Source of the DNA: Actinomycetes bacterium
GTDB lineage: Bacteria; Actinomycetota; Acidimicrobiia; Acidimicrobiales; Microtrichaceae
DNA: 64,000 nucleotides
Assembly (NCBI GenBank): GCA_024222295.1
Contig: JAAEPF010000017.1
Location: 248,001 to 312,000 of the forward strand
Direction of reading: 5' to 3'
Positions 1 to 64,000 of the stretch are shown here, piece by piece. The position numbers and the translations under genes were made by a program. The notes under the pieces are model-generated. The model had not been told where the DNA came from. It saw only the letters and a list, made by a program, of their open reading frames with translations, and searched no databases. Numbering within the stretch: position 1 is the stretch's first letter; each line of letters starts with the position of its first letter.

Positions 1-225
1 ACGCAGCGAAACCTCGATGACACCGAGTACGTGGACTGGGGCGGCGTCGACGAGATCGACCGGGTCGTGCTCTGCGATGCCCAGACCTCCGGTGGCCTGC
101 TGATGGCGGTTCCGGCGGGCCGACTCGCTGATGTGACCGGATCGCTGGGCCCCGGTGCGTCCTGGGTCGTCGGTGAGCTGACGGAGCGAGCCAGGCCTGG
201 TCGATCAGAAGTGCGGTTCCGGTGA
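1..225 (+). CDS. selD: Selenide, water dikinase, C-terminal end (partial)
   Basis: This is the last 74 codons of a gene that begins left of the window. SelD makes selenophosphate from selenide and ATP, the selenium donor for selenocysteine. The segment DAQTSGGLL is the conserved C-terminal motif of the SelD/PurM-like family. The stop codon TGA (223-225) overlaps the GTG start of selA (222-224), so the two are translationally coupled. The N-terminal part, with the catalytic Cys or Sec and Lys, is not visible. The identification rests on this motif and on the following selA and selB. Confidence 0.88.
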   Translation, partial: TQRNLDDTEYVDWGGVDEIDRVVLCDAQTSGGLLMAVPAGRLADVTGSLGPGASWVVGELTERARPGRSEVRFR

Positions 226-1610
226 GTGACATCACGCAGCCGCGGGACCTGCCTCAGGTGGACGTGCTCGCACGCAGTGCCGATGGGCTCGCTCCGGCTC
301 CGGTGGTGCGTACCGAGGCGCGGCGCATCATCGACGACGCCCGCGAGCACCTGGCAACAGCATCGACCACCACCGAGGCGCTGCAAAGGGCCCTTGCGGA
401 TGCGGTCCTCGCTCGCGGGCCGCTGCGACCCGTGGTCAACGCCACCGGTGTGATGCTTCACACCAACCTGGGGCGCGCGCCGCTGGCCCCGTTGCAGGAG
501 AGCGACTCGGGGCTCGCCACGGTGCCAATCGAGATGGACCTGTCGGGTGGCCGCCGCGCGGGGCGCCTCGGCGGTCTCGAAGCCGACATCAGCGAACTCG
601 CCGGTGCCGAGTCGGCTCTGGTCGTGAACAACAACGCTGGGGCCGTCCTACTGGCACTGACAGCCCTCGCTCGCGGAGGTGAAGTTGTCGTATCGCGGGG
701 TCAGCTGGTCGAGATCGGTGGTTCGTTCCGCGTGCCCGACATCGTCAGCCAGGGCGGAGCCGTCATGCGCGAGGTCGGCACCACCAACCGCACACACCTG
801 GCCGACTACCGCTCCGCGATCGGTGACGACACCCAGGTGCTGCTAGAGGTCCACCCGTCCAACTTCGCGCAGCTCGGCTTCGTGAAGTCGGTGCCCACGC
901 GCGACCTGGCCAAGCTGGCCGACAGTCATGGCTTGCACATGGTTCACGACATCGGCTCGGGCCTGGTCGACGCGCACACCCCCTGGTTGGACGGCGCTCC
1001 GCCCGACTTCCTTCGCGACGAGCCGGCGGCGCGGCAGTCGATCGAGGCCGGTGCACACGTCGTGACCTTCAGCGGCGACAAGCTCCTGGGCGGCCCACAG
1101 GCAGGCATCCTCGTTGGTGAGAAGGCTCGCATGGAGCGGATCCGGCGCCACCCACTGGCCAGGGCGCTGCGCTACGACAAGCTGCGCGCCGCGCAGTTGC
1201 ACGCCGCGGTGCGTGCACATCTCGACCGCACCGCCGCCGAATCAGTGCCGTTCTGGCAGATGGCCACAGCCGCGCCGGCTGACCTGGAGGCTCGGGCGGC
1301 AGCGTTGGTGGCCCGGTTGCAGCCGACCGCGGCCGAGGTGGTGCAGTTCGACGACTCCGCCGGGGCCGGCTCCGCTGCCAACCGACCGATCGACGGCCGG
1401 GCGGTGGCGTTGTCGGTCCATGACCCCCGGGCCGTTGCGGCCGCCCTGCGCGCAGGGCCGACACCGGTGCTGGCTGTCGTGCGCTCGGGCACGGTGCAGT
1501 TGTCCATGCGCACCATCGACCCTGCGACGGATGAGCTCGTGGCCGAGGCTGTGCTCCACGCCGTCGCCAGCCCTGTCGGCGGCAGCCCTGTCGGCGGGAG
1601 AACCGATTGA
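222..1610 (+). CDS. selA: L-seryl-tRNA(Sec) selenium transferase
   Basis: A 462-residue PLP enzyme, the usual SelA length, that converts seryl-tRNA(Sec) to selenocysteyl-tRNA(Sec) with selenophosphate. The N-terminal region contains RPVVNATGVMLHTNLGRAPL, and the PLP-binding lysine is in SGDKLLGGPQAG (Lys287). These are hallmark SelA sequences. The start is GTG at 222, overlapping the selD stop. The 3' end overlaps the selB start by four bases, so selD-selA-selB form one operon. No tRNA-Sec gene was seen next to it. Nothing in the sequence looks truncated. Confidence 0.95.
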   Translation: MSDITQPRDLPQVDVLARSADGLAPAPVVRTEARRIIDDAREHLATASTTTEALQRALADAVLARGPLRPVVNATGVMLHTNLGRAPLAPLQESDSGLATVPIEMDLSGGRRAGRLGGLEADISELAGAESALVVNNNAGAVLLALTALARGGEVVVSRGQLVEIGGSFRVPDIVSQGGAVMREVGTTNRTHLADYRSAIGDDTQVLLEVHPSNFAQLGFVKSVPTRDLAKLADSHGLHMVHDIGSGLVDAHTPWLDGAPPDFLRDEPAARQSIEAGAHVVTFSGDKLLGGPQAGILVGEKARMERIRRHPLARALRYDKLRAAQLHAAVRAHLDRTAAESVPFWQMATAAPADLEARAAALVARLQPTAAEVVQFDDSAGAGSAANRPIDGRAVALSVHDPRAVAAALRAGPTPVLAVVRSGTVQLSMRTIDPATDELVAEAVLHAVASPVGGSPVGGRTD

Positions 1611-3436
1611 TCGTCGCCACGGCGGGCCACGTCGACCACGGCAAGTCCACGCTCGTGCGCCTGCTCACGGGCATCGACCCGGACCGGTGGCAGGAGGAGA
1701 AGCGCCGGGGCCTCACCATCGACCTGGGGTTCGCGTCCATGGAGATGGAGATCCCCGGCGGACCGTCCGTGCTGGGATTCGTGGACGTGCCCGGTCATCG
1801 CCGCTTCGTGCCGAACATGCTGGCGGGCTGCGGCTCGGTTGACATGGCGTTGCTGGTGGTGTCGGCCCGCGAAGGCTGGATGCCGCAGACCGAGGAGCAC
1901 CTGGCGATCCTCGACCTTCTCGGCGTGCACTCGGCCGTGGTGGCAATCACCCATGCCGACACCGTCGATCCCGACACGGTGGAGCTGGCCAAGCTCGAGG
2001 TGAGCGAGGCCCTCGCCGGCACAGGGCTGTCGGGCGCGGCGATGGTGACGACATCGTCTACCGACGCCTCCGGTATCGAGTACCTCCGCGAATCGATCAG
2101 TTCGGTCGCCTGCTCCTCGTCGGGCCCGACCGGCCGGGATAGCGGCCGGCCCCGCCTCTGGATCGACCGGTCGTTCCTGCTGAAGGGCAGCGGAAGGGTT
2201 GTGACCGGCACGCTCACCGGCGGATCGCTGCGCGTCGGCGACGACGTGGTGATCGCCGGCGGCGGGGGTGAGGTCTCCGCACACGTGCGTGGACTGCAGG
2301 TGCACGGGCGCAGCACCGAGGTCGCCGAGCCGGGCCACCGCGTGGGCGTTTCGCTCACGAGGCTCGATGAAGCGCCGCAGAGAGGCCAGGCGCTGGTGGT
2401 CCCGGGCCAGTGGGCTTCGGGGAAACGTTGGCAGGCGGCGGTGTGGCCGGTGCGGGGCCGCGGAGACCGACTCGAGGGCAAGGGTGGCTACGAGGTGTTC
2501 GTGGGCACGGCGCACGCGTCGGCCCAGCTTCGATTCGGCGACACCGGCGCTGATCTGGCTGCGGTCCGCTCGGCCGGTGATGCGGTGCTGGCGAGGCTGC
2601 ATCTGAACGAGGCTCTCGGGCCTGTGGCTCCGGGGGACCGGTTCATCCTGCGCGACACGGGTGCCGACGAAACGGCGGGCGGGGGAGTGATCCTCGCGGT
2701 CGATGCGGATCTGAACCGCTACGACTCGGCGGCGATGGCCGCCAGGTGGCTGGTGCTGAACGGGTCCGCTGTACGGGGCGCTCGCAACCTGGCGGAGCAG
2801 CTGGTGGGGGAGGCCGACGGGTGCATGGCCGCATCGGCGTTGGCCACCCAGGTCGGGCCCTTGGCGGAGCTGGAGGCAGGCGACCTGCTGGAGATCGGTC
2901 ACTGGGTCGTCTCGGCCGATGCGTTGCATCGCCGGCGTGACGGATTGCTCGAGGTGCTGGAAGGGCAGGCCTCGGTACCCGAACCGTCCGATCCGCTCGG
3001 GAGGATCGCCGTGGACGGGTTGCTGGCCGACGGGCTCGTGGAGCGCCGTAGCGGCACGGTGCAGCGGCCGGGAACGGCTGGCTCGGAGTACGAGGCGGCT
3101 CGTGACCGGCTGCTCGGCGCGCTTCAGTCGGAGCCGCCCCACATGATGGGACCATCGGAACTCACCGCTGCGGCCGGTGTGGCCCAGCGTCATGTCGGTG
3201 AGGCTGTACGCGACGCGACGCTGGTCGACCTCGGCGGGATGGTCGTCACGCCGCAGCGGTTTGCCGAGCTGGTCGAACAGGTTCGTTCGGTGCTCGAGGT
3301 CGGCCCGGCCTCGCTCGCCGACTTCCGCGAGGGTCTGGGACTCAGTCGCAAGTACCTCCTGCCCCTGCTCGACACGCTCGACGCCCGCGGGCTCACCCAC
3401 CGCAACGGAGAAACCCGCACCTGGTCTGGCAACTGA
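1607..3436 (+). CDS. selB: Selenocysteine-specific elongation factor
   Basis: A 609-residue translational GTPase that delivers selenocysteyl-tRNA to UGA codons marked by a SECIS hairpin. The G1 motif is GHVDHGKS (residues 7-14), switch I is in RRGLTIDLGFA and G3 is DVPGH. The usual NKxD guanine-specificity motif reads THAD, a deviation in G4. EF-Tu-like beta-barrel domains follow, then a C-terminal winged-helix region (about residues 380-609) that in the family binds SECIS RNA. The start is TTG at 1607 inside the selA stop (ATTGA), so coupling is likely. It is the last gene of the operon and ends at a strong hairpin. Confidence 0.94.
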   Translation: MIVATAGHVDHGKSTLVRLLTGIDPDRWQEEKRRGLTIDLGFASMEMEIPGGPSVLGFVDVPGHRRFVPNMLAGCGSVDMALLVVSAREGWMPQTEEHLAILDLLGVHSAVVAITHADTVDPDTVELAKLEVSEALAGTGLSGAAMVTTSSTDASGIEYLRESISSVACSSSGPTGRDSGRPRLWIDRSFLLKGSGRVVTGTLTGGSLRVGDDVVIAGGGGEVSAHVRGLQVHGRSTEVAEPGHRVGVSLTRLDEAPQRGQALVVPGQWASGKRWQAAVWPVRGRGDRLEGKGGYEVFVGTAHASAQLRFGDTGADLAAVRSAGDAVLARLHLNEALGPVAPGDRFILRDTGADETAGGGVILAVDADLNRYDSAAMAARWLVLNGSAVRGARNLAEQLVGEADGCMAASALATQVGPLAELEAGDLLEIGHWVVSADALHRRRDGLLEVLEGQASVPEPSDPLGRIAVDGLLADGLVERRSGTVQRPGTAGSEYEAARDRLLGALQSEPPHMMGPSELTAAAGVAQRHVGEAVRDATLVDLGGMVVTPQRFAELVEQVRSVLEVGPASLADFREGLGLSRKYLLPLLDTLDARGLTHRNGETRTWSGN

Positions 3437-3451
3437 CCCCGGCTCAGGGGG

Positions 3452-3498
3452 TTTTGTTGGTGCTCAATCACGCAGGGCGTGATTGAGCACCAACGAAA
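3452..3498. terminator. Long palindrome, probable bidirectional terminator
   Basis: Left arm 3452-3472 and right arm 3478-3498 are complementary over 21 positions, with one G-T pair near the base. The loop is 3473-3477, or 3 bases if the C3473-G3477 pair forms. The foot is TTTT on one side and AAA on the other, so each strand would give a hairpin near a short U-run. It lies between the convergent selB (+) and siderophore-interacting protein gene (-), which fits a terminator used in both directions. Confidence 0.75.
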
Positions 3499-3547
3499 CG
3501 GTTGCGGGAGCGGGTCGGGCGGGAAACGGGTAGGGCGAAGGGCGGGG

Positions 3548-4342
3548 TCAGGTGCGGGACTTCCAGTAGCCGCGGATCGTCGCCTGGCTGCGAGGCACCC
3601 CGAGGGTGCGGAAGAAGTGCTTGCGGAGTGCCTGCACGGCGGCGGCTTCTCCGGCGGCCCAGATTGCCGTCGCCTCGTCCACCGACTCAATTGTGGTGCC
3701 CACGGCAACGAGCGTCGCCCCCGGGGCCTCGCTCTGGGACCGCACGTGGCGAGCAACCGTCAACGACGCGAAGCTCGGCAGTGAGTCGCCCACGCCGGGC
3801 GCACCGACCTCGAGGTGCACGGTGCACTCCGGCTGCGGATCGAGCCGGGCTGCCTCGGCGAGCATCTGGCCGATCGCGGGGATCGCAGACTCGTCGCCGA
3901 ACATGAGCCACCTCGGAGCCGAGGTGTCGATCCCCACCGCAGCGCCCGGGCCGGACAACGCGGCGGGGTCTCCGGATGTGGCCGACTCCGCCCATCCGGA
4001 GACCGCTCCTCCCGGGTGACGCACTATTTCGAGCTCGAGGGTACGGCGGGCAGGGTTGTGGTCGAGTGGGGTGAAGGTGCGGATCACGGGCCGACCCCCA
4101 CCGGGCAGCAGGAACTCATTGCCAGTCCATTCCGGGATCACGAGATCGGCGCCGGCAGCCTCCGGAACCAGCAGACGGATGCTTGCAGCAGTCTCCGGCG
4201 CGGCCATCGAAGCGAGGTCGTCGCCGCGCAGGGTGATCCGCATGAACCGTTCGTTGAGCGCGACGACGTCATCGATCACCACCGGCATCCACGGTGGGGG
4301 AGGTCGGCGAACCCGGGGCCCGCCGGCATCGCGTGTGCTCAC
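3548..4342 (-). CDS. Siderophore-interacting protein (ViuB-like FAD/NAD(P)H ferric reductase)
   Basis: A 264-residue protein of the siderophore-interacting family, flavoproteins that reduce ferric siderophores in the cytoplasm. FAD-binding region: RTFTPLDHNPARRTLELEIVRH followed by the glycine-rich GGAVSGWAES. The C-terminal NAD(P)-type half ends in IWAAGEAAAVQALRKHF and IRGYWKSRT, both typical of the family. The chosen start is GTG at 4342, just before the sequence STRDAGG; ATG at 4288 is an alternative. It is divergent from the SRPBCC gene. No iron box or siderophore gene is seen nearby, so the physiological ligand is unknown. Confidence 0.85.
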   Translation of the reverse strand: MSTRDAGGPRVRRPPPPWMPVVIDDVVALNERFMRITLRGDDLASMAAPETAASIRLLVPEAAGADLVIPEWTGNEFLLPGGGRPVIRTFTPLDHNPARRTLELEIVRHPGGAVSGWAESATSGDPAALSGPGAAVGIDTSAPRWLMFGDESAIPAIGQMLAEAARLDPQPECTVHLEVGAPGVGDSLPSFASLTVARHVRSQSEAPGATLVAVGTTIESVDEATAIWAAGEAAAVQALRKHFFRTLGVPRSQATIRGYWKSRT

Positions 4343-4404
4343 GGTCGCGACCGTACCGGCATTGCCCCATGGACGGGGCCTCTCTCGGCGACCACACTGG
4401 GCGG

Positions 4405-4890
4405 ATGCCGACCACAGTCGCCCGAAGCATCGACCTGTCGAGCCCACCCGAGGACGTGTGGGCGGTGCTGGGAGAGTTCGGTGCGATCAGCTCGTGGGCG
4501 CCCAATGTGGACCACTCCGTGCTGCTGGAGGGCAGTCCCGGTATCGGCGGCTCGCGGCGCATCCAGACCGGCTCCTCCACATTGGTCGAGACCGTGACGG
4601 CGTGGGATCCACCCTCGACGTTGTCCTACGACATCGAGGGCCTTCCGCAAGTGGTCCGCCATGTGTCCAACACCTGGCACGTCTACGGCCACGATGGCGG
4701 CTCGAGAGTGACGCTCGCGAGCGTGATCGACACCGGGTCCCGCCCGCCGGGGCCGATCGTTGCGAGAGTGGTGGGCCGCTTGCTCGGGCGTGCCTCGGAG
4801 CAGATGCTCACGGGCCTGCGCAACAGGCTGTTGGCTATCGAGGGTGCCCAGGAGCGCCGAAGTGCAGAGAGGACGGCCGCGAATGGCTGA
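4405..4890 (+). CDS. SRPBCC-family (polyketide cyclase/START-like) protein
   Basis: A 161-residue protein with the helix-grip pattern of the SRPBCC superfamily: SIDLSSPPEDVWAVLGEFGAISSW at the N-terminus, then alternating strands and a long C-terminal helix (PPGPIVARVVGRLLGRASEQM). Such proteins bind or transform hydrophobic ligands; nothing here defines the ligand. ATG 4405 is preferred because homologous sequence begins there. The last eight bases overlap the start of the sulfatase gene, so the two are probably co-transcribed. Confidence 0.75.
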   Translation: MPTTVARSIDLSSPPEDVWAVLGEFGAISSWAPNVDHSVLLEGSPGIGGSRRIQTGSSTLVETVTAWDPPSTLSYDIEGLPQVVRHVSNTWHVYGHDGGSRVTLASVIDTGSRPPGPIVARVVGRLLGRASEQMLTGLRNRLLAIEGAQERRSAERTAANG

Positions 4891-7480
4891 TCGACCTGAC
4901 GTGATCCTGATCATGAGCGACGAGGAGCGCGCCGCACCCTCCTACGAGACCGACGAGCTGCGCGAGTGGCGCTCGGCCACGCTGCCGGGCGAGCGGTGGT
5001 TCGAGGACAACGGCGTCAGCTTCCGTCGTCACTACACGGGTTCCTTGGCGTGTGTGCCAAGCCGCCCCACCTTATTCACAGGCCAGTACCCCGACGTCCA
5101 CGGTGTCACCCAGACCGATGGCCTCGGCAAGATGGCTGACGACACGAGGATGCGCTGGCTGCGAGAGGCAGAGGTGCCGACGCTCGGCAACTGGTTCCGC
5201 GCGGCCGGCTACGACACGCACTACGACGGCAAGTGGCACATCAGCCACGCCGACCTGCACGACCCCGAGACTGGTGACGTGCTGGCCACGAACGACGACG
5301 ACGGCGTGATCGACCTTGCGGCGGTGCAGAAGTATCTCGACGCCGATCCGTTGGGGCCTTTCGGCTTCTCGGGCTGGGTCGGCCCGGAGCCGCACGGGGC
5401 GCCGCTGGCCAATAGCGGACTGCGACGCGACCCGCTCATCGCCGACCGCGTGGTTGCGTGGCTCGAGGACCGTTACGCGCGAAGGGCCGCGGGAGACACC
5501 GAGGCGCTTCGGCCGTTCCTGTTGGTGGCGAGCTTCGTCAACCCGCACGACATCGTGCTGTTCCCCGGCTGGCAGCGCTCGAGCCCGCTGGAGGAGTCAC
5601 CGCTCGATCCGCCGCACGTGCCGCCGTCGCCCACTGACGACGAGGATCTCTCCAGCAAGCCCGCGGCACAGATCGCCTACCGCGAGGCCTACTACTCGGG
5701 GTATGGCCCTGCCGCTGTCGTGAAGCGCATGTACACCTCCAACCTCCAGCAGTACCGCGACACCTACTACCGGCTGCATGCAGAGGTGGATGCACCGATC
5801 GACCGTGTCCGGCGCGCTGTCACCGACGGGGTGGAAGCCGGCGCATCGTCGGACACGGTGCTGGTACGCACCTCCGACCACGGCGATCTGCTCGGCTCAC
5901 ACGGCGGACTGCACCAGAAGTGGTACCAGCTGTACGACGAGGCCACCCGGGTACCGTTCGTGATCGCCAGGGTTGGTGAGTCGCCCACCGAAGGCCGGGT
6001 GGTCGAGGCCCCCAGCTCGCACGTCGACCTCGTGCCCACGCTGCTGTCGGCAGCAGGGGTGGATGTGGACGCGACAGCGGCGGAGCTCGCAGGTGATTTC
6101 ACCGAGGTGCACCCGCTGCCCGGTCGCGATCTCATGGGCACCGTTGATGGCGGGGATCCCGATGAGTCGCGCGCCGTATACCTCACGACGCGCGACAACA
6201 TGCTCGAGGGCGACAGGGGAGCGTCCGCCATCGCGCGGCAGCTCGGTCGCGCCGACAACCCGCCCGCACTGATGCGGATACAGGTGCCCGCCCATGTGGC
6301 CACCAACTTCGAGGGTGTCGTGGCCCGGGTGGACGACGCCGATGCCCCCGGCGGTGCAGGACACCTGTGGAAGGTGGTGCGCACCTTCGATGATCCCAAC
6401 ACCTGGACCGAGCCGGGTGTGCGCCAGCTGGCCGCGGACGGGCCAGGTGGAGTGTCGTGGCGAACCGACGTGCTCGATGACCAGTGGGAGTTCTACGACC
6501 TCACGGCCGATCCGATCGAGGCGCACAACCGCCTCGATGACCCCGGCCTGCTCGAGGTGCGCGACCACCTGAAGCGGCTGCTCAAGGAAGAGCGCGCCGA
6601 ATGCGTGCCGGAGCGCAACAACCCCTGGCCCTACGCGGTCAGCAAGGCCCACAGCGCCCCCGATGCCGAGTCGCCGCTCCCGCCGGCACGGGTGCTGCGC
6701 CGTGGGCTGCAGCGTCTCGGTCTGCATCCCGACGACGTTGACTCGGCCAACGCGCCGGAGCTGCCCGGTCGTCGGGCCCTGGTGGTCGCGACCAACCACG
6801 GAGTGCTCGACGTCGGCAAGCCGACCGGTGTGTTCGCCTCGGAGATGACGGCGCCCTACTACGTGTTCCTCGACGCCGGCATGGACGTCGACGTGGCGAG
6901 TCCGCGGGGTGGGGCAATCCCGGTGGACCCGCAGTCGCTCAAACCGGTGCTGCGCAGCGAGCATGACGACAGGTTCCTCGCAGACGACACGCTCCGGGAC
7001 AAGGTCAACGATTCGCTCGCCGTCGGTGAACTCGACATGGCCGACTACGACATCGTGTACCTGGCCGGCGGCTGGGGTGCAGCCTGGGACTTCGGCACAT
7101 CGGAGGAGCTCGCAGCGCAGCTCACGGAGGCCAATGGGCTCGGCAAGGCGATCGGTGGCGTGTGCCATGGCCCGCTCGGACTCCGCAACGCGACAGCGCC
7201 GGATGGCTCGCCGCTCGTGGAGGGTCGCCGTATCAGCGCGGTGACCGACAAGCAGGTGCGCGAGCTCGGCATCGAGTCCACGCCACAGCACCCCGAGACG
7301 GAGCTGCGTCGGATGGGTGCGAGGTTCGAGTCGACCTCGAAGTTCCGGGACTTCCTCGCCAATCACTGGGTGGTCGACGGCAACCTGGTGACCGGCCAGA
7401 ACCAGAACGCGGGTCCGATGGTCGCCCGCGAGCTGCTCGGGGTCGTCGCACGTTCCGAGGAAGCGGACTCCGACGGCTGA
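4883..7480 (+). CDS. Sulfatase fused to a DJ-1/PfpI (Hsp31-like) domain
   Basis: An 865-residue two-domain protein. Residues 1 to about 580 are a type I sulfatase: metal-binding DVILIMSDEERA near the start and the formylglycine signature CVPSR at residues 57-61 (followed by PTLFTGQYPDVHGV), plus the metal-site sequence RTSDHGDLLGSHG. Residues about 628-860 resemble Hsp31-type DJ-1/PfpI proteins: VFLDAGMDVDVASPRGG, YLAGGWGAAWDF, and the nucleophile elbow GVCHGP with Cys761-His762. Both active sites look intact. The linker is proline-rich. ATG 4883 overlaps the SRPBCC gene. I know of no standard family with this pairing. Substrate unknown; the maturation enzyme for formylglycine is not in the window. 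Confidence 0.88.
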   Translation: MADRPDVILIMSDEERAAPSYETDELREWRSATLPGERWFEDNGVSFRRHYTGSLACVPSRPTLFTGQYPDVHGVTQTDGLGKMADDTRMRWLREAEVPTLGNWFRAAGYDTHYDGKWHISHADLHDPETGDVLATNDDDGVIDLAAVQKYLDADPLGPFGFSGWVGPEPHGAPLANSGLRRDPLIADRVVAWLEDRYARRAAGDTEALRPFLLVASFVNPHDIVLFPGWQRSSPLEESPLDPPHVPPSPTDDEDLSSKPAAQIAYREAYYSGYGPAAVVKRMYTSNLQQYRDTYYRLHAEVDAPIDRVRRAVTDGVEAGASSDTVLVRTSDHGDLLGSHGGLHQKWYQLYDEATRVPFVIARVGESPTEGRVVEAPSSHVDLVPTLLSAAGVDVDATAAELAGDFTEVHPLPGRDLMGTVDGGDPDESRAVYLTTRDNMLEGDRGASAIARQLGRADNPPALMRIQVPAHVATNFEGVVARVDDADAPGGAGHLWKVVRTFDDPNTWTEPGVRQLAADGPGGVSWRTDVLDDQWEFYDLTADPIEAHNRLDDPGLLEVRDHLKRLLKEERAECVPERNNPWPYAVSKAHSAPDAESPLPPARVLRRGLQRLGLHPDDVDSANAPELPGRRALVVATNHGVLDVGKPTGVFASEMTAPYYVFLDAGMDVDVASPRGGAIPVDPQSLKPVLRSEHDDRFLADDTLRDKVNDSLAVGELDMADYDIVYLAGGWGAAWDFGTSEELAAQLTEANGLGKAIGGVCHGPLGLRNATAPDGSPLVEGRRISAVTDKQVRELGIESTPQHPETELRRMGARFESTSKFRDFLANHWVVDGNLVTGQNQNAGPMVARELLGVVARSEEADSDG

Positions 7481-7629
7481 CCCGGTGCTCGCCGGCCGGG
7501 CGACGGCAGCAAGCAGCAGCCGCTGCTCCGTGCCACGGTGCCCCGGCACATCTGCAACAGTGTCGGGGTCGCAACAGACCACGGCGACGGGTGATCAGGC
7601 ACCCAACAGGTGGTCACCAGGAGCAGGCA

Positions 7630-8106
7630 GTGTCCGAGGCAGCAGCAACAGCGTTGGCGAAGATCCAGGAGCGGGTCGGCACCGAAGAGGGCGTCGGCGA
7701 GTGGTTCGAGATCACCCAGGACATGATCAACCAATTCGCGGACCTCACCGAGGACCACCAGTTCATCCACGTTGATGAGGAGGGCGCGAAGTCGGTCGGC
7801 TTCCCGACCACGATCGCCCATGGGTTCCTTACCCTTTCGATGCTCACGCACGGGGCGGCGTCGATTCCACAGGATCCGGAGCTGTTCCGTGGCATTGCCA
7901 TGGGCATGAACTACGGCTTCGACAAGGTGCGGTTCGTCAACCCGGTCCCCAATGGTTCGCGCCTGCGCTGCCGGTCTGTCCTCTCAGCAGCTGAGCCCAA
8001 GGGAGACAACGCGATCCACCTCACCCGCACGTACACGATGGAGATCGAAGGCGCGGACAAGCCGGCCCTGGTGGCCGACTGGATCGTCCGCCTCCAGTTC
8101 GCCTGA
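7630..8106 (+). CDS. MaoC-like (R)-specific enoyl-CoA hydratase
   Basis: A 158-residue hot-dog-fold protein of the MaoC/hydratase-2 group, which hydrates trans-2-enoyl-CoA to (R)-3-hydroxyacyl-CoA. The catalytic Asp and His lie in TEDHQFIHVDEEGAK, and the following PTTIAHGFLTLSM is typical. The GTG start at 7630 has an AGGAG six bases upstream. The sulfatase gene ends 149 bases upstream and the PPOX gene follows after 20 bases, suggesting a small two-gene unit. Natural substrate not evident. Confidence 0.88.
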   Translation: MSEAAATALAKIQERVGTEEGVGEWFEITQDMINQFADLTEDHQFIHVDEEGAKSVGFPTTIAHGFLTLSMLTHGAASIPQDPELFRGIAMGMNYGFDKVRFVNPVPNGSRLRCRSVLSAAEPKGDNAIHLTRTYTMEIEGADKPALVADWIVRLQFA

Positions 8107-8126
8107 CCGCGGGCGTCGGCCGGGCC

Positions 8127-8648
8127 ATGGGGATCACCAACTACGAGGAGGTCGGCGGGTACCCGCTCGACCCCGAGGTGCGGGTGCAGATGCTCCAGAG
8201 CCAGAACGAGTGCACCTTCATCTGGGGCACCCAGGACCACTGGGCGGTCGGCGTCACGATGAGCTACGTGTGGCGTGACGGCCGGTTCTGGCTTACGTCC
8301 TCCGGCCAGCGCAAGCGGATCTCCGCGGTGCGTCGCGACCCCCGCGTGTCGATCGTGGTTTCCGGCGTTGGCACCGAGGTCGGTCCGGCCAGGACGGTGA
8401 CCGTCAAGGGTCGCTGCATCATCCACGACGACAAGCAGACCAAGTCGTGGGCCTACCCGGCGATAGCGGATGCGATCATGGGTGGTCCGGGCGACCTCAC
8501 GGACCACTTCATCGCGATGCTCGACTCGGAGCGGCGCCTGGTGCTCGAAGTGGTGCCGGAGAAGTGGATCACCTTCGACGCAGCGAAGATGATGGCCGAC
8601 TCACTCGAGAGCTGGATGGCCGGGGAGCGGGGCGAGCTGCTCGACTGA
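8127..8648 (+). CDS. PPOX-class flavin/F420-dependent protein
   Basis: A 173-residue split-barrel protein of the pyridoxamine-phosphate-oxidase-like class. Typical segments are WAVGVTMSYVWRDGRFWLTS followed by KRISAVRRDPRVSIVVS, then the conserved ARTVTVKGRCIIHDD strand. Members bind FMN, heme or F420 and often act as F420-dependent reductases in actinobacteria; the cofactor cannot be decided from sequence. It follows the MaoC gene closely on the same strand and converges with the hypothetical gene at 8666-9133, only 17 bases away. Confidence 0.8.
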   Translation: MGITNYEEVGGYPLDPEVRVQMLQSQNECTFIWGTQDHWAVGVTMSYVWRDGRFWLTSSGQRKRISAVRRDPRVSIVVSGVGTEVGPARTVTVKGRCIIHDDKQTKSWAYPAIADAIMGGPGDLTDHFIAMLDSERRLVLEVVPEKWITFDAAKMMADSLESWMAGERGELLD

Positions 8649-8665
8649 GAGCGCCGGGGCGGACC

Positions 8666-9133
8666 TCAGCAGAAGCGGTCGGCCCCGATGGGGATCGGCT
8701 GCCGGTTGCGTTCGACTGCCGTGCCGATCGCCTCGACGAGTTGGTCAGAGTTCACGTGCGGGCTGATCTCGATGACGTCATTGCGGTCATCGGGGCATCG
8801 GCCATCGCGTTCGGCCCGGACCCTCTTCACCTGGGCCAGAACTGCCGGCGGCCGCCGGATGGCGGTGACCGCATTCACGAGTTCGATTGCGGTCTCGCGT
8901 TCACGGATGATGTTCACCACCACATCGGCGCCGTCAACCAATGGGCAAGCCCCGCTGGTCAGCAGGTCGCAAGGAACCGAGTCGGGTCCTTCGCAGGTCC
9001 GCACCTCGAAGCCGCGTCGCTCGATCATGGGTCCGATGATCGAGGGCGACGACGCGGGGTCGCACTCCAACAACACACGGATCCGGTCCTCGGGGGCATC
9101 TGCCCACGTTTCAGGTTCTGATCGACGTGACAT
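8666..9133 (-). CDS. Conserved-looking hypothetical protein
   Basis: A 155-residue protein I do not recognise. After a charged start it shows strand-helix alternation (RIRVLLECDPASSPSIIGPMI, then a GADVVVNIIRERETAIELVN stretch) reminiscent of receiver- or Rossmann-like alpha/beta folds, but the phospho-acceptor pattern of response regulators is not clear. It has several cysteines (positions near 24, 48, 55 and 62, plus a C-terminal Cys). The ATG start at 9133 is preceded by an A/T-rich stretch that could hold its promoter. No functional context. Confidence 0.55.
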   Translation of the reverse strand: MSRRSEPETWADAPEDRIRVLLECDPASSPSIIGPMIERRGFEVRTCEGPDSVPCDLLTSGACPLVDGADVVVNIIRERETAIELVNAVTAIRRPPAVLAQVKRVRAERDGRCPDDRNDVIEISPHVNSDQLVEAIGTAVERNRQPIPIGADRFC

Positions 9134-9281
9134 CGCGACGGCTCCTGGGAAGTTGACCCCACAAACAATAATCCCCCATCAACGCCAGCGGTGGTACTGG
9201 TCATCAGTCACGGTGCCAAACGTTGTGGTGCCCTCGATCTCTTGGTAGTGCCCCGTGTCGCTTGCGGATGTCGCAGGTGTC

Positions 9282-10088
9282 TCAGCCGATTCCGGAGTGT
9301 TTGCCGGTCGCCGTGGCGCCGGAGAACCCGCCGTCGGTCCACAGGACCGTGCCCGACACGTAGCTCATGCGCGCGCTGTTGAGAAGCACGATCGGCCATG
9401 CCTGTTCCTCAGCGGTGGAGTAGCGGTCGATCGGCCCGATCGCCATCTCGATGATTTCCTTGCCGGCCAGGTCGTGGAAGGCGGGCATCATCGGAGTCTC
9501 GGTCGGGCCCGGGTTGGTGGCGTTGAGCCGGATGCCCTTTTTGATCAGGTCGGCGCCGCGCCAGCCGACCCACGCATCGAGGGCGTACTTCGACCACAGG
9601 TAGCCGCTGTATCCCCATGTCTCCTCGTGGGCCACCAGCCACTCGCGTTGCTCCTCGAAGCTGTTCAGGGCAAGTAGCTCCATGAGCGTGGGGAGCTGCT
9701 GCTCCCAGCCGATGCCACCCGCCGAGGAGATCACGCCGATCGAACTCGGGTTGGCCATCTTCGGCACCAGGCTCTCGATCAGGTGCCGGGCGCCCACGAA
9801 GTTGACCACGATCGTGTCGATCTCGCTGAACGGCGGGCCGGGCAGTCCCGCACACGAGAACAACGACTCGATCGGGCCGTCGATCCGAGCTGCTGCCTCG
9901 TCGATCGCGGCGCGGTCGCGAAGGTCGATGCTGATCTGGCGCTCGACCGGGACCTCGGTGTCCTTGATGTCGAGCGCGGTGACCCTTGCGCCCAACTCGG
10001 TGAGGATCCGAGCAACCTGCGCGCCCATGCCCGAGGCGGTTCCGGTGACCACCACGTTCGAGCCCTCGTATCCCAAAGCGTCCTTCAT
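9282..10088 (-). CDS. SDR-family oxidoreductase (3-alpha-hydroxysteroid dehydrogenase/carbonyl reductase type)
   Basis: A 268-residue short-chain dehydrogenase. The cofactor motif is TGTASGMG near residue 15. The active site is Ser in ISSAGGIG and Tyr-Lys in YLWSKYALDAW, with an insert of about 40 residues between them that is typical of 3-alpha-HSD/carbonyl-reductase-like SDRs. The C-terminus keeps NPGPTETPM and YVSGTVLWTDGG. ATG 10088 has a plausible Shine-Dalgarno (GGGAGACC) upstream. It is 171 bases downstream of the PEP-synthase-like gene on the same strand and may be the last gene of that operon. Confidence 0.85.
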   Translation of the reverse strand: MKDALGYEGSNVVVTGTASGMGAQVARILTELGARVTALDIKDTEVPVERQISIDLRDRAAIDEAAARIDGPIESLFSCAGLPGPPFSEIDTIVVNFVGARHLIESLVPKMANPSSIGVISSAGGIGWEQQLPTLMELLALNSFEEQREWLVAHEETWGYSGYLWSKYALDAWVGWRGADLIKKGIRLNATNPGPTETPMMPAFHDLAGKEIIEMAIGPIDRYSTAEEQAWPIVLLNSARMSYVSGTVLWTDGGFSGATATGKHSGIG

Positions 10089-10259
10089 CGGTAGGTCTCC
10101 CTCTTGTCCGGCGGGCCCCGCGGCGGCCAGTCGCGGAACCCTAGACCAGGGTCTCGCTGCCAATCGGTGCGTCGCGTGTGGGCGTCGCCGCCCCGGGCTC
10201 CCGAGCAACTTCGCTCGCCGAGCGCATCGACTGATCCTGATGGCCCCAGGGGTCGCGGC

Positions 10260-12539
10260 TCAGGCCCGCCCGGCTGCGGCCTCATCGGCGCGGTTGCGGC
10301 CGCTGAGGCGGATGAGCTCCTCGTGGAGCTCGAACCAGACGGTGTGGTAGCTGTCCTTGAGCGGGTGGGCGAACATGTCGGTGTCGCCTGCCTCGATGCG
10401 CCGCAGGGACGCCTCGAGCCTTTCGGAGTAGCGGCCGAATCGGGTCTCAGCGCTTGTGACGACCTCGATGACCGGCACGATCCCGCCGTGGATGTCCACA
10501 CGGAGGCGCTGCACGACGCCGGAGTCGTACTCGGCGTCGCTGTGGTCGTTGTGGACCTCCTCGCCGTCGACCTCGCGGACCTGCCACGATGACACGACCG
10601 TCTTGAACAGCACGTTCAGGTCGTGGAAGTCGCCCCAGATGGGTTCGATCACGGGCGACAGTCGTTCGGCATCCGCGGCGAACCTGACGTCGACACGGTC
10701 GACCGCTTCGGGCGTGAGGCGGAGTCGTTCGCCGGGCAGCTCCTGCGCCGTGCCCGCTTCGAGAAGGTCGCTGATGACGGCCATGACCTGCTCCGCACGC
10801 GAGCCGAGTACCTCGGCCACTGCCGCCGCGCTTGCTGCGCCCTTGAGTGCCAGGATCCTCTCGCACGACTCGACGGTCACCTCCTCCGACGTGACTCCAG
10901 ACGGTGTTGAGGCCGAGGTGCCGTCTGCCCGCGTTGGCGGCGAATCCAACTCCGTGAGCTCCTGTTGCCACTTGCGCAGGATGCGGACTTCGTCGACCTC
11001 GGTCTCCTCGGCCGGGTGGTCGCCGAGCATGAGGGTGCCGCGCTCTCCGTCCACGGTGAGCACCTCACCCGTCGGGTAGTGCTCGCCTGAGACCGTGATG
11101 CCGTCGGCCAGCACCGCCACATCCGCCGCACCCACGATCGCGGGGATTCCCCAACTGCGTGCAACCACGGCTGCATGGCTGACGAATCCGCCCAGCGAGG
11201 TGACGATCCCAGCCGCCTCCGCCATGCCTGCGACGTCGGCCGGCGAGGTCTCGCGGCGCACGAGGATGATGGACTCGCCGCGGGCGCCTGCCTCGATGGC
11301 CTCGTCGATCTGTGTGTACAGCTTTCCCGAAACCCGTCCGGGTGACGCGGCGAGGCCGCCGGCCAGCACGAGGTGGTCGGGGTCATCGGGGGCTTCCGGG
11401 TTCGTGCGCGTCGGCGGGTTGGCGAGGATGTCTGACACCGAATCCACGGCCTCGGCACGTGTCATGGGGAAGCGGGGGTCCTCGGCCAGATCGATGGCGA
11501 CACGCAGCGACGCGACGGGGCTGCGCTTGCCGCTGCGGACCTGCAACAGCCAGAGCATGCCGTCTTGGACGGTGAACTCGATGTCGGCGAGGTCGCCCAG
11601 GTCGTGCTCGAGTAGCGCCGCGACTTCGTCGAGGCGGTCGGCGACGTCAGGCCAGAGGGTCCGCAACTCGGAAACGGGAAGCGTGGAGTGGGTGCCCGCC
11701 ACGACGTCCTCGCCCTGGGCCCCCACCAGGAAGTCCCCCACGAGGATGCGTTCGCCGGTGGATGGATCGCGCGTGAACGCCACGCCGGTGCCGGACCGCT
11801 CGCCCAGGTTGCCGAAGGTCATCATCTGCACGGTCGCAGCCGTGCCAAGTGACTCGTCGATGCCTTCCACACGCCGGTAGGCGCGGGCGCGCTCGGAGCG
11901 CCACGAGGTGAACACGGCAGCTGCCGCGTGGTTCACCTGGGCGTGTGGGTCCGTGGGTATCTGGTGGCCCTCCTCGGCCAGCACATCGCGCATGCGTGCG
12001 GTGGCAGCAGCGAGGCCATCAGGTGACAGTGAGCGACCCTCGTCGTGGCCGATGCAGTCGGTCGACACGCGCCGCAGGAGCTCCTCGGGCACACCCAGCA
12101 CGATCGATGCGTACGACTGCACGAACCTGCGGGCCGTGTCCCAAGCGAACCATTCGTCGCCGCTTGCCTCGGCCAAGGCGGCCGCGACCTCGTCGGTCAT
12201 GCCGGCGTTGAGCACCGTGTCCATCATCCCGGGCATCGAGACGGCAGCCCCGGAACGCACGCTGAGCAGCAACGGGTCGGTGGCGGAGCCGAGCTTCCGC
12301 CCGGTCGTCGCCTCGAGTTCGGAGAGGCCGTCGTCGATGGATGTGGCGAGGTCGTCCGACCAGCCCCTCGCGTTGAATCGGCGGCAGGCCTCGGTGGTGA
12401 GCGTGAACCCCGGTGGCACCGGCAGCTCCAAGGCCGTCATGCGTGCCAGCGCAGCACCCTTGCCGCCGAGGATGGCGACGCGCTGGTCCTGCGGGATCGC
12501 CGCCGCGGCAGTGAAGGAGTAGTGAAGAGGCTCGCTCAC
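10260..12539 (-). CDS. Pyruvate phosphate dikinase-like protein lacking the PEP/pyruvate domain
   Basis: A 759-residue protein. The N-terminal ATP-grasp part (to about residue 340) is clearly PPDK-like: VRSGAAVSMPGMMDTVLNAG, GNLGERSGTGVAFTRDPSTG and EFTVQDGMLWLLQVRSGKR. A swivelling phospho-histidine domain follows, with SLGGFVSHAAVVAR (His455). The TIM-barrel PEP/pyruvate domain that should follow is absent. Instead there are about 240 residues: a winged-helix-like stretch and an unfamiliar region containing WGDFHDLNVLFKTVVSSW. Short PPDK-like proteins are known in mycobacteria, so this is a family variant, not obvious decay. GTG 12539 forms a GTGA overlap with the E2 stop; ATG 12551 is an alternative. 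Likely last or next-to-last gene of the 2-oxoacid dehydrogenase operon. Confidence 0.85.
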   Translation of the reverse strand: MSEPLHYSFTAAAAIPQDQRVAILGGKGAALARMTALELPVPPGFTLTTEACRRFNARGWSDDLATSIDDGLSELEATTGRKLGSATDPLLLSVRSGAAVSMPGMMDTVLNAGMTDEVAAALAEASGDEWFAWDTARRFVQSYASIVLGVPEELLRRVSTDCIGHDEGRSLSPDGLAAATARMRDVLAEEGHQIPTDPHAQVNHAAAAVFTSWRSERARAYRRVEGIDESLGTAATVQMMTFGNLGERSGTGVAFTRDPSTGERILVGDFLVGAQGEDVVAGTHSTLPVSELRTLWPDVADRLDEVAALLEHDLGDLADIEFTVQDGMLWLLQVRSGKRSPVASLRVAIDLAEDPRFPMTRAEAVDSVSDILANPPTRTNPEAPDDPDHLVLAGGLAASPGRVSGKLYTQIDEAIEAGARGESIILVRRETSPADVAGMAEAAGIVTSLGGFVSHAAVVARSWGIPAIVGAADVAVLADGITVSGEHYPTGEVLTVDGERGTLMLGDHPAEETEVDEVRILRKWQQELTELDSPPTRADGTSASTPSGVTSEEVTVESCERILALKGAASAAAVAEVLGSRAEQVMAVISDLLEAGTAQELPGERLRLTPEAVDRVDVRFAADAERLSPVIEPIWGDFHDLNVLFKTVVSSWQVREVDGEEVHNDHSDAEYDSGVVQRLRVDIHGGIVPVIEVVTSAETRFGRYSERLEASLRRIEAGDTDMFAHPLKDSYHTVWFELHEELIRLSGRNRADEAAAGRA

Positions 12540-13864
12540 TGCTGTGCCCATCCTTCGAGTGTGTCGCGGATCGTCGCAGCGAACTGCGCCGCCGGCGCCC
12601 CGTCGTACGCGCGATGGTCCCAGGTGAGGCTGATCGTGAGCACCTTGGTCTGCGATGGTGCTCCGTCGGCCCACGCCACGCCGTCGCGCAGCCGCCCCAC
12701 TCCGAGGATCGCGGTGTTGGGCGGGTTGATCACGGGTGTGAACGAGTCGACGCCGTACATGCCCAGCGCGGTCACCGAGAACGTTCCGCCTTCGAGTTCG
12801 GCCAGCGTGAGCCTGCCGTCCCGGGCCGCCTCGGCGAGCCGTGTCGTCTCGCCGCTCAGCTCATCGAGTGCGAGCTTGTCGGCGTCGCTGATCACCGGCA
12901 CCACCAGCCCGCCTTCGAGGGCAACCGCCATGCCCACGTTGATTCGTGGCAAGAGGTTGACCGCGCCCCGGGCCACCTGGCTGTTGACGACCGGGTGCTC
13001 GCGCAGCGCTGCGGCGGCTGAGGCGATCACGTAGTCGGTGAAGCCGGCGCGCTCCGCGGGGTCGGTGGCCTCGCGGTGTGCGATGACCGCGTCCATCACG
13101 ACCTCCATGTGGAGGGTGAGCTGGGCCATTTCCCGCAGCGACGCGTGCATCCGCTCCGCGATGGTGCCCCGCATCCCGGTCAAGGCGATCGTGTCAGTCG
13201 GCTCCTGCAGCAGCGGCATCTCGGGTGCGGTCGCCTGGAGTGGTGCAGCACCGGCGCGGGTGCGCATGTGGTGTTCCACATCCGCGCGGTCAACGCGCGC
13301 GCCGGGGGTACGTGGTGCCACCTCGGCGATGTCGACCCCGAGTCGCTGAGCTGTCTGGCGCGCCGCCGGCGTAGCGGCCCCTGCGGCGCCGCCCGCGGGC
13401 GTGGCGAGCACGTCCTCGGAGACGATGCGCCCGCCCGGTCCCGTGCCGCGCACGAGGGCGAGGTCGACACCCCGCTCGGCGGCCACCCGCCGGGCGTTGG
13501 GTGACGCAAGGAGTCGGTCGCCGTCGCGGGCCTGCTGGACCGCGGCCGGGCGCACGATCTGCGCCAGCGCACTCTTGGGCGCTGCGGCGGGGACAGTCTT
13601 CGGTTCCACTTGCTCGGGCGGGTCTTCACCCCGTTCGAGGAACCAGCCGATGCGTTCACCGCACTCGAACAGGTCGCCTTCGGCGCCGGTGATGTGCAGC
13701 ACCCCCGACTCGCTCGCCTCCACGTCGCTTTCGACCTTGTCGGTCTCGATGGTGAGAACGGGAGTGCCCGCTTCGACCTCGGTGCCGCTCTCGACCAGCC
13801 ACGCGGTGATCGTGCCTTGCTCCATGGTGAGGCCGAGCTTGGGCATCACGAACTCGACCGCCAT
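12536..13864 (-). CDS. 2-oxoacid dehydrogenase E2 (dihydrolipoamide acyltransferase)
   Basis: A 442-residue E2. Residues 1-75 are one lipoyl domain with the lipoylation lysine in ETDKVES (Lys43). A proline-rich linker leads to two peripheral-subunit-binding-like segments (near residues 125-160 and 170-200). The catalytic acyltransferase domain ends with DHRAYDG (His417). It transfers the acyl group made by E1 to CoA. It lies two bases downstream of the fused E1 gene and overlaps the next gene by four bases. No E3 (dihydrolipoamide dehydrogenase) is in the window, so E3 must come from elsewhere. Confidence 0.93.
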   Translation of the reverse strand: MAVEFVMPKLGLTMEQGTITAWLVESGTEVEAGTPVLTIETDKVESDVEASESGVLHITGAEGDLFECGERIGWFLERGEDPPEQVEPKTVPAAAPKSALAQIVRPAAVQQARDGDRLLASPNARRVAAERGVDLALVRGTGPGGRIVSEDVLATPAGGAAGAATPAARQTAQRLGVDIAEVAPRTPGARVDRADVEHHMRTRAGAAPLQATAPEMPLLQEPTDTIALTGMRGTIAERMHASLREMAQLTLHMEVVMDAVIAHREATDPAERAGFTDYVIASAAAALREHPVVNSQVARGAVNLLPRINVGMAVALEGGLVVPVISDADKLALDELSGETTRLAEAARDGRLTLAELEGGTFSVTALGMYGVDSFTPVINPPNTAILGVGRLRDGVAWADGAPSQTKVLTISLTWDHRAYDGAPAAQFAATIRDTLEGWAQQ

Positions 13865-13866
13865 GG

Positions 13867-15885
13867 CTAGCCGGCTGCGCCACGGGACTGCCCGGGCGCG
13901 GGTCGGTTGAGGGTGGCGCGGATCTCGGTCGCGACGCGCTGTGCGTCGGGCACGTAGACCGACTCGAGCGCGGGGCTGAACGGCACCGGTGCGAAGGGCG
14001 CCCCCACGCGGGCGACCGGCGCGTCGAGGTAGTCGAAGGCGTGCTCCTGGACCTGCGCTGCGATCTCAGCGCCGAGCCCACCGGTGCGCACAGCTTCGTG
14101 GACCACCACGATGCGGTTGGTGCGCCGGGCGGAGTCGAGCACCGTGTCGATATCGATCGGCGACACGGTGCGCAGGTCGATCACCTCGCAGTCGATTCCC
14201 TCGCCGGCCAGCTGTTCAGCCGCAGCGAGTGACTCGGCGGCCATGCGGGACCACGACACGACGGTCACGTCGCTGCCGGGCCGCGTGACCGCTGCCGAGC
14301 CGAGCGGGGTCTCGTAGAGGGCCTCGGCAACAGGGCCCTTGGTGCCGAGCATCCGCTTGTGGAGCATCACCAGCACCGGGTTGTCGTCGAGGATCGAGGC
14401 GGCCAGCAGGCCCTTCATGTCGGCGGGGGTGGAGGGCATCACGACCTTGAGGCCCGGCACGTGGGCAAGCATCGCCTCCAGGCTCTGGCTGTGCTGCGAG
14501 CCGGCGGACAGCCCTGCGCCGCCCATGGTGGTGATGGTCATCGGCAGCGTGGCGTTGCCGCCGAACATGTACTTGAGCTTGGCCGCCTGGTTCGCGATCT
14601 GGTCCATGGCCACGAGCACGAAATCCATGAACATCAGGTCCACCACCGGCCGCAGGCCCACGACGGCGGCGCCGATGCCCATGCCGATGATCGCCTGCTC
14701 GGCGATGGGAGTGTCGACCATGCGGCGCTCACCGAAGGTGTCCACCAGTCCGTCGAAGTTGTGGAACACACCGCCGGTGCGGCCCACGTCCTCGCCCGCC
14801 ACGAACACCTCGGGATTCGCCTCCATCAGCTGGTTCATGGCCTCGTTGAAGGCCTGCAGGTAGGTGATCTGGCGGGTCGGGTCACCGGGCGGCTCCGGTG
14901 CTTCGGCGGGCCGCCGGGTCTCTGTGTAGACGTTGTCGAGCAGGTCGGCAGGGTCGGGGTCGGGGCTTGCCTGCGCGAACTCGATCGCGGCGTCCACATC
15001 GGCGGCCACCTCGGCGCGGGCTGCCTCGACCTCTTCGACGGTTGCCAGCGCACCCTCGACCATCCTGGTCTCGAGCGCCACGATCGCGTCGCGGCCCCGC
15101 CATTGCTCCACCTCGTCGTCGCTGCGGTACTTCATGCCCAGCGTCTGGATGCCGTGGTGGTTGTAGTAGCGGTAGGTCTTGGCTTCGAGGAACACCGGCC
15201 CGCCACCGGCACGGATCGTCTCCAGTGCTTCGGCTGTGGCCTCGTAGACGGCGACGGCGTCCATGCCGTCGACCACTGCGCCCGGCATGCCGTAGGCCGG
15301 GGCGCGCTCCACCACGTCGTCGATGGCCATCGTGCGCGACCGGGGCGTGTACTCGGCGTACTCGTTGTTCTCACATACGAACAGCACCGGCAGCTTCAGC
15401 GCGGCGGCCATGTTGGCGGCCTCGTGGAAGGCACCGATGTTGGTCGTGCCGTCACCGAAGAACGCCACGGACACGGTGTCGTTGCCTCGGTAGGTATTGG
15501 CGAAACCGGCGCCCACTGCGATCGGCACACCACCACCCACGATGCCGTTGGCGCCGAGCATGTCGAGGTCGAGGTCACAGATGTGCATCGAGCCGCCCTT
15601 GCCCCGGCAGTACCCGGTGGCCTTGCCCATGAGCTCGGCCATCATCCGGTCGAGCTCACCGCCCTTGGCCACGAGGTGGCCGTGACCGCGGTGGGTGGAG
15701 CTGATCTGGTCGTTGTCCCGCAGGGCTGCACAAACCCCGGCCGCGACGGCTTCCTGACCCACGTAGAGGTGGATGAACCCGGGGATCCGGTTGGCTTCGA
15801 ACAGGCGGCCCGCGGCCTCTTCGAAGAGGCGGATGCGCAGCATGCGCCGGTGCAGGTCCGCGGCGATGGCGGTGTCGAGGGTCAT
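13867..15885 (-). CDS. 2-oxoacid (pyruvate/acetoin-type) dehydrogenase E1, alpha-beta fusion
   Basis: A 672-residue protein joining both E1 subunits. Residues 1 to about 320 are the alpha part: HRGHGH, CRGKGGSMH, and the thiamine-diphosphate motif GDGTTNIG (from residue 144) ending in ENN (to 174). Residues from about 345 are the beta part, starting ITYLQAFNEAMNQLM, with GEDVGRTGG and MTITTMGGAG. It decarboxylates a 2-oxo acid or acetoin-like substrate. Separate alpha and beta genes are usual in this branch. ATG 15885 overlaps the stop of the ThuA-like gene. The regulon context suggests a dedicated catabolic role instead of central metabolism. Confidence 0.92.
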   Translation of the reverse strand: MTLDTAIAADLHRRMLRIRLFEEAAGRLFEANRIPGFIHLYVGQEAVAAGVCAALRDNDQISSTHRGHGHLVAKGGELDRMMAELMGKATGYCRGKGGSMHICDLDLDMLGANGIVGGGVPIAVGAGFANTYRGNDTVSVAFFGDGTTNIGAFHEAANMAAALKLPVLFVCENNEYAEYTPRSRTMAIDDVVERAPAYGMPGAVVDGMDAVAVYEATAEALETIRAGGGPVFLEAKTYRYYNHHGIQTLGMKYRSDDEVEQWRGRDAIVALETRMVEGALATVEEVEAARAEVAADVDAAIEFAQASPDPDPADLLDNVYTETRRPAEAPEPPGDPTRQITYLQAFNEAMNQLMEANPEVFVAGEDVGRTGGVFHNFDGLVDTFGERRMVDTPIAEQAIIGMGIGAAVVGLRPVVDLMFMDFVLVAMDQIANQAAKLKYMFGGNATLPMTITTMGGAGLSAGSQHSQSLEAMLAHVPGLKVVMPSTPADMKGLLAASILDDNPVLVMLHKRMLGTKGPVAEALYETPLGSAAVTRPGSDVTVVSWSRMAAESLAAAEQLAGEGIDCEVIDLRTVSPIDIDTVLDSARRTNRIVVVHEAVRTGGLGAEIAAQVQEHAFDYLDAPVARVGAPFAPVPFSPALESVYVPDAQRVATEIRATLNRPAPGQSRGAAG

Positions 15886-16667
15886 GAGTCGGCTCCCATC
15901 GCCCAGCGGACCGCCCGGCGAAGCATTTCACGGTACTGGGGCAACTCCCACGAGCACCGCTCGATCGTGGGCCACCAGTCCTTGTGCGGCCACATGTCGT
16001 GGTGGCCGCGGCAGTGCCCGAGGGCGTTGTAGAGCACGGCGCCCTGCCCGAGGGGCCGCAAGTAGCTCAAGAGCCGTTCACCGTCGCCGCTGGTCCAGTC
16101 AGATTCCTGGAACCCGTCGGCCGTGCCGTGCCAGGTGGTCGTCAGCAGCGGCGTGAGCGCCGCGCTCTCCGCGTGCTCCATCAGGTACAACTCGTCGGTG
16201 GTCTCGAAGTCGTCGATGCCGGCCACGAGCCAGTTGTCGGGAGCGACGTTGTTCACCTCGAACGGTTCGATCGGCGGGTGGGCGACGAACTGCCCACCCA
16301 GTGTGTCGGCGAGGGTGGGGAAGCAGCGGGGGATGACCACACCGTCAGGCCCGCCCACGTCCAGCGCCGAGTTGGTGCCGTGCAGCGCCACCAGCCGGCC
16401 GCCGGCCTCAACCCATGCGCGCAGCGAGTCCTGGGCCGCGTTGCTGGGACGAACGTCGCAGGTGTAGGCCACGACGAGGTCGGCGGCGCCGAGTGTGGCG
16501 GTGTCCTCCCAGTCGTCGCGCACCGTGACTCGCACCTGGTCGTGCTCGGCGAGCAGGTCGAGTAGCTCGCGGCGGGCGTAGTCGATGTCGTGGTAGAGCC
16601 CGCCCGCGATGAGGCAGGCGTCCACCCGTGCGGGTCGGTCCCCGTCGCTGCGCCCCCCGGCCACCAT
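15882..16667 (-). CDS. ThuA-like domain protein
   Basis: A 261-residue protein of the ThuA (trehalose-utilisation) type, a glutamine-amidotransferase-like fold. Visible family features: ACLIAGGLYHDIDYARREL, DLVVAYTCDVRPSN, GRLVALHGTNSA and PLGQGAVLYNALGHCRGHHD near the C-terminus. The biochemical role of ThuA-like proteins is poorly defined. ATG 16667 is chosen because it lies just after the upstream SDR stop (16687); longer starts would run into that gene. It is translationally coupled to the E1 gene (ATGA overlap), which is an odd partner for a 2-oxoacid dehydrogenase. Confidence 0.82.
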   Translation of the reverse strand: MVAGGRSDGDRPARVDACLIAGGLYHDIDYARRELLDLLAEHDQVRVTVRDDWEDTATLGAADLVVAYTCDVRPSNAAQDSLRAWVEAGGRLVALHGTNSALDVGGPDGVVIPRCFPTLADTLGGQFVAHPPIEPFEVNNVAPDNWLVAGIDDFETTDELYLMEHAESAALTPLLTTTWHGTADGFQESDWTSGDGERLLSYLRPLGQGAVLYNALGHCRGHHDMWPHKDWWPTIERCSWELPQYREMLRRAVRWAMGADS

Positions 16668-16686
16668 GTGCCTCGACCCGTGCCGC

Positions 16687-17454
16687 TCAGTAGTTGACGC
16701 GCTTGAGGAAGCCGCCATCCACGGTCACGTTGGTGCCGTTGATGTGCGCTGCCGCGTCGCTTGCGAGGAAGGTGACCGCATTCGCGATGTCGGCCGTGTT
16801 GCCGATGCGCCCTGTGGGGTGCGAGGCAACGGTGGCCTCGTAGAAGTCGGGCTTGGCGGTCTGGATGTTGTGCCAGTCGCCGCCCTCCACGAAGACCGGG
16901 CCGGGCGACACAACGTTGCAGCGGATGCCGTCGGCGCCGAGTACCTGCGCCTGGCCGAGTGTCCAGTTGGTGACCGCTGCCTTGAAGGCGCTGTAGCTGC
17001 CGGAGCCCGAGCCGAAGTGCTCGGCTGCCGCGGTGGTTCCGATGCTCACCAGCGCACCGCCGCCGTCTGCAAGTGCTTCCCTGGCGGCGGCGACGCCGCC
17101 CACCAGGGCAACGAGGTCGATCTCGAAGTTCTTCTGCCACTCGGCGAGAACCTTCTGGGGTTTGCCCGAGGTGTTGTGCACGTAGATGTCGATCCCGCCG
17201 AGCTCGTCGGCGCTGGATGCGATCCATGCTTCGAGCGAGGCGAGGTCGGATGCGTCGACGGTGCCGCCGGTGACCTTGGCGCCGTCCTGGGCGAGCTCGG
17301 AGAGCTCCTTCACGGCGGTCTCCACGTCGTCGGCGCTGCGTGCGCAGATGGCGACCGACGCGCCCTCGGCCAGCAATGTCTCGGCCACGGCGCGGCCGAT
17401 GCCCTTCGTCGAGCCGGTGACCAGTGCCCGCTTGCCCTTGAGTCCGAGGTCCAT
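16687..17454 (-). CDS. SDR-family oxidoreductase
   Basis: A 255-residue classical SDR. Cofactor motif TGSTKGIG (residues 14-21); the catalytic triad includes Ser in IGTTAAAEHF/GSGSGS and Tyr-Lys in YSAFKAA. The NAG motif is changed to HNTSG. C-terminus INGTNVTVDGGF is standard. First gene of the minus-strand operon that continues into the ThuA-like, E1, E2 and PPDK-like genes. A copy of the shared operator lies 41 bases upstream (17495-17514). Confidence 0.88.
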   Translation of the reverse strand: MDLGLKGKRALVTGSTKGIGRAVAETLLAEGASVAICARSADDVETAVKELSELAQDGAKVTGGTVDASDLASLEAWIASSADELGGIDIYVHNTSGKPQKVLAEWQKNFEIDLVALVGGVAAAREALADGGGALVSIGTTAAAEHFGSGSGSYSAFKAAVTNWTLGQAQVLGADGIRCNVVSPGPVFVEGGDWHNIQTAKPDFYEATVASHPTGRIGNTADIANAVTFLASDAAAHINGTNVTVDGGFLKRVNY

Positions 17455-17494
17455 GCTTTAGCGCCCCTTGTTGGCCGGCGTCGTGTGCCGGGAA

Positions 17495-17514
17495 ATTGAC
17501 CGAGTGGTTAGTTA
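17495..17514. promoter_or_regulatory. Operator copy 1 of the TetR-type palindrome
   Basis: Sequence ATTGACCGAGTGGTTAGTTA, matching the other five copies in the core CGAG-GGTTAGT. It lies upstream of the minus-strand SDR-ThuA-E1-E2-PPDK-like operon. The TetR product encoded at 18908-19540 is the natural candidate to bind it. Confidence 0.72.
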
Positions 17515-17561
17515 TTCCACCATTGCTGGGGCGCCGCGGCAATTGCAGACGGGCAGGCGGC

Positions 17562-18848
17562 TCAGCGGGGGACGTCGGTGAAGGGGATTCCCTTGTCGAC
17601 CCGGGGTTCGCCGGGGAGGCCGAGCACACGCTCGCCGATGATGTTTCGCTGGATCTCGTCGGACCCGCCGGCGATTCGATAGCCGGGGGCGCCGAGCAGG
17701 TGCTCGCCCCACTCCCATGTGCCCCACTCGCCGGTGTCGGCACAGATCCGCGGCCCGAGGATCCGCGAGGCGACCTCGCCGACCAGCGTCAGGCCCTCGG
17801 TCCACATCAGCTTGCCGAGTGAACTCTCGGGTCCCGGAGTGCCTTCGCGTGCCAGTGCCGCGGCGCGGCCGTTGAGCATCGCCTCGACCCGCTTGTGCAC
17901 GTAGACGCGCGTGAGGTCGTCTCGTACGCGCGGGTCGTCGGTCACGCCCATTGCACGCGACATCGCGAGCAGTTGTGGCCACCGCCCACCCGGTCGGTCG
18001 CTTCCCGCCGCGCCCGACCCGTCGGAGTGATCGCGCTCGAATCCGAGGGTGGTGAGTGACACCTTCCAGCCCTCGCCGGCCTCGCCGAGTCGCATCGAGT
18101 CGGGCAGTCGGCAGTCGGAGAAGAACACCTCGTTGAAGGACGTGCCCCCGCTCATCTGGCGGATCTGGCGGATCTCGATGCCATCCGCGTCCATCGGCAC
18201 GAGGAACGCGGTCATGCCCTTGTGCTTGGCGGCGGTCACATCGGTGCGGGCGATCAGTAGCCCCCACTCGCAGAACTGGGCGCCGGATGACCACACCTTC
18301 TGGCCGTTGATGACCCATTCGTCTCCGTCGAGGTCGGCCTTGCAGGACAGCCCGGCCAGGTCGGAGCCCGCACCGGGTTCGGAGAACAGCTGGCAGCACA
18401 GCTCCCGCGCGGAGAGGAACGAGGCGACGAAACGCTCTTTCTGCTCGTCGGTGCCGAACACTGCGACCGTGGGCGATATCAGGTCGGTGGTGACGCTGAA
18501 CGACTCGTGGCCTTCGGGCACCCGGTAGTTGCGCTCGAGCGCGCCGAATGCGCGGGCGTGGTTCTTGGTGAGGCCGAGTCCGCCCCGTTCGGGGTCCTCG
18601 GTGATGGCGTGGAATCCTTCGGTGGCCTTGAGCTGCTGCCAACGCTGGGCATCGGCGAGCACGGCCTTCTCTTCGTCGAAGGTCAGGTCGTGGAACACCG
18701 CCACGCTGAACTCGCCTTCACCCCAGGCGATCTCGCCCTCGCCCGATCCATCGGCGGAGGCGCCGAGTGGCTCGCCGTGCAGGGCCAGCCAGGCGGCGGC
18801 GCGTTCGGTGAACTCCTCGAGTGATTCCGCCACTGCTTCGTCCGGCAC
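17562..18848 (-). CDS. Acyl-CoA dehydrogenase
   Basis: A 428-residue flavoprotein of the acyl-CoA dehydrogenase family, introducing a 2,3-double bond into an acyl-CoA. Signature segments: LFSEPGAGSDLAGLSCKA, WVINGQKVWSSGAQFCEWGLLIART, and the C-terminal GGSDEIQRNIIGERVLGLPGEPR. It resembles the large ACAD group used in steroid and branched-chain catabolism more than short-chain fatty-acid enzymes. ATG 18848 is divergent from the TetR gene, with operator copy 2 between them. Substrate unknown. Confidence 0.92.
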   Translation of the reverse strand: MPDEAVAESLEEFTERAAAWLALHGEPLGASADGSGEGEIAWGEGEFSVAVFHDLTFDEEKAVLADAQRWQQLKATEGFHAITEDPERGGLGLTKNHARAFGALERNYRVPEGHESFSVTTDLISPTVAVFGTDEQKERFVASFLSARELCCQLFSEPGAGSDLAGLSCKADLDGDEWVINGQKVWSSGAQFCEWGLLIARTDVTAAKHKGMTAFLVPMDADGIEIRQIRQMSGGTSFNEVFFSDCRLPDSMRLGEAGEGWKVSLTTLGFERDHSDGSGAAGSDRPGGRWPQLLAMSRAMGVTDDPRVRDDLTRVYVHKRVEAMLNGRAAALAREGTPGPESSLGKLMWTEGLTLVGEVASRILGPRICADTGEWGTWEWGEHLLGAPGYRIAGGSDEIQRNIIGERVLGLPGEPRVDKGIPFTDVPR

Positions 18849-18856
18849 CGGGACAA

Positions 18857-18876
18857 ATTAACCGCTTGGTAGGTAG
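18857..18876. promoter_or_regulatory. Operator copy 2 of the TetR-type palindrome
   Basis: Sequence ATTAACCGCTTGGTAGGTAG, the weakest match of the six. It sits 8 bases upstream of the acyl-CoA dehydrogenase start (-) and 31 bases upstream of the TetR start (+). This is the usual place for an autoregulatory TetR site. Confidence 0.6.
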
Positions 18877-18907
18877 CCGGTCGAAGGCGCCGCCTACGAT
18901 CAGCGCC

Positions 18908-19540
18908 GTGGCATCCAGGACACCACGACTCGGCCGCCCACCGGCGTCCGACTCGGCCGAGACACGCAACAAGCTCATCGCGGTGGCGCGGCGCTGCTTC
19001 GCGGACCACGGCTATGAGGCCACGACCAACCGGATGCTGGCCGCCGAGGCCGGCATCACGACCGGCGCGATCTACCACTACTTCGACTCCAAACTCGCCA
19101 TCTACACCGCCGTGCTCGAAGAGGTCCAGGAGCGGGTGTACCACCGCTTCACCGAGGCAGAGGCGTCGGCCGACACGTTCGTCGACAAGCTCCAGGCCGT
19201 CTACGAGGTGGCTCACGAGCTCAACCGGGATGACCCGACCCTGGCGCGGTTCCTCGGCTCGGCGCGGATCGACAGGCAGCGCAACCCTTCCTTGTCGGCG
19301 GAGTTGGGCGCGGCCGACACTCGGGGTGGGGGGTTCTTCGAGGCGATCGTGGACCGGGGCATCAAGACCGGCGAGGTCCGAAAGAGCGATCGCGGGGAGC
19401 TGCTCACCTGCATCCGGGCGTTCAACGTCGGACTGACCGACGGCCTGTCGGGTGACAACGACGAGCACCGGGCGGCAGTGGACGGCTTCATGCTCGTGCT
19501 TCACGGCTACGTCGCAGGCCATTCGGAGCGAGGGAATTAA
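18908..19540 (+). CDS. TetR-family regulator, likely controller of the 10-33 kb catabolic regulon
   Basis: A 210-residue regulator. The N-terminal helix-turn-helix is NRMLAAEAGITTGAIYHYFDSK, a canonical TetR DNA-binding domain. The C-terminal ligand domain contains EVAHELNRDDPTLARFLGSAR. GTG 18908 is preferred because it gives a short basic arm (SRTPRLGRPP) before the HTH. It is divergent from the acyl-CoA dehydrogenase gene, and its stop codon lies inside operator copy 3. Inferred role: a repressor released by a pathway intermediate, perhaps an acyl-CoA. Confidence 0.88.
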   Translation: MASRTPRLGRPPASDSAETRNKLIAVARRCFADHGYEATTNRMLAAEAGITTGAIYHYFDSKLAIYTAVLEEVQERVYHRFTEAEASADTFVDKLQAVYEVAHELNRDDPTLARFLGSARIDRQRNPSLSAELGAADTRGGGFFEAIVDRGIKTGEVRKSDRGELLTCIRAFNVGLTDGLSGDNDEHRAAVDGFMLVLHGYVAGHSERGN

Positions 19541-19555
19541 CCGAGCGGTTAGTAT
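19536..19555. promoter_or_regulatory. Operator copy 3 of the TetR-type palindrome
   Basis: Sequence ATTAACCGAGCGGTTAGTAT, close to a perfect palindrome (AACCGAGCGGTT). It overlaps the TetR stop codon (TAA 19538-19540) and lies 91 bases upstream of the SDR start at 19647. The right half gives TAGTAT, which could serve as a -10 element. Confidence 0.75.
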
Positions 19556-19646
19556 CTGCGATCCACGGCCGACGCGGTCGTGAAGCACGGCCAGAAGGGC
19601 CGCACACAGAGGCCAGAGTGGCCGGAGACAACAGGGGGCAAATCAC

Positions 19647-20426
19647 ATGGGTCAGCTCGACGGCAAGGTCGCGTGCATCACGGGCGGAACACGCAGCATC
19701 GGGCGCGCGTGCGCCGAGGCATTCCTGCGCGAGGGCGCCAACGTCGTTGTCAACGGCAAGGACGCCGAGAAGGGCGCCACGGCGGTCAAGGAGATGGGTG
19801 GCGGCGACAACGTCCACTTCATCCAGGGCGACGTGTCGAAGAAGGAAGACTGCCTGGCCCTGATCCAGGGCACTGTCGACCACTACGGCCGCATCGACAT
19901 CCTCCACGCCAACGCAGGCGGTGTGCAGGGTCCCGGCCCGGTCACAGCGGTCGCCGATGCGGACCTGCAGGCCACCTTCGAGTGGAACTTCTGGCACACG
20001 TTCTGGACGATGCAGGCGGCGCTCGGCCACATGACCGAGCAGGGCTTCGGCCGGATCATCGCCACCTCGTCGGTGGAGTCCAAGCGGGGCACCCCCGGAC
20101 TCTTCCCCTACAGCGTCAACAAGGCGGCCATCAACGCCCTCGTGCGTTCGGCGGCCCAGGAGGTCGGCACGCTCGGCATCACGGTCAACGCGATCGCGCC
20201 GGGCGCCATCGAGACCGACGCGATGAAGAACGACGCTCCGGCCGCGGCCGACGCCATGGGCATGTCCTACGAGGCGCTCAAGGAGATGTTTGCCGAGGGT
20301 TCGGCCATCAAGCGGCTCAACCTGGTCGACGAAGTCGCGGCCGTTGCTGTGCTCCTGGCCTCCGACGCCGGCGCCGGCATCACCGGCACCGTCCTCTCGG
20401 TCGACGGCGGCACCGCCACCTACTGA
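19647..20426 (+). CDS. SDR-family oxidoreductase
   Basis: A 259-residue classical SDR. Cofactor motif TGGTRSIG, structural NAGG, and catalytic Ser in ATSSVES with YSVNK. The C-terminal AGITGTVLSVDGG is typical. It is a single-gene transcription unit with operator copy 3 upstream and a strong hairpin downstream. It presumably oxidises a hydroxyl group in the pathway controlled by the same TetR; which one cannot be said. Confidence 0.88.
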   Translation: MGQLDGKVACITGGTRSIGRACAEAFLREGANVVVNGKDAEKGATAVKEMGGGDNVHFIQGDVSKKEDCLALIQGTVDHYGRIDILHANAGGVQGPGPVTAVADADLQATFEWNFWHTFWTMQAALGHMTEQGFGRIIATSSVESKRGTPGLFPYSVNKAAINALVRSAAQEVGTLGITVNAIAPGAIETDAMKNDAPAAADAMGMSYEALKEMFAEGSAIKRLNLVDEVAAVAVLLASDAGAGITGTVLSVDGGTATY

Positions 20427-20449
20427 CCCGGACCACCAGGACCCGACTC

Positions 20450-20486
20450 CAGGGGGTGCGCTCGCCTGTCGGCAGAGCACCCCCTG
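20450..20486. terminator. Inverted repeat, probable bidirectional terminator
   Basis: Arms 20450-20459 (CAGGGGGTGC) and 20477-20486 (GCACCCCCTG) are perfectly complementary over 10 bases. The intervening 17 bases include GCTC and GAGC, which offer an alternative inner pairing. It lies between the convergent SDR (+) and small Rieske-partner gene (-). No clear U-run follows. Confidence 0.6.
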
Positions 20487-20509
20487 CGCGTCGGTTGAGC
20501 GCGGTCGGC

Positions 20510-20734
20510 TCAGTGGGAGTCGGGCTCCGCGATGCGGTGGTGGGCGATCTGGGGGGCGGCCACCCAGCCGGCCAGCTGGGGATCGCACTCGCGCAGTTCG
20601 CCCTCGATCCACGACCCGTCGGGGCGGAACCGGCCCCAGCGGTCACCCGAGGTGACCTTCACCACGACCATGCCGTCGATCTCGCCGTCGCGCTCGTGAA
20701 GGGCGCCGGTGAGTGGATGCACGATCCCCTTCAC
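20510..20734 (-). CDS. Small protein coupled to the Rieske oxygenase
   Basis: A 74-residue protein with no family I recognise. It reads like a compact beta-rich domain (GMVVVKVTSGDRWGRFRPDG, then WIEGELRECDPQLAGWV). Its ATG overlaps the stop codon of the Rieske oxygenase (ATGA), which argues strongly that it is real and made together with it. It may be an accessory or small subunit of the oxygenase, but it is too short to be a normal ring-hydroxylating beta subunit. Last gene of the operon. Confidence 0.65.
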   Translation of the reverse strand: MKGIVHPLTGALHERDGEIDGMVVVKVTSGDRWGRFRPDGSWIEGELRECDPQLAGWVAAPQIAHHRIAEPDSH

Positions 20735-22155
20735 GACTGCTCTCCTGATGGCTGAGCGTCCGGGTCACCGGTGCCGGCCTCGACATATGCGTCGAGCTTG
20801 TCGTGCAGCCAGCGGATCTTCGATTCCTGGTAGTTGCCGAGCACCACACCCGAGCGACGTGTGGTCTCGAGGCCGCGCTGTACGCGGGCCATGTTGTACA
20901 CGTCCTGGTTGAACACCTTGCCGAGCATCCCCAGCTCGGGCGCGTCGATGAAGCTCTCATCCTCGCCGAGGAAGTGGATCGGCTCGTTTAGCGGGCGCTC
21001 GCCGTCGAAGGGTGCCAGGAAGAAGCACTCCATGATCGAGCTGCGGTGGTCATCGCCATTGGGCCGGAACCGGTAGACGATGCGATTGAATGCACCCCAC
21101 GGATGGAAGTTGGGAAACACCGTGTAGTCGATCGAGTCCATCAACTCGGCGTCCGACATGTCATCGACCCGGTCCCCGGCGACGGGCCGCCAGCGGTCAC
21201 GACTCGCTTCGGCTCCCACGGCCCGCATCGACTCGTCCTCGCCGACGGGCATCGGGGAGGGGTCGTCGACGCGGGTGTCGGTCATGGCGCGCATCATCTC
21301 GTCCTGGGTGGGGGTCCAGTCGAGCAGCGGGCTGGGGGTTCCGCCGGCGGTGATCACGCGGGCGAAGTTGTCCCAGATGTCGATCTGGCTGTTGGTGTCG
21401 CCCAGATAGGGGAGGATCTGCGGATGGGTGGCCCCCACGTGGAATGCCTCACAGAACGCCTCCTGGGCCACCTTCCAGTTGGCGTGGATCACCTTGGCGA
21501 CGTGCGCGCCCGTGTAGCGCTTGGCGAGGTCCCAGTCCTCGAACTGCTCCACGATCCCGCCGAGGAAGTCCTCGAGCCGCCCGGCGTCGGGATCCGGGTT
21601 GATCATCACGAACCCGGCCCACGTGCCAACCTTGCACTCGGGCAGTGAGAACTCCTCGGGCTCCACGTGCTCGAAGTCCCAGCTGGCGGGGATCGACTTG
21701 AGCCTGCCGTCGTTCTCCCAGGCGAACCCGTGGAACGGGCAGCGGATCTCGCTGCAGCGCCCGGCGTAGTCCTTGAGCCGGCGGCCGCGGTGCAGGCAGG
21801 CGTTGGGGTACGCCTTGATCTCGTCGGGTGCTGTGCGGATGACCACGAAGCTGTCGCGCACGATCTCGTAGACGATGTGGTCGCCGACCTCGGGGATGTC
21901 GCTCTCGCGGCAGGCGAACTGCCAGACCTTGCTCCAGAGGTGCTCGACCTCCAGCTCATGGAACTCGCGCGACGTGTAGTGCGCGACCGGCACGTCGTCG
22001 GAGCCGAGGTAGCGCGGCGACTCGAGGCGCAGCACGTCAGGCACCTTGTGGGTGTCGGTGTCGAGCAGTTGCTGGTAGGTGATGCCGGGGGAGCGGGCGG
22101 TGCCCGCAGCCGCGTCGGCTGCGGCACCTACGCCGGAGTTGTCCGCGGCGGTCAT
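20731..22155 (-). CDS. Rieske-type ring-hydroxylating oxygenase, alpha subunit
   Basis: A 474-residue oxygenase. The Rieske [2Fe-2S] ligands are Cys120-x-His122 and Cys139-x2-His142 (NACLHRG and RCPFHGFAW). The non-heme iron site is in the catalytic domain around NWKVAQEAFCEAFHVGATHP. It would hydroxylate a hydrophobic substrate using electrons from a ferredoxin and reductase; neither is encoded nearby. It overlaps the SDR gene upstream and the 74-residue gene downstream by four bases each. Confidence 0.92.
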   Translation of the reverse strand: MTAADNSGVGAAADAAAGTARSPGITYQQLLDTDTHKVPDVLRLESPRYLGSDDVPVAHYTSREFHELEVEHLWSKVWQFACRESDIPEVGDHIVYEIVRDSFVVIRTAPDEIKAYPNACLHRGRRLKDYAGRCSEIRCPFHGFAWENDGRLKSIPASWDFEHVEPEEFSLPECKVGTWAGFVMINPDPDAGRLEDFLGGIVEQFEDWDLAKRYTGAHVAKVIHANWKVAQEAFCEAFHVGATHPQILPYLGDTNSQIDIWDNFARVITAGGTPSPLLDWTPTQDEMMRAMTDTRVDDPSPMPVGEDESMRAVGAEASRDRWRPVAGDRVDDMSDAELMDSIDYTVFPNFHPWGAFNRIVYRFRPNGDDHRSSIMECFFLAPFDGERPLNEPIHFLGEDESFIDAPELGMLGKVFNQDVYNMARVQRGLETTRRSGVVLGNYQESKIRWLHDKLDAYVEAGTGDPDAQPSGEQS

Positions 22156-22946
22156 TGGACGTCCTTGGGGTCATAGTTGACTGCCCGGTGGGTGCGGCCG
22201 CCGGCCACGAGGATCATCTGGCCGGTAACCCAGGCAGCCGCGTCGGAGGCGAGGTAGACCACCGCGCCGGCGATGTCGTCGGGCGTGCCCGCTCTACCGA
22301 GTGGCACCGAGGCGACGATCTCGTCGATCTTGCGCGGGTTGGAGGCGAGCGTCGACTTGAACGCCTCGGTGAACACGGGCCCCGGCGCCACCGTGTTCAC
22401 CCGGATGCGGGGTGCCAGTTCGAGCGCGAGGGTCTGGCTCATGTTGTTCATTCCGGCCTTGGCAGCGCCGTACGGGCCGGTCATGGGGGAGCCGCGGGTA
22501 CCGGCACCCGAGGAGATGTTCACAATTGACCCCGAGTCGCCCATGTAGTGCGCCGCGGCCTTGCAGCCCTGGAACGCTGAGGTGAGGTTGAGCTCCAGCT
22601 GTGCGCGGAAGGTGTCGTCGGGGGTCTCGACGAGCGTGCGGGTCTTGTGGTCGTCAGAGCCGCCGACGTTGTTGACCCAGATGTCGAGCCGGCCGAACGC
22701 CTCGATGCTGCGGCGGCCGATCTCCTCGGAGAAGTCGCGGATGTCGCCGGCGGCGATCAGTGCCTTGCGGCCCCGGTCGCGCACGCCCTCGGCGGTCTCC
22801 TCGAGGTCGTCCTTGCGGCGGGCGTTGAGCACCACGTCACAGCCGAAGTCGGCCAGACCCCATGCGATTCCCCGTCCGATGCCCTGCCCGGAGCCGGTGA
22901 TCACGGCTACCCGGTCGGTCATGTCGAATGCTTCGCGCAACCCCAT
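22152..22946 (-). CDS. SDR-family oxidoreductase
   Basis: A 264-residue SDR with TGSGQGIG, NNVGG and the active-site Ser/Tyr-Lys in NISSGAGT and YGAAKAGMN. The C-terminal VTGQMILVAGGRTH is family-like. First gene of the SDR-Rieske-small protein operon. The start ATG 22946 is only 9 bases from operator copy 4, so a leaderless or nearly leaderless transcript is likely. It could act as a dehydrogenase of a Rieske hydroxylation product. Confidence 0.88.
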   Translation of the reverse strand: MGLREAFDMTDRVAVITGSGQGIGRGIAWGLADFGCDVVLNARRKDDLEETAEGVRDRGRKALIAAGDIRDFSEEIGRRSIEAFGRLDIWVNNVGGSDDHKTRTLVETPDDTFRAQLELNLTSAFQGCKAAAHYMGDSGSIVNISSGAGTRGSPMTGPYGAAKAGMNNMSQTLALELAPRIRVNTVAPGPVFTEAFKSTLASNPRKIDEIVASVPLGRAGTPDDIAGAVVYLASDAAAWVTGQMILVAGGRTHRAVNYDPKDVQ

Positions 22947-22955
22947 TCGGCAGAA

Positions 22956-22975
22956 ACTAACTCAGCGGTTAGTTT
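22956..22975. promoter_or_regulatory. Operator copy 4 of the TetR-type palindrome, in a 36-base divergent intergenic region
   Basis: Sequence ACTAACTCAGCGGTTAGTTT. Counting the flanking AA it has 8-base perfect arms (AAACTAAC and GTTAGTTT). It fills most of the gap between the divergent SDR (-) start at 22946 and molybdopterin oxidoreductase (+) start at 22983. On each strand the half-site TAGTTT could be the -10 element with transcription starting at or next to the ATG, so one bound repressor would shut both operons. Confidence 0.78.
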
Positions 22976-22982
22976 TTCGCAC

Positions 22983-25169
22983 ATGGCCGAGAAACGGAAG
23001 ACCTTCTGCCGGGTGTGCCACGCAGCATGCCCGATGGAGATCGAGGTCGAGGCGGGCACGCGGGTGCTCTCGGTCGCCGCGGACCGCTCCGACCCGCTCT
23101 TTGGCGGCTACACGTGCATCAAGGGCCGCCAGCTCGCGGACCAGCACCACCACCCCGACCGGCTGCGGTCGTCGCTCCGGCGGGCGGGTGCCGGGTTCGA
23201 GCCTGTCGCGTCGTCGGTCGCGCTCGACGAGATCGCGGCGCGCATCTCAGACATCGTCGCTGAGTACGGCCCCAGGGCCGTCGCCAGCTACACGGGCACC
23301 GGCGCCTTCCAGAACTCCACCTCGGTGCCGGTGACCGCCGCCTGGCACGCCGGGTTCGGCTCGCCGAGCTTCTACACCTCGATCACGATCGACCAGCCGG
23401 CCCATCGCGCGGCCGGATTGCGCATGGGCGCGTGGGAGGCGGGCTGGGACAACTTCACCGACGCCGATGTGTCCCTCGCCGTCGGCTACAACCCGCTCGT
23501 GTCGAGCTACGGACCGGCCGGGGGACTGCAGGGCACTGATCCGTTCGTGAAACTCCGCGAGTCGAAGGCTCGTGGCCTGAAGCTGATCGTGCTGGATCCC
23601 CGCCGCACCGAGCTGGCGGCCTCGGCCGACGTATGGCTCCAGGTGCAGCCCGGTGAGGACCCGACGCTGCTGGCGGGGATCATCCGGCACATCATCTCGA
23701 ACAAGCTGTACGACGCGTCGTTCTGCGAGCGCTGGGTCGACGGGGTCGACTCGCTCGCCGGGGCGGTCGAGCCCTACACCCTCGACTACACCTCGGCGCG
23801 TGCGAAGGTGCCTGCCGGCGACATCGTGGCGGCCGCGGAGTTGTTCGCCGCCGGCCCGCGGGGTGCGGCGGGCACCGGCACGGGCCCCAACATGGCACCC
23901 CATTCGATGCTCTCCGAGCACCTCACCCTGGCGCTCAATGTGCTGTGTGGCCGTGTACGCCGTGCCGGCGAGACGCTCGAGAGCGGCGCGTTCCTCACCC
24001 CGGGCGACACCCGGGTGGCGCGGGCGATCGCGCCCGGCGACCCGGCGCCGGGCGCCGCACACCGCGTGGGCGGGCTGTCGGGCATGCCCGGCGAGATGCT
24101 CACCAACCGCCTGCCCGAGGAGATCCTCGAGCCGGGCGAAGGCCAGGTGCGGGCGCTCATTTGCTCGGGAGGCAACCCGGTGGTGGCGTTCCCCGACCAG
24201 GTACTCACGGAGAAGGCGCTCGCCGCGCTCGACCTGCTCGTGGTGATCGACCCGCGCATGACACCCACCGCCGAGATGGCCGACTACGTGATAGCCCCGC
24301 GCATCGAGCTCGAGCGGGCCGACGTGCCGCACATCATGGACAACCGCATGCCCGGCGTCTACACGAACTACACGCCGGCGGTGCTGGAGGTGGAGGACGA
24401 CCTGGTGAGCGAGTGGGAGGTGTTCGCGGGGATCGCGGCCCGCAACGGCACCGAGATCGAGCTGCCCGGCGGCCGCATCCCGCACGCCGACGGCAAGGTC
24501 GGCGAGTCGGTCGACGACGACACCATCCTCGACCTCGTGTATGCGAAGGCTCGCATGCCCATGCAGGAGATCCGGGCCAACCGTGGCGTGCTCCACGACG
24601 ACAAGGTGCAGGTGGTGGACGCGGCCGACTCCGATACCGCCCGCTTCGACGTGGCACCTGCCGACGTGATCGAGGAACTGGCCGCCGTGCGGGCAGAGTC
24701 GACCGGGCTCGACCGTCTCGATGGCTTCGACGCCGACGCCTTCCCGTTCCGGTTGGTGAGCCGGCGGATGAAGCACGTGATCAACAGCCTCGGCACGGAG
24801 CTGCCGCGGCTGGCGAAGGTGGGCACTACCAACCCGGCGTTCATGCACCCCGACGACCTCGAGTCGCTGGGCGTCGTCGACGGCGAACTGGTGCTCATCG
24901 AGTCGCCCCATGGCGAGGTCACCGGAGTGGCCGCGGCGGCCGATGATGTGAAGCCCGGCGTGGTGTCGATGTCGCACTCGTGGGGCGGCGCGTCGGGCAG
25001 CGACTTGGGCGGTGCGGAGGACGGTGCCGCCGTGCGCGCCCACGGCGTGCCTACGAACCGACTTGTGACGGTCGACTCGGGCTTCGACCCGATCACGGGC
25101 ATGGCCGTGCAGAGCGCGATCCCGGTGCGGGTGACGGCAGTCGACTCAGCCGGGGCGGGGACCGACTGA
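22983..25169 (+). CDS. Molybdopterin-dependent oxidoreductase (DMSO reductase family)
   Basis: A 728-residue enzyme. The N-terminal [4Fe-4S] ligands are Cys9, Cys12, Cys16 and Cys45 (CRVCHAAC then GGYTCIKG). Molybdopterin-binding segments include YTGTGAFQNST, LIVLDPRRTELA and the C-terminal dinucleotide-binding domain (FRLVSRRMKHVINS). There is no Tat signal, so it is cytoplasmic. No in-frame selenocysteine TGA occurs. First gene of a plus-strand operon with the zinc dehydrogenase, DUF35, thiolase, phosphatase and ligase genes. It could hydroxylate, hydrate or reduce a pathway intermediate; the reaction cannot be read from sequence. Confidence 0.9.
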   Translation: MAEKRKTFCRVCHAACPMEIEVEAGTRVLSVAADRSDPLFGGYTCIKGRQLADQHHHPDRLRSSLRRAGAGFEPVASSVALDEIAARISDIVAEYGPRAVASYTGTGAFQNSTSVPVTAAWHAGFGSPSFYTSITIDQPAHRAAGLRMGAWEAGWDNFTDADVSLAVGYNPLVSSYGPAGGLQGTDPFVKLRESKARGLKLIVLDPRRTELAASADVWLQVQPGEDPTLLAGIIRHIISNKLYDASFCERWVDGVDSLAGAVEPYTLDYTSARAKVPAGDIVAAAELFAAGPRGAAGTGTGPNMAPHSMLSEHLTLALNVLCGRVRRAGETLESGAFLTPGDTRVARAIAPGDPAPGAAHRVGGLSGMPGEMLTNRLPEEILEPGEGQVRALICSGGNPVVAFPDQVLTEKALAALDLLVVIDPRMTPTAEMADYVIAPRIELERADVPHIMDNRMPGVYTNYTPAVLEVEDDLVSEWEVFAGIAARNGTEIELPGGRIPHADGKVGESVDDDTILDLVYAKARMPMQEIRANRGVLHDDKVQVVDAADSDTARFDVAPADVIEELAAVRAESTGLDRLDGFDADAFPFRLVSRRMKHVINSLGTELPRLAKVGTTNPAFMHPDDLESLGVVDGELVLIESPHGEVTGVAAAADDVKPGVVSMSHSWGGASGSDLGGAEDGAAVRAHGVPTNRLVTVDSGFDPITGMAVQSAIPVRVTAVDSAGAGTD

Positions 25170-26212
25170 TGCAGGCGGCGATCATCGACGGCGAGCGCAA
25201 CGTGGTGCTGCGCGAGTTCCCCGACCCCACTCCTGCGCCTGATGGTGTGGTGGTCGACGTGGCGTTCTGCGGGATCTGCGGCACCGACGTGCACGCGTAC
25301 ACCTCGGGCCGTCCGTACCGGGCGGCGGTGTGTGGCCACGAGTGGATGGGCACTGTGTCGGCTGCCGGAAGCGACGTGTCGTCGGTAAGCGAGGGCGACC
25401 GTGTTGTGGTCGGGGTGCCGGAGCCGTGCGGACGGTGCGCCCAGTGCCGAGCAGGCAACACCGCCCACTGCGCTGTGGTGGTCGACATGGTGCATGGGCG
25501 TGACGCCACCGCTCCAGCGCATGGCGGGTTTGCCCCGCGCATCTCCGTGACCGCCGGCCGGCTGGTCGCCGCCAACCCGTCGCTCGACGACGAGACGCTC
25601 GCGCAGGTGGAGCCGGTCACGGTGGCCCTGCACGCCGTGAACCGCAGCGAGTTGGGGGAGGGCGACACGGCTGTGGTGCTCGGTTCCGGCCCGGTGGGGC
25701 TCACCACGATGCAGTGCGCGGCAGCAGCCGGCGCAGGCCAGGTGTTGGTGGTCGAGCCCGACTCCGCCCGCCGCACGCTCGCCGAGTCGCTCGGCGCCAC
25801 GGCCGCCGCAACCCCGGAGGCCGCAGCCGACATCGTGGCCGACCGCACAGGCGGCCTCGGTGCCGATGTGGTCTACGAATGCGTGGGCAGCAGCGAGGCG
25901 CTGGGCGCGGCAGTCGGCCTCGGGCGCCGGGGCGCAACCGTGTGCCTCGTGGGCCTCGCAACCGGCCAGATGTCGATCGAACCGGGGGAGTGGCTGCGCA
26001 ACGAGGTCACCGTCACCGCCGCCCTCGGCTACCTGCACCACGAGTTCGCCGACGCGATGGACCTGCTGGCCGACGGCAGGGTCCAGGTCCGCCCGCTGCA
26101 CACGTCGACCACGCGCGTCGACGCGCTGGCGGCCACACTCGAAGAGCTGGCGGTGGGTGGGTCCGGCCAGCTGAAGGTCCTCGTCAACCCCAACTGGGTT
26201 GGCGACCAGTAA
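25169..26212 (+). CDS. Zinc-dependent medium-chain alcohol dehydrogenase
   Basis: A 347-residue MDR enzyme. Catalytic zinc region: CGICGTDVHAYTSG and GHEWMG; the structural zinc cysteines are in CGRCAQCRAGNTAHC. The nucleotide-binding motif is VVLGSGPVGL. It overlaps the molybdopterin gene by one base (TGATG). Family members oxidise alcohols or polyols with NAD(P). It probably oxidises a hydroxylated intermediate of the same pathway. Confidence 0.9.
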   Translation: MQAAIIDGERNVVLREFPDPTPAPDGVVVDVAFCGICGTDVHAYTSGRPYRAAVCGHEWMGTVSAAGSDVSSVSEGDRVVVGVPEPCGRCAQCRAGNTAHCAVVVDMVHGRDATAPAHGGFAPRISVTAGRLVAANPSLDDETLAQVEPVTVALHAVNRSELGEGDTAVVLGSGPVGLTTMQCAAAAGAGQVLVVEPDSARRTLAESLGATAAATPEAAADIVADRTGGLGADVVYECVGSSEALGAAVGLGRRGATVCLVGLATGQMSIEPGEWLRNEVTVTAALGYLHHEFADAMDLLADGRVQVRPLHTSTTRVDALAATLEELAVGGSGQLKVLVNPNWVGDQ

Positions 26213-26253
26213 CAAGTCCGAAGTCCGACCACGGCAGGTTCCGGAGGGTCCCA

Positions 26254-26715
26254 GTGCCGACACAAGTACCGATCAAGGAAGGCCTGTTCACATGGCCGAG
26301 CGACGAGCCCGTGTTGTTGGGCAGCCGCTGCACCGACTGTGGCAACCACATGTTCCCGCCGCAGGGCGACTGCCCGAAGTGCAGCGGCAGCTCCACCGAG
26401 GTGGTGGAGCTGGGCCGCACCGGCACGTTGTGGACCTGGACCATCCAGGACTTCCCACCCAAGTCCCCGCCGTACGCGGGCAACGTGGACCCCGACACCT
26501 ACGAGCCGTTCGGGGTCGGCTACCTCGAGATGGCCGACAAGCTGCTGGTGGAGTCACGCCTCACGCTCGCCGAGCCCGACGACCTCGAGATCGGCATGGA
26601 GCTGGAGGTCACCGTCGACCCGCTGTATGTGGATGACGACGGCAACGAGGTGGTCACGTTCGCCTTCGGCCCGGTTGGCGGTGCCAAGTCAGAGGCAGGG
26701 GCCAGTCATGACTGA
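26254..26715 (+). CDS. DUF35 OB-fold / zinc-ribbon protein
   Basis: A 153-residue protein with a rubredoxin-like zinc ribbon (Cys26, Cys29, Cys40, Cys43) followed by the OB fold of the ChsH2/DUF35 family (TGTLWTWTIQDFPPKSPPY, then PFGVGYLEM). Such proteins are obligate partners of thiolase-like enzymes, supplying acyl-CoA-binding surface. GTG 26254 has GGAGGG about five bases upstream. The 3' end overlaps the thiolase start by eight bases. In steroid degraders an analogous pair (Ltp2 with DUF35) performs a retro-aldol cleavage. Confidence 0.88.
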   Translation: MPTQVPIKEGLFTWPSDEPVLLGSRCTDCGNHMFPPQGDCPKCSGSSTEVVELGRTGTLWTWTIQDFPPKSPPYAGNVDPDTYEPFGVGYLEMADKLLVESRLTLAEPDDLEIGMELEVTVDPLYVDDDGNEVVTFAFGPVGGAKSEAGASHD

Positions 26716-27856
26716 CGACGTGGCGATCATCGGCATCGGCATGCACGAGTTCGGCCGTCACGACGGCATCGAGGGTGTCGACCAGGGCGTCGTGGCCGTG
26801 CGCCGGGCGCTGGCCGACTCCGGCCTCGGCTGGGACGACATCCAGTTCGCGTTCGGCGGTAGCCAGGAGGCCGGCGCCGCGGACGTGATGGTGAGCAAGC
26901 TCGGACTGACCGGCCTGCAGTTCATCAACGTGGCCAACGGTTGCGCCACCGGCGGCTCGGCGTTGTTCTCGGCGATCAACTCGATCCAGTCGGGCATGTT
27001 CGACGTGGGCATGGCGGTCGGGTTCGACAAGCACGAGCGCGGCGCCTTCCGCGTGGACCTCAAGCTCAATGGCCTCGAGGAGTGGTACGGCGACTCGGGG
27101 CTGGCGATCACCACCCAGTTCTTCGGGATGAAGATCAACCGCTACATGCACGACTTCGGCATCACGCAGTCGAGCCTCACGAAGGTGGCCAACAAGGCGA
27201 CCCGCAACGGTGCGGTCAACCCGATGGCGTGGCGTGACAAGGAGCTGAGCGAGGAGGAGATCGCCAACTCGCCGATGGTGGCGTATCCACTCACCCAGTA
27301 CATGTTCTGCTCGCCCGGTGAGGGCGGTGTGGCGCTGATCCTGTGCCGCGGCGACAAGGCGAAGGACTACTGCGAGAACCCGATCTACCTGCGTGCCGCG
27401 GCGGTGCGGTCGCGCCGGTTCGGCTCCTTCGAGGTGATGGCACCGCATCTGTCGCCCGCCCGCGGCGATGGCCCCACGATGGACGCGGCGAAGGCGGCGT
27501 TCGAGATGGCGGGCATGACCCCGGCGGACATCGACCTGGCCCAGTTGCAGGACACCGAGGTGGGCGCCGAGATCATGCACATGGCCGAGAACGGGTTCTG
27601 CGAGCACGGTGAGCAGGAGGAGATGATCGCCAACGGCGAAACCGAGCTGACCGGCCGGTTCCCGGTGAACACCGATGGCGGCTGCATCGCCAACGGCGAA
27701 CCCGTGGGTGCCACGGGCCTGCGGCAGGTGTACGAGAACGTGCTGCAGTTGCGCGGCGATGCCGGCGTGCGTCAGGTGGGTGGTGACCCCGAGGTGGCCT
27801 ACACCCATGTGTACGGCTCGCCGGGCATCTCGAGTGTCACGATCCTGGGCCGCTGA
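26708..27856 (+). CDS. Thiolase-superfamily protein (SCP2-thiolase/Ltp2-like)
   Basis: A 382-residue thiolase-fold protein. The active-site cysteine is in NGCATGGSAL (Cys79). The C-terminal half has the NTDGGCIANGEPVGATG segment of SCP2-type thiolases. It lacks a clear C-terminal Cys-x-Gly of biosynthetic thiolases and instead ends GSPGISSVTILGR, which makes retro-aldolase or non-classical acyltransferase activity plausible. Coupled to DUF35 upstream (8-base overlap) and to the histidine phosphatase downstream (TGATG). Confidence 0.88.
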   Translation: MTDDVAIIGIGMHEFGRHDGIEGVDQGVVAVRRALADSGLGWDDIQFAFGGSQEAGAADVMVSKLGLTGLQFINVANGCATGGSALFSAINSIQSGMFDVGMAVGFDKHERGAFRVDLKLNGLEEWYGDSGLAITTQFFGMKINRYMHDFGITQSSLTKVANKATRNGAVNPMAWRDKELSEEEIANSPMVAYPLTQYMFCSPGEGGVALILCRGDKAKDYCENPIYLRAAAVRSRRFGSFEVMAPHLSPARGDGPTMDAAKAAFEMAGMTPADIDLAQLQDTEVGAEIMHMAENGFCEHGEQEEMIANGETELTGRFPVNTDGGCIANGEPVGATGLRQVYENVLQLRGDAGVRQVGGDPEVAYTHVYGSPGISSVTILGR

Positions 27857-28560
27857 TGGCACGCATTCGTTCGGTCGATCTGGGTAGTTCGTTCCTGCCT
27901 CACCTCGAGGGTGTGTGCGAGGTGTTGCTGGTGCGCCACGGCGAGCAGGTGCTCGTGACGAACATGGCGATGCGCGACGCAGTCGATGCGCCGTTGTCCG
28001 ACCTCGGCCAGCAACAGGCCGCAGCGCTCGGCAACCGGTTCGAGTCCACCGACATCGACGCCGTGTACAGCTCACCGATGCAGCGCGCCCGCGACACCGC
28101 TCTTGCGATCGCAGCGCCGCACGAGCTGGCGGTCACCGAGATCGAGGACCTCACCGAGATACACCTGTGGCGCGAGTTGCCCCAGGACCAGGGGGTGCTC
28201 GACTCACTCGACGCCGACGAGCTGCGGGCGATCATGCGCGAGGGCAACCGCACCCAACGCTGGGACGCCTACCCCTACGGCGAGCCACGCGAGGAGTTCC
28301 GGGCGCGGATCGTGTCGGCGATCGACGGGATCATGGCCCGCCACGTGGGGCAGCGGGTGGTGGTGGCCTGCCACGGTGGCGTGATCAACGGCTACATCGC
28401 GCACGCGATGGACTCGTCGCTCGACACGCCATGCACGCTTCACCACACGTCGGTCACCACGGTGCGGGCGATGGGCGACCTTCGCCGGGTGGTGCAGGTC
28501 AACGACCACGGCCACGTGCTGTCGTTCCAGAGCGAGCTCAACCCGATCAACGCGCTGTAG
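27856..28560 (+). CDS. Histidine phosphatase superfamily (phosphoglycerate mutase-like) protein
   Basis: A 234-residue protein with the phospho-histidine motif LVRHGEQ, the supporting arginine in SSPMQRARDTA and the second catalytic histidine in VVACHGGVINGY. It is embedded by one-base overlap in the operon between thiolase and ligase genes. Substrate unknown. In a regulon that also encodes two phospho-histidine swivel-domain proteins, a dedicated phosphatase acting on a phosphorylated intermediate is conceivable but unproven. Confidence 0.87.
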   Translation: MARIRSVDLGSSFLPHLEGVCEVLLVRHGEQVLVTNMAMRDAVDAPLSDLGQQQAAALGNRFESTDIDAVYSSPMQRARDTALAIAAPHELAVTEIEDLTEIHLWRELPQDQGVLDSLDADELRAIMREGNRTQRWDAYPYGEPREEFRARIVSAIDGIMARHVGQRVVVACHGGVINGYIAHAMDSSLDTPCTLHHTSVTTVRAMGDLRRVVQVNDHGHVLSFQSELNPINAL

Positions 28561-28572
28561 GTCAGCTCCGTC

Positions 28573-30108
28573 GTGCCCGAGTTCTCCGCCCGCCTTGCCA
28601 TCGAACGACCCGATGAGAACGCGCTCGTCGATCGCGACCGGTGCCTGGGCTGGGCAGAGGTCGACTCGACGCTGAACCGGGTGGCCAGCCGGATCCTCGG
28701 CACCGACCTCGGTGACCAGCACCGGGTGGCGGTGTTCGCCGAGAACTCCGCCGAGACCGCACTGGCGCACCTCGGCTCGCTGCTCGGTGGCGCCTCGACG
28801 GTGCCGGTGAACTTCCACCTCACCGCACCCGAGGCCGCCTACATCATCGAGGACTCGGGAACGAGGGTGCTGTTCGTCGGGCCCGAGACCGCCGAGACAG
28901 GCTTGGCCGCGGCCCACGAGGCCGGGGTCGACACGGTGGTGGCCTGGACCGCCGGCGACGACTTGGCCGTGCTACCTGATGGCGTGACCCCGTGGGACGA
29001 GTGGCTGGCCGGCGGCGACGATGTGAACCCGCCGCTCACCGTGAAGCCCCGGCCCAACCTGCTGTACACCTCGGGCACGACCGGCCGCCCCAAGGGGACC
29101 GAGTTGCCGCCCACGATGTTCGCCGGCGGCGACACGATGGCCGAGCACCTCGACGCACTGCGCGAGGCCCGCTTCGTCGACTACGGCCCGCACCTCGTGG
29201 TCGGCCCGATGTACCACACGGGTCCCCTTTCGGGGATGCGGATCCTGGTGGCGGGCACGCCGTCGGTGATCCTCGGCCGCTTCGATGCCGAGGCCACGTT
29301 GGCGGCGATCGAGAAGCACCGCACGCGCAGCGCGGTGATGGTGCCCACACACTTCGTGCGGCTGCTCGCTCTGCCCGAGGAGGTGCGGGACCGCTACGAC
29401 GTGTCGTCGATGGAGTACGTGGCGCACACGGGTGCCAAGTGCCCCGACGAGGTGAAACGGGCGATGATCGACTGGTGGGGGCCGGTGTTCCTCGAGGCCT
29501 ACGGCGCCAGCGAGGTCGGCACGACGTGCTCGATCAACAGCGAGGACTGGCTGAGGCACCCCGGTTCGGTCGGCCAGGCCGACCCACCCTTCGAGGCCGT
29601 CATCATCGGCGACGACGACAAGCCGGTACCGCCCGGCGTGGAAGGCCGGCTCTACTTCCGTGACGCCACCGGCCGAGGCGTCGTGTACCACAACGACCCC
29701 GAGAAGTCGGCGGCCGCCCACCTGGAACCGGGCGTGTTCACCCTCGGCGAGATGGCCCGGATGGACGACGACGGCTTCGTGTACATCACAGACCGGTTCA
29801 GCGACATGGTCGTGTCAGGCGGGGTGAACCTGTATCCGGCGGAGGTGGAGAACTTCCTGATCGACCACCCGGCCGTGCACGACGTGGCCTGCATCGGCAT
29901 ACCTCACCCGGAGATGGGCGAGCAGCTGCGCGCGCTGGTGGTGCTGGAGCCGGGGGAGTCCGCCACCGAGGACGGGATCATCGACTACTGCCGTGAGCGC
30001 CTGTCGAGCTTCAAGTGCCCCCGGTCGGTCGAGTTCGTGGACGACCTCGGCCGCACCACCATGGGCAAGATCAGCCGCCGCGCCCTGCGCGCCCCCTACT
30101 GGGACTGA
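28573..30108 (+). CDS. Acyl-CoA synthetase (AMP-forming, ANL superfamily)
   Basis: A 511-residue ligase. The P-loop-like motif is YTSGTTGRPKGTE (from Tyr165), the A5 motif is EAYGASEVGT, and the hinge region reads FVYITDRFSDMVVSGGVNLYPAEVE. The C-terminal lysine for adenylation is in TTMGKISRR. It activates a carboxylic acid to its CoA thioester and is probably the entry reaction or a side-chain activation step. GTG 28573 lies 12 bases after the phosphatase stop. Confidence 0.92.
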   Translation: MPEFSARLAIERPDENALVDRDRCLGWAEVDSTLNRVASRILGTDLGDQHRVAVFAENSAETALAHLGSLLGGASTVPVNFHLTAPEAAYIIEDSGTRVLFVGPETAETGLAAAHEAGVDTVVAWTAGDDLAVLPDGVTPWDEWLAGGDDVNPPLTVKPRPNLLYTSGTTGRPKGTELPPTMFAGGDTMAEHLDALREARFVDYGPHLVVGPMYHTGPLSGMRILVAGTPSVILGRFDAEATLAAIEKHRTRSAVMVPTHFVRLLALPEEVRDRYDVSSMEYVAHTGAKCPDEVKRAMIDWWGPVFLEAYGASEVGTTCSINSEDWLRHPGSVGQADPPFEAVIIGDDDKPVPPGVEGRLYFRDATGRGVVYHNDPEKSAAAHLEPGVFTLGEMARMDDDGFVYITDRFSDMVVSGGVNLYPAEVENFLIDHPAVHDVACIGIPHPEMGEQLRALVVLEPGESATEDGIIDYCRERLSSFKCPRSVEFVDDLGRTTMGKISRRALRAPYWD

Positions 30109-30151
30109 GACGCACCACGGACCCCGGCAGCGCCGCGGTGCCCGGGATTGA

Positions 30152-30334
30152 ATGATCATGTTCACCACCGACACCGGCATCTTCGACCGCCCCGAGTCCC
30201 AGGAGGTGATCGTCGACCTGCCGCCCGCCGGCGAGTTCACCGACGTGGGGATCCTCGGCTTCGCGAACCCCGAGATGGCGAGCCCCGACGAGGGCCCGGC
30301 CTGGCGCGACGAGATGGTCGTGACGCTCGACTGA
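30152..30334 (+). CDS. Small acidic protein, possible
   Basis: A 60-residue reading frame starting ATGATCATG (a second in-frame ATG two codons in). The product is strongly acidic, with DTGIFDRPESQEVIVDLPPAGE and a negatively charged C-terminus. It has the same strand and codon style as the ligase gene that ends 43 bases upstream, and stops just before operator copy 5. I recognise no family. It could be real or a chance frame in high-GC DNA. Confidence 0.45.
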   Translation: MIMFTTDTGIFDRPESQEVIVDLPPAGEFTDVGILGFANPEMASPDEGPAWRDEMVVTLD

Positions 30335-30376
30335 GGGTCGCTCCCCGAACCGAGCCGGTGGTTCTGCTTCCCCGGA

Positions 30377-30396
30377 ACTAATCGAGCGGTTAGTTT
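30377..30396. promoter_or_regulatory. Operator copy 5 of the TetR-type palindrome
   Basis: Sequence ACTAATCGAGCGGTTAGTTT, with outer arms AACTAA and TTAGTT. It lies 30 bases upstream of the gene at 30427, whose GGGGGG ribosome site is between them. TAGTTT in the right half could be the -10 hexamer. Confidence 0.75.
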
Positions 30397-30426
30397 CTCT
30401 GCCAACACCTGACGGGGGGCAACAGA

Positions 30427-32163
30427 ATGACCGACGGATATCTCACCGACTGGCCGATCAGCGAGCGGTTCCCGCACTACACGCGGGCCAATGCCGGCGA
30501 GGTGATGGGCGACCCAGTGAGCCCACTGGGCTGGACCTACGGCTGGGAGGGGGCGATGGTCCTCGGGATGCGCGACGGATGGATCCGTGGCGGCACCCAC
30601 GAGATGGAGGACTTCGATGCCGAGCATCCCGAGACCTTCGGCATGTTCGGCGGCTACTTCTACCTGAACCTGGCGAGCTGCCGGCTGCAGGGTGTGCGCA
30701 ACCCCGGGGTGACCGTCGAGCAGCTCGACATGGCGTTCTTCGGTGAGCATCCCGACGTGCCGCCCTACGTGGAGCACCCCGACGACGTGAAGCCCCACCT
30801 GCTGGAGAAGATCGAGGCCAACACGGCCTGGATGATGTCGGGCGCCGACTGGCCGGAGCTCGATGAGGACAAGGCCAATGCCGCGGCGCTGCGTGCCGAG
30901 CGGGGCGACCTCACCTCGTACTCGGATGCGGAGCTGCTCGAGCGGGTGCGCAAGATCCGCCCGATGCTGCACCACCTGTTCACCCAGCACGTGGTGTCGG
31001 GTTCGAGTGCCGCTGCGGCGCCGGGGATCCTCGGTGCGATCGCGGAGGCGATCGGTGATCCGTCGATGCCGATGAAGGTGCTCTCGGCTCTGGGTGATGT
31101 CGACTCGGCCTTGCCGAGCCATGCCTTGTGGGCGATGTCGCGCGACATCCGTGCCGACGAGGGCCTGACCGGTGCGTTCGATGCCGGCACAGATGGTGTA
31201 CTTGACCGCATCGCTGCGCTGGACTCGCCTGCCGGCAAGAAGCTGCTGGCGGACTTCGATGCATTCCTCGAGGAGTTCGGCTCCCGTGGCCCCAACGAGT
31301 GGGACATCCAAGCCGACGCCTGGGAGTCGAAGCCGGCCCTCGCGCTGGCTGCGCTCGACAGGGTGCGCCTGCAGGGCGACGATGAGTCACCCCAAGCCCG
31401 CCACGATGCCTCGGCAGCGCTGCGCGAGGCGACCACCGCAGAAGTGCGTGCCCAGCTGGAGGGCAACGAGGAGCTGGCCCCGATGTTCGAGGCGGCGCTG
31501 ACGGCCTCGATCATGATGTCGTACCGGGAGCGCACGAAGTCCACGATCGTGCGGGTGATCCATGAGGCCCGCATGGCTTTCCGTGAACTCGGGCGTCGCC
31601 ACGCCGAGGCGGGCGACATCGAGGACGCCGATCAGGTATTCATGCTGCTGAACTCGGAGTTGGACGACTTCGTGGCCGACCCGGCGAGCTTCAAGGCGAC
31701 CCTGGCCCAGCGGGCGAGGGACTACGAGGCGCTGTGGGACATCGAGCCGCCGTTCATCATCGCCGATGGCAACCTGCCGCCCATCAGCGACTGGAAGCGC
31801 CGCTCGGAATCCGAGTCCGAGTCGCTGGGTGACGGTGCTGAGCTGGCCGGCGTGTCGGGCTCGCCCGGTGTGGTTCGTGGCACCGCCCGGGTGGTGCTCG
31901 ACCCGCGGGACCCCGCGGCACTCGAGCCGGGCGACATCCTGGTGGCCCCGCACACGGACCCGTCGTGGACACCGCTGTTCATGACCGCCGGTGGTGTGGT
32001 GGTCGACGTTGGCAGCCCCAACAGCCACGCAGTGATCGTGTCGCGCGAGTTGGCACTGCCCTGTGTGGTGTCGGTCACCGGGGCGACCGAGACGATCCCA
32101 CACGGTGCCACGATCGAGGTCAACGGCGACACCGGCGTCGTGACCGTGATCGAAGCGCCCTGA
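30427..32163 (+). CDS. PEP-utilising-enzyme-like protein: substrate-type domain plus phospho-histidine domain, no ATP-grasp
   Basis: A 578-residue protein. The last about 110 residues are a swivelling phospho-histidine domain: GSPGVVRGTARVVLD, ILVAPHTDPSWTPLF and SPNSHAVIVSRE with His534. The first about 470 residues are mostly helical and resemble the substrate-binding part of rifampin phosphotransferase-type enzymes. The N-terminal ATP-grasp domain that would charge the histidine is missing. Alone it could not use ATP; a separate kinase protein, perhaps the PPDK-like one at 10260-12539, would be needed. It is preceded by operator copy 5. Confidence 0.82.
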   Translation: MTDGYLTDWPISERFPHYTRANAGEVMGDPVSPLGWTYGWEGAMVLGMRDGWIRGGTHEMEDFDAEHPETFGMFGGYFYLNLASCRLQGVRNPGVTVEQLDMAFFGEHPDVPPYVEHPDDVKPHLLEKIEANTAWMMSGADWPELDEDKANAAALRAERGDLTSYSDAELLERVRKIRPMLHHLFTQHVVSGSSAAAAPGILGAIAEAIGDPSMPMKVLSALGDVDSALPSHALWAMSRDIRADEGLTGAFDAGTDGVLDRIAALDSPAGKKLLADFDAFLEEFGSRGPNEWDIQADAWESKPALALAALDRVRLQGDDESPQARHDASAALREATTAEVRAQLEGNEELAPMFEAALTASIMMSYRERTKSTIVRVIHEARMAFRELGRRHAEAGDIEDADQVFMLLNSELDDFVADPASFKATLAQRARDYEALWDIEPPFIIADGNLPPISDWKRRSESESESLGDGAELAGVSGSPGVVRGTARVVLDPRDPAALEPGDILVAPHTDPSWTPLFMTAGGVVVDVGSPNSHAVIVSRELALPCVVSVTGATETIPHGATIEVNGDTGVVTVIEAP

Positions 32164-32218
32164 CCGGCCGGCGCGGATCATGGACGTGAAGGCACCGGCA
32201 CCGGTGTGGCCGGAGATA

Positions 32219-32238
32219 ATTGATCGGCTGGTTAGTTT
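32219..32238. promoter_or_regulatory. Operator copy 6 of the TetR-type palindrome
   Basis: Sequence ATTGATCGGCTGGTTAGTTT. The right half is identical to the other copies; the left half is weaker. It is 26 bases upstream of the P450 ATG and 56 bases after the preceding gene. Confidence 0.68.
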
Positions 32239-32263
32239 CCGGCCGGGATCGTAGGATTCTGCG

Positions 32264-33526
32264 ATGGCGAAGGCGCCCGAGGGGTTCGACCTCACCGATC
32301 CCGACATCCAGCAGGCCCCCCACGGGCACTACGCGTACATGCGCTCCGACGGGGTGCAGTACATACCGGCGAATGACGCCTGGGTGGTGCTGCGCCACGA
32401 GGACTGCCTCACCGTGCTGCGCGACCCCGCCACCTACTCCTCACAGCTCGGCTCCAACCGCCAGCAGCCATCACCCGCGGCACAGGCTGAGATCGAACGG
32501 ATCGGCGCCAAGGGTCTGCCCCGGCCCCGCACCCTGCTCGACAACGACCCACCCGACCACACCATCTACCGCCGCCTCGTGTCGCGGGCGTTCACACCCC
32601 GCAAGATGGCCGAGCTGCGCCCGTTCGTGGAGTCGCTGTGTGACGACCTGATCGACGCCTGGGATGACCCGTCATCGGTCGAGTTCATGCCTCAGTTCGC
32701 AGTGCCGTTGCCGGTGCAGGTGATCACCCACGTGCTCAACCTGCCCGCCGAACGCCACGATGACTTCCGCCGTTGGACCGAGGCGAGCACCTCGACCATC
32801 GGCGCCAGCGTTTCCGACGAGCAGCACATCGACAATGCCCGCTCGAACCTCGAGATGACCGACTTCCTCGTCGAGCAGTTCGAGCAACGGCGTACCGATC
32901 CCGGCGACGACCTGTTCAGCCAACTGCTGGCCGCGCGGATAGAGGATCCCGAGACAGGGGTCGAACGACCACTCGAGATGCCGGAGATGGTGCGCATCGG
33001 CCAGCAGCTGCTGGTGGCCGGCAACGAGACCACCGCCAAGCTGGTCACCGAGATGATGCGCCTCATCGCGGTCACCGACGGCGAATGGGAACGCATCAAG
33101 GCCAACCCAGAGCGGATCCCCGGTGTGGTCGACGACAGCCTGCGGCTCACGAGCCCCAACCAGGGCATGTCGCGCATCGTGATGAAGGACACGACCCTCG
33201 CCGGGGTCGACATCCCGAAGGGATCGCGGGTGATAGCGATGTTCGCCTCGGCCAACCGCGACGAGGCGCTGTACGGATGCCCCAACGACCTCGACCCTGG
33301 ACGTGACCACTTGGGCGAGCAGATCAGCTTCGGCCACGGCACCCACTACTGCGTGGGCGCCAACCTCGCCCGCCTCGAGTCGATTGTCGCCCTCGAAAGG
33401 TTGTCAGCCCGCATCGCCAGCTACGAGCTGTGCGACGACAACACGTACGAGTACCTGCCCAGCGTCACCCTGCGCGGCCTGAAGCGCCTGCATCTCTCAT
33501 GTGAGATGGAGCCCACCGGGTCCTGA
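32264..33526 (+). CDS. Cytochrome P450
   Basis: A 420-residue soluble bacterial P450. The heme-ligand motif is FGHGTHYCVGANLA (Cys363) and the I-helix oxygen-binding motif is LLVAGNETTAK. The K-helix ExxR motif reads D-S-L-R here, an Asp in place of the nearly invariant Glu. Family resemblance is to actinobacterial CYPs acting on terpenoids, steroids or fatty acids. No ferredoxin gene is nearby. Operator copy 6 places it in the same regulon as the Rieske oxygenase. Confidence 0.93.
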   Translation: MAKAPEGFDLTDPDIQQAPHGHYAYMRSDGVQYIPANDAWVVLRHEDCLTVLRDPATYSSQLGSNRQQPSPAAQAEIERIGAKGLPRPRTLLDNDPPDHTIYRRLVSRAFTPRKMAELRPFVESLCDDLIDAWDDPSSVEFMPQFAVPLPVQVITHVLNLPAERHDDFRRWTEASTSTIGASVSDEQHIDNARSNLEMTDFLVEQFEQRRTDPGDDLFSQLLAARIEDPETGVERPLEMPEMVRIGQQLLVAGNETTAKLVTEMMRLIAVTDGEWERIKANPERIPGVVDDSLRLTSPNQGMSRIVMKDTTLAGVDIPKGSRVIAMFASANRDEALYGCPNDLDPGRDHLGEQISFGHGTHYCVGANLARLESIVALERLSARIASYELCDDNTYEYLPSVTLRGLKRLHLSCEMEPTGS

Positions 33527-33787
33527 GCGGCCGTTGGGGCATCAAGCCTGGCAACCGCTTGGCAGACTGGCATGGAAAGCGACGAGAGCGGCGGCGTGTG
33601 GATCGCCGAAGTGCCCCTGGTGACCGGCACCACCCCCTATGTGCGCTGGGGCGACTGGGTCCCGGCAGTGTGTGTGCTCGTGCTCGTGGTATCGGCGCTC
33701 GCCGCGGGCCTGCGGGCCGCGGGACGCAGGATCGATGTCAGCCAGCCGGGTTCTCGCCCGGTCGGATATGGCGCCATTCGCGGTTGA
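33527..33787 (+). pseudogene. Probable 3' remnant of an apolipoprotein N-acyltransferase (lnt) gene
   Basis: Immediately after the P450 stop, in the same frame, the sequence reads as a C-terminal Lnt-like tail: WIAEVPLVTGTTPYVRWGDW, then one hydrophobic segment (VPAVCVLVLVVSALAAG) and a short basic end. The catalytic domain and the other membrane segments are absent. An ATG at 33572 would allow a 71-residue protein, so a small membrane protein cannot be excluded. The 3' end overlaps the convergent zinc-ribbon gene by 50 bases, consistent with decay or with a rearrangement breakpoint next to the P450. Confidence 0.45.
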
Positions 33788-34043
33788 TCTCGTCGACGTC
33801 GCACTTCTTGCACAGCGCCACGTCGGTGTAGCCCACGATCGACAGCTGACTACCACGGGCCTTCTCGATCACAGGGCGCTTCTCGAGGGCCATGTCTTCG
33901 CCGCCGCACTTCTCGCAGCGCGGCGTTGAGTCGCGGATCCAGCTGGCGCCGCAGCCGTCGCAATGGATGCGGATCTGCTCGCCTTCGGGCACGCCCCGCA
34001 GGTGGTCATCGGTTCCACACGCGGCACACGTCAGGTCATCCAC
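33738..34043 (-). CDS. Small protein with four CxxC motifs (zinc ribbons)
   Basis: A 101-residue protein with four CxxC pairs (TCAACG, HCDGCG, RCEKCG, LCKKCD), which would make two zinc ribbons. GTG 34043 gives MDDLTCAACG at the start. Role unknown; such proteins often bind nucleic acid or other proteins. It is divergent from the DUF2889 gene, with 58 bases between the two start codons. Confidence 0.65.
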   Translation of the reverse strand: MDDLTCAACGTDDHLRGVPEGEQIRIHCDGCGASWIRDSTPRCEKCGGEDMALEKRPVIEKARGSQLSIVGYTDVALCKKCDVDEINREWRHIRPGENPAG

Positions 34044-34101
34044 GTTCCAAGTGTGCCAGGGCGGGTGTGCCCGGCGGGTGCTGTGCGGCAACAATGACCC
34101 G

Positions 34102-35148
34102 GTGAGATTCGCCCCGGAGCTGACCGGCCCCAGCGACCCCGTGGACGTAACCGCACCACGGCGTCCCGGCTCCTTGCGGCGTACCACCTCGATCGACATG
34201 ACCCGGCCCGACGGTCCGGCCGGCCGGACGTTGGTCGATGCGCGTGCACGCGATCTCGTGACAGCTGCTGACGGTTCGGCAAAGGTGCAGGGCGCGGCTG
34301 CGATGACGGTGGCGCTCGACACCGCCGGGCTGATCACCGAGATCGGCGCAGCGCCAGGCACCCCTGCTCCACCAGCCACGGTGGACCTCGCTGCGCTTGT
34401 CGGTGCGGACACCAGGGCTGCGTTTCGCCGAGATGTCGCGGCCGCTGCTTCGGGAGACGCGGAGGTCGGCGGTTTGTGGCACCTGCTGCTTGACGACCTG
34501 GTGGGTGCTCGGATCGTGTCCGGGCTCGCACAACAGCACGAAGAGGTACTCCTCGGTGGTGGGCCGATGCACGAAGGCATCTATGCGGACGTGGACCTGC
34601 TCTTCGAGGTGCAGGCGGGTGTCTGTGCCGGGTGGGACGAGGATGCAACGATGCTGCGCGAGCTGCGACATGAGGGTTCGCTGCCGGTGTCGGTCGGCCC
34701 GCTCGCGCATGATCTGAGCAGCGGCGATGAGCTGGCATGGCACGACGTTGCGCCGCTCACGACGCACTCGGTGAGGCGGCAGCGGCTAATGGACCTTGGC
34801 CCGTTGGCCGACGGCGGCACTGCTTCGGTCGACGCACACTTCCGTGACAGCCACGTGGCCGGCGATGGCACCTGGCGGGTGGTGCACGAATACACCGCCC
34901 ACGGCAAGCTCGACGTGGAGGCCGCCGAGCTGACCGATCTCACGGCCGAAGCAAGAGTGCTGCCCTGGCCGGAGTGCCCAGCGGCCGCCGCCAGTGCGGG
35001 CTGGGCGGTTGGCGTTCCGCTTGGCGAGCTACGCCAACGCGCGCGCGGCGAACTGCGGGGCGTCGGCACATGCACCCACCTGAACGACGTGATCCGAGCC
35101 CTCGCCGACCTTCCTCACATGTCCTCGCCCGTGGCCAACGCAAGCTGA
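34102..35148 (+). CDS. DUF2889-family protein
   Basis: A 348-residue protein whose ends fit DUF2889: PRRPGSLRRTTSIDMTRPDG near the N-terminus and ECPAAAASAGWAVGVPLGELR and GTCTHLNDVIRALADL at the C-terminus. The family is uncharacterised; some members sit with CoA-metabolism genes. GTG 34102 was chosen because the conserved RRTTxIDMTRPDG block needs about 40 residues before it. No membrane segment or signal peptide is visible. Confidence 0.75.
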   Translation: MRFAPELTGPSDPVDVTAPRRPGSLRRTTSIDMTRPDGPAGRTLVDARARDLVTAADGSAKVQGAAAMTVALDTAGLITEIGAAPGTPAPPATVDLAALVGADTRAAFRRDVAAAASGDAEVGGLWHLLLDDLVGARIVSGLAQQHEEVLLGGGPMHEGIYADVDLLFEVQAGVCAGWDEDATMLRELRHEGSLPVSVGPLAHDLSSGDELAWHDVAPLTTHSVRRQRLMDLGPLADGGTASVDAHFRDSHVAGDGTWRVVHEYTAHGKLDVEAAELTDLTAEARVLPWPECPAAAASAGWAVGVPLGELRQRARGELRGVGTCTHLNDVIRALADLPHMSSPVANAS

Positions 35149-35292
35149 CCGCCCGGGACTCCTGGCTGCAACTCAGGGCATCGCTCGCTGGCGTTGTGCT
35201 GGGCTTCGTCTCAACGCGTTCGTCTCCGGAGGCGCCGTGAGCAAGCCGATGCGTCATCGACCGTCCAATCGCCGGGAAACGATCCGCCGGGG

Positions 35293-35709
35293 CTACTCGC
35301 TGTCGGGCTCGGTGTTGCCCCGGGGCTCGGCGCCGCTGTCGTCTTCGGTCTCGTCCACGACCAGCAGGCCGTTGGCGGTGGCGATCGCAACTGCGAAGTG
35401 CTGGGCCTTTTCGTACACGGCTTCGTAGTAGTGGTGAGCGGTGCTGGCGTACTTGCCGAGCGGTGGCTCACCGAGTGAGCGGATGACTGCGTCCGGGTGT
35501 AGCGCCGGGCGAATCTCGCCAACGGTCTCGCGCACCTCGGCCTCTCCATCGGGGTTCGTCCAGATCGGCCGCTTCGGGTCGACCGCCGACTTCGAACCCT
35601 TCTTCTTGCCCTTCTTCTTGCGTTTCTGTCCGCCCTTGTTGCCACCCTGGGTCTTGGCGTTGGCGGGAGCCTTCTTCTTGGGTCGGCGATTCTGCTGGTT
35701 GCCGCTCAT
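35293..35709 (-). CDS. Hypothetical protein with lysine-rich N-terminal tail
   Basis: A 138-residue protein. The first 45 residues are strongly basic and low complexity (QKRKKKGKKKGSK), as in nucleic-acid-binding tails. The folded part contains LHPDAVIRSLGEPPLGKYAST and AVYEKAQHFAVAIATANGLL, and the C-terminus is acidic. I recognise no family. Its ATG overlaps the stop of the SNF2 helicase gene (ATGA), so it is probably a partner of that helicase. Confidence 0.68.
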   Translation of the reverse strand: MSGNQQNRRPKKKAPANAKTQGGNKGGQKRKKKGKKKGSKSAVDPKRPIWTNPDGEAEVRETVGEIRPALHPDAVIRSLGEPPLGKYASTAHHYYEAVYEKAQHFAVAIATANGLLVVDETEDDSGAEPRGNTEPDSE

Positions 35710-38700
35710 GCCGGCACCTCCGCGTCGGCGGCACTGTCGGCATTGGCAGCGCCGTCAGCATCCGCACCGTTGTCTGCATCGAGGGCGATGTAGTCGGTCA
35801 GAACCTCGTCGTCGCGCAGTCCGAGGGCGTTCTGGATCTGTGCGGCATCCAGGTCGTCGAGCGAGCTCGACTTGGGTAGCACGAGGTCCGCCACACGGCG
35901 CTTGCCGGCCACGATCTCCTCGACGCGCTCATCGATCGTCCCCGGGCACTCGAGGCGGTGGAAGATCACCGTTCGTTCCTGGCCGAGTCGCCATGCACGG
36001 TCGCGTGCCTGGTCCTCGACCGCCGGGTTCCACCAGCGGTCGAACAGCACCACATGGTTCGCCGCGGTCAGGTTGAGCCCGGCGCCGCCGGCCTTGAGCG
36101 ACAAGACCAGCGCGGCGCCACCCTGGGTGTCGGCGAACTCTTCGAGGATGCGGTCCCGCACCGTGCGGGTGAGTCCGCCGTGGTAGGCGGCGACGGTCGT
36201 GCCCGTCTTCTCGGTGAGATGGGTGGCCAGACGCTCGGCCCAGGTCGCGTACTGGGTGAATATCACGAGCCGCTCACCGGAGGTGAACACCGAGTCGATG
36301 ATCTCCTCGAGCCGTTCCAGCTTGCCGGAGCGGCCATCGAGGGGATCCTCGTCGCCTGTGAACGCCGCGGGGTGGTTGCAGATCTGCTTCAGCTTCGTGA
36401 TGGCGGCCAGCACGCGGCCCTTCTCGCCCTTCTCGCCGGAACCGACCTCGTTGGCGAGGTCATCCAGCACTGCCTGGTAGAGGCCGATCTGCTCGGCGGT
36501 CATGGTGCAGTGGTCGGTCTCGTCGATGCGCTCGGGCAGCTCGGATGCGATCTCGGGTTCGGCCTTGGTGCGGCGGAACACCAGGATGCCGTTGAGCATC
36601 CGCAGAGCATCTTCACCGCTGCCGGCGTGGGACAGCTCGGCCACGAAGTCATTGCGGTCACCCACGAGAGCGGGGTTGACGTAGTCGAGGATCGCCCACA
36701 GGTCACCGAGGCTGTTCTCCACCGGTGTGCCCGTCATCGCGAGGCGATACTTCGACGGGAGCTCCCGCAGCGCCCGGGCAGCGTTGCTCGCCGGGTTCTT
36801 GATCGCCTGGGCCTCATCGAGCACAACCCGGTGCCACGGCACGTCGCAGAGCCCTTCCAGATCGCGCAGCGCGGTGCCGTACGTGGTTATCACCAGGTCG
36901 GCATCGGCCACTTCGTCTGCGATCTCATCCGCGGTGGCACGCGTTGCGCCATGGTGGATCCGCACGCGCAGCCCGGGAACGAACTTCTTCGCCTCCGACG
37001 CCCAGTTGCCGACAACAGCCGGCGGGGCGATCACCAGAGCCGGGCCCTCGTGCTGCGTTGCCAGCACGTGGGCGAGCACGGTTGGCGTCTTGCCGAGGCC
37101 CATGTCGAGAGCGAGCACGCCACCGAGGCCTGCTGAGTCGCAGAACCGCAGCCAGGACAGGGCGTCGCGCTGGTAGCTGCGCAGCTCACCGGAGAAGCCG
37201 TCGGGCTCGGTGGCCGGATCGGTCGACACGGCCTGCGCCGCATTCACCAGGTTGGCGGCCCAACCCTCGGCGACCTGCACACCACCCTCGAGCGGCGAGG
37301 CGTGCAGTCCCACCGCCCAGCGCAGCATCTCGCCGCCCGTCATCTGGTCGGAACGGTCGCTCAGCGCGTCGGCCGCGGCAGCCAGGTCGTCATCGTCGAT
37401 GCGAACCCAGCGGCCGTTGCTCTCCACCAGCGGGGCTGCCTGCTGGGAAAGCTCGGCCACCTGTTCGGCGGTCAGCTCGACACCGCCGAACACCACCGAC
37501 CACTGCACGTGCGCCAGCTCGGCCGCACCCACGGCGGCTTCGTTGTCGAGGGCGGTCAGCTGCAGGCTGGGTCGCGGCGCCCGGCCCGCCCGCGGGATCT
37601 CGAGTTCGAACCCTGCGTCGACGAGCACGCTCGACTGGGTCGACATGACCTCCCACGCCTCGTCCTCCGAAAGGATCGCCTCACCGCGCGACGCGGCACC
37701 ACCGCGGGTCAGTTCGGGCAGCAGCCGCTCGGCGCGCATCAGTCCGTCGATCAGGCCGGCCTGGAACTGCTTGCCGGGATGCGCGGCGACAGCGTCGTCG
37801 ATCGGCAGCAGTGCGCCGTCGGGATCGTGTCCGAGCACCTGCAAGTGCCAACCCACGTCGAGCCCCGGCGGGCTGAGGCGGATGACTATCGGCTTGCGGG
37901 GCGGCTCGGCGACGGGTTCGGCCCACTCGTCGAGGAACCGCACAAGCGAACGGCCGAGGTCGACCGGTGCACGGAACGACGAACCATCGAGTCGGCCGAG
38001 ATATGCCTCGGCCAGGTCGGTTGCCGAACGCAGTCGCGGTGGGGGAGCAGGTGCTTCCACCTGGCGTGCCGCCTGCACGCACACGGCGTCGACCGCTGCA
38101 ACCAGCGCCGAGCGGGTGGCCGACACCGCGTCGAGCGACGGGTTGGCGAGGAACACCGAGGCAGGGGCGGCCTTGGCGAACACCTTGAGTGCCCGGTCGT
38201 CCACCAGCACCGGATGCCACCGCACGGCGAAAGTGCCGGAGCCCTCGGTGCGATGCCTGTGGCGCAGCAGCGGAACCATCCGGCCCCTGGCCACGAGGCC
38301 GACGGCGAACAGACCCAGCTGGCCCAGCCACTTGGCGCTGTCGCCCAACTGGTCGCCGTCGGAATGGCCCAACAGCCAGCCGATGACATCTTCCATTGAA
38401 GCGGCCAGAGCAGCGGCTCTGCGGTTGTTGGGCAGGTTGATCGGCTCGTGGTCTCCCCACACGTCGCTCGGTGCGCCGAGTTCCTGGAGCACCTTGACCA
38501 GTCCGGCCCTCTTCGAGGCAACCTCATCGGAGCCGCCGAACCACACCACCACCTGGCTGGGCGACCACGACGCCTGCAGCTTGGCCTCAGCGCGCTCGCC
38601 CTTGTCGGCCTTCGCCGGCGGGTCGCCAGGCTCTGGCAGCGGGCGGCCCTCGCGGATGTCGAGCCGGTCGAGGGCGGCATCGACATCGTCGCCGATCGCC

Positions 38701-38921
38701 TGGAAGTCCCTCATTACATGGGTGCGCTCGGGTTCGTTCAGCTGCTTCGCACGGTCGTAGGCGTCGTCGGCTTCCTCGAGGCGGTCGAACAGCGCCGCGC
38801 GCCAACGACGAGCTTCGGCAAACAGCCGCGCGACGTCCTGCTCGCTGGCGTCGCCTTCGATCTCCGCGTCGACCAGCGCGTCGAACACGCTGTCGGGAAG
38901 TCGCTCGTCAACTTGTGGCAT
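35706..38921 (-). CDS. SNF2/Swi2-type DEAD/DEAH-box helicase
   Basis: About 1071 residues. The C-terminal half is an SNF2 motor: Walker A DMGLGKT, DEAQ box (VVLDEAQAIKN), TGTPVENSLGDLWAILDY, and motifs V-VI in AGGAGLNLTAANHVVLFDRWWNP and RDRAWRLGQ. The N-terminal half (about 560 residues) resembles the accessory region of bacterial SNF2 proteins such as HelZ/RapA relatives. The C-terminal tail is Asp/Ala-rich. ATG 38921 is the first start giving continuous charged sequence; an upstream GTG is possible. Likely remodels nucleoprotein complexes or helps in DNA repair. Coupled to the lysine-rich small protein. Confidence 0.88.
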   Translation of the reverse strand: MPQVDERLPDSVFDALVDAEIEGDASEQDVARLFAEARRWRAALFDRLEEADDAYDRAKQLNEPERTHVMRDFQAIGDDVDAALDRLDIREGRPLPEPGDPPAKADKGERAEAKLQASWSPSQVVVWFGGSDEVASKRAGLVKVLQELGAPSDVWGDHEPINLPNNRRAAALAASMEDVIGWLLGHSDGDQLGDSAKWLGQLGLFAVGLVARGRMVPLLRHRHRTEGSGTFAVRWHPVLVDDRALKVFAKAAPASVFLANPSLDAVSATRSALVAAVDAVCVQAARQVEAPAPPPRLRSATDLAEAYLGRLDGSSFRAPVDLGRSLVRFLDEWAEPVAEPPRKPIVIRLSPPGLDVGWHLQVLGHDPDGALLPIDDAVAAHPGKQFQAGLIDGLMRAERLLPELTRGGAASRGEAILSEDEAWEVMSTQSSVLVDAGFELEIPRAGRAPRPSLQLTALDNEAAVGAAELAHVQWSVVFGGVELTAEQVAELSQQAAPLVESNGRWVRIDDDDLAAAADALSDRSDQMTGGEMLRWAVGLHASPLEGGVQVAEGWAANLVNAAQAVSTDPATEPDGFSGELRSYQRDALSWLRFCDSAGLGGVLALDMGLGKTPTVLAHVLATQHEGPALVIAPPAVVGNWASEAKKFVPGLRVRIHHGATRATADEIADEVADADLVITTYGTALRDLEGLCDVPWHRVVLDEAQAIKNPASNAARALRELPSKYRLAMTGTPVENSLGDLWAILDYVNPALVGDRNDFVAELSHAGSGEDALRMLNGILVFRRTKAEPEIASELPERIDETDHCTMTAEQIGLYQAVLDDLANEVGSGEKGEKGRVLAAITKLKQICNHPAAFTGDEDPLDGRSGKLERLEEIIDSVFTSGERLVIFTQYATWAERLATHLTEKTGTTVAAYHGGLTRTVRDRILEEFADTQGGAALVLSLKAGGAGLNLTAANHVVLFDRWWNPAVEDQARDRAWRLGQERTVIFHRLECPGTIDERVEEIVAGKRRVADLVLPKSSSLDDLDAAQIQNALGLRDDEVLTDYIALDADNGADADGAANADSAADAEVPA

Positions 38922-39184
38922 CTGGCTCCACGTCTTGTATGCAAAGGCCACCGACCAGTGCCCGAACCCCGATACGCGGGGCCGAGTGGTCGGCCTCAAG
39001 CGGCGGTCAATCGGGTCGGCCGTAGTCGCCTGGGCAACACGAGCGCCCCGATCCGGCCCGTGCTCCCAAGGTCGGACCGCCGTTGCACAGCCAGCATACC
39101 CGCAGGCGGGCCGATGCACGATCACAACGCACTGCCGGGGGCCAGTGGGCGGCGCTCAGCCGGCTGCCGGCAACCGGCCCGGGA

Positions 39185-40486
39185 TCAGGTTTCGCCTGTC
39201 ATGTTGCGGATCGCGGCCATCGCCGCCGCCACCGTTTGCTCCTCGCTCCACCTGCTCGCCTCATCGGCACGGCTGCCTGCCTGGAACGCCATGAGCACCG
39301 GCTCACCGGTGTAGAAGGCCATGTTGACCCAGAGCGGGAACTCCCTCGGGTCGTTGCCGAGGTAGCCGAACAGCTCCACGCCTTCGTCCCAGAACACTTC
39401 GGGGAACCGCAGGTACACCTTGGAGAGGTGCCCCATTCCGAGGCGGTCGATGGCGCCCAGCTTCGAGTCCGGCAGTGGGGGATCGAACCCGATCGACCCC
39501 GCCTTCAGCACCCCCAGGGGGACCGTCACGAGCGCCGCGTCGGCGGTCGTGACACCCGAGGTGGAGGTGACCGCCACTTCACCGCCGGTCAGTGCGATCC
39601 GTTCGACCACCTCGTTGGTGGCGACATCCAACCCGCCGGCCACGTGCTCGATCACCTGGCTGTATCCCTGTGGAAACCCCACGTCGTCGCCACCGAACTC
39701 CGCGCCCTCCTCGGCATAGCCCGGGGCGAGCTGGTCGACGTCGGCGGCATAGTCCATCTCGATGCCGAGGACTGCGAGGAACTCCGGTGGGGCATCACCG
39801 AGGTCGATCTCCTCGCCCGACGAGTTGCGCACGACCATGCTCTCGAAGTCAGTCGGGATCCGCTCGATGCCTGCCTCGTCGGCAAGTGCGGTGAGCGGGT
39901 TGCCGTCCTCGCCGTGGATCCAGGAAGCACCAACGTCGAGCGCGGCACCGAGCGAGTGGTCGGTGTGCACGCGCCCGCCGATGCGGTCGCGCGCCTCGAG
40001 TAGCACGACCGACACGCCTTCGTCGCGAAGCGCCTGTGCGGCTGTGAGGCCCGCCATGCCGGCGCCCACGATCACAGCGCGGGCCACCCCCGCGTCGATC
40101 ATCGTCTCGGCGGCCTCGATGCCCGACAGGTGCGCACCGTGAACCGTCGCGGGATGGTCCGCGTGCAGGGCCTCACCTGCGAAGAAGAGCCGGCCGTCCA
40201 CCGGCTGCGCGATCAGGTTGCGGTCCTGCGGTGTGGAGCCGACTGCGAGGTAGCTGTAGGACCCGAGCGCATACGGGTCGGTGCGCCAGTTGGACAGCAG
40301 ATAGTCGGTGGGCTCGGGGACACCACCGGTTCCGAGTGGCGCCGTGGTCGACGTCGAGCTGGCAGCGGTGGCGCCATCGCCCGTGCCGCCATCGTCGTCT
40401 GTGCATCCGGCGACGACGGCAAACATGGTGCCGCCGGCCAGCAGGAGTGCCTCCCGCCGGGCGACGGCCCCACGACCCCGCTTCAT
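39185..40486 (-). CDS. Circularly permuted flavin amine oxidase, exported lipoprotein
   Basis: A 433-residue protein. Residues 1-28 look like a Tat-type lipoprotein signal (ARREALLLAGG then AGC with Cys28). Residues 56-131 match what is normally the C-terminal end of flavin monoamine oxidases: DPYALGSYSYLAVG, GRLFFAGEA and TVHGAHLSGIEAAE. Only after this comes the usual N-terminal FAD Rossmann motif VIVGAGMAGLTAA (residues 138-150) and LLEARDRIGGRVHT. The protein ends where that C-terminal segment should begin (MAAIRNMTGET). This order is a circular permutation; all FAD-contact segments are still present. ATG 40486 overlaps the DUF427 stop (ATGA). Substrate unknown. Confidence 0.88.
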   Translation of the reverse strand: MKRGRGAVARREALLLAGGTMFAVVAGCTDDDGGTGDGATAASSTSTTAPLGTGGVPEPTDYLLSNWRTDPYALGSYSYLAVGSTPQDRNLIAQPVDGRLFFAGEALHADHPATVHGAHLSGIEAAETMIDAGVARAVIVGAGMAGLTAAQALRDEGVSVVLLEARDRIGGRVHTDHSLGAALDVGASWIHGEDGNPLTALADEAGIERIPTDFESMVVRNSSGEEIDLGDAPPEFLAVLGIEMDYAADVDQLAPGYAEEGAEFGGDDVGFPQGYSQVIEHVAGGLDVATNEVVERIALTGGEVAVTSTSGVTTADAALVTVPLGVLKAGSIGFDPPLPDSKLGAIDRLGMGHLSKVYLRFPEVFWDEGVELFGYLGNDPREFPLWVNMAFYTGEPVLMAFQAGSRADEASRWSEEQTVAAAMAAIRNMTGET

Positions 40487-41265
40487 GGCGCACCGGCCTT
40501 CGTGGCGCCCGGGTCGATGATGTCCACTTCGTCGTAGAACGCGACCAGGCCGGCGACTGGCTGGAGGTGGGGTGTCGGGAAGCCGTATGACCACGCGATG
40601 TCGCGGCCTTCTGGGTCGTCGGCCAGGCACCAGTAGCCAGACGTCACGCCCTTGTAGGGACACACGGTCTGGGAGTCGGTCGGCTCCAGCGCGGCCCAGT
40701 TCACACAGGTCGGGTCGAAGTAGTGCCGCGGCGGGAGTCCCGTTTCGAACACGATCACCACACTGTCGGCCTCGGCGATCACACGGCCACCGGCTCTCAC
40801 TTCCACGTGGCGGTCAGAGCGGATCGCATCCACCCGCGAGTACGGACTGCGGGGGTGGCCGAACACCCGCTCCGATTCCTCGAACCACACATCCAGTGCC
40901 GACCACTCGATTCGCCAGACGCGAGCCGGCAGGTCGCCCGCGGGCTCGACCAGCCGGCTCGCGGCACCGGCCTGCTTGCCGTCAGAGGAGTCGAGGTCGA
41001 ACGTGTCGAACCGTCCGAGAGCGTTGGTGGTCGTTTGGCCGGTGGGGGAGAAGCGGGCCGTGTCCACCCCGGCTTCGGGGAACAGGTACTGCGGGTAGTA
41101 CGGGTGCTCCCAGCCGTACCAGGCGTGCTGGGTGTCAACGAGCGTGTGGCCGTCGAGCACGCCCCGGATGCGCCGCGGGCAGGGAGCAACGTGACCGGCG
41201 GCGACCGGTGAGGCCGGAAAGTGGCCGGGCTCGATACCTTCTGCTGCGGGAGTGGAGTCGCTCAT
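40483..41265 (-). CDS. DUF427-family protein (two repeats)
   Basis: A 260-residue protein with two DUF427 domains. The second is clear: RVDAIRSDRHVEVRAGGRVIAEAD, LPPRHYFDPTCVNWAALEPT, YKGVTSGYW and AWSYGFPTPHLQPVAGLVAFY. The first (residues 35-125) contains HAWYGWEHPYYPQYLFP. The function of DUF427 is not established. It lies 14 bases after the desaturase gene and overlaps the amine oxidase start, making a three-gene operon. Confidence 0.82.
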   Translation of the reverse strand: MSDSTPAAEGIEPGHFPASPVAAGHVAPCPRRIRGVLDGHTLVDTQHAWYGWEHPYYPQYLFPEAGVDTARFSPTGQTTTNALGRFDTFDLDSSDGKQAGAASRLVEPAGDLPARVWRIEWSALDVWFEESERVFGHPRSPYSRVDAIRSDRHVEVRAGGRVIAEADSVVIVFETGLPPRHYFDPTCVNWAALEPTDSQTVCPYKGVTSGYWCLADDPEGRDIAWSYGFPTPHLQPVAGLVAFYDEVDIIDPGATKAGAP

Positions 41266-41279
41266 CGCACAACAGTGGC

Positions 41280-42125
41280 TCAGTCTCCCCAGTCCACGCG
41301 GGCACCAAGGGCGGCCAGCTGGTCGTGGGTGTCGTCGTGCACCGCTTCGTAGCGGTACCAGGGCACCGAGTTCCAGAGGTGGTGGACGAGGTGGTAGTTC
41401 TGCCCGAGCATCAGCCAGTTGAGCGTGCGGCTCGGTAGGTCGCGGGTGTCGTGGAACCGCTCGGTCGAGTCATATGGCCAGTGGGGAATCAGGTCGAACG
41501 CCGCAGTGAGCAACATGAGCGCGAGCAACAGCGGCACGATTGCCACCACGAGCAGGTCCACCGTGTGGCCGGTGGCGACAGCGGCGATGATCGACGCGAC
41601 GATCACGCCGTCGAGGGCGAGCTGTGTCCAGCGGTCCTTGGGAGACTTGTCCCAGCCGAGGCGGAAGTAGCGGCCGCGGTAGGTCCACAACGGCGAGATA
41701 AGCCACAGCGGGCGGAGCCAACGGGGGTTGCGGCCCACCGGGTGGTCGGGGTCTGTGCCCTCGACGTTGGTGTAGCTGTGGTGCTTGGTGTGGCAGCTGC
41801 GAAACACCGGCAGCGTGAGGGTGAGCGCCATGGCCGGCAGCCAGCCGACGGCGTCGTTGACCTTGCGGCTGCGGTGTGCGGTGCGGTGTGAAGAATCGTG
41901 CAGCACGGTGAAGCCGAGGTAGCGCCCGAGTGTGCCGGCCACGATCGCAGCCCACGCCGGCACGACGCCCCACAGGTAGCTGAGCGAGAGTGCCATCAGG
42001 GCCAGGAACCCGACGAACAGCCAATTGGTCGGATTCGCCCACGGTGCGACATCAGGGGCACCGCGGTATTCGGCGCGGGGCTTGATCGTCTTCGGATCCG
42101 GCATGGGTGTGTCGGTGGTGGCCAC
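41280..42125 (-). CDS. Membrane fatty acid desaturase/hydroxylase-like protein
   Basis: A 281-residue integral membrane di-iron enzyme. The three histidine boxes are HDSSH (76-80), HTKHH (112-116) and HLVHH (245-249). Hydrophobic segments lie near residues 35-70, 90-110 and 165-200. The family includes acyl desaturases and carotenoid hydroxylases/ketolases; the short length favours the latter or a small desaturase. GTG 42125 lies 6 bases after a good -10 element, so the mRNA is probably leaderless. First gene of the desaturase-DUF427-amine oxidase operon. Confidence 0.88.
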   Translation of the reverse strand: MATTDTPMPDPKTIKPRAEYRGAPDVAPWANPTNWLFVGFLALMALSLSYLWGVVPAWAAIVAGTLGRYLGFTVLHDSSHRTAHRSRKVNDAVGWLPAMALTLTLPVFRSCHTKHHSYTNVEGTDPDHPVGRNPRWLRPLWLISPLWTYRGRYFRLGWDKSPKDRWTQLALDGVIVASIIAAVATGHTVDLLVVAIVPLLLALMLLTAAFDLIPHWPYDSTERFHDTRDLPSRTLNWLMLGQNYHLVHHLWNSVPWYRYEAVHDDTHDQLAALGARVDWGD

Positions 42126-42131
42126 AGGGTT

Positions 42132-42159
42132 ATGATACAGATCATGGAAATCGTGTCAA
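42132..42159 (-). promoter_or_regulatory. Desaturase promoter with embedded inverted repeat
   Basis: On the minus strand a perfect -35 TTGACA (42159-42154) and a -10 TATCAT (42137-42132) are separated by 16 bases. Transcription should start about at GTG 42125. The region between and across the two boxes holds an imperfect inverted repeat, TGATAC (42133-42138) and GTGTCA (42153-42158), 5 of 6 positions matching. This would be a suitable operator for the TetR encoded 23 bases to the right, blocking both promoter elements. Confidence 0.7.
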
Positions 42160-42181
42160 TACTCTGGTCGGTGGCCTGCTG

Positions 42182-42760
42182 ATGGCCCGGCCACGGGTCA
42201 CCGGCGTAGACGTAGCCCTCGACGCAGCCGGGCGAGTGCTCGTTGCCAAGGGCATCGCAGCAACCACGGTCGAGGACGTGGCCGCCGAGGCGGGGGTGTC
42301 CCGCGCCACCGTCTACCGCTACCTGGGCGGAAAGGACGAGATCGTCGGGGCGGTGATCGCCCGTGAGACACGGGCCCTGCTCGCCGCCATCGAAGGTCTC
42401 GTCGCCGAGGCCGGGTCGCCCGGTGAACTCATCGAGCACCTCGTGGCCACTGCGGTCGACGTGGTGCGGGAGCGACCACTGCTGTCACGGCTGAACAACG
42501 AGGACCGTCGCGAGACCCTGCCGTTCATCACGGTCGACGGAGCCGGCCTGATCGATGGTGTGGTCGAGACCCTCGGTCCGGTGATCCGCGACAACGTGAC
42601 CTTCGAATACAACGCTGATGCGCTCGATACTGCTCTCGAAGAGATAACCCGCCTCGTGCTCAGCCACCTCACCACCCCCCGGCGCGACGGGCAGCGACTG
42701 GACCCGGCCGAGTTCAGCCGCCGGGTCGCCACGATGATCCAACCGTTGCTTGACCCCTGA
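42182..42760 (+). CDS. TetR-family regulator of the desaturase operon (inferred)
   Basis: A 192-residue regulator with the HTH TTVEDVAAEAGVSRATVYRYLGGKDEIV at residues 23-50. The C-terminal half, with ETRALLAAIEGLVAEAG and a helix-rich ligand domain, is not specific to any named subfamily. It is divergent from the desaturase gene, whose promoter carries an inverted repeat. ATG 42182 was chosen because the family-like sequence starts there (MARPRVTG). It probably represses the desaturase operon and itself. Confidence 0.88.
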   Translation: MARPRVTGVDVALDAAGRVLVAKGIAATTVEDVAAEAGVSRATVYRYLGGKDEIVGAVIARETRALLAAIEGLVAEAGSPGELIEHLVATAVDVVRERPLLSRLNNEDRRETLPFITVDGAGLIDGVVETLGPVIRDNVTFEYNADALDTALEEITRLVLSHLTTPRRDGQRLDPAEFSRRVATMIQPLLDP

Positions 42761-42777
42761 TCCTGTTGCGGGCGCCC

Positions 42778-43206
42778 TCAGGGCTGCTCGACGAAACCGA
42801 GCTGGGCCAGAAGTCGGAACTTGTCCCAGTCCACCCAGCTCTCAACTATGCGTCCACCCTCATGGCGGTCGATCTGGATGCCGGTCCACGTGGCCCGCAC
42901 GCCGGTCGCCGGCCGCCCCAGGTAGTCGCCGGTGTTGGTTGCGGTGAACGACCACCGCGAAGCCACCAGGTCTCCCTCGGCAACCTGCATCACAACGGTC
43001 ACCTCCGACTCCGAGAACGCGCTGTGGTAGCCGGCCAGCAACTCCTCGTACTCGGCCAGGTCCTGGTCCGAGACCTCGCCCTTCACGTCCGGTTCCTGGT
43101 GGTTGACATAGCCGGGCCCGAAGACCTCACCGGTGGCCGCGGTGGACTGGCTGGCCCACAGTTCGAGCGCCTGTCGAGACAGGCCACTCTTGTCCTCTGT
43201 CGGCAT
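42778..43206 (-). CDS. SnoaL-like ester cyclase family protein
   Basis: A 142-residue protein of the SnoaL-like/NTF2-type cone fold: FGPGYVNHQEP near the start, YHSAFSESEVTVVMQVAEGDLVASRWSFTATNTGD in the middle and GRIVESWVDWDKFRLLAQLG at the end. Members bind small hydrophobic ligands and sometimes isomerise or cyclise them. ATG 43206 is used. It converges with the TetR gene 17 bases away and is divergent from the dienelactone hydrolase gene. Confidence 0.85.
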   Translation of the reverse strand: MPTEDKSGLSRQALELWASQSTAATGEVFGPGYVNHQEPDVKGEVSDQDLAEYEELLAGYHSAFSESEVTVVMQVAEGDLVASRWSFTATNTGDYLGRPATGVRATWTGIQIDRHEGGRIVESWVDWDKFRLLAQLGFVEQP

Positions 43207-43299
43207 GGTCGCTCCCTGGCGTTCGGCTCGACCAGGGATTCTTCCACCCTCGCCGGCACCCCGCCGGTCGTGCGACGCTGCAGCGCGTACGGTGGCGCC

Positions 43300-43992
43300 G
43301 TGCCCGACATCACCCTCGACCTCCCGAGCGGTCCACTCGATGCCTACCTCATGCCCCGCGACGAGCGGTCCCCCGCCATCATGCTGCTGCACGAGGCCTA
43401 CGGACTCAACGACGACATCCGGAATCTCGCCGACCGCGCAGCATCGCTCGGCTACACGGTCGTGGCGCCCGACCTGGTGGAGGGCGGGCGGATCCAGTGC
43501 CTTCGCCAGGCGTTCGCGGACCTGCAGAACGGTGGCGGGCCGATCGTGGACCGTGGCGGCGAGGTGGTCGACTGGCTGAAGGCCCGCGCCGATGTGGACG
43601 GAGACCGCATCGGGGTGGTCGGTTTCTGCCTCGGCGGCGGACTCGCATTCCTCATGGGACTCAACGAATCGGTCAAGGCCATCGCGCCCAACTACGGCAA
43701 GGCGCCGCCCGATGAGCTACTGGCGAAGTCCTGCCCAGTGGTTGCGTCATGGGGTGGGCGTGACAGGTTCCTCCGCAAGGACCCTCCCCGCGTCGGCGCC
43801 GCGCTCAAGGCCGCTGGAGTGCCCTATGACCTGCGGGTGTACCCGGCCGCCGGTCACTCATTCGCCAACCGGCCGGAGGGGCACTTCATCTCGCGGGCGT
43901 TGGCCCGTCCCTACATGGCGATCGCATACAACGAAGCCGCGGCTGAAGACACCTGGGCGCGCATCGAAGCCTTCTTCGCCGAAAACGTCTGA
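43300..43992 (+). CDS. Dienelactone hydrolase family protein
   Basis: A 230-residue alpha/beta hydrolase. The nucleophile elbow is GFCLGG with Cys110, as in true dienelactone hydrolases; the acid is in SWGGRDRF and the histidine in PAAGHSFAN. The family hydrolyses dienelactones from chloro-aromatic or aromatic ring cleavage. No ring-cleavage genes are nearby, so the substrate is open. GTG 43300 gives MPDITLDLPSG. Confidence 0.9.
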   Translation: MPDITLDLPSGPLDAYLMPRDERSPAIMLLHEAYGLNDDIRNLADRAASLGYTVVAPDLVEGGRIQCLRQAFADLQNGGGPIVDRGGEVVDWLKARADVDGDRIGVVGFCLGGGLAFLMGLNESVKAIAPNYGKAPPDELLAKSCPVVASWGGRDRFLRKDPPRVGAALKAAGVPYDLRVYPAAGHSFANRPEGHFISRALARPYMAIAYNEAAAEDTWARIEAFFAENV

Positions 43993-44140
43993 GCCCACCG
44001 GCAACCCGCGGCACCTTGCTGTCGGGTGAATGGACCGCGCCTCGCGACAACTGACAGCACCACGCCCCCGGGCGCGGAGCTCCCTGCCGTGATCACGAAC
44101 CCGTTGATCCTCCCAGGAGGATCCCCGGTAGCGGGTAAGG

Positions 44141-44344
44141 GTGCTGGACTCACCGCCGCTGGCGTGGTGAGGTTGCTCCATCGACCAGGTCCAAGCGCTT
44201 CGTGACGATGTGCACCGCGCACGCGGAAACGCGGACGGCCTGAAGGCGATCTACGACGGCCTCGTCGAGGAGGTCGGAACCGACGAGGCGTCCGAACTCT
44301 GGTGGGCCGTGTTCGCGGCCGAGGACGCCCCCGTCACCGGCTAG
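44141..44344 (+). CDS. Short reading frame interrupted by TGA: possible tiny selenoprotein or decayed gene
   Basis: This lies in the 380-base gap between 43993 and 44372. From 44171 to 44344 the frame has strong coding character: GCSIDQVQALRDDV, ARGNADGLKAIYDG, ELWWAVFAAEDAPVTG. No ATG, GTG or TTG precedes the coherent part after the in-frame TGA at 44168-44170; the first is GTG 44210. Reading the TGA as selenocysteine gives a GTG start at 44141 and W-U-G-C-S. The alternatives are a rare ATC start (44180), the short form from GTG 44210, or a pseudogene. I could not find a convincing SECIS hairpin by eye. The rest of the gap holds an ATCCTCC/GGAGGAT repeat (44107-44122) and nothing else I recognise. 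Confidence 0.35.
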
Positions 44345-44372
44345 CCCAGCGAGGCCAACGGTGCGGGTCGTC

Positions 44373-45473
44373 TCAGGAGCAGCCGATGGTTGCGACAAGG
44401 CCGGTGTGGTCGCTGGCCCACACGATGCCCGACTCGCCGACGGGCTCCGCCGGCTCGTTGGCCCAGCCGCTCACGTCCTGTGCTGCGAACTCCACAGAGC
44501 ACTCAGGCGCGGACTTAACCAGGATGTAATCGATGCGCGAGCTGGTCTGCGCCGACTCATCGGTGAGGTCCTCCGACGAGAGTCCGCTGGTGCAGCCCTT
44601 ATCTCCGGGCGCTTCGCACTCGGGCCTGCCGGCCTGCACCCATGCGTCGGCGAAGCCGGCATCCAGGAACAGCTTGTGGGCTGCTTCGCCGGGTCGGTCG
44701 TTGAGGTCACCGGTCACCATGTGCAGCCCATCGCCACCGTTTGTTTCGAGGTGGTCGACGATCTGGCGTGCGCCACACAGTTTGGCGTCATCGGTGGGCT
44801 GGCACACCGCCGCGCACTCGGTCTCCGTGCACCGGGGGTTGTTGGAACCGCTGGCCAGGTGGGTCGTGACCAGGTCGATAGGCCCGAGCGGCGAGTCGAT
44901 CACGGCGTGGTGTGCCGACCAAGGGACCGTGGGCAGGTCGAGCAGCGTCTCCGACGCGATCGGCAGGGTGCTCAGGATCATCTCGCGGTCGATGCCGAGT
45001 GACACGGCCGGGTCGGCCAGCAGCGAGGAGGCGTAGGCGGCTTCACACACCCGGGGCAGTGCAGCAGTGATCAGCTCCTCCATCCTCGTGTCCACCTCCT
45101 GCAGGGTGACGATCTCAGGGCAGTCGGATTCCTCGATGTGGCGCATCAGCAGCGTCACCCGGTCGGGTGCTCCGCACTGGTCGCTGTCGGCACACTCCGG
45201 TGCCGGTATCGGATGCCCGTGCAGCACATTCAGGTTCGCGACCGTCACGGCTGCAGGCGTCGCGTCGGTGTCGTTGCCGTCGGCTTGCTGGGCATCAGCC
45301 GACGTCTCGGCGGGCAACTCGTCAGTCGACTCGCCAGCGGAATCAGTGCAGGCCGTCACCAGGAGCACAATTGCGATCGAGAGCGCGGGGATGCGCCAAC
45401 AGCAGCTCCTGCAAGGGGCAACAGCAGTAGTTGCCCTGCAGTGGTAGCGCTGGGTCGGATCCAACCGGATCAC
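44373..45473 (-). CDS. Endonuclease/exonuclease/phosphatase-family lipoprotein
   Basis: A 366-residue secreted protein. A hydrophobic stretch ends in LLVTAC, a lipobox, so it is probably membrane-anchored outside. The catalytic core of the EEP (DNase I-like) family is present: VANLNVLHG, IVTLQEVD, VTTHLASGS, MVTGDLNDRPG and WASDHTGLVATI. Substrates in this family range from DNA to phosphoinositides and sphingomyelin; here unknown. The start (GTG 45473) gives an unusually long N-region (about 25 residues) before the hydrophobic core. Confidence 0.83.
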   Translation of the reverse strand: MIRLDPTQRYHCRATTAVAPCRSCCWRIPALSIAIVLLVTACTDSAGESTDELPAETSADAQQADGNDTDATPAAVTVANLNVLHGHPIPAPECADSDQCGAPDRVTLLMRHIEESDCPEIVTLQEVDTRMEELITAALPRVCEAAYASSLLADPAVSLGIDREMILSTLPIASETLLDLPTVPWSAHHAVIDSPLGPIDLVTTHLASGSNNPRCTETECAAVCQPTDDAKLCGARQIVDHLETNGGDGLHMVTGDLNDRPGEAAHKLFLDAGFADAWVQAGRPECEAPGDKGCTSGLSSEDLTDESAQTSSRIDYILVKSAPECSVEFAAQDVSGWANEPAEPVGESGIVWASDHTGLVATIGCS

Positions 45474-45608
45474 CGGCCTTCATGTCGGAGCGATTGGTCG
45501 CGGACCATACAACACCGGCCATCCGGAGACGGGGGACGTGCCGAACCGTCGCCTGTGCCGGGCCGGGTCCGCGCAGGCCGATCCTCGGGCGCTCGTAGTC
45601 TTGGGCAG

Positions 45609-46385
45609 ATGAGCAAGTGCGCCTCGCAGCCCGACCCGGTATCCGACCCGTCGGACCGACTCGCCGGCAAGCGCTTGCTGGTCACCGGTGCATCGTCCGG
45701 CATCGGCGAATCGATTGCCCGCATGGCTCTCGCCCGCGGCGCGGCGGTTGCGGGCCTCGCCCGCCGCGCCGACCGCCTCGACGCGATCGACGAAATGACT
45801 GCGATGGCTGCAGATGTGCGCGACCCGCGCGCTGCTGGCGCGGCGGTCGAGTCGGCGATCGATTCGCTCGGTGGTCTCGACGTGCTTGTCAACGCGGCCG
45901 GCATCAACCGCCCGGGCCTGATCACCGACACCGGGCCCGAGGACTGGGAGGCGGTGTTCTCCACCAACGTTCTCGGGTTGCTCGCAGTCACCAAGGCGGC
46001 GATGCCCGCCCTGCGCGCCGGCGTGGAGCCTTCCGTGGTCAACATCTCCTCCAACGCCGGCCACGGCGTCGTCAGCCCCGAGAACGGGGTCTACGCCGCC
46101 TCCAAGTCGGCCGTGGTGTTCCTGTCCGACTCCCTGCGCAAGGAACTTGCCGGTGAGGTGCGGGTGATCGAGGTCGCCCCCGGCTACGTGCAGGACACCG
46201 AGATCCATCGCGACTACGACGGCCCACACCGCGCCGAGGCCGACGAGCGCCAACGGATACACGGCATGCAGCTCGACCACTTCGCCCAACTCGTGCTCGA
46301 CCTCGTGGCGCAACCGGCCGACGTGCAGGTGCAGTCGGTCTTGGTCACCAAGACGGGCTACGTCGCCAAGCCGTACGGCACTTGA
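45609..46385 (+). CDS. SDR-family oxidoreductase
   Basis: A 258-residue classical SDR: TGASSGIG, NAAGIN, Ser in NISSNAGHG and YAASKSA. The C-terminal part (GMQLDHFAQLVLDLVAQPADVQVQSVLV) is like the SDRs annotated as NADP-dependent serine or short-chain oxidoreductases. It stands alone, divergent from the EEP lipoprotein gene and convergent with the permease gene 21 bases away. Confidence 0.88.
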   Translation: MSKCASQPDPVSDPSDRLAGKRLLVTGASSGIGESIARMALARGAAVAGLARRADRLDAIDEMTAMAADVRDPRAAGAAVESAIDSLGGLDVLVNAAGINRPGLITDTGPEDWEAVFSTNVLGLLAVTKAAMPALRAGVEPSVVNISSNAGHGVVSPENGVYAASKSAVVFLSDSLRKELAGEVRVIEVAPGYVQDTEIHRDYDGPHRAEADERQRIHGMQLDHFAQLVLDLVAQPADVQVQSVLVTKTGYVAKPYGT

Positions 46386-46406
46386 CCGCGGCGGCGAGGG
46401 CATCAG

Positions 46407-48872
46407 CTAGTCGGATCGCCCCGCGTCGGCAGGCGCCACCCGCGTCGCCCGTCGGGCGACCGCCAGGCTGACCAGCACGGCGATCGCCGTGGCAGCGAGG
46501 CCGACCCAGGCCAATGACATCCACGGCACGATCGGAGCTTCCAGCAGGTCCTCAGGGACGAACCGGGCGCCCCACCAGCCGACCAGAGCGCCTGCGCCCA
46601 GTCCGATCACCGAGGCGATGCCCGCGATCACCCCCGCCTCCACCCCGACCAGCGCGCGGATCTGGCCGCGGCTCGCCCCGACGGCTCGCAGCATCACCAG
46701 TTCGCGTCGCCTCTCCAGAATCGCGAGAGCCTGGGTTGACCCGAGACCCAGCATGCCGATGCCCACCGAACCGACGAGCAGCACGCCGATCACCCGCAGC
46801 ACGGTGTCAGTGACTTCCGAATTGAGTTCGGCGAACGACTCGGGTGTGTGCACTCGCACCTTGGGAAAGCTGTCACCCACTCGCCGCAGCTGGCGGCGGA
46901 CGGCCCAGGTGGGCGCGTCGTCGGCCACTTCGAGCGCGGCGAGTTCGAAGGTGCCCTCGGCGTTCACCTGCTCCACCGCTGCACGGGCCACGACCGCCGG
47001 GCCCACGAACGCAGTGTTGGCGTAGGTCGCCACGACCCTCACCTCTATCTCACCGCCCGAGGTCGACTGCAGGGTCACCGTGTCGCCCACCGTCACGCCG
47101 AGCGACTCCGCTGTGCCGTCGGAGAGCATCACACCGTCGGGCGCGCCCTCACCTGTCAGCTCCGCGTCGGGAGGCTGGCCGGCCACCGGATCACCCGAAG
47201 TGATGTCGAGGTCCATGATCGACGCCAGTCGGGCGAGCCCGGAGGTGGTCACCCGTCGTTCGGTCCCACCCGGCCCCACGATCACGCCGTCAACAGCGAT
47301 CACCTCCGCTGCCGCGCTCAGCCCACCAACGTTGCCCGCAAGGACGTTCACCAGCGACGTCGGGTCGACGCGCACGAGTCCTCGCCGTTCCAGGTAGAGG
47401 TCGGCCGACCCTGCAGTCTCGAACCGCGACTGCACTGTCTCGCGCGCCCCGGCGCCGATCGTGCCGACCACCGCCACCAGTGCCAGCGTGACCATCAGGG
47501 TCGCCCCCGCCGCAGCGGACCGGGCAGGCCGGCGGGCCGCATTGCCGATCCCGAGCCGACCGCTCACTCCCAGCAGCGGCGTCAGCGCCACCGACACCAA
47601 CCGGATGGCGGGAACGAGCGGGCCCACCGGGGTCCGTTCGGCGCCGGCGCCGGTGTCGGACAGCGCATCCAGTGGGGCAGCCCGCGATGCACGCACCACC
47701 GGCCACGCGGATCCGATCAATGTGACCGCGAGGCCCACGACTGCGGCGGCGACGACCATCGGCGAGGTGAGCAGCAACGCGGCTGACACCCCGAGCGGAT
47801 CGACAACCGTGACCGCCACCCAGGCCAGCACCGTGCCGATGCCGAGCCCCACAACGCTCGCCGCGGCGCCCACGATCGCGGCCTCGACGAGCACCAGCCG
47901 CGCCAGTTGGCTTCGTCCTGCGCCGACCAGGCGCAGCAACGCCAGTTCCCGGATCCGTTGGGCGAGCACCACGGTCTGCACGTTGGCAACCGCGAACGCA
48001 GCGATCAGCACCGTCAGCGCGGCGAACGCCGAGGTGCCGGAGCGAACCCCCTCATCGATACTGGCGACGGTCTGTTGTGTTGCCTGGGTCCGGTCGGTCA
48101 CGACGACCACCTCCAGCCCGTCCGGCAGGGTCGATCGCAAGCGGTCTGCAACCGCATCGGCGTCCGCACCCGGCTCGGGAACGACGCTGACCCGGTCGAC
48201 CTTTCCGACCGCCCCGAGCATCGACGCGGCCTCGTCGGCCGGCAGCACCACATGCGCTGACGAGATCGCGATCTGTTCCGGTGTCAGCGCGCCGGCCGAG
48301 TCAGCTCCGTCCAACTCCGGTGAGGTGACGGCGGGCTCCACCAGACCGACCACGTCTACCGAGCGAGTACCGGTCGGCAGCTGCAGCCGAGTGCGCGACC
48401 CCAGGGGAGCCAGGCCCACGATCGCCCCGCCGACGTCCACAGCCACCTCGTCGGGCCCAACGGGCTCGCGTCCTTCCACGACCTGCCAGCGGTTGGGGTC
48501 CCAGGCCGAGGACAGCACGAGGCCGCGCAGCTGCACCGGACGGTCGGGCTGCTCGCGCGACGAGACACGGAACGACACCGGCTGGTCGAGCACGCCGAAC
48601 GCTTCGAGCACGCCATCTGTGGAGCGCACTGTCTCGGTCACCGAGTCATCGATGGCAGTCGCCGTCGTGGCTCCATCGGCGCCCGCAGTCACCGAAATCG
48701 TGCCGACCGGCAGTGTCAGGGCACCGGCGTCGCCGGACAGTTGCACCGAGAGTTGCTCGGAGAACCCGAACGCGGCAGTACAGAAGGCCACCGCGATCGC
48801 GACGGTGGCGAACATGAACGCCATGCGCCCGGGCCTGCCGCGAAGCTCGCGCCGAACCAGTGGAGCGCCCAT
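46407..48872 (-). CDS. FtsX/MacB-type ABC transporter permease
   Basis: An 821-residue membrane protein with an N-terminal transmembrane helix (FMFATVAIAVAFCTAAFGF), a large extracytoplasmic domain, and two FtsX-type transmembrane blocks (about residues 260-460 and 705-810; for example LTVLIAAFAVANVQTVVLAQR and VLLVGSVGIGMLGLGSTQALA). Such permeases handle lipoproteins, lipids or signalling. No ATP-binding subunit lies next to it, so it is an orphan here. ATG 48872 is preferred over an upstream ATG (48983) because MGAPLVRRELRGRP is a normal cytoplasmic start. Confidence 0.88.
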   Translation of the reverse strand: MGAPLVRRELRGRPGRMAFMFATVAIAVAFCTAAFGFSEQLSVQLSGDAGALTLPVGTISVTAGADGATTATAIDDSVTETVRSTDGVLEAFGVLDQPVSFRVSSREQPDRPVQLRGLVLSSAWDPNRWQVVEGREPVGPDEVAVDVGGAIVGLAPLGSRTRLQLPTGTRSVDVVGLVEPAVTSPELDGADSAGALTPEQIAISSAHVVLPADEAASMLGAVGKVDRVSVVPEPGADADAVADRLRSTLPDGLEVVVVTDRTQATQQTVASIDEGVRSGTSAFAALTVLIAAFAVANVQTVVLAQRIRELALLRLVGAGRSQLARLVLVEAAIVGAAASVVGLGIGTVLAWVAVTVVDPLGVSAALLLTSPMVVAAAVVGLAVTLIGSAWPVVRASRAAPLDALSDTGAGAERTPVGPLVPAIRLVSVALTPLLGVSGRLGIGNAARRPARSAAAGATLMVTLALVAVVGTIGAGARETVQSRFETAGSADLYLERRGLVRVDPTSLVNVLAGNVGGLSAAAEVIAVDGVIVGPGGTERRVTTSGLARLASIMDLDITSGDPVAGQPPDAELTGEGAPDGVMLSDGTAESLGVTVGDTVTLQSTSGGEIEVRVVATYANTAFVGPAVVARAAVEQVNAEGTFELAALEVADDAPTWAVRRQLRRVGDSFPKVRVHTPESFAELNSEVTDTVLRVIGVLLVGSVGIGMLGLGSTQALAILERRRELVMLRAVGASRGQIRALVGVEAGVIAGIASVIGLGAGALVGWWGARFVPEDLLEAPIVPWMSLAWVGLAATAIAVLVSLAVARRATRVAPADAGRSD

Positions 48873-48943
48873 CGCCGGACCGTACCGGCAGCCATGGAGT
48901 CCCGGTCGCGCGCTTGGGGGCCAAGCTGAGCGGATTGCCGGAA

Positions 48944-48975
48944 ACACCCGTGCGCACATCTGCGGGCACGGGTGT
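48944..48975. repeat. Inverted repeat in the divergent permease/aldehyde dehydrogenase gap
   Basis: Arms 48944-48953 (ACACCCGTGC) and 48966-48975 (GCACGGGTGT) are perfect complements around 12 bases. An alternative pairing extends inward through CGCA/TGCG with a two-base bulge. No U-run follows. It is 64 bases upstream of the aldehyde dehydrogenase ATG and 71 bases from the permease ATG, so an operator or 5' leader hairpin is more likely than a terminator. Confidence 0.55.
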
Positions 48976-49039
48976 AGTAGCAAACGATTGCGGAACGATG
49001 GTCGGGTGGCTCCCGGCCGCCAGAGCAGAAACAGGTGCC

Positions 49040-50494
49040 ATGACCGAAATCAAGTCCAGGGATTCGATCTACGTAGGCGGCGAGTGGGTGCAGTCCACCG
49101 GGTCCGGGCTGATCGAGGTGGTGTCACCCAACACCGAGGAGGTGATCGCCACCGCTCCCGATGTGACCGCGGACGACATCGATGCGGCAGTCGCCGCGGC
49201 ACGCCGGGCGATGGACGAGGGTCCGTGGCCCACGATGGCCAAGGAGGAACGCCTGGCGAAGATCTCCGAGCTGAGCGCTGTGCTCATGGAACATGGCCAG
49301 GAAATCGCCGACACGATCTCCGCGGAGAACGGCTCACCCGCCAAGTGGTCATTCGCGGGCCAGGTGATGTCGGCCACGATGGCCCTCGACGCGTTTGCCG
49401 AGATCGGCGCTGACTACGACCTCGAGTCCGCTCGCATGGGCGGACTCGGCCAGACGGTCAAGGTGCGCAAGGCCCCGGTCGGAGTTGTGGCAGGAATCGC
49501 CCCGTGGAACGTGCCGTTGTTCATCATGGCGCTCAAGCTGGGCCCGGCCATGGTGACCGGCTCGCCGATCATCCTGAAGGCATCGCCCGAGACCCCGCTC
49601 GACGCCTACCTCCTCGCCGACGCGATCGACTCGATCGGCCTGCCACCAGGAGCCGTCAACGTGGTGTCTGCCGATCGTGATGCCAGTGACCATCTCGTGC
49701 GGCATCCGGGGATCGACAAGGTGGCATTCACCGGCAGCACCGCTGTCGGGCGCCGCATCGGTGGCATCTGCGGTGAGCAGCTCAAGCACTGCTCACTCGA
49801 GCTCGGCGGCAAGTCGGCAGCGATCCTTCTGGAGGACTGGGACATCGCGGCGGGAGTCAACGAACTGGTCGACTCGGGCCTGCTCAACAACGGACAGGCG
49901 TGCGGCGCCCAGACCCGGATCCTTGCCCCGAAGTCGCGCTACTCCGACGTCGTCGATGCCCTCGCCGCGCATGTCGGCTCGATGGTGGTCGGTGACAGCC
50001 TCGACCCCGAGACCGATATCGGCCCGATGGTCAGCCGGCGCCAGCGCGAACGGGTGGCCGGATACCTGGAGATCGGCGCCGAGTCCGGGGCCCGTGCGGT
50101 CACCGGTGGCGGGTTGCCCGACCACATCCACCAGGGCTGGTTCGTGGAGCCGACTGTGTTCGCTGATGTCGACAACTCCATGCGCATAGCCCGCGAGGAG
50201 ATCTTCGGGCCGGTGCTGGCTGTCATTGCCTACGACGGCGAGGAGGAAGCGGTCGAGATCGCCAACGATTCCGACTACGGGCTGTGCGGCTCGGTGTGGT
50301 CAGCCGATGCAGACCACGCCACTGACCTCGCCGCGAAGGTGCGCACCGGGTGCGTTGCGATCAACAGCCAGTTGATCGTCGACTGGCGCAGCCCGTTCGG
50401 AGGGATGAAGGACTCGGGTCTCGGCCGCGAACTCGGCCCCGAGGGGATCGACGAGTACATCGAGTACCAGTCGATCATTGGCCAACCGGGATGA
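49040..50494 (+). CDS. Aldehyde dehydrogenase
   Basis: A 484-residue NAD(P)-dependent aldehyde dehydrogenase. Cofactor region: APWNVPLF and FTGSTAVGRRI; catalytic Glu in LELGGKSA and nucleophile Cys288 in NNGQACGAQ; the C-terminal EIFGPVLAVIAY and PFGGMKDSGLGRELG are family-typical. Length and motifs are normal. ATG 49040 is chosen. The gene is not part of an evident pathway. A 10-base inverted repeat lies upstream. Confidence 0.93.
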   Translation: MTEIKSRDSIYVGGEWVQSTGSGLIEVVSPNTEEVIATAPDVTADDIDAAVAAARRAMDEGPWPTMAKEERLAKISELSAVLMEHGQEIADTISAENGSPAKWSFAGQVMSATMALDAFAEIGADYDLESARMGGLGQTVKVRKAPVGVVAGIAPWNVPLFIMALKLGPAMVTGSPIILKASPETPLDAYLLADAIDSIGLPPGAVNVVSADRDASDHLVRHPGIDKVAFTGSTAVGRRIGGICGEQLKHCSLELGGKSAAILLEDWDIAAGVNELVDSGLLNNGQACGAQTRILAPKSRYSDVVDALAAHVGSMVVGDSLDPETDIGPMVSRRQRERVAGYLEIGAESGARAVTGGGLPDHIHQGWFVEPTVFADVDNSMRIAREEIFGPVLAVIAYDGEEEAVEIANDSDYGLCGSVWSADADHATDLAAKVRTGCVAINSQLIVDWRSPFGGMKDSGLGRELGPEGIDEYIEYQSIIGQPG

Positions 50495-50707
50495 CCGGCT
50501 GCGCCTTGTGAACCGCTTGTGCGCATCCACGCCGGCAATCAAGGCGTTGTTGAGCCCGTCGCAGCGCTCCTGACCCCATGCCCCGTCCTGCAATCTCGAC
50601 CGTAGCGAGCTCAGACGATACCTGCACCCCGAGTGTTCGCCGGCTGCTGGGCTCTCGACGCAGAGTTTTCGAACACTATTGATCAACGTGCTGGTATTCT
50701 GCACAAG

Positions 50708-53269
50708 GTGACGATCGAGTCCGGGTCTCGGGCCGCGGATACGGCGGCCGTTTCTGCTGCGAAGTCAGCGTCAGAGCCTCAAGCCGTCCACGGGCGCGAG
50801 CTGCTTCCGGTGGGCGAGCGGAAGCTGAGGCTGTCCTGTTCGCTACCCTCGTCGCTTTGCATAGGGGCGGCGCTCTCCCTCTGTTTGGCCGCCCTGCTCG
50901 CACCCGATCTGTTCAGGCATGTGCGGCCGCCAAGCATAGTCTTGATCGGCTCGGCCTATGCCCTTGTGGGTGCAGCCGGTATAACTTCCGCCAAGCATCG
51001 GCGGCTCGCGCTGCTTCTGCTTGCAGGCGCCTTGATCGTATCGGTGGTTTCCATAGTAAGGGGAGATGTAGCACTCGCTCTGCCGGCATGCCTGGTTGGC
51101 GCTGCCGGCATGGCCGTGTTGGTTGGATCGAAGTCCTGGATTCCTCTGTTTCTAACTACTACTGCTGCCATCAATGGTGCCGCGCTCATATTGGTCGCCT
51201 TACGGCAGTACCTGCGCTCCGATATGGACTTCTGTTTCGTCTTACCCATGGTGGGAACACTGAGCATTCTGGGGGCAATGGTAGCCACGTACGACCTCTT
51301 TCAAATTCGACTCAACAGACGCTGCTTGATGACGTTTGTGATAATCGCCATGGGCGCAGCTGCGTTTCTTGGTTCCTCCCTCGCCGAAGACGCATCAGAT
51401 CCCGTGGATCTGACAGGTAACGCCCAAACCACCACCCCGCGAATGCCGGTTGGAATGCATGTCTTCGGCGAATCCCAGGTTCCCCCCTGGATCCGTCTGC
51501 CGGTGATAGCTGGCGCCGCTGCGTGGATCATGTCGTACATACGCAGAGCACGAATGTGGGGGTCTGTTCTAAGTGAAGCTCCAAGCGCCTTTCTCCTAGT
51601 GGACCAGCAAGGACGAATTGAAAGCGCATCCGGTAATTGTGAGACGCTCACGGGGCATGAGTCTCATGAAATCGTTGGTCTCACGATATCGGATCTACTG
51701 TCGGCGAGTGTTTCGCGTCAACATCACCAAAAGTTGATGGATGAGTTCTGGCGTTCGAATTCCGAGCACCTGATAGCTGCGCGCCCGATTGAAATACGTA
51801 CCAAGTCTGGCCATTTGTGTCTCGCCTATGTTCGCCTGCAGAAGGTCGACAGTCCAGGCGGTCCCCGTGCCGCCGTCATTATAAATGACGCAACATTGGA
51901 GGCGGAGGCGAGCGCGGATGCAGCCGCAAAATCCAAATTGCTACGTGAGACCCTCAGCGACATGGCGATTCAGGCGAACACAGATCCCCTCACCGGCCTT
52001 CTGAACCGGAAGGGCATCCTGTCGGAGCTAGAAGTAAGAATCGCCAGCGGCCCGTTGGTGGTGATGTTCGTTGACATCGATCACTTCAAGTCAATAAACG
52101 ACGGTATGTCACATGCAGCTGGTGATCAGGTGCTACAAGAGGTGGCGCAGCGGCTTAAAAAAGCAACTCGTACTGCTGACGACGTCGTAGGCCGTATTGG
52201 GGGAGACGAGTTCGTCATCGCACTCCGCTCCGGAAACCTGGGGTTCAGCCGACAGAACGCGAATCTGGATTCATTTGCCAGCCGGATTTCAGATGCGATC
52301 AACTCCGAGCCCGTCGACATCGACGGCTTGATGGTACCGGTGGCAGCATCCGTGGGAGCCGCTGAGTCCGGACGGCTGTCCGCGATGCAGGTCGTTCACC
52401 GTGCCGGTCTGGCCCTGCATGCAGCAAAGGAGAGCAGGACTCGCTCGGGTGCCTCAGAATCGGGCGTCGCCACCTACACGGCAGCTATGGGACTGGCTGC
52501 TTCCCAGCGTCTCGAGAAGATCGCGACAGTGATCGCATGCGTTGAAGGGGATTGTTTCGACGCTTGGTATCAGCCACTGGTTGATCTTGAAAGCCACGAG
52601 ATTGTTGGGCACGAAGTACTGGCACGGTGTGTCGAGCCGGGTGGCGCCGTAATAGGTGCGGGTGATTTCATAGAGCCGGCCGAGCAGGCGGGCGTGATGC
52701 CACAGGTTGCGGACCAGGTTCTAAGCGGCGCCTTTCGTAAGTTCAGTCAGTTGCCGAGCCACCTCACGATGGCGATCAATGCATCTCCACGCGAGTTGTC
52801 GGATCCACGATTTGCCCTCCTGCTCAGGCGCTCTATTGATGGCTACGGGTTGGACCCATCGAGGATCGTCCTGGAGATCACGGAAGCCGGACTGTTCGTT
52901 CTCGAAGCCGATGCAAAGTCGTCGCTGTGGGAACTAGCTCGCGAGGGTGTGAGGCTGAGCCTGGACGACTTCGGAACCGGGTATTCATCGATCTCATCTC
53001 TTGCGGAGCATCCGATATCTGGCCTGAAGCTAGACAAGTCGTTCACCCAGGCATTGACCGCTGGAGGCAAGGCTGTCGATGAGGAGACTGTGGAGTTGGT
53101 GGCCAGTTTGGCGGTTCTGGGAGATTCGCTTGGGTGCGAGCTGGTCGCGGAGGGTATCGAGACGACTCAGCAGGCGGAGTTGGTCCGCGCGGCGGGTTGG
53201 CTGGTGGGGCAGGGCTTTCTGTTTTCTCAGGCGGTTCCGAGTCCACTTCGGACCGTCGCCGGAATGTGA
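50708..53269 (+). CDS. GGDEF-EAL protein with membrane N-terminus (c-di-GMP turnover)
   Basis: An 853-residue protein. Residues about 40-290 hold seven or eight hydrophobic segments; a PAS-like region follows (AFLLVDQQGRIESASGNCETLTGHE). The GGDEF domain has DPLTGLLNRKG and an intact RIGGDEFV (about residues 497-503). The EAL domain has EVLAR in place of EAL but keeps AINASPRELSD, EITEAGLF, DDFGTGYSSISS, LKLDKSF and VAEGIET, so phosphodiesterase activity is plausible. GTG 50708 is close behind a TATTCT box (50695-50700) with no visible ribosome site, so it may be leaderless. GC content is visibly lower than in its neighbours. Confidence 0.9.
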   Translation: MTIESGSRAADTAAVSAAKSASEPQAVHGRELLPVGERKLRLSCSLPSSLCIGAALSLCLAALLAPDLFRHVRPPSIVLIGSAYALVGAAGITSAKHRRLALLLLAGALIVSVVSIVRGDVALALPACLVGAAGMAVLVGSKSWIPLFLTTTAAINGAALILVALRQYLRSDMDFCFVLPMVGTLSILGAMVATYDLFQIRLNRRCLMTFVIIAMGAAAFLGSSLAEDASDPVDLTGNAQTTTPRMPVGMHVFGESQVPPWIRLPVIAGAAAWIMSYIRRARMWGSVLSEAPSAFLLVDQQGRIESASGNCETLTGHESHEIVGLTISDLLSASVSRQHHQKLMDEFWRSNSEHLIAARPIEIRTKSGHLCLAYVRLQKVDSPGGPRAAVIINDATLEAEASADAAAKSKLLRETLSDMAIQANTDPLTGLLNRKGILSELEVRIASGPLVVMFVDIDHFKSINDGMSHAAGDQVLQEVAQRLKKATRTADDVVGRIGGDEFVIALRSGNLGFSRQNANLDSFASRISDAINSEPVDIDGLMVPVAASVGAAESGRLSAMQVVHRAGLALHAAKESRTRSGASESGVATYTAAMGLAASQRLEKIATVIACVEGDCFDAWYQPLVDLESHEIVGHEVLARCVEPGGAVIGAGDFIEPAEQAGVMPQVADQVLSGAFRKFSQLPSHLTMAINASPRELSDPRFALLLRRSIDGYGLDPSRIVLEITEAGLFVLEADAKSSLWELAREGVRLSLDDFGTGYSSISSLAEHPISGLKLDKSFTQALTAGGKAVDEETVELVASLAVLGDSLGCELVAEGIETTQQAELVRAAGWLVGQGFLFSQAVPSPLRTVAGM

Positions 53270-53458
53270 GGGACCTCTCCGACGACTCGAGGCGCAAGCT
53301 GGCGAACACATCCAGCGGTCAGTCCGGTACACAGTGCGAGCGGTGGAGCTCGTGGCGATGTCGGTGTCCAGTTCGCAGCTATTGCATTCCGTGAGTTTCG
53401 TTCCCCACGCCGAGACATCGTCAGACGTGGAACCGTGCTAACGAATCGCTGCCGGGCG

Positions 53459-53734
53459 CTAGAGGTCGATGAGCTGTTCGAACACAAACTCGTGGCGCAG
53501 GTAGTCAACCTGGCGCTCCGCGCCCGGGGCGGGAGCGGTGAGCTGACTCGCCTGGATGAGCCGCCAGCCGTCGCGCAGGGCTGCGACGCCCGTCGGGTAG
53601 GGCGGGTCGGCCTTGGAGTCGCCCGGCGGGGTAGGGCCCTCGCCGGTTCCGTCGTAGCGGGCCCATGCGATCACGTTCGAGTCGAGAGCGCTCGTTTGAA
53701 GCCAGAGGAACAGCACGTCCTGGCGGGCTCCCAT
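53459..53734 (-). CDS. Hypothetical protein coupled to the PhyH-like gene
   Basis: A 91-residue protein with no recognised domain. Features: FLWLQTSALDSNVIAWARYDGTGEG and YPTGVAALRDGWRLIQASQL, ending in EFVFEQLIDL. Its ATG overlaps the stop of the dioxygenase gene by one base (TGATG), so it is the second gene of that operon. Such proteins may bind the same ligand as the neighbouring enzyme. The 189 bases between its stop and the GGDEF-EAL stop hold nothing I recognise. Confidence 0.62.
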   Translation of the reverse strand: MGARQDVLFLWLQTSALDSNVIAWARYDGTGEGPTPPGDSKADPPYPTGVAALRDGWRLIQASQLTAPAPGAERQVDYLRHEFVFEQLIDL

Positions 53735-54738
53735 CAGGCACCCGCCCCGCGTGATCCGGTGCCCTCGCCCGAGCCGGTAACTCCACCCGAACCAGCAGCG
53801 ACGGACTCGCCCGCCGGGCCTACGCTCTCGCCGGCCAGCGGCGCCCGCTGCTCGGTGCGCGTGAGGTACCAGTCCGAGTCGAATGAACCGTCACCGGTCA
53901 TGTACCGCCACAGCTTCGAGCGCTGCACAGTCTCGAGCCGACCGGCCGCCACCTCGTGCCACGGCTCGTGGTTGCGGAACATCCCCGCCGCGGTGTCGGT
54001 CCGGTAGTTGGCGAACAGGTGGTCGTGCACCTCGCCGTGCACCTCGTCGAAGTCCGAGAGGTCCCAGTGCCTCACCTGGGGCCGGGTGGGGTTGATCCGG
54101 ATCTTGTAAGCGCGGCGCTCCGCCTCCGACCGGTTGGCCCGCCCCCGGTGCCACATCCCCTGGTGGAACACGATGATCGACCCAGCCGGGCAGACCACGT
54201 CGCGCTGGCCCACGATGTTCTGGTAGCGGGCAATGTCCATCTCGTTGACCCTGCGCAGGTGGGAACCGGGCACGAACCCGGTGCCGCCCGCGCCGGCCTC
54301 GATGGCGTGGAAGAACCAGAAGATCTGGATGTCGAACGCCAGCGTGGTGTCGACGATCGCATCCTGGTGCAGGTGCTGGTCGACCAGGTCGCCTGGTAGC
54401 CGCACGTGCATCCAGTCGTGGTCGAAGCGGGGGTTGGGACCCACGAGGCTGGTGATGATCCCGGCCACCCTGGGCAGGCGCAGCATCGCCCCGATCGGTG
54501 ACGGGTCGGGGTAGCAGTCGGCCAGGGGAGTTCCGCTGTCCGGCTTGGCGCGCAGCATGTCCACCATGCCGTGCTCCGAGAACGTCTTGATCGCTGCATC
54601 GTTGATGGTCTGGGGTACGACCGAGTCGAACTGCAGGAATCCCTTGTCGACGAACTCGGCGACCTGGCAGGTCGTGAGCAGTTCCGGCTCGTGGCCGGGG
54701 TCGGATTGACTGGCTGTGGCTCCCGTCACGGCGGCCAC
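53734..54738 (-). CDS. Phytanoyl-CoA dioxygenase family (PhyH-like) protein
   Basis: A 334-residue Fe(II)/2-oxoglutarate-dependent oxygenase-like protein. The metal triad appears as His-x-Asp in HLHQDA and the distal His in FHQGMWHRGRAN; the Arg for 2-oxoglutarate is in RRAYKIRINPTRP. GSHLRRVNEMD fits the family. The C-terminal 40 residues are a low-complexity Gly/Ser/Ala tail. GTG 54738 is used. Upstream gene of the pair with the 91-residue protein; divergent from the luciferase-like gene. Confidence 0.87.
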   Translation of the reverse strand: MAAVTGATASQSDPGHEPELLTTCQVAEFVDKGFLQFDSVVPQTINDAAIKTFSEHGMVDMLRAKPDSGTPLADCYPDPSPIGAMLRLPRVAGIITSLVGPNPRFDHDWMHVRLPGDLVDQHLHQDAIVDTTLAFDIQIFWFFHAIEAGAGGTGFVPGSHLRRVNEMDIARYQNIVGQRDVVCPAGSIIVFHQGMWHRGRANRSEAERRAYKIRINPTRPQVRHWDLSDFDEVHGEVHDHLFANYRTDTAAGMFRNHEPWHEVAAGRLETVQRSKLWRYMTGDGSFDSDWYLTRTEQRAPLAGESVGPAGESVAAGSGGVTGSGEGTGSRGAGA

Positions 54739-54820
54739 AGTACCGATACGTGCATGGTCGTGGTCGCCGTAAGGTGTGCGCCTCTATGAGCAGGGCCCAG
54801 GTGGCCGGCAGGGGGACAGC

Positions 54821-55855
54821 ATGAAGATCAGCACGACCATCTCATTCAACGGCGATCCGAAGGTCATGGCCCAGCAGGCCCGCGACCTCGAGTCGGCCGG
54901 TGTCGACCTGTTGTGGGGCGCGGAGATATACGGCTACGACCTGATCTCCACGCTCGGCTACCTCGCAGCGGAAACCGAGACCGCCCAGTTGATGACCGGC
55001 ATCATCCCGCTCTACTCGCGCAGCCCCACCCTGATCGCCCAGACCGCAGCGACCCTCGACGCCCTGTCCGACGGGCGGTTCGTGCTCGGCCTCGGGTCCT
55101 CCGGACCGCAGGTGATCGAGGGCTGGCACGGGGTGCCGTTCGAGAAGCCGCTCGGACGCACCCGCGACACCATCGAGATCTGCCACAAGGTCTGGAGCGG
55201 CGAGAAGGTCACCCACGAGGGCCGCACCTATGACCTGCCGATGACCCAAGGCGGCACCGGGCTCGGCAAGCCACTCAAGTTCATGAACGCGACGCCATCA
55301 CACGAGATCCCGATCGCCCTCGCCAGCATCGGCCCCAAGAACGTGGAGCTCACCGCCGAAGTCGCCGACATCTGGCAGACCATCCACTTCGTGCCCGACC
55401 GCTTCGAACTCGTCTGGGGCGACGCCCTCGCGGTCGGCAAGGCGAAGCGCGATCCAGCCAAGAAGCCTCTGGAGATCATCGCCGGTGGGTTTGCGGCAAT
55501 CGGTGAAGGTGACCACATCCAGCAGGCCCGCGACGCGGCCCGAGGCGTCATCGGCTTCTACGTGGGCGGGATGGGAGCCAAGACGAAGAACTTCTACAAC
55601 GACCTGTTCCGCCGCTACGGATGGGAAAAGGAAGCCGAGGAGATCCAGGACCTCTTCCTCGGCGGCAAGCGGCCCGAGGCAATGGCCGCGGTCCCCGAGG
55701 AGTACATCGACCTGTCGTCGCTGATCGGCGACGAGGGCTACGTGCGGGAGCGCCTGCAGGTGTTCAAGGACGTGGGCGTGACCTACCTCAACCTGCAGAC
55801 TTTCGGCCCTGACCAGCTCGACACGATCTCAAAGATCAAGGAGTGGTCGCAGTAG
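54821..55855 (+). CDS. Luciferase-like monooxygenase family (LLM, probably F420-dependent) oxidoreductase
   Basis: A 344-residue TIM-barrel flavin/F420 enzyme. Typical segments: AQQARDLESAGVDLLWGAEIYGYD, TGIIPLYSRSPTLIAQTAATLD and GRFVLGLGSSGPQVIEGWHG. The family includes F420-dependent dehydrogenases and reductases of actinobacteria. ATG 54821 has GGGGGA about five bases upstream. Convergent with the beta-lactamase-fold gene, with 34 bases between. Confidence 0.9.
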   Translation: MKISTTISFNGDPKVMAQQARDLESAGVDLLWGAEIYGYDLISTLGYLAAETETAQLMTGIIPLYSRSPTLIAQTAATLDALSDGRFVLGLGSSGPQVIEGWHGVPFEKPLGRTRDTIEICHKVWSGEKVTHEGRTYDLPMTQGGTGLGKPLKFMNATPSHEIPIALASIGPKNVELTAEVADIWQTIHFVPDRFELVWGDALAVGKAKRDPAKKPLEIIAGGFAAIGEGDHIQQARDAARGVIGFYVGGMGAKTKNFYNDLFRRYGWEKEAEEIQDLFLGGKRPEAMAAVPEEYIDLSSLIGDEGYVRERLQVFKDVGVTYLNLQTFGPDQLDTISKIKEWSQ

Positions 55856-55889
55856 CCGGCTGAGCGCGCTGCCGACGCCAGCAGCCTGC

Positions 55890-57122
55890 TCAGCCCGGTG
55901 GCACGTGCTCGGGTGTGAGCTCCTCGGCGATCGACTTCCAGATCCCCATGGCGTAGTTCTCGTCGACCTCTGACGCCTGGCCGGCAACGGTCACGATCGC
56001 AACGGCGAGGTCTGCTTCGGGCAGGTATGCGTGCACCGCGCCCATGCCACCGAACAGTGGTGTCTGCACGATCCAGTCGCTTATCGAGATCACGCCGAGT
56101 CCGTAGAACACGCTTTCGGTGTTCTGGCGGCATGCGCCCTCGGGGCAGGTGTCGGGTGCCGCGCCGAGCTCCACTGTGTCGGGCGCGACCATCGAGGCGT
56201 AGGCCTCGTCGCTGAGCAGCGTGCCCGTGCCGACGGCGACGGCCGACGCCGCCAGGTCACAGATGTCGGTGGAGAACACGGACCCGGGGGCGGTCTGCCA
56301 CGACGGGTTCCAGAACGTCGTTTCCTCCCAGACCGACCGCTCGCTGCTGTAGGTGTGCAGCGCAGGCACCGGCAAGGCTGGAGTGAGCGCCGCGGCGGTG
56401 GCGTCGAGTCCCATGGGTTGGGTGACCATCTCGGTGAGCAGTTCGTCGAGCGGCTTGCCGCCGATCTCCGCGAGCGCGGCGCCGAGGATCACGTAGTTGG
56501 TGTGGGCGTAGTTCCACGCAGTGCCGGGCTCGTAGAAGGGCTCCTGGGCGAACGCGACGTCGAGCAGCTCGCTGGGCTTCCACTGCCGGAACGGGTCTGC
56601 GTAGAAGTCGTCGTTGAAGGCTGCGTCGGGGACGTAGTCCGGATAGCCCGAGGTGGACTGGGCGAGCATCTTCAGCGTCACCTCATCCGCGTTGGGTACG
56701 TCGAGGTCGGGCAGCCACTCGCTGACGGGGTCGTCGAGGCTGGCATCACCGTGCTCGTCGAACAAGAGCAGCAGGGTGCCCATCCATGCGAATGCCACGT
56801 TGCCGGTGCGGAACCGCATCGACTGGTCTGCGTCGACGCCGGCCTGGGATTCGCCGACGGCGTCGGCTGCGATCAACTCGTCGCCCCGGGTCACCTGATA
56901 GAGCACCGAGCTGAGTCCGGCCTCACTGGCAACGGACTCCACGATCTCGGCGACGGTTTCACCTTCTTCTCCTACGGCCGCCGTTTCGTCACACGCGGTG
57001 CCGGGTGCCACGAGTTCGTCGGCCAGTGAGGTGGACGAGCTGTCAGATGATTCGGAGCTGCAGGCGCCCGCCAACAGGGCCAAAGCGAGCGCGACCGTGA
57101 GAGGGGTGAAGCGCCAGGGCAT
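55890..57122 (-). CDS. Beta-lactamase-fold lipoprotein with degenerate active site
   Basis: A 410-residue protein with a lipoprotein signal (LALLAGACSS). The fold is that of class C beta-lactamase/serine hydrolase (PF00144-like): LDDPVSEWLPDLDVPN, TSGYPDYV, EPGTAWNYAHTNYVILG, MGLDATAAAL. The SxxK motif expected as RxGSVTK reads RTGNVAF, so both the nucleophile and the lysine are missing, and Tyr-x-Asn reads Tyr-Ala-His. It is likely a non-catalytic binding protein on the cell surface. ATG 57122 is used because the signal starts there. Confidence 0.82.
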   Translation of the reverse strand: MPWRFTPLTVALALALLAGACSSESSDSSSTSLADELVAPGTACDETAAVGEEGETVAEIVESVASEAGLSSVLYQVTRGDELIAADAVGESQAGVDADQSMRFRTGNVAFAWMGTLLLLFDEHGDASLDDPVSEWLPDLDVPNADEVTLKMLAQSTSGYPDYVPDAAFNDDFYADPFRQWKPSELLDVAFAQEPFYEPGTAWNYAHTNYVILGAALAEIGGKPLDELLTEMVTQPMGLDATAAALTPALPVPALHTYSSERSVWEETTFWNPSWQTAPGSVFSTDICDLAASAVAVGTGTLLSDEAYASMVAPDTVELGAAPDTCPEGACRQNTESVFYGLGVISISDWIVQTPLFGGMGAVHAYLPEADLAVAIVTVAGQASEVDENYAMGIWKSIAEELTPEHVPPG

Positions 57123-57247
57123 GCTCCGATCGTAGGGCCAGGACCGGGCCATGCCCCCATGCGTTCCGGGGTGGGCTGGGAAGGATTACAGGGGGAATCG
57201 CTGCTGTTCATACAGGGGCGCACCCAACAGTGCTGGAGACGATCTAC

Positions 57248-58138
57248 ATGAACAACGACACAAGGCCCCTGGCCATGGTGGTCACGGCGAGCCTCACCGT
57301 GGAGGGCGGCGGTTTCGAGGTGTACCGGCCGTTCCCTGCGCCACAGCTCAACCTGCTCGATCCGTTCCTGTTGCTCGACGAGATGGGGCCCACTGTGAAC
57401 GAGCCCGGCCGGGCCGTCGGCGCGCCCGACCACCCGCATCGCGGGTTCGAGACGATCACGTACATCCTTGAGGGCGAGGTCGAGCACCGCGACTCGGCCG
57501 GCAACCACGGGGTGATCGGCCCCGGCGACATCCAGTGGATGACGGCCGGCGACGGCGTGGTGCATTCCGAGATGCCGACCGAGCGCGCCCAGTCCGAAGG
57601 CGGTCGCGCCCACGGAATGCAGCTGTGGGTGAACCTGCCCCGGGAACTGAAGCGCACCGCACCGCGGTACCAGGCGCTCACGGCTGACAACCTTGCCGAG
57701 GTGTCGGGCGACGGCTGGTCTGCCCGGGTCGTGGCGGGCGATGTGCTCGGTGGTCAGGGTCCGGCCGCCAGCCATACCCCGGTCGGCTACGCCCACCTGA
57801 CAGTGCAGCCGGGCGCGACCGTTCGGATCCCGGTACCCGACGCGCACAGCGCTGCGCTCTACGCGTTCTCGGGATCGGCCCTCGCCGGGACTTCAGGCGA
57901 GGAGTTGGCGGAGCATGCGCTGGCGGTCTTCGAGCGCACATCGGGGGACATGCTGGTGGAGGTGCCCGCCGAGTCGGAGCACCCGCTTGAATCGCTGGTG
58001 CTGACCGGTCAGCCGCTCAACGAGCCAGTGGCTCGGTACGGGCCGTTCGTGATGAACACCCGCGCGGAGATCGAAGAGGCCATTGAGGACTTCCAGGCCG
58101 GCCGCATGGGGACCATCGCAGCCACCGGTACAGTCTGA
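57248..58138 (+). CDS. Pirin family protein
   Basis: A 296-residue double-cupin pirin. The N-terminal cupin metal residues are in APDHPHRGFETITYILEGEVEHRDS and the GPGDIQWMTAGDGVVHSEM segment is diagnostic. Pirins bind iron and can act as quercetinases or redox sensors. ATG 57248 has GGAGA nine bases upstream; a GTG at 57230 would add six residues. Followed closely by a STAS-like gene. Confidence 0.93.
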   Translation: MNNDTRPLAMVVTASLTVEGGGFEVYRPFPAPQLNLLDPFLLLDEMGPTVNEPGRAVGAPDHPHRGFETITYILEGEVEHRDSAGNHGVIGPGDIQWMTAGDGVVHSEMPTERAQSEGGRAHGMQLWVNLPRELKRTAPRYQALTADNLAEVSGDGWSARVVAGDVLGGQGPAASHTPVGYAHLTVQPGATVRIPVPDAHSAALYAFSGSALAGTSGEELAEHALAVFERTSGDMLVEVPAESEHPLESLVLTGQPLNEPVARYGPFVMNTRAEIEEAIEDFQAGRMGTIAATGTV

Positions 58139-58164
58139 ATGGTCCGAATCCCCGGAGGTCCACC

Positions 58165-58527
58165 ATGTTCACGCCCATCGAAGACCTGCCCGACAACGTC
58201 GTGGGCTTCACCGCCCAGGGCAAGGTGCACTCCGACGACTACAAGGACACCCTCATCCCTGCGATTGCAGACCTGATCGAGCGCACCGGCGCTGCGCGCG
58301 TACTTCTCGTGCTCGGGGAGGAGTGGGAGGGCTACAGCCTCGGCGCCGCGTTGGAGGACGCCAAGCTCGGAGCAGAAGACATCCGCAAGTGGGAGCGTTT
58401 CGCCCTCGTGTCCGACGCCAACTGGATCGAGCACGTCTCGAAGCTGTTCGGCTGGATGATCCCCGGCAAGGTCGCCAACTACAGGCTCGCCGACCTCGAC
58501 GACGCCAAGGTCTGGGTGGCCGCCTGA
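58165..58527 (+). CDS. STAS/SEC14-like (SpoIIAA-like) domain protein
   Basis: A 120-residue protein with the PF11964-like pattern: VVGFTAQGKVHSDDYKDTLIPAI, ARVLLVLGEEWEGYSLGAALEDAKLG and RFALVSDANWIEHVSKLFGWMIPG. Members bind lipids or nucleotides; the role here is unknown. It lies 26 bases after the pirin gene on the same strand, with GGAGG ahead of the ATG, so likely one operon. Confidence 0.82.
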   Translation: MFTPIEDLPDNVVGFTAQGKVHSDDYKDTLIPAIADLIERTGAARVLLVLGEEWEGYSLGAALEDAKLGAEDIRKWERFALVSDANWIEHVSKLFGWMIPGKVANYRLADLDDAKVWVAA

Positions 58528-58572
58528 GCACACGCCCGTTCGCCCGGCCGACTGCCGTGGTAACAAGTCGCC

Positions 58573-59427
58573 ATGACCGAGCCCGGTGACGGCGTCCCCC
58601 CGATCGAGGAGTGGTCACGGCTGCTCGATGGCCGCGTCGCCGTTGTAACGGGTGGCGGCGACGGCATCGGCGGTGGAATCTCGCGGCTGTTCGCAGAACA
58701 CGGGGCAACGGTCGAGCTCGCCGAGATCGATGCCGAACGTGCCGAGAGGACTGTCGACGCCATAGCGGCCGCTGGTGGATCCGCGCATGCCCATGTGGTC
58801 GATGTGCGCTCGGCGTCTGACGTAGCCGCGCTGGCCGACGCGGTACTCGGCCGGCACGACTCGGTCGACGTGCTGGTCAACAACGTGGGCGACTATCGCC
58901 CCTCGGTGCGATTCGATCAGTCCGACGCAGAGTCATGGCGGGCGATGTACGAGGTGAACCTCGAGCACGTGTTCGCGGTCACCCGTGCCTTCCTTGGTGC
59001 CATGGTGGCCGGCGGCGGTGGGTCGATCGTCAACGTCCATTCCGTGGAGTCGATGCGCGGCTATCCGGTCGAGCCGGTCTACGCGGCGATGAAGGCCGGC
59101 GCGGCCCACTTCACGCAGTCGATCGCAGCGGGGTACGGCCGCAAGGGGATCCGGTGCAACGGGATCGGCCCCGACGTCACCCAGACTCCACAGGTCGACT
59201 ACCTGGGCCGCAGCGAGGGCGCCGAGCTCGGGTGGGAGACCTGGGCACCCGTGGGCAGGGTCGGCTGGGCGGAGGACACGGCCCGCGTTGCGCTGTTCCT
59301 GGCCAGCGACCTCTCTGCATTCGTGACCGGGCAGAACATCGCCGTGGACGGTGGCACGCTCGCGCAGTCGGGTTGGTTCTTCAGTCCCGGAGACCGGCGG
59401 TTCACCAATCGGCCGCACAGACTCTGA
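58573..59427 (+). CDS. SDR-family oxidoreductase
   Basis: A 284-residue SDR with TGGGDGIG (one Gly-rich change from the usual pattern), NNVGDY, Ser in NVHSVESMRGY and Tyr-Lys in YAAMKAG. The C-terminal FVTGQNIAVDGG is standard, followed by a 20-residue tail. Substrate unknown. It follows the STAS-like gene by 45 bases. Confidence 0.88.
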   Translation: MTEPGDGVPPIEEWSRLLDGRVAVVTGGGDGIGGGISRLFAEHGATVELAEIDAERAERTVDAIAAAGGSAHAHVVDVRSASDVAALADAVLGRHDSVDVLVNNVGDYRPSVRFDQSDAESWRAMYEVNLEHVFAVTRAFLGAMVAGGGGSIVNVHSVESMRGYPVEPVYAAMKAGAAHFTQSIAAGYGRKGIRCNGIGPDVTQTPQVDYLGRSEGAELGWETWAPVGRVGWAEDTARVALFLASDLSAFVTGQNIAVDGGTLAQSGWFFSPGDRRFTNRPHRL

Positions 59428-59516
59428 GTGCGCGATCTGTGCGGTTTCGCGATCACGGATGTCCGCTGAACCGGTAGGTTCTGCGGCCGCGAAGGCAACC
59501 ACGCCGAGGAGGACCC

Positions 59517-60881
59517 GTGGCCGAACAGACCAAGTACCTGTTGGACGAGTCGGACATGCCGACCCAGTGGTACAACCTGGTTCCAGACCTCCCCGCGCCG
59601 CCGCCGCCTCCGCTGCATCCGGGCACCGGCCAGCCAATCGGCCCCGAGGACCTGGCGCCCTTGTTCCCGATGGCGCTCATCGCGCAGGAGGTGTCGAGCG
59701 ACTCCTACATCGACATCCCCGAGCCGGTGCAGGACATCTACCGGCTGTGGCGTCCTTCTCCGCTGTACCGGGCGCGTCGCCTCGAAAAGGCCCTCGGCAC
59801 GCCCGCGCACATCTACTACAAGTACGAAGGCGTCAGCCCGGCCGGGTCGCACAAGCCCAACACGTCGGTGCCGCAGGCGTTCTACAACGCCGAGGAAGGT
59901 GTCACGAAGCTCACCACCGAGACCGGAGCCGGCCAGTGGGGGACGGCACTCGCCTTTGCGTGCTCACTGTTCGGCATCGACTGCGAGGTCTGGCAGGTGC
60001 GCGCCTCCTATGACCAGAAGCCTTACCGAAAGTCGATGATGCAGGTGTTCGGAGCCGACGTGCATCCGAGCCCGAGCGACATCACCGAGATCGGCCGCAA
60101 GATCCTTGCCGACGACCCCGATACCCCGGGCAGCCTCGGCATCGCCATCTCGGAGGCGGTCGAGGTGGCCGGCGCCAACGAGGAGATCCGCTACGCACTC
60201 GGCTCGGTACTCAACCACGTGCTGCTGCACCAGACCATCATCGGCGAAGAAGCGATCAAGCAGCTCGCGATGGCCGGCGAATCCCCCGACGTCGTGGTCG
60301 GCTGCGTGGGCGGCGGCTCCAACTTCGGCGGCCTCGCCTTCCCGTTCATCCGCGAGAACCTGGCGGGCAACCTCGATGCCGAGATCCGCGCGGTGGAGCC
60401 GGCTGCATGCCCCACGCTCACCAAGGGCACCTACGCCTACGACTTCGGCGACACCGCGGGGATGACGCCCTTGATGAAGATGCACACGATCGGCCACGAC
60501 TTCGTGCCCGATCCGATCCACGCCGGCGGCTTGCGCTACCACGGCATGTCGCCGCTCATCTCACATGTCTACGAACTGGGCCTCATGACCGCCGAGTCAC
60601 GCCACCAGAGCGAGTGCTTCGCGGCCGGAGTCGAGTTCGCCCGCAACGAGGGGATCGTGCCGGCACCCGAGCCGACCCACGCGCTCGCCGCCGCGATCGA
60701 CGAGGCCAACAGGTGCGCCGAGACCGGCGAGGAGAAGGTCATCCTCACCGCACTGTGCGGCCACGGTCACCTCGACCTCGCCGCCTACGACAAGTACCTG
60801 TCGGGTGAGGTGCAGGACTACGAGTACCCCCAGGAACGAATCGACGAGGCCCTGTCGCGCCTACCCGACGTGGCGGGTTGA
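59517..60881 (+). CDS. Tryptophan synthase beta-like protein (TrpB2 type)
   Basis: A 454-residue PLP enzyme. The cofactor lysine is in GSHKPNTS (Lys113) and the phosphate loop is [11 protein letters not shown]. The proline-rich N-terminus and the internal extensions are characteristic of TrpB2, which makes tryptophan from indole and serine or acts on serine/O-phosphoserine without TrpA. No trpA or other trp gene is near. GTG 59517 has GAGGAGGA upstream. Confidence 0.92.
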
Positions 60882-60985
60882 GCCGTGGCGATCGACACAG
60901 TGCACATGCTGCTGTATTGCTCCCAGCCGGAAGTGAGGCGGGTCGCAGAGCAGCCCACCGCGCCCGGAGCACCCGCTGGGTAGTT

Positions 60986-61825
60986 GTGACTGTTGACACC
61001 ATTTGGTGTCTCGGTACTCTGTTGATTCTGATGTTGCGGGGGGTCGCAATCGGAGTGCCACCCCTGGCGTTGGCTGCTGGCGCCGGGATGTGGGCACAGG
61101 TGAGGCGCATGGTCAGCGCGCCCCTGCCCCATTTCGAGGACCACGATCCCTCGGGCGAGTACGGTGACCCGCACGGCATGCCGGTCCGGGTGGGCGTGCT
61201 CGGTGACAGCACCGTGACGGGCCCCGGCCTGCGTGAGCCCTCTGGTTCGTGGATCGCCCAGTTGGTCGACAGGCTGCCGTGGAACGTCGAGTTGTGCAGC
61301 CACGCCAAGGGCGGCTCGCGGGTGCGCGATGTGCTCATCGACCAGGCGCCGCAAGCCATGGTTGATCCACCCGATGTGTTCGTGGTCTCTGTCGGGGCCA
61401 ACGACGTGATGCACGCGACGCCCACCCGCCAGTTCCGACGTGACCTCGAGGCGACGATCGAGGTGCTGCGTGCGGCGGCGCCGGTCGTGACCCTCGGTGT
61501 GGGCGACCTTTCGATCATCCCGCGTATGCCGGTGGCGTTGCGCCCGCTGGCAGCGAAGCGATGCGTGACGATTGACCGGATCCACGACGACGTTGTCACC
61601 AACCGTTCGGGGGTCGTGCGGGTGCCGGTGGCAGAGCTGTCGGACCCGCACTTCGCCAACGCAGACCTGAGCTGGTTCACCCCCGACCTGTTCCACCCCA
61701 ACGAGCTCGGCCACAAGCTCTGGGCCGACCTGTTCCGACCCTATGTGCACTCGGCGCTCGACACCGCTGTGTCGGTGATCGACCTCCGCAACCCGGTGCG
61801 GCAGTTCCAGGACTCAGGAGCCTGA
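60986..61825 (+). CDS. SGNH/GDSL-type hydrolase, membrane-anchored
   Basis: A 279-residue hydrolase with an N-terminal hydrophobic helix (LGTLLILMLRGVAIGVPPLALAAG) that would anchor it. Catalytic blocks: GVLGDSTVTG (Ser), the Gly in HAKGGSRV, VGANDVMH (Asn) and DLFHPNELGH (Asp-His). The family covers esterases, lipases and carbohydrate esterases. GTG 60986 is preferred so that the helix is N-terminal; ATG 61031 would cut into it. Its 3' end overlaps the convergent MBL gene by 12 bases. Confidence 0.83.
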   Translation: MTVDTIWCLGTLLILMLRGVAIGVPPLALAAGAGMWAQVRRMVSAPLPHFEDHDPSGEYGDPHGMPVRVGVLGDSTVTGPGLREPSGSWIAQLVDRLPWNVELCSHAKGGSRVRDVLIDQAPQAMVDPPDVFVVSVGANDVMHATPTRQFRRDLEATIEVLRAAAPVVTLGVGDLSIIPRMPVALRPLAAKRCVTIDRIHDDVVTNRSGVVRVPVAELSDPHFANADLSWFTPDLFHPNELGHKLWADLFRPYVHSALDTAVSVIDLRNPVRQFQDSGA

Positions 61826-62737
61826 CCCGCCGCCCACTGCTTCCATAGGCTCGAGCGTGCGCACGGCGATGTCGGGGTCGAACCGGCTCATGTCGTCAGC
61901 GAACCCGCCGAGGTTGACGTTGAAGGAGAACTTCATCGGTGCCTCGACGGGCTCGAAGAAGCTGTCGTGGTGGTGCGCGAGGACGACTCTGGGGCGAAGC
62001 CGGCGCATGGCCCGACCGATGTAGTCGTGGGTGTACATCCGTCCAGCGATGCCGCAAAGGAACAGATCGACATCTCGGGCGCGGATCTCGTCGTCGACCA
62101 GGTTGGCCGAGCCCTGGTGGTAGATCGTGGCTCCGCCCATCTCGATCGTGATGCCCCATACCCGGCCACATCGGTAGTTGCCGGACCCGAGGTGGTCGAG
62201 CGAATCGCAGGTGAGCTCGCCCTCTGCGGGCACCTTCAGCCCGAACAGCAGTTTCGAATGCACCGACGGCGTGAAGGAGAAGGTGAACGGCCCCACCTCG
62301 TAGCGCTGGTGGGGATCGACGACCACAGCCCGGTCGGCCATCGAGTGGAGCCCCATCAGGTGTTGCAGCGATGGAGAGCCGTACACGTCGCATCCGTGCA
62401 GCGACGCCACGGTGGGCACATCCACCGCGTGGTCGAAATGGGTGTGGCCGACCAGCACCGCGTCAGCTCGCGGCACCAGACGCTCCACCAACCCGCGATC
62501 GGACGCCAAGGCGCTGGAGCGCAGCGTTGTGCGTAGGTCGCGGCGCGTCAGGTACGGATCGATGAGAATTGTCGTACCTTCGGCCGACAGAGCGAACCCC
62601 GCAGTCCCGAGCCACTGGAGCGACAGGCTGGTCGGCAGCACCTCGGCCGCATCGTGCCAGTTGAGGTCACGCTGCACCGACGGGTCGTCGCGGTGGCGGA
62701 GCCGCTTGAGGCGGTCAAGTGCTGGAGTCGGGCTCAT
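61814..62737 (-). CDS. MBL-fold metallo-hydrolase
   Basis: A 307-residue metallo-beta-lactamase-fold protein. Metal motif GHTHFDHAVDVP, then CDVYGSP, a GATIYHQGSANLVDDE segment with the distal residues, and VVLAHHHDSFFEP. This resembles the UlaG/RomA-like group of lactonases and phosphodiesterases. ATG 62737 starts the conserved sequence. Convergent with the SGNH hydrolase gene; their stop codons overlap. Confidence 0.88.
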   Translation of the reverse strand: MSPTPALDRLKRLRHRDDPSVQRDLNWHDAAEVLPTSLSLQWLGTAGFALSAEGTTILIDPYLTRRDLRTTLRSSALASDRGLVERLVPRADAVLVGHTHFDHAVDVPTVASLHGCDVYGSPSLQHLMGLHSMADRAVVVDPHQRYEVGPFTFSFTPSVHSKLLFGLKVPAEGELTCDSLDHLGSGNYRCGRVWGITIEMGGATIYHQGSANLVDDEIRARDVDLFLCGIAGRMYTHDYIGRAMRRLRPRVVLAHHHDSFFEPVEAPMKFSFNVNLGGFADDMSRFDPDIAVRTLEPMEAVGGGSGS

Positions 62738-62851
62738 CACGGCACAGCATCGCACCACAGCTGAAACCCTGCAGCCGTTGGGGTTGTGGCTGTGCTGGAC
62801 TGGCGGCACCCGGTTGCCAGTCGGTGGCCCGCGTTGCATCTGGAGTCCGAA

Positions 62852-63634
62852 ATGAGCGAAGGCGAATTCGCCGGCAGGAGAGCGGTCGTGACCGGTGGCG
62901 ACCGAGGCATGGGCCTCGGCATCGCCACACGGCTCGCAGAACAGGGTGCGGAGGTGTGCCTGGTTGCGCGTGACGCCGACGCGCTGGACGAGGCCCGCTC
63001 CGCGGTGGGGTCGACCGGCGCGAGCTGCACCACGATCGTCGCCGACCTCGCAGACCTCGGCGAAGCAACGGGTGTGGCGGACCAACTCGGCACCACAGGG
63101 CCCTGGGACATCCTCGTGAACGACGCCGGCAATCCGCCCGGACCGGTGCTTGTCGACCTGCCGGTCGAGCTGTGGGACGAGACATTCGGCGTGCACGTGC
63201 GCGCCCCGTTCCTGCTCTCGAAGGCTGTGCTGCCGCAGATGATCGAGCGCGGCGGCGGCGACATACTCAGTATCTCCTCGACCGCCACGGTCACGCCCAC
63301 CCCCGGCCACGGCGCCTACTCCCCGGCGAAGTCCGCTCTCGAGTCGCTCACTCGCAACATGGCGCTCGAGTGGGGGCCGCACAACGTGAAGGCCAACGCG
63401 ATCCAGCCGACAGCGGTGATGACGAAGCTCGGCGAGAAGGTCTGGGGCTCGAAGCCGGTGCAGGCCGACTGGCTGCGCTCCAAGATCCCGATGGGTCGCT
63501 TCGGGGAGGTGTCCGACATCGTCGACCTGGCGCACTACCTGCTCGGTCCGCACAACTCGTTCGTGAGCGGCGCGGTCATCCCGTGCGATGGTGCGATGCG
63601 TACCGGCTACTTCGACAAGCCCGTGCAGCCATGA
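62852..63634 (+). CDS. SDR-family oxidoreductase
   Basis: A 260-residue SDR: TGGDRGMG, NDAGNPPG, Ser in SISSTATVT and YSPAKSA. The C-terminal FVSGAVIPCDGAM is slightly altered from the usual pattern. ATG 62852 starts just before MSEGEFAGRRAVVTGG. Its stop overlaps the start of the DUF985 cupin gene (ATGA). Confidence 0.88.
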   Translation: MSEGEFAGRRAVVTGGDRGMGLGIATRLAEQGAEVCLVARDADALDEARSAVGSTGASCTTIVADLADLGEATGVADQLGTTGPWDILVNDAGNPPGPVLVDLPVELWDETFGVHVRAPFLLSKAVLPQMIERGGGDILSISSTATVTPTPGHGAYSPAKSALESLTRNMALEWGPHNVKANAIQPTAVMTKLGEKVWGSKPVQADWLRSKIPMGRFGEVSDIVDLAHYLLGPHNSFVSGAVIPCDGAMRTGYFDKPVQP

Positions 63635-64000
63635 GCGGAAGTGAGGCGGCCGGAAAGCTGCCGACGAACGCGGGAGCCAGGCGCCTTGTGGAGGACCTGG
63701 GCCTCGAAACCCACCCGGAAGGCGGGTGGTTCCGGCGGGTGTGGACGGCCCCGGGCAGCTCGACCGATGACCGGTCTGCCGGCTCGGCGATCGAGTTCCT
63801 GATGGAGGCCGGCGCCGGGTCGCGGTGGCACCGCATCGACGCCTCCGAGGTGTGGACACTCGCTCAGGGTGGACCGGTGGTGCTCTCGATGAGCGATGGC
63901 ACCGCAGAGCCGACCGAGGTGGTCGTCGGCGGTCGCACTGGGGTCAACCAGGCCGTGGTGCCGCCCGGCACCTGGCAGGCGGCGCGCACGACCGGCGACT
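63631..64000 (+). CDS. DUF985 cupin-domain protein (partial, runs off the window)
   Basis: An open frame of 123 codons from ATG 63631 to the window end without a stop. The sequence LETHPEGGWFRRVWTA, then IEFLMEAGAGSRWHRIDASEVWTL, fits the DUF985 cupin family. Cupins of this type are small and of unclear function. It overlaps the SDR stop by four bases and is probably the next gene of that operon. Confidence 0.8.
   Translation, partial: MSGSEAAGKLPTNAGARRLVEDLGLETHPEGGWFRRVWTAPGSSTDDRSAGSAIEFLMEAGAGSRWHRIDASEVWTLAQGGPVVLSMSDGTAEPTEVVVGGRTGVNQAVVPPGTWQAARTTGD

Follow-up and report, generated by a model that had tools for sequence, protein, structure and literature searches.

A conserved actinobacterial fusion of a sulfatase with a divergent Hsp31-class DJ-1 domain, a candidate bifunctional enzyme

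In this paper we describe a sulfatase-DJ-1 fusion gene and its surroundings in the genome of an actinobacterium of the Microtrichaceae (assembly GCA_024222295.1, contig JAAEPF010000017.1). The window, by which we mean the whole stretch of DNA that was analysed, covers 64,000 nucleotides. The features of interest, with positions counted within the window, are the following.

4405 to 4890, plus strand: SRPBCC (Polyketide_cyc2) START-like ligand-binding protein (Pfam PF10604, 84 bits on the 4294-4887 frame)
4883 to 7480, plus strand: sulfatase-DJ-1 fusion gene, 865 aa (72 full-length fusions aligned)
4895 to 6061, plus strand: S1 sulfatase catalytic domain, residues 5-393 (PF00884 and residue counts)
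5051 to 5065, plus strand: formylglycine site CVPSR with Cys57 (motif conservation across fusions and sulfatase-only relatives)
6641 to 6766, plus strand: inter-domain linker, residues 587-628 (P/A-rich piece, conserved helix 602-612, HPxD motif)
6767 to 7450, plus strand: Hsp31-class DJ-1/PfpI domain, about residues 629-856 (PF01965; VIA-align to 1u9c; subclass signature)

The SRPBCC gene overlaps the start of the fusion gene by 8 bases. Just upstream, also on the plus strand, lie the genes of a SelA-like selenocysteine synthase (222-1610) and a SelB elongation factor (1607-3436). No tRNA genes were found within the 64-kb window.

The fusion gene is a single uninterrupted frame of 865 residues, from the ATG at 4883 to the stop at 7480. 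Three Pfam matches in its protein are above cut-off: Sulfatase (PF00884, residues 5-393, 152 bits), a short SGSH_C match (533-572) and DJ-1_PfpI (PF01965, 652-852, 43 bits). This bears out the first-pass annotation, made from the DNA letters only, which had described a sulfatase fused to a DJ-1/PfpI domain. That annotation had also proposed a search for the same fusion in other genomes, where it was indeed found. Among the best 80 relatives from a scan of species-representative genomes, taken together with whole-genome hits, 72 ORFs, counting the window protein itself, can be aligned across essentially the entire fusion, and most of them are about 57-73% identical to the window protein. The genome itself (3.76 Mb, 97% complete) carries a second fusion on another contig, 68% identical to the first. 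An assembly or frameshift artefact joining two genes can therefore be rejected, because the 72 aligned fusions come from many independent assemblies, among them two single-contig genomes (G113 and G031).

The carriers are mainly Acidimicrobiia (Ilumatobacter, Microthrix and marine MedAcidi lineages), and fusions are also found in records labelled Nocardioides sp. Root1257, Streptomyces sp. CB02009 and Frankiales. The labels Bifidobacterium and Planctomycetaceae on a few fusion-bearing MAG records are probably binning errors. DJ-1 matches in long frames at two further loci (L022 and L024) were not counted as fusions, as they appear to be stand-alone genes whose frames extend through non-coding sequence in front of them. 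None of 72,556 plasmid records covers 80% of the fusion protein.

The two domains had been described as joined by a proline-rich linker. A short P/A stretch is present, but the segment is not a bare flexible linker, since a conserved stretch with the pattern PPPPARxLRKxLQxxGxHPxD follows the P/A-rich piece, with a predicted helix at residues 602-612 and an HPxD motif. The AlphaFold model of the fusion has a mean pLDDT of 84.4 and a pTM of 0.71.

The formylglycine motif of the sulfatase domain is very well kept. Cys57, Ser60 and Arg61 are invariant in 72/72 fusions and in 17/17 sulfatase-only relatives, and Pro59 is found in 71/72 fusions. Asp13, Cys57, Arg61, Lys117, His119, His222, Asp332, His333 and Lys346 likewise do not vary in the 72 fusions and 17 sulfatase-only relatives, and position 14 is Glu in 66 fusions and Gln in 6. 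Asp13, Glu14, Asp332 and His333 are the presumed metal ligands, and Lys117, His119, His222 and Lys346 the presumed catalytic Lys/His set. Judged by these residues, the domain looks fully competent for catalysis. The positions that the first-pass annotation had given for Cys57 in CVPSR and for Cys761-His762 were right, and these residues are invariant in the 72 fusions, with one unreadable residue at 762. A more specific function is not assigned by the NCBIfam equivalog models, which all score far under their cut-offs: 93.9 of 433 bits for choline-sulfatase, 90.5 of 481 for the arylsulfatase model PRK13759 and 76.9 of 900 for PehA. The N-terminus, MADRPDVILIMSDEERA, shows no signal peptide obvious by eye, and this suggests that the fusion is a cytosolic enzyme.

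The fold of the modelled sulfatase domain matches S1 sulfatases at Z 26-31 and phosphonate monoester hydrolases at Z 26-28, raising the question whether the domain might act mainly as a phosphonate monoester hydrolase, or as a phosphodiesterase, within the formylglycine superfamily, with the DJ-1 domain acting on its product. Solved phosphonate monoester hydrolases do match both by sequence (4upk) and by fold (4uph_A, Z 27.6; 2vqr, Z 27.2), and His333 at the second metal position resembles this group. However, solved sulfatases reach equal or better scores (6hr5, Z 30.7; 3b5q_A, 30.2; choline sulfatase, 29.6), and the gene clusters of the relatives hold another sulfatase. We regard a phosphonate or phosphodiester substrate as improbable.

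A sulfatase of this kind depends on conversion of Cys57 to formylglycine. The genome encodes an anaerobic-type sulfatase maturase (sulfatase_rSAM, 464 bits against a cut-off of 349), and its sole PF03781 match resembles EgtB beside EgtD rather than a formylglycine-generating enzyme (FGE). It seems to rely on the radical-SAM sulfatase maturase rather than on FGE. The EgtB-like and EgtD-like genes, recognised by sequence resemblance, are adjacent to each other on contig 24 (locus L117, genome G000). Strong PF03781 matches are found in most of the other fusion genomes checked. Five fusion-bearing genomes (G113, G302, G303, G306 and G310) have neither a clear FGE nor a sulfatase_rSAM match; some of these are draft assemblies, but G113 is a single contig, so that a missing piece of the assembly is an unlikely reason for the absent maturase there.

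The DJ-1 domain belongs to the Hsp31 class, because its nearest structures are 1u9c (VIA-align Z 31.5, rmsd 1.7 over 220), 4p5p, yeast Hsp31 (1qvw, Z 30.3) and Candida glyoxalase III. The earlier description of the domain as Hsp31-like was thus correct at the level of fold. In the alignment with yeast Hsp31, Glu30, Cys138 and His139 are the counterparts of Glu654, Cys761 and His762. Glu654 and Cys761 are present in all 71 fusions compared and His762 in 70, with one residue unreadable, and the Gly729-Gly730 turn is kept. In HchA, the substitutions E77A, G153S, G154S and C185S abolished alpha-oxoaldehyde hydratase activity, whereas H186A and D214A did not, as judged by end-point assays (PMC11301059). 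The equivalents of the four essential residues (Glu654, Gly729, Gly730 and Cys761, assigned via conserved motifs) are all kept in the fusion.

Other parts of the pocket are changed. The His of the GGHG pocket motif is replaced by Trp731 in 71/71 fusions, whereas it is His in 12/12 stand-alone actinobacterial homologues. Val792 aligns with the third triad acid (Glu170 of yeast Hsp31), and this position is Val in 69/71 fusions but Glu in all 12 stand-alone homologues. Further residues invariant only in the fused domains include Tyr659, Tyr660, Arg691, Asp696, Arg697, Gln791, His803 and Pro804, and the pocket residues of the fused subclass are not common as a set to the 12 stand-alone homologues. 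The view that both domains look active can therefore be retained for the sulfatase, but needs qualification for the DJ-1 domain, which keeps Glu654, Cys761, His762 and the Gly-Gly turn and has lost the pocket His and the third acid. We suggest that the DJ-1 domain is probably catalytic, with a reshaped pocket. Because of Trp731 and Val792 it is probably not a standard glyoxalase III or an ordinary methylglyoxalase, and its chemistry may be weak or different. With the HchA equivalog model of NCBIfam the domain scores 32 bits against a cut-off of 365.

DJ-1 relatives at E 1e-15 or better are found in 44 of the 198 sampled genomes of the order. All complete copies at 54% identity or more within these 198 genomes lie in fused-size frames, so this DJ-1 subclass is not seen as a stand-alone protein there. 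The shorter frames with a close DJ-1 match, inspected with the exception of one (G356), are partial matches, most of them at contig ends.

The altered pocket also allows a different explanation, in which the DJ-1 domain serves as a structural module that stabilises, dimerises or chaperones the sulfatase and has no need of its catalytic residues. There is a precedent in the same superfamily: large-subunit catalases are described as consisting of a catalase and an Hsp31-derived C-terminal domain which gives stability and chaperone activity (PMC9137513). The loss of the third triad acid and of the pocket His would fit such a role. It is questionable, though, why a pure scaffold should keep Glu654 and Cys761 invariant, His762 in all readable copies and a strictly conserved new pocket, and for these reasons we favour catalysis. 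The structural explanation is the main rival and deserves to be taken seriously, but we find it rather unlikely.

The genes around the fusion give some indication of what the enzyme might act on. An SRPBCC gene lies directly 5' of the fusion or sulfatase gene, on the same strand, in 74/75 loci whose upstream sequence is long enough; for the mycobacterial loci among them the count is 11 of 12. The SRPBCC stop and the sulfatase start overlap in 63/87 cases, and in 80/87 the spacing lies between -30 and +40 bases. Many loci of the relatives have nearby one or more of the following: a sulfatase of about 760 residues, a metallo-beta-lactamase-fold hydrolase, a TetR regulator, a DUF1330-like protein and a haloalkane dehalogenase, the last recognised by NCBIfam PRK00870 (468 bits, where 265 are required). 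The dehalogenase, the metallo-hydrolase and the second sulfatase occur together at 11 loci. Of this recurrent partner set, the SRPBCC gene alone accompanies the window copy. Near the paralogue on contig 34 there are the large sulfatase, a DUF1330 protein and dehalogenase homologues of a more distant kind. At L183, L184, L037 and similar loci, the large sulfatase, the metallo-beta-lactamase-fold hydrolase and the haloalkane dehalogenase recur with the SRPBCC protein and the fusion. The recurring cluster suggests catabolism of sulfated, possibly halogenated compounds.

Mycobacteria show that the sulfatase can be found without its partner domain. In the genus of the mycobacterial matches (g57) the sulfatase is present in about 46 of the 60 sampled species, and the DJ-1 part is seen in none. 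The sulfatase is absent, at E 1e-100, from 40 genomes of other families. We considered whether DJ-1 might be supplied in trans in Mycobacterium, but no relative could be detected in 7 of 8 genomes, and the eighth has one at 38%. Since Mycobacterium keeps the SRPBCC and sulfatase genes without DJ-1, the two activities would not be obligately coupled. That these sulfatases, about 73% identical to that of the fusion, manage without the DJ-1 domain also speaks against its being a structural module. The same observation bears on another explanation, in which the DJ-1 domain has a general protective function and is responsible for glycation or oxidative repair or for methylglyoxal detoxification near the sulfatase or its formylglycine aldehyde. 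Its essential Glu and Cys are present, and Hsp-type DJ-1 proteins are mostly glyoxalase III (PMC5691139). Yet Mycobacteria use the same sulfatase without a fused DJ-1 domain and, in those seven genomes, without a detectable relative, which argues against protection being needed for sulfatase function. Moreover, the pocket signature differs from that of the stand-alone homologues at positions that are invariant in both sets. We therefore give a general protective role only a small chance.

In rooted trees the Mycobacterium sulfatases fall within the fusions, where the window protein is their sister (support 97, and 90 in a second tree), which suggests transfer followed by loss of the DJ-1 domain in the mycobacterial clade. 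The direction, gain or loss, is not fixed by this, because the branches leading to the outgroup are very long and a single clade of fusions is not rejected by AU tests (p 0.41 and p 0.67). The mycobacterial sulfatase-only proteins terminate within the linker region, at about residue 590-615 of the fusion, and the resemblance of their C-termini to the start of the linker might be a hint on the order of events, although only a suggestive one.

A match to the Rfam family Ms_AS-5 (RF02465, a Mycobacterium sRNA) is found at 5051-5095 on the minus strand, exactly antisense to codons 57-71 and starting from the formylglycine codon. Nine of the relatives scanned likewise carry a match within their sulfatase gene, and it is strongest in the mycobacterial ones. 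In the window it is probably explained by coding conservation of CVPSRPTxFTGxYPD. An sRNA overlapping AS-5 has also been detected in M. smegmatis (PMC10454040), and antisense regulation of the mycobacterial sulfatase is therefore worth checking.

Our preferred, though tentative, explanation, to which we give somewhat less than an even chance, is that the fusion is a cytosolic bifunctional enzyme which desulfates a hydrophobic sulfate ester and then carries out Cys/Glu carbonyl chemistry. In the first step the S1-type sulfatase, with Cys57 converted to formylglycine, would take the sulfate off an ester of a hydrophobic organic molecule, for which the neighbouring SRPBCC protein is probably the binding or delivery partner. 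The carbonyl on which Cys761, helped by Glu654 and His762, would then act belongs in this scheme to the desulfated product or to an intermediate that comes soon after it. This second step might be of the hydratase or isomerase type, via a hemithioacetal, in a pocket that Trp731 has reshaped to suit a dedicated substrate. Several points count against such a two-step reaction: the third triad acid and the pocket His are gone, Mycobacterium has the sulfatase without the DJ-1 domain, some fusion genomes show no clear maturase, and the sulfatase site, with His333 and with Gln or Glu at position 14, would also suit a phosphonate monoester hydrolase or a phosphodiesterase.

A more specific possibility is that the fusion is a two-step catabolic enzyme dedicated to sulfated, partly halogenated hydrophobic metabolites, for which chlorosulfolipid-like compounds are one candidate. 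Here the alcohol freed by the sulfatase would become an alpha-oxo or halo-carbonyl, which the Hsp31-type domain would turn into an acid. The SRPBCC protein would be the carrier, with the haloalkane dehalogenase, second sulfatase and metallo-hydrolase as partners in the fuller clusters. We consider this scenario a long shot, and a search for literature linking chlorosulfolipid and sulfatase found nothing.

Both domain families are already known; what is new is their conserved combination and the divergent Hsp31 subclass. No entry of Pfam or NCBIfam spans both domains, and a search of the openly licensed PMC literature found nothing relevant on a fusion of a sulfatase or arylsulfatase with a DJ-1, PfpI, ThiJ or Hsp31 domain. 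The pairing is real and conserved and, apparently, undescribed. If our explanation is true, aquatic and soil actinobacteria have in common a conserved architecture in which desulfation is paired with carbonyl chemistry that depends on a cysteine. Members of the DJ-1 superfamily are often known only by their in vitro methylglyoxal activities. The fusion would provide a handle on a divergent Hsp31-class subfamily, whose substrate should sit chemically beside the sulfatase product and the SRPBCC ligand, and with a pathway partner defined by the genome the physiological DJ-1 substrate becomes testable.

The comparison with known systems shows how each part of the fusion relates to characterised proteins. 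With the S1 sulfatases (choline, GAG and porphyran sulfatases and arylsulfatases) and the phosphonate monoester hydrolases, the fusion has in common the formylglycine motif, the metal-ligand and catalytic positions and the alkaline-phosphatase-superfamily fold. The solved members are only about 15-26% identical to the window sulfatase domain, and the DJ-1 domain and the SRPBCC partner set the fusion apart from them. Closest to the fusion in the sulfatase part are the sulfatase-only relatives of Mycobacterium and Mycolicibacterium, about 70-76% identical, which keep the SRPBCC and sulfatase pair but lack the fused DJ-1 domain. The DJ-1 domain has the same fold as the Hsp31 class II or glutathione-independent glyoxalase III proteins (yeast Hsp31, Candida Glx3, 1u9c and 4p5p; Z about 30-31), together with their active-site Glu, Cys-His and Gly-Gly turn. 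It differs from them by Trp in place of the GGHG His, by Val in place of the third triad acid and by the attached sulfatase. The large-size-subunit catalases of the HPII type likewise join an unrelated enzyme domain to a C-terminal domain of the Hsp31/DJ-1 class. In the fusion the host enzyme is a sulfatase and not a catalase, so that the analogy is one of design only, and its DJ-1 domain has invariant Glu654, Cys761 and His762 and a conserved pocket signature of its own.
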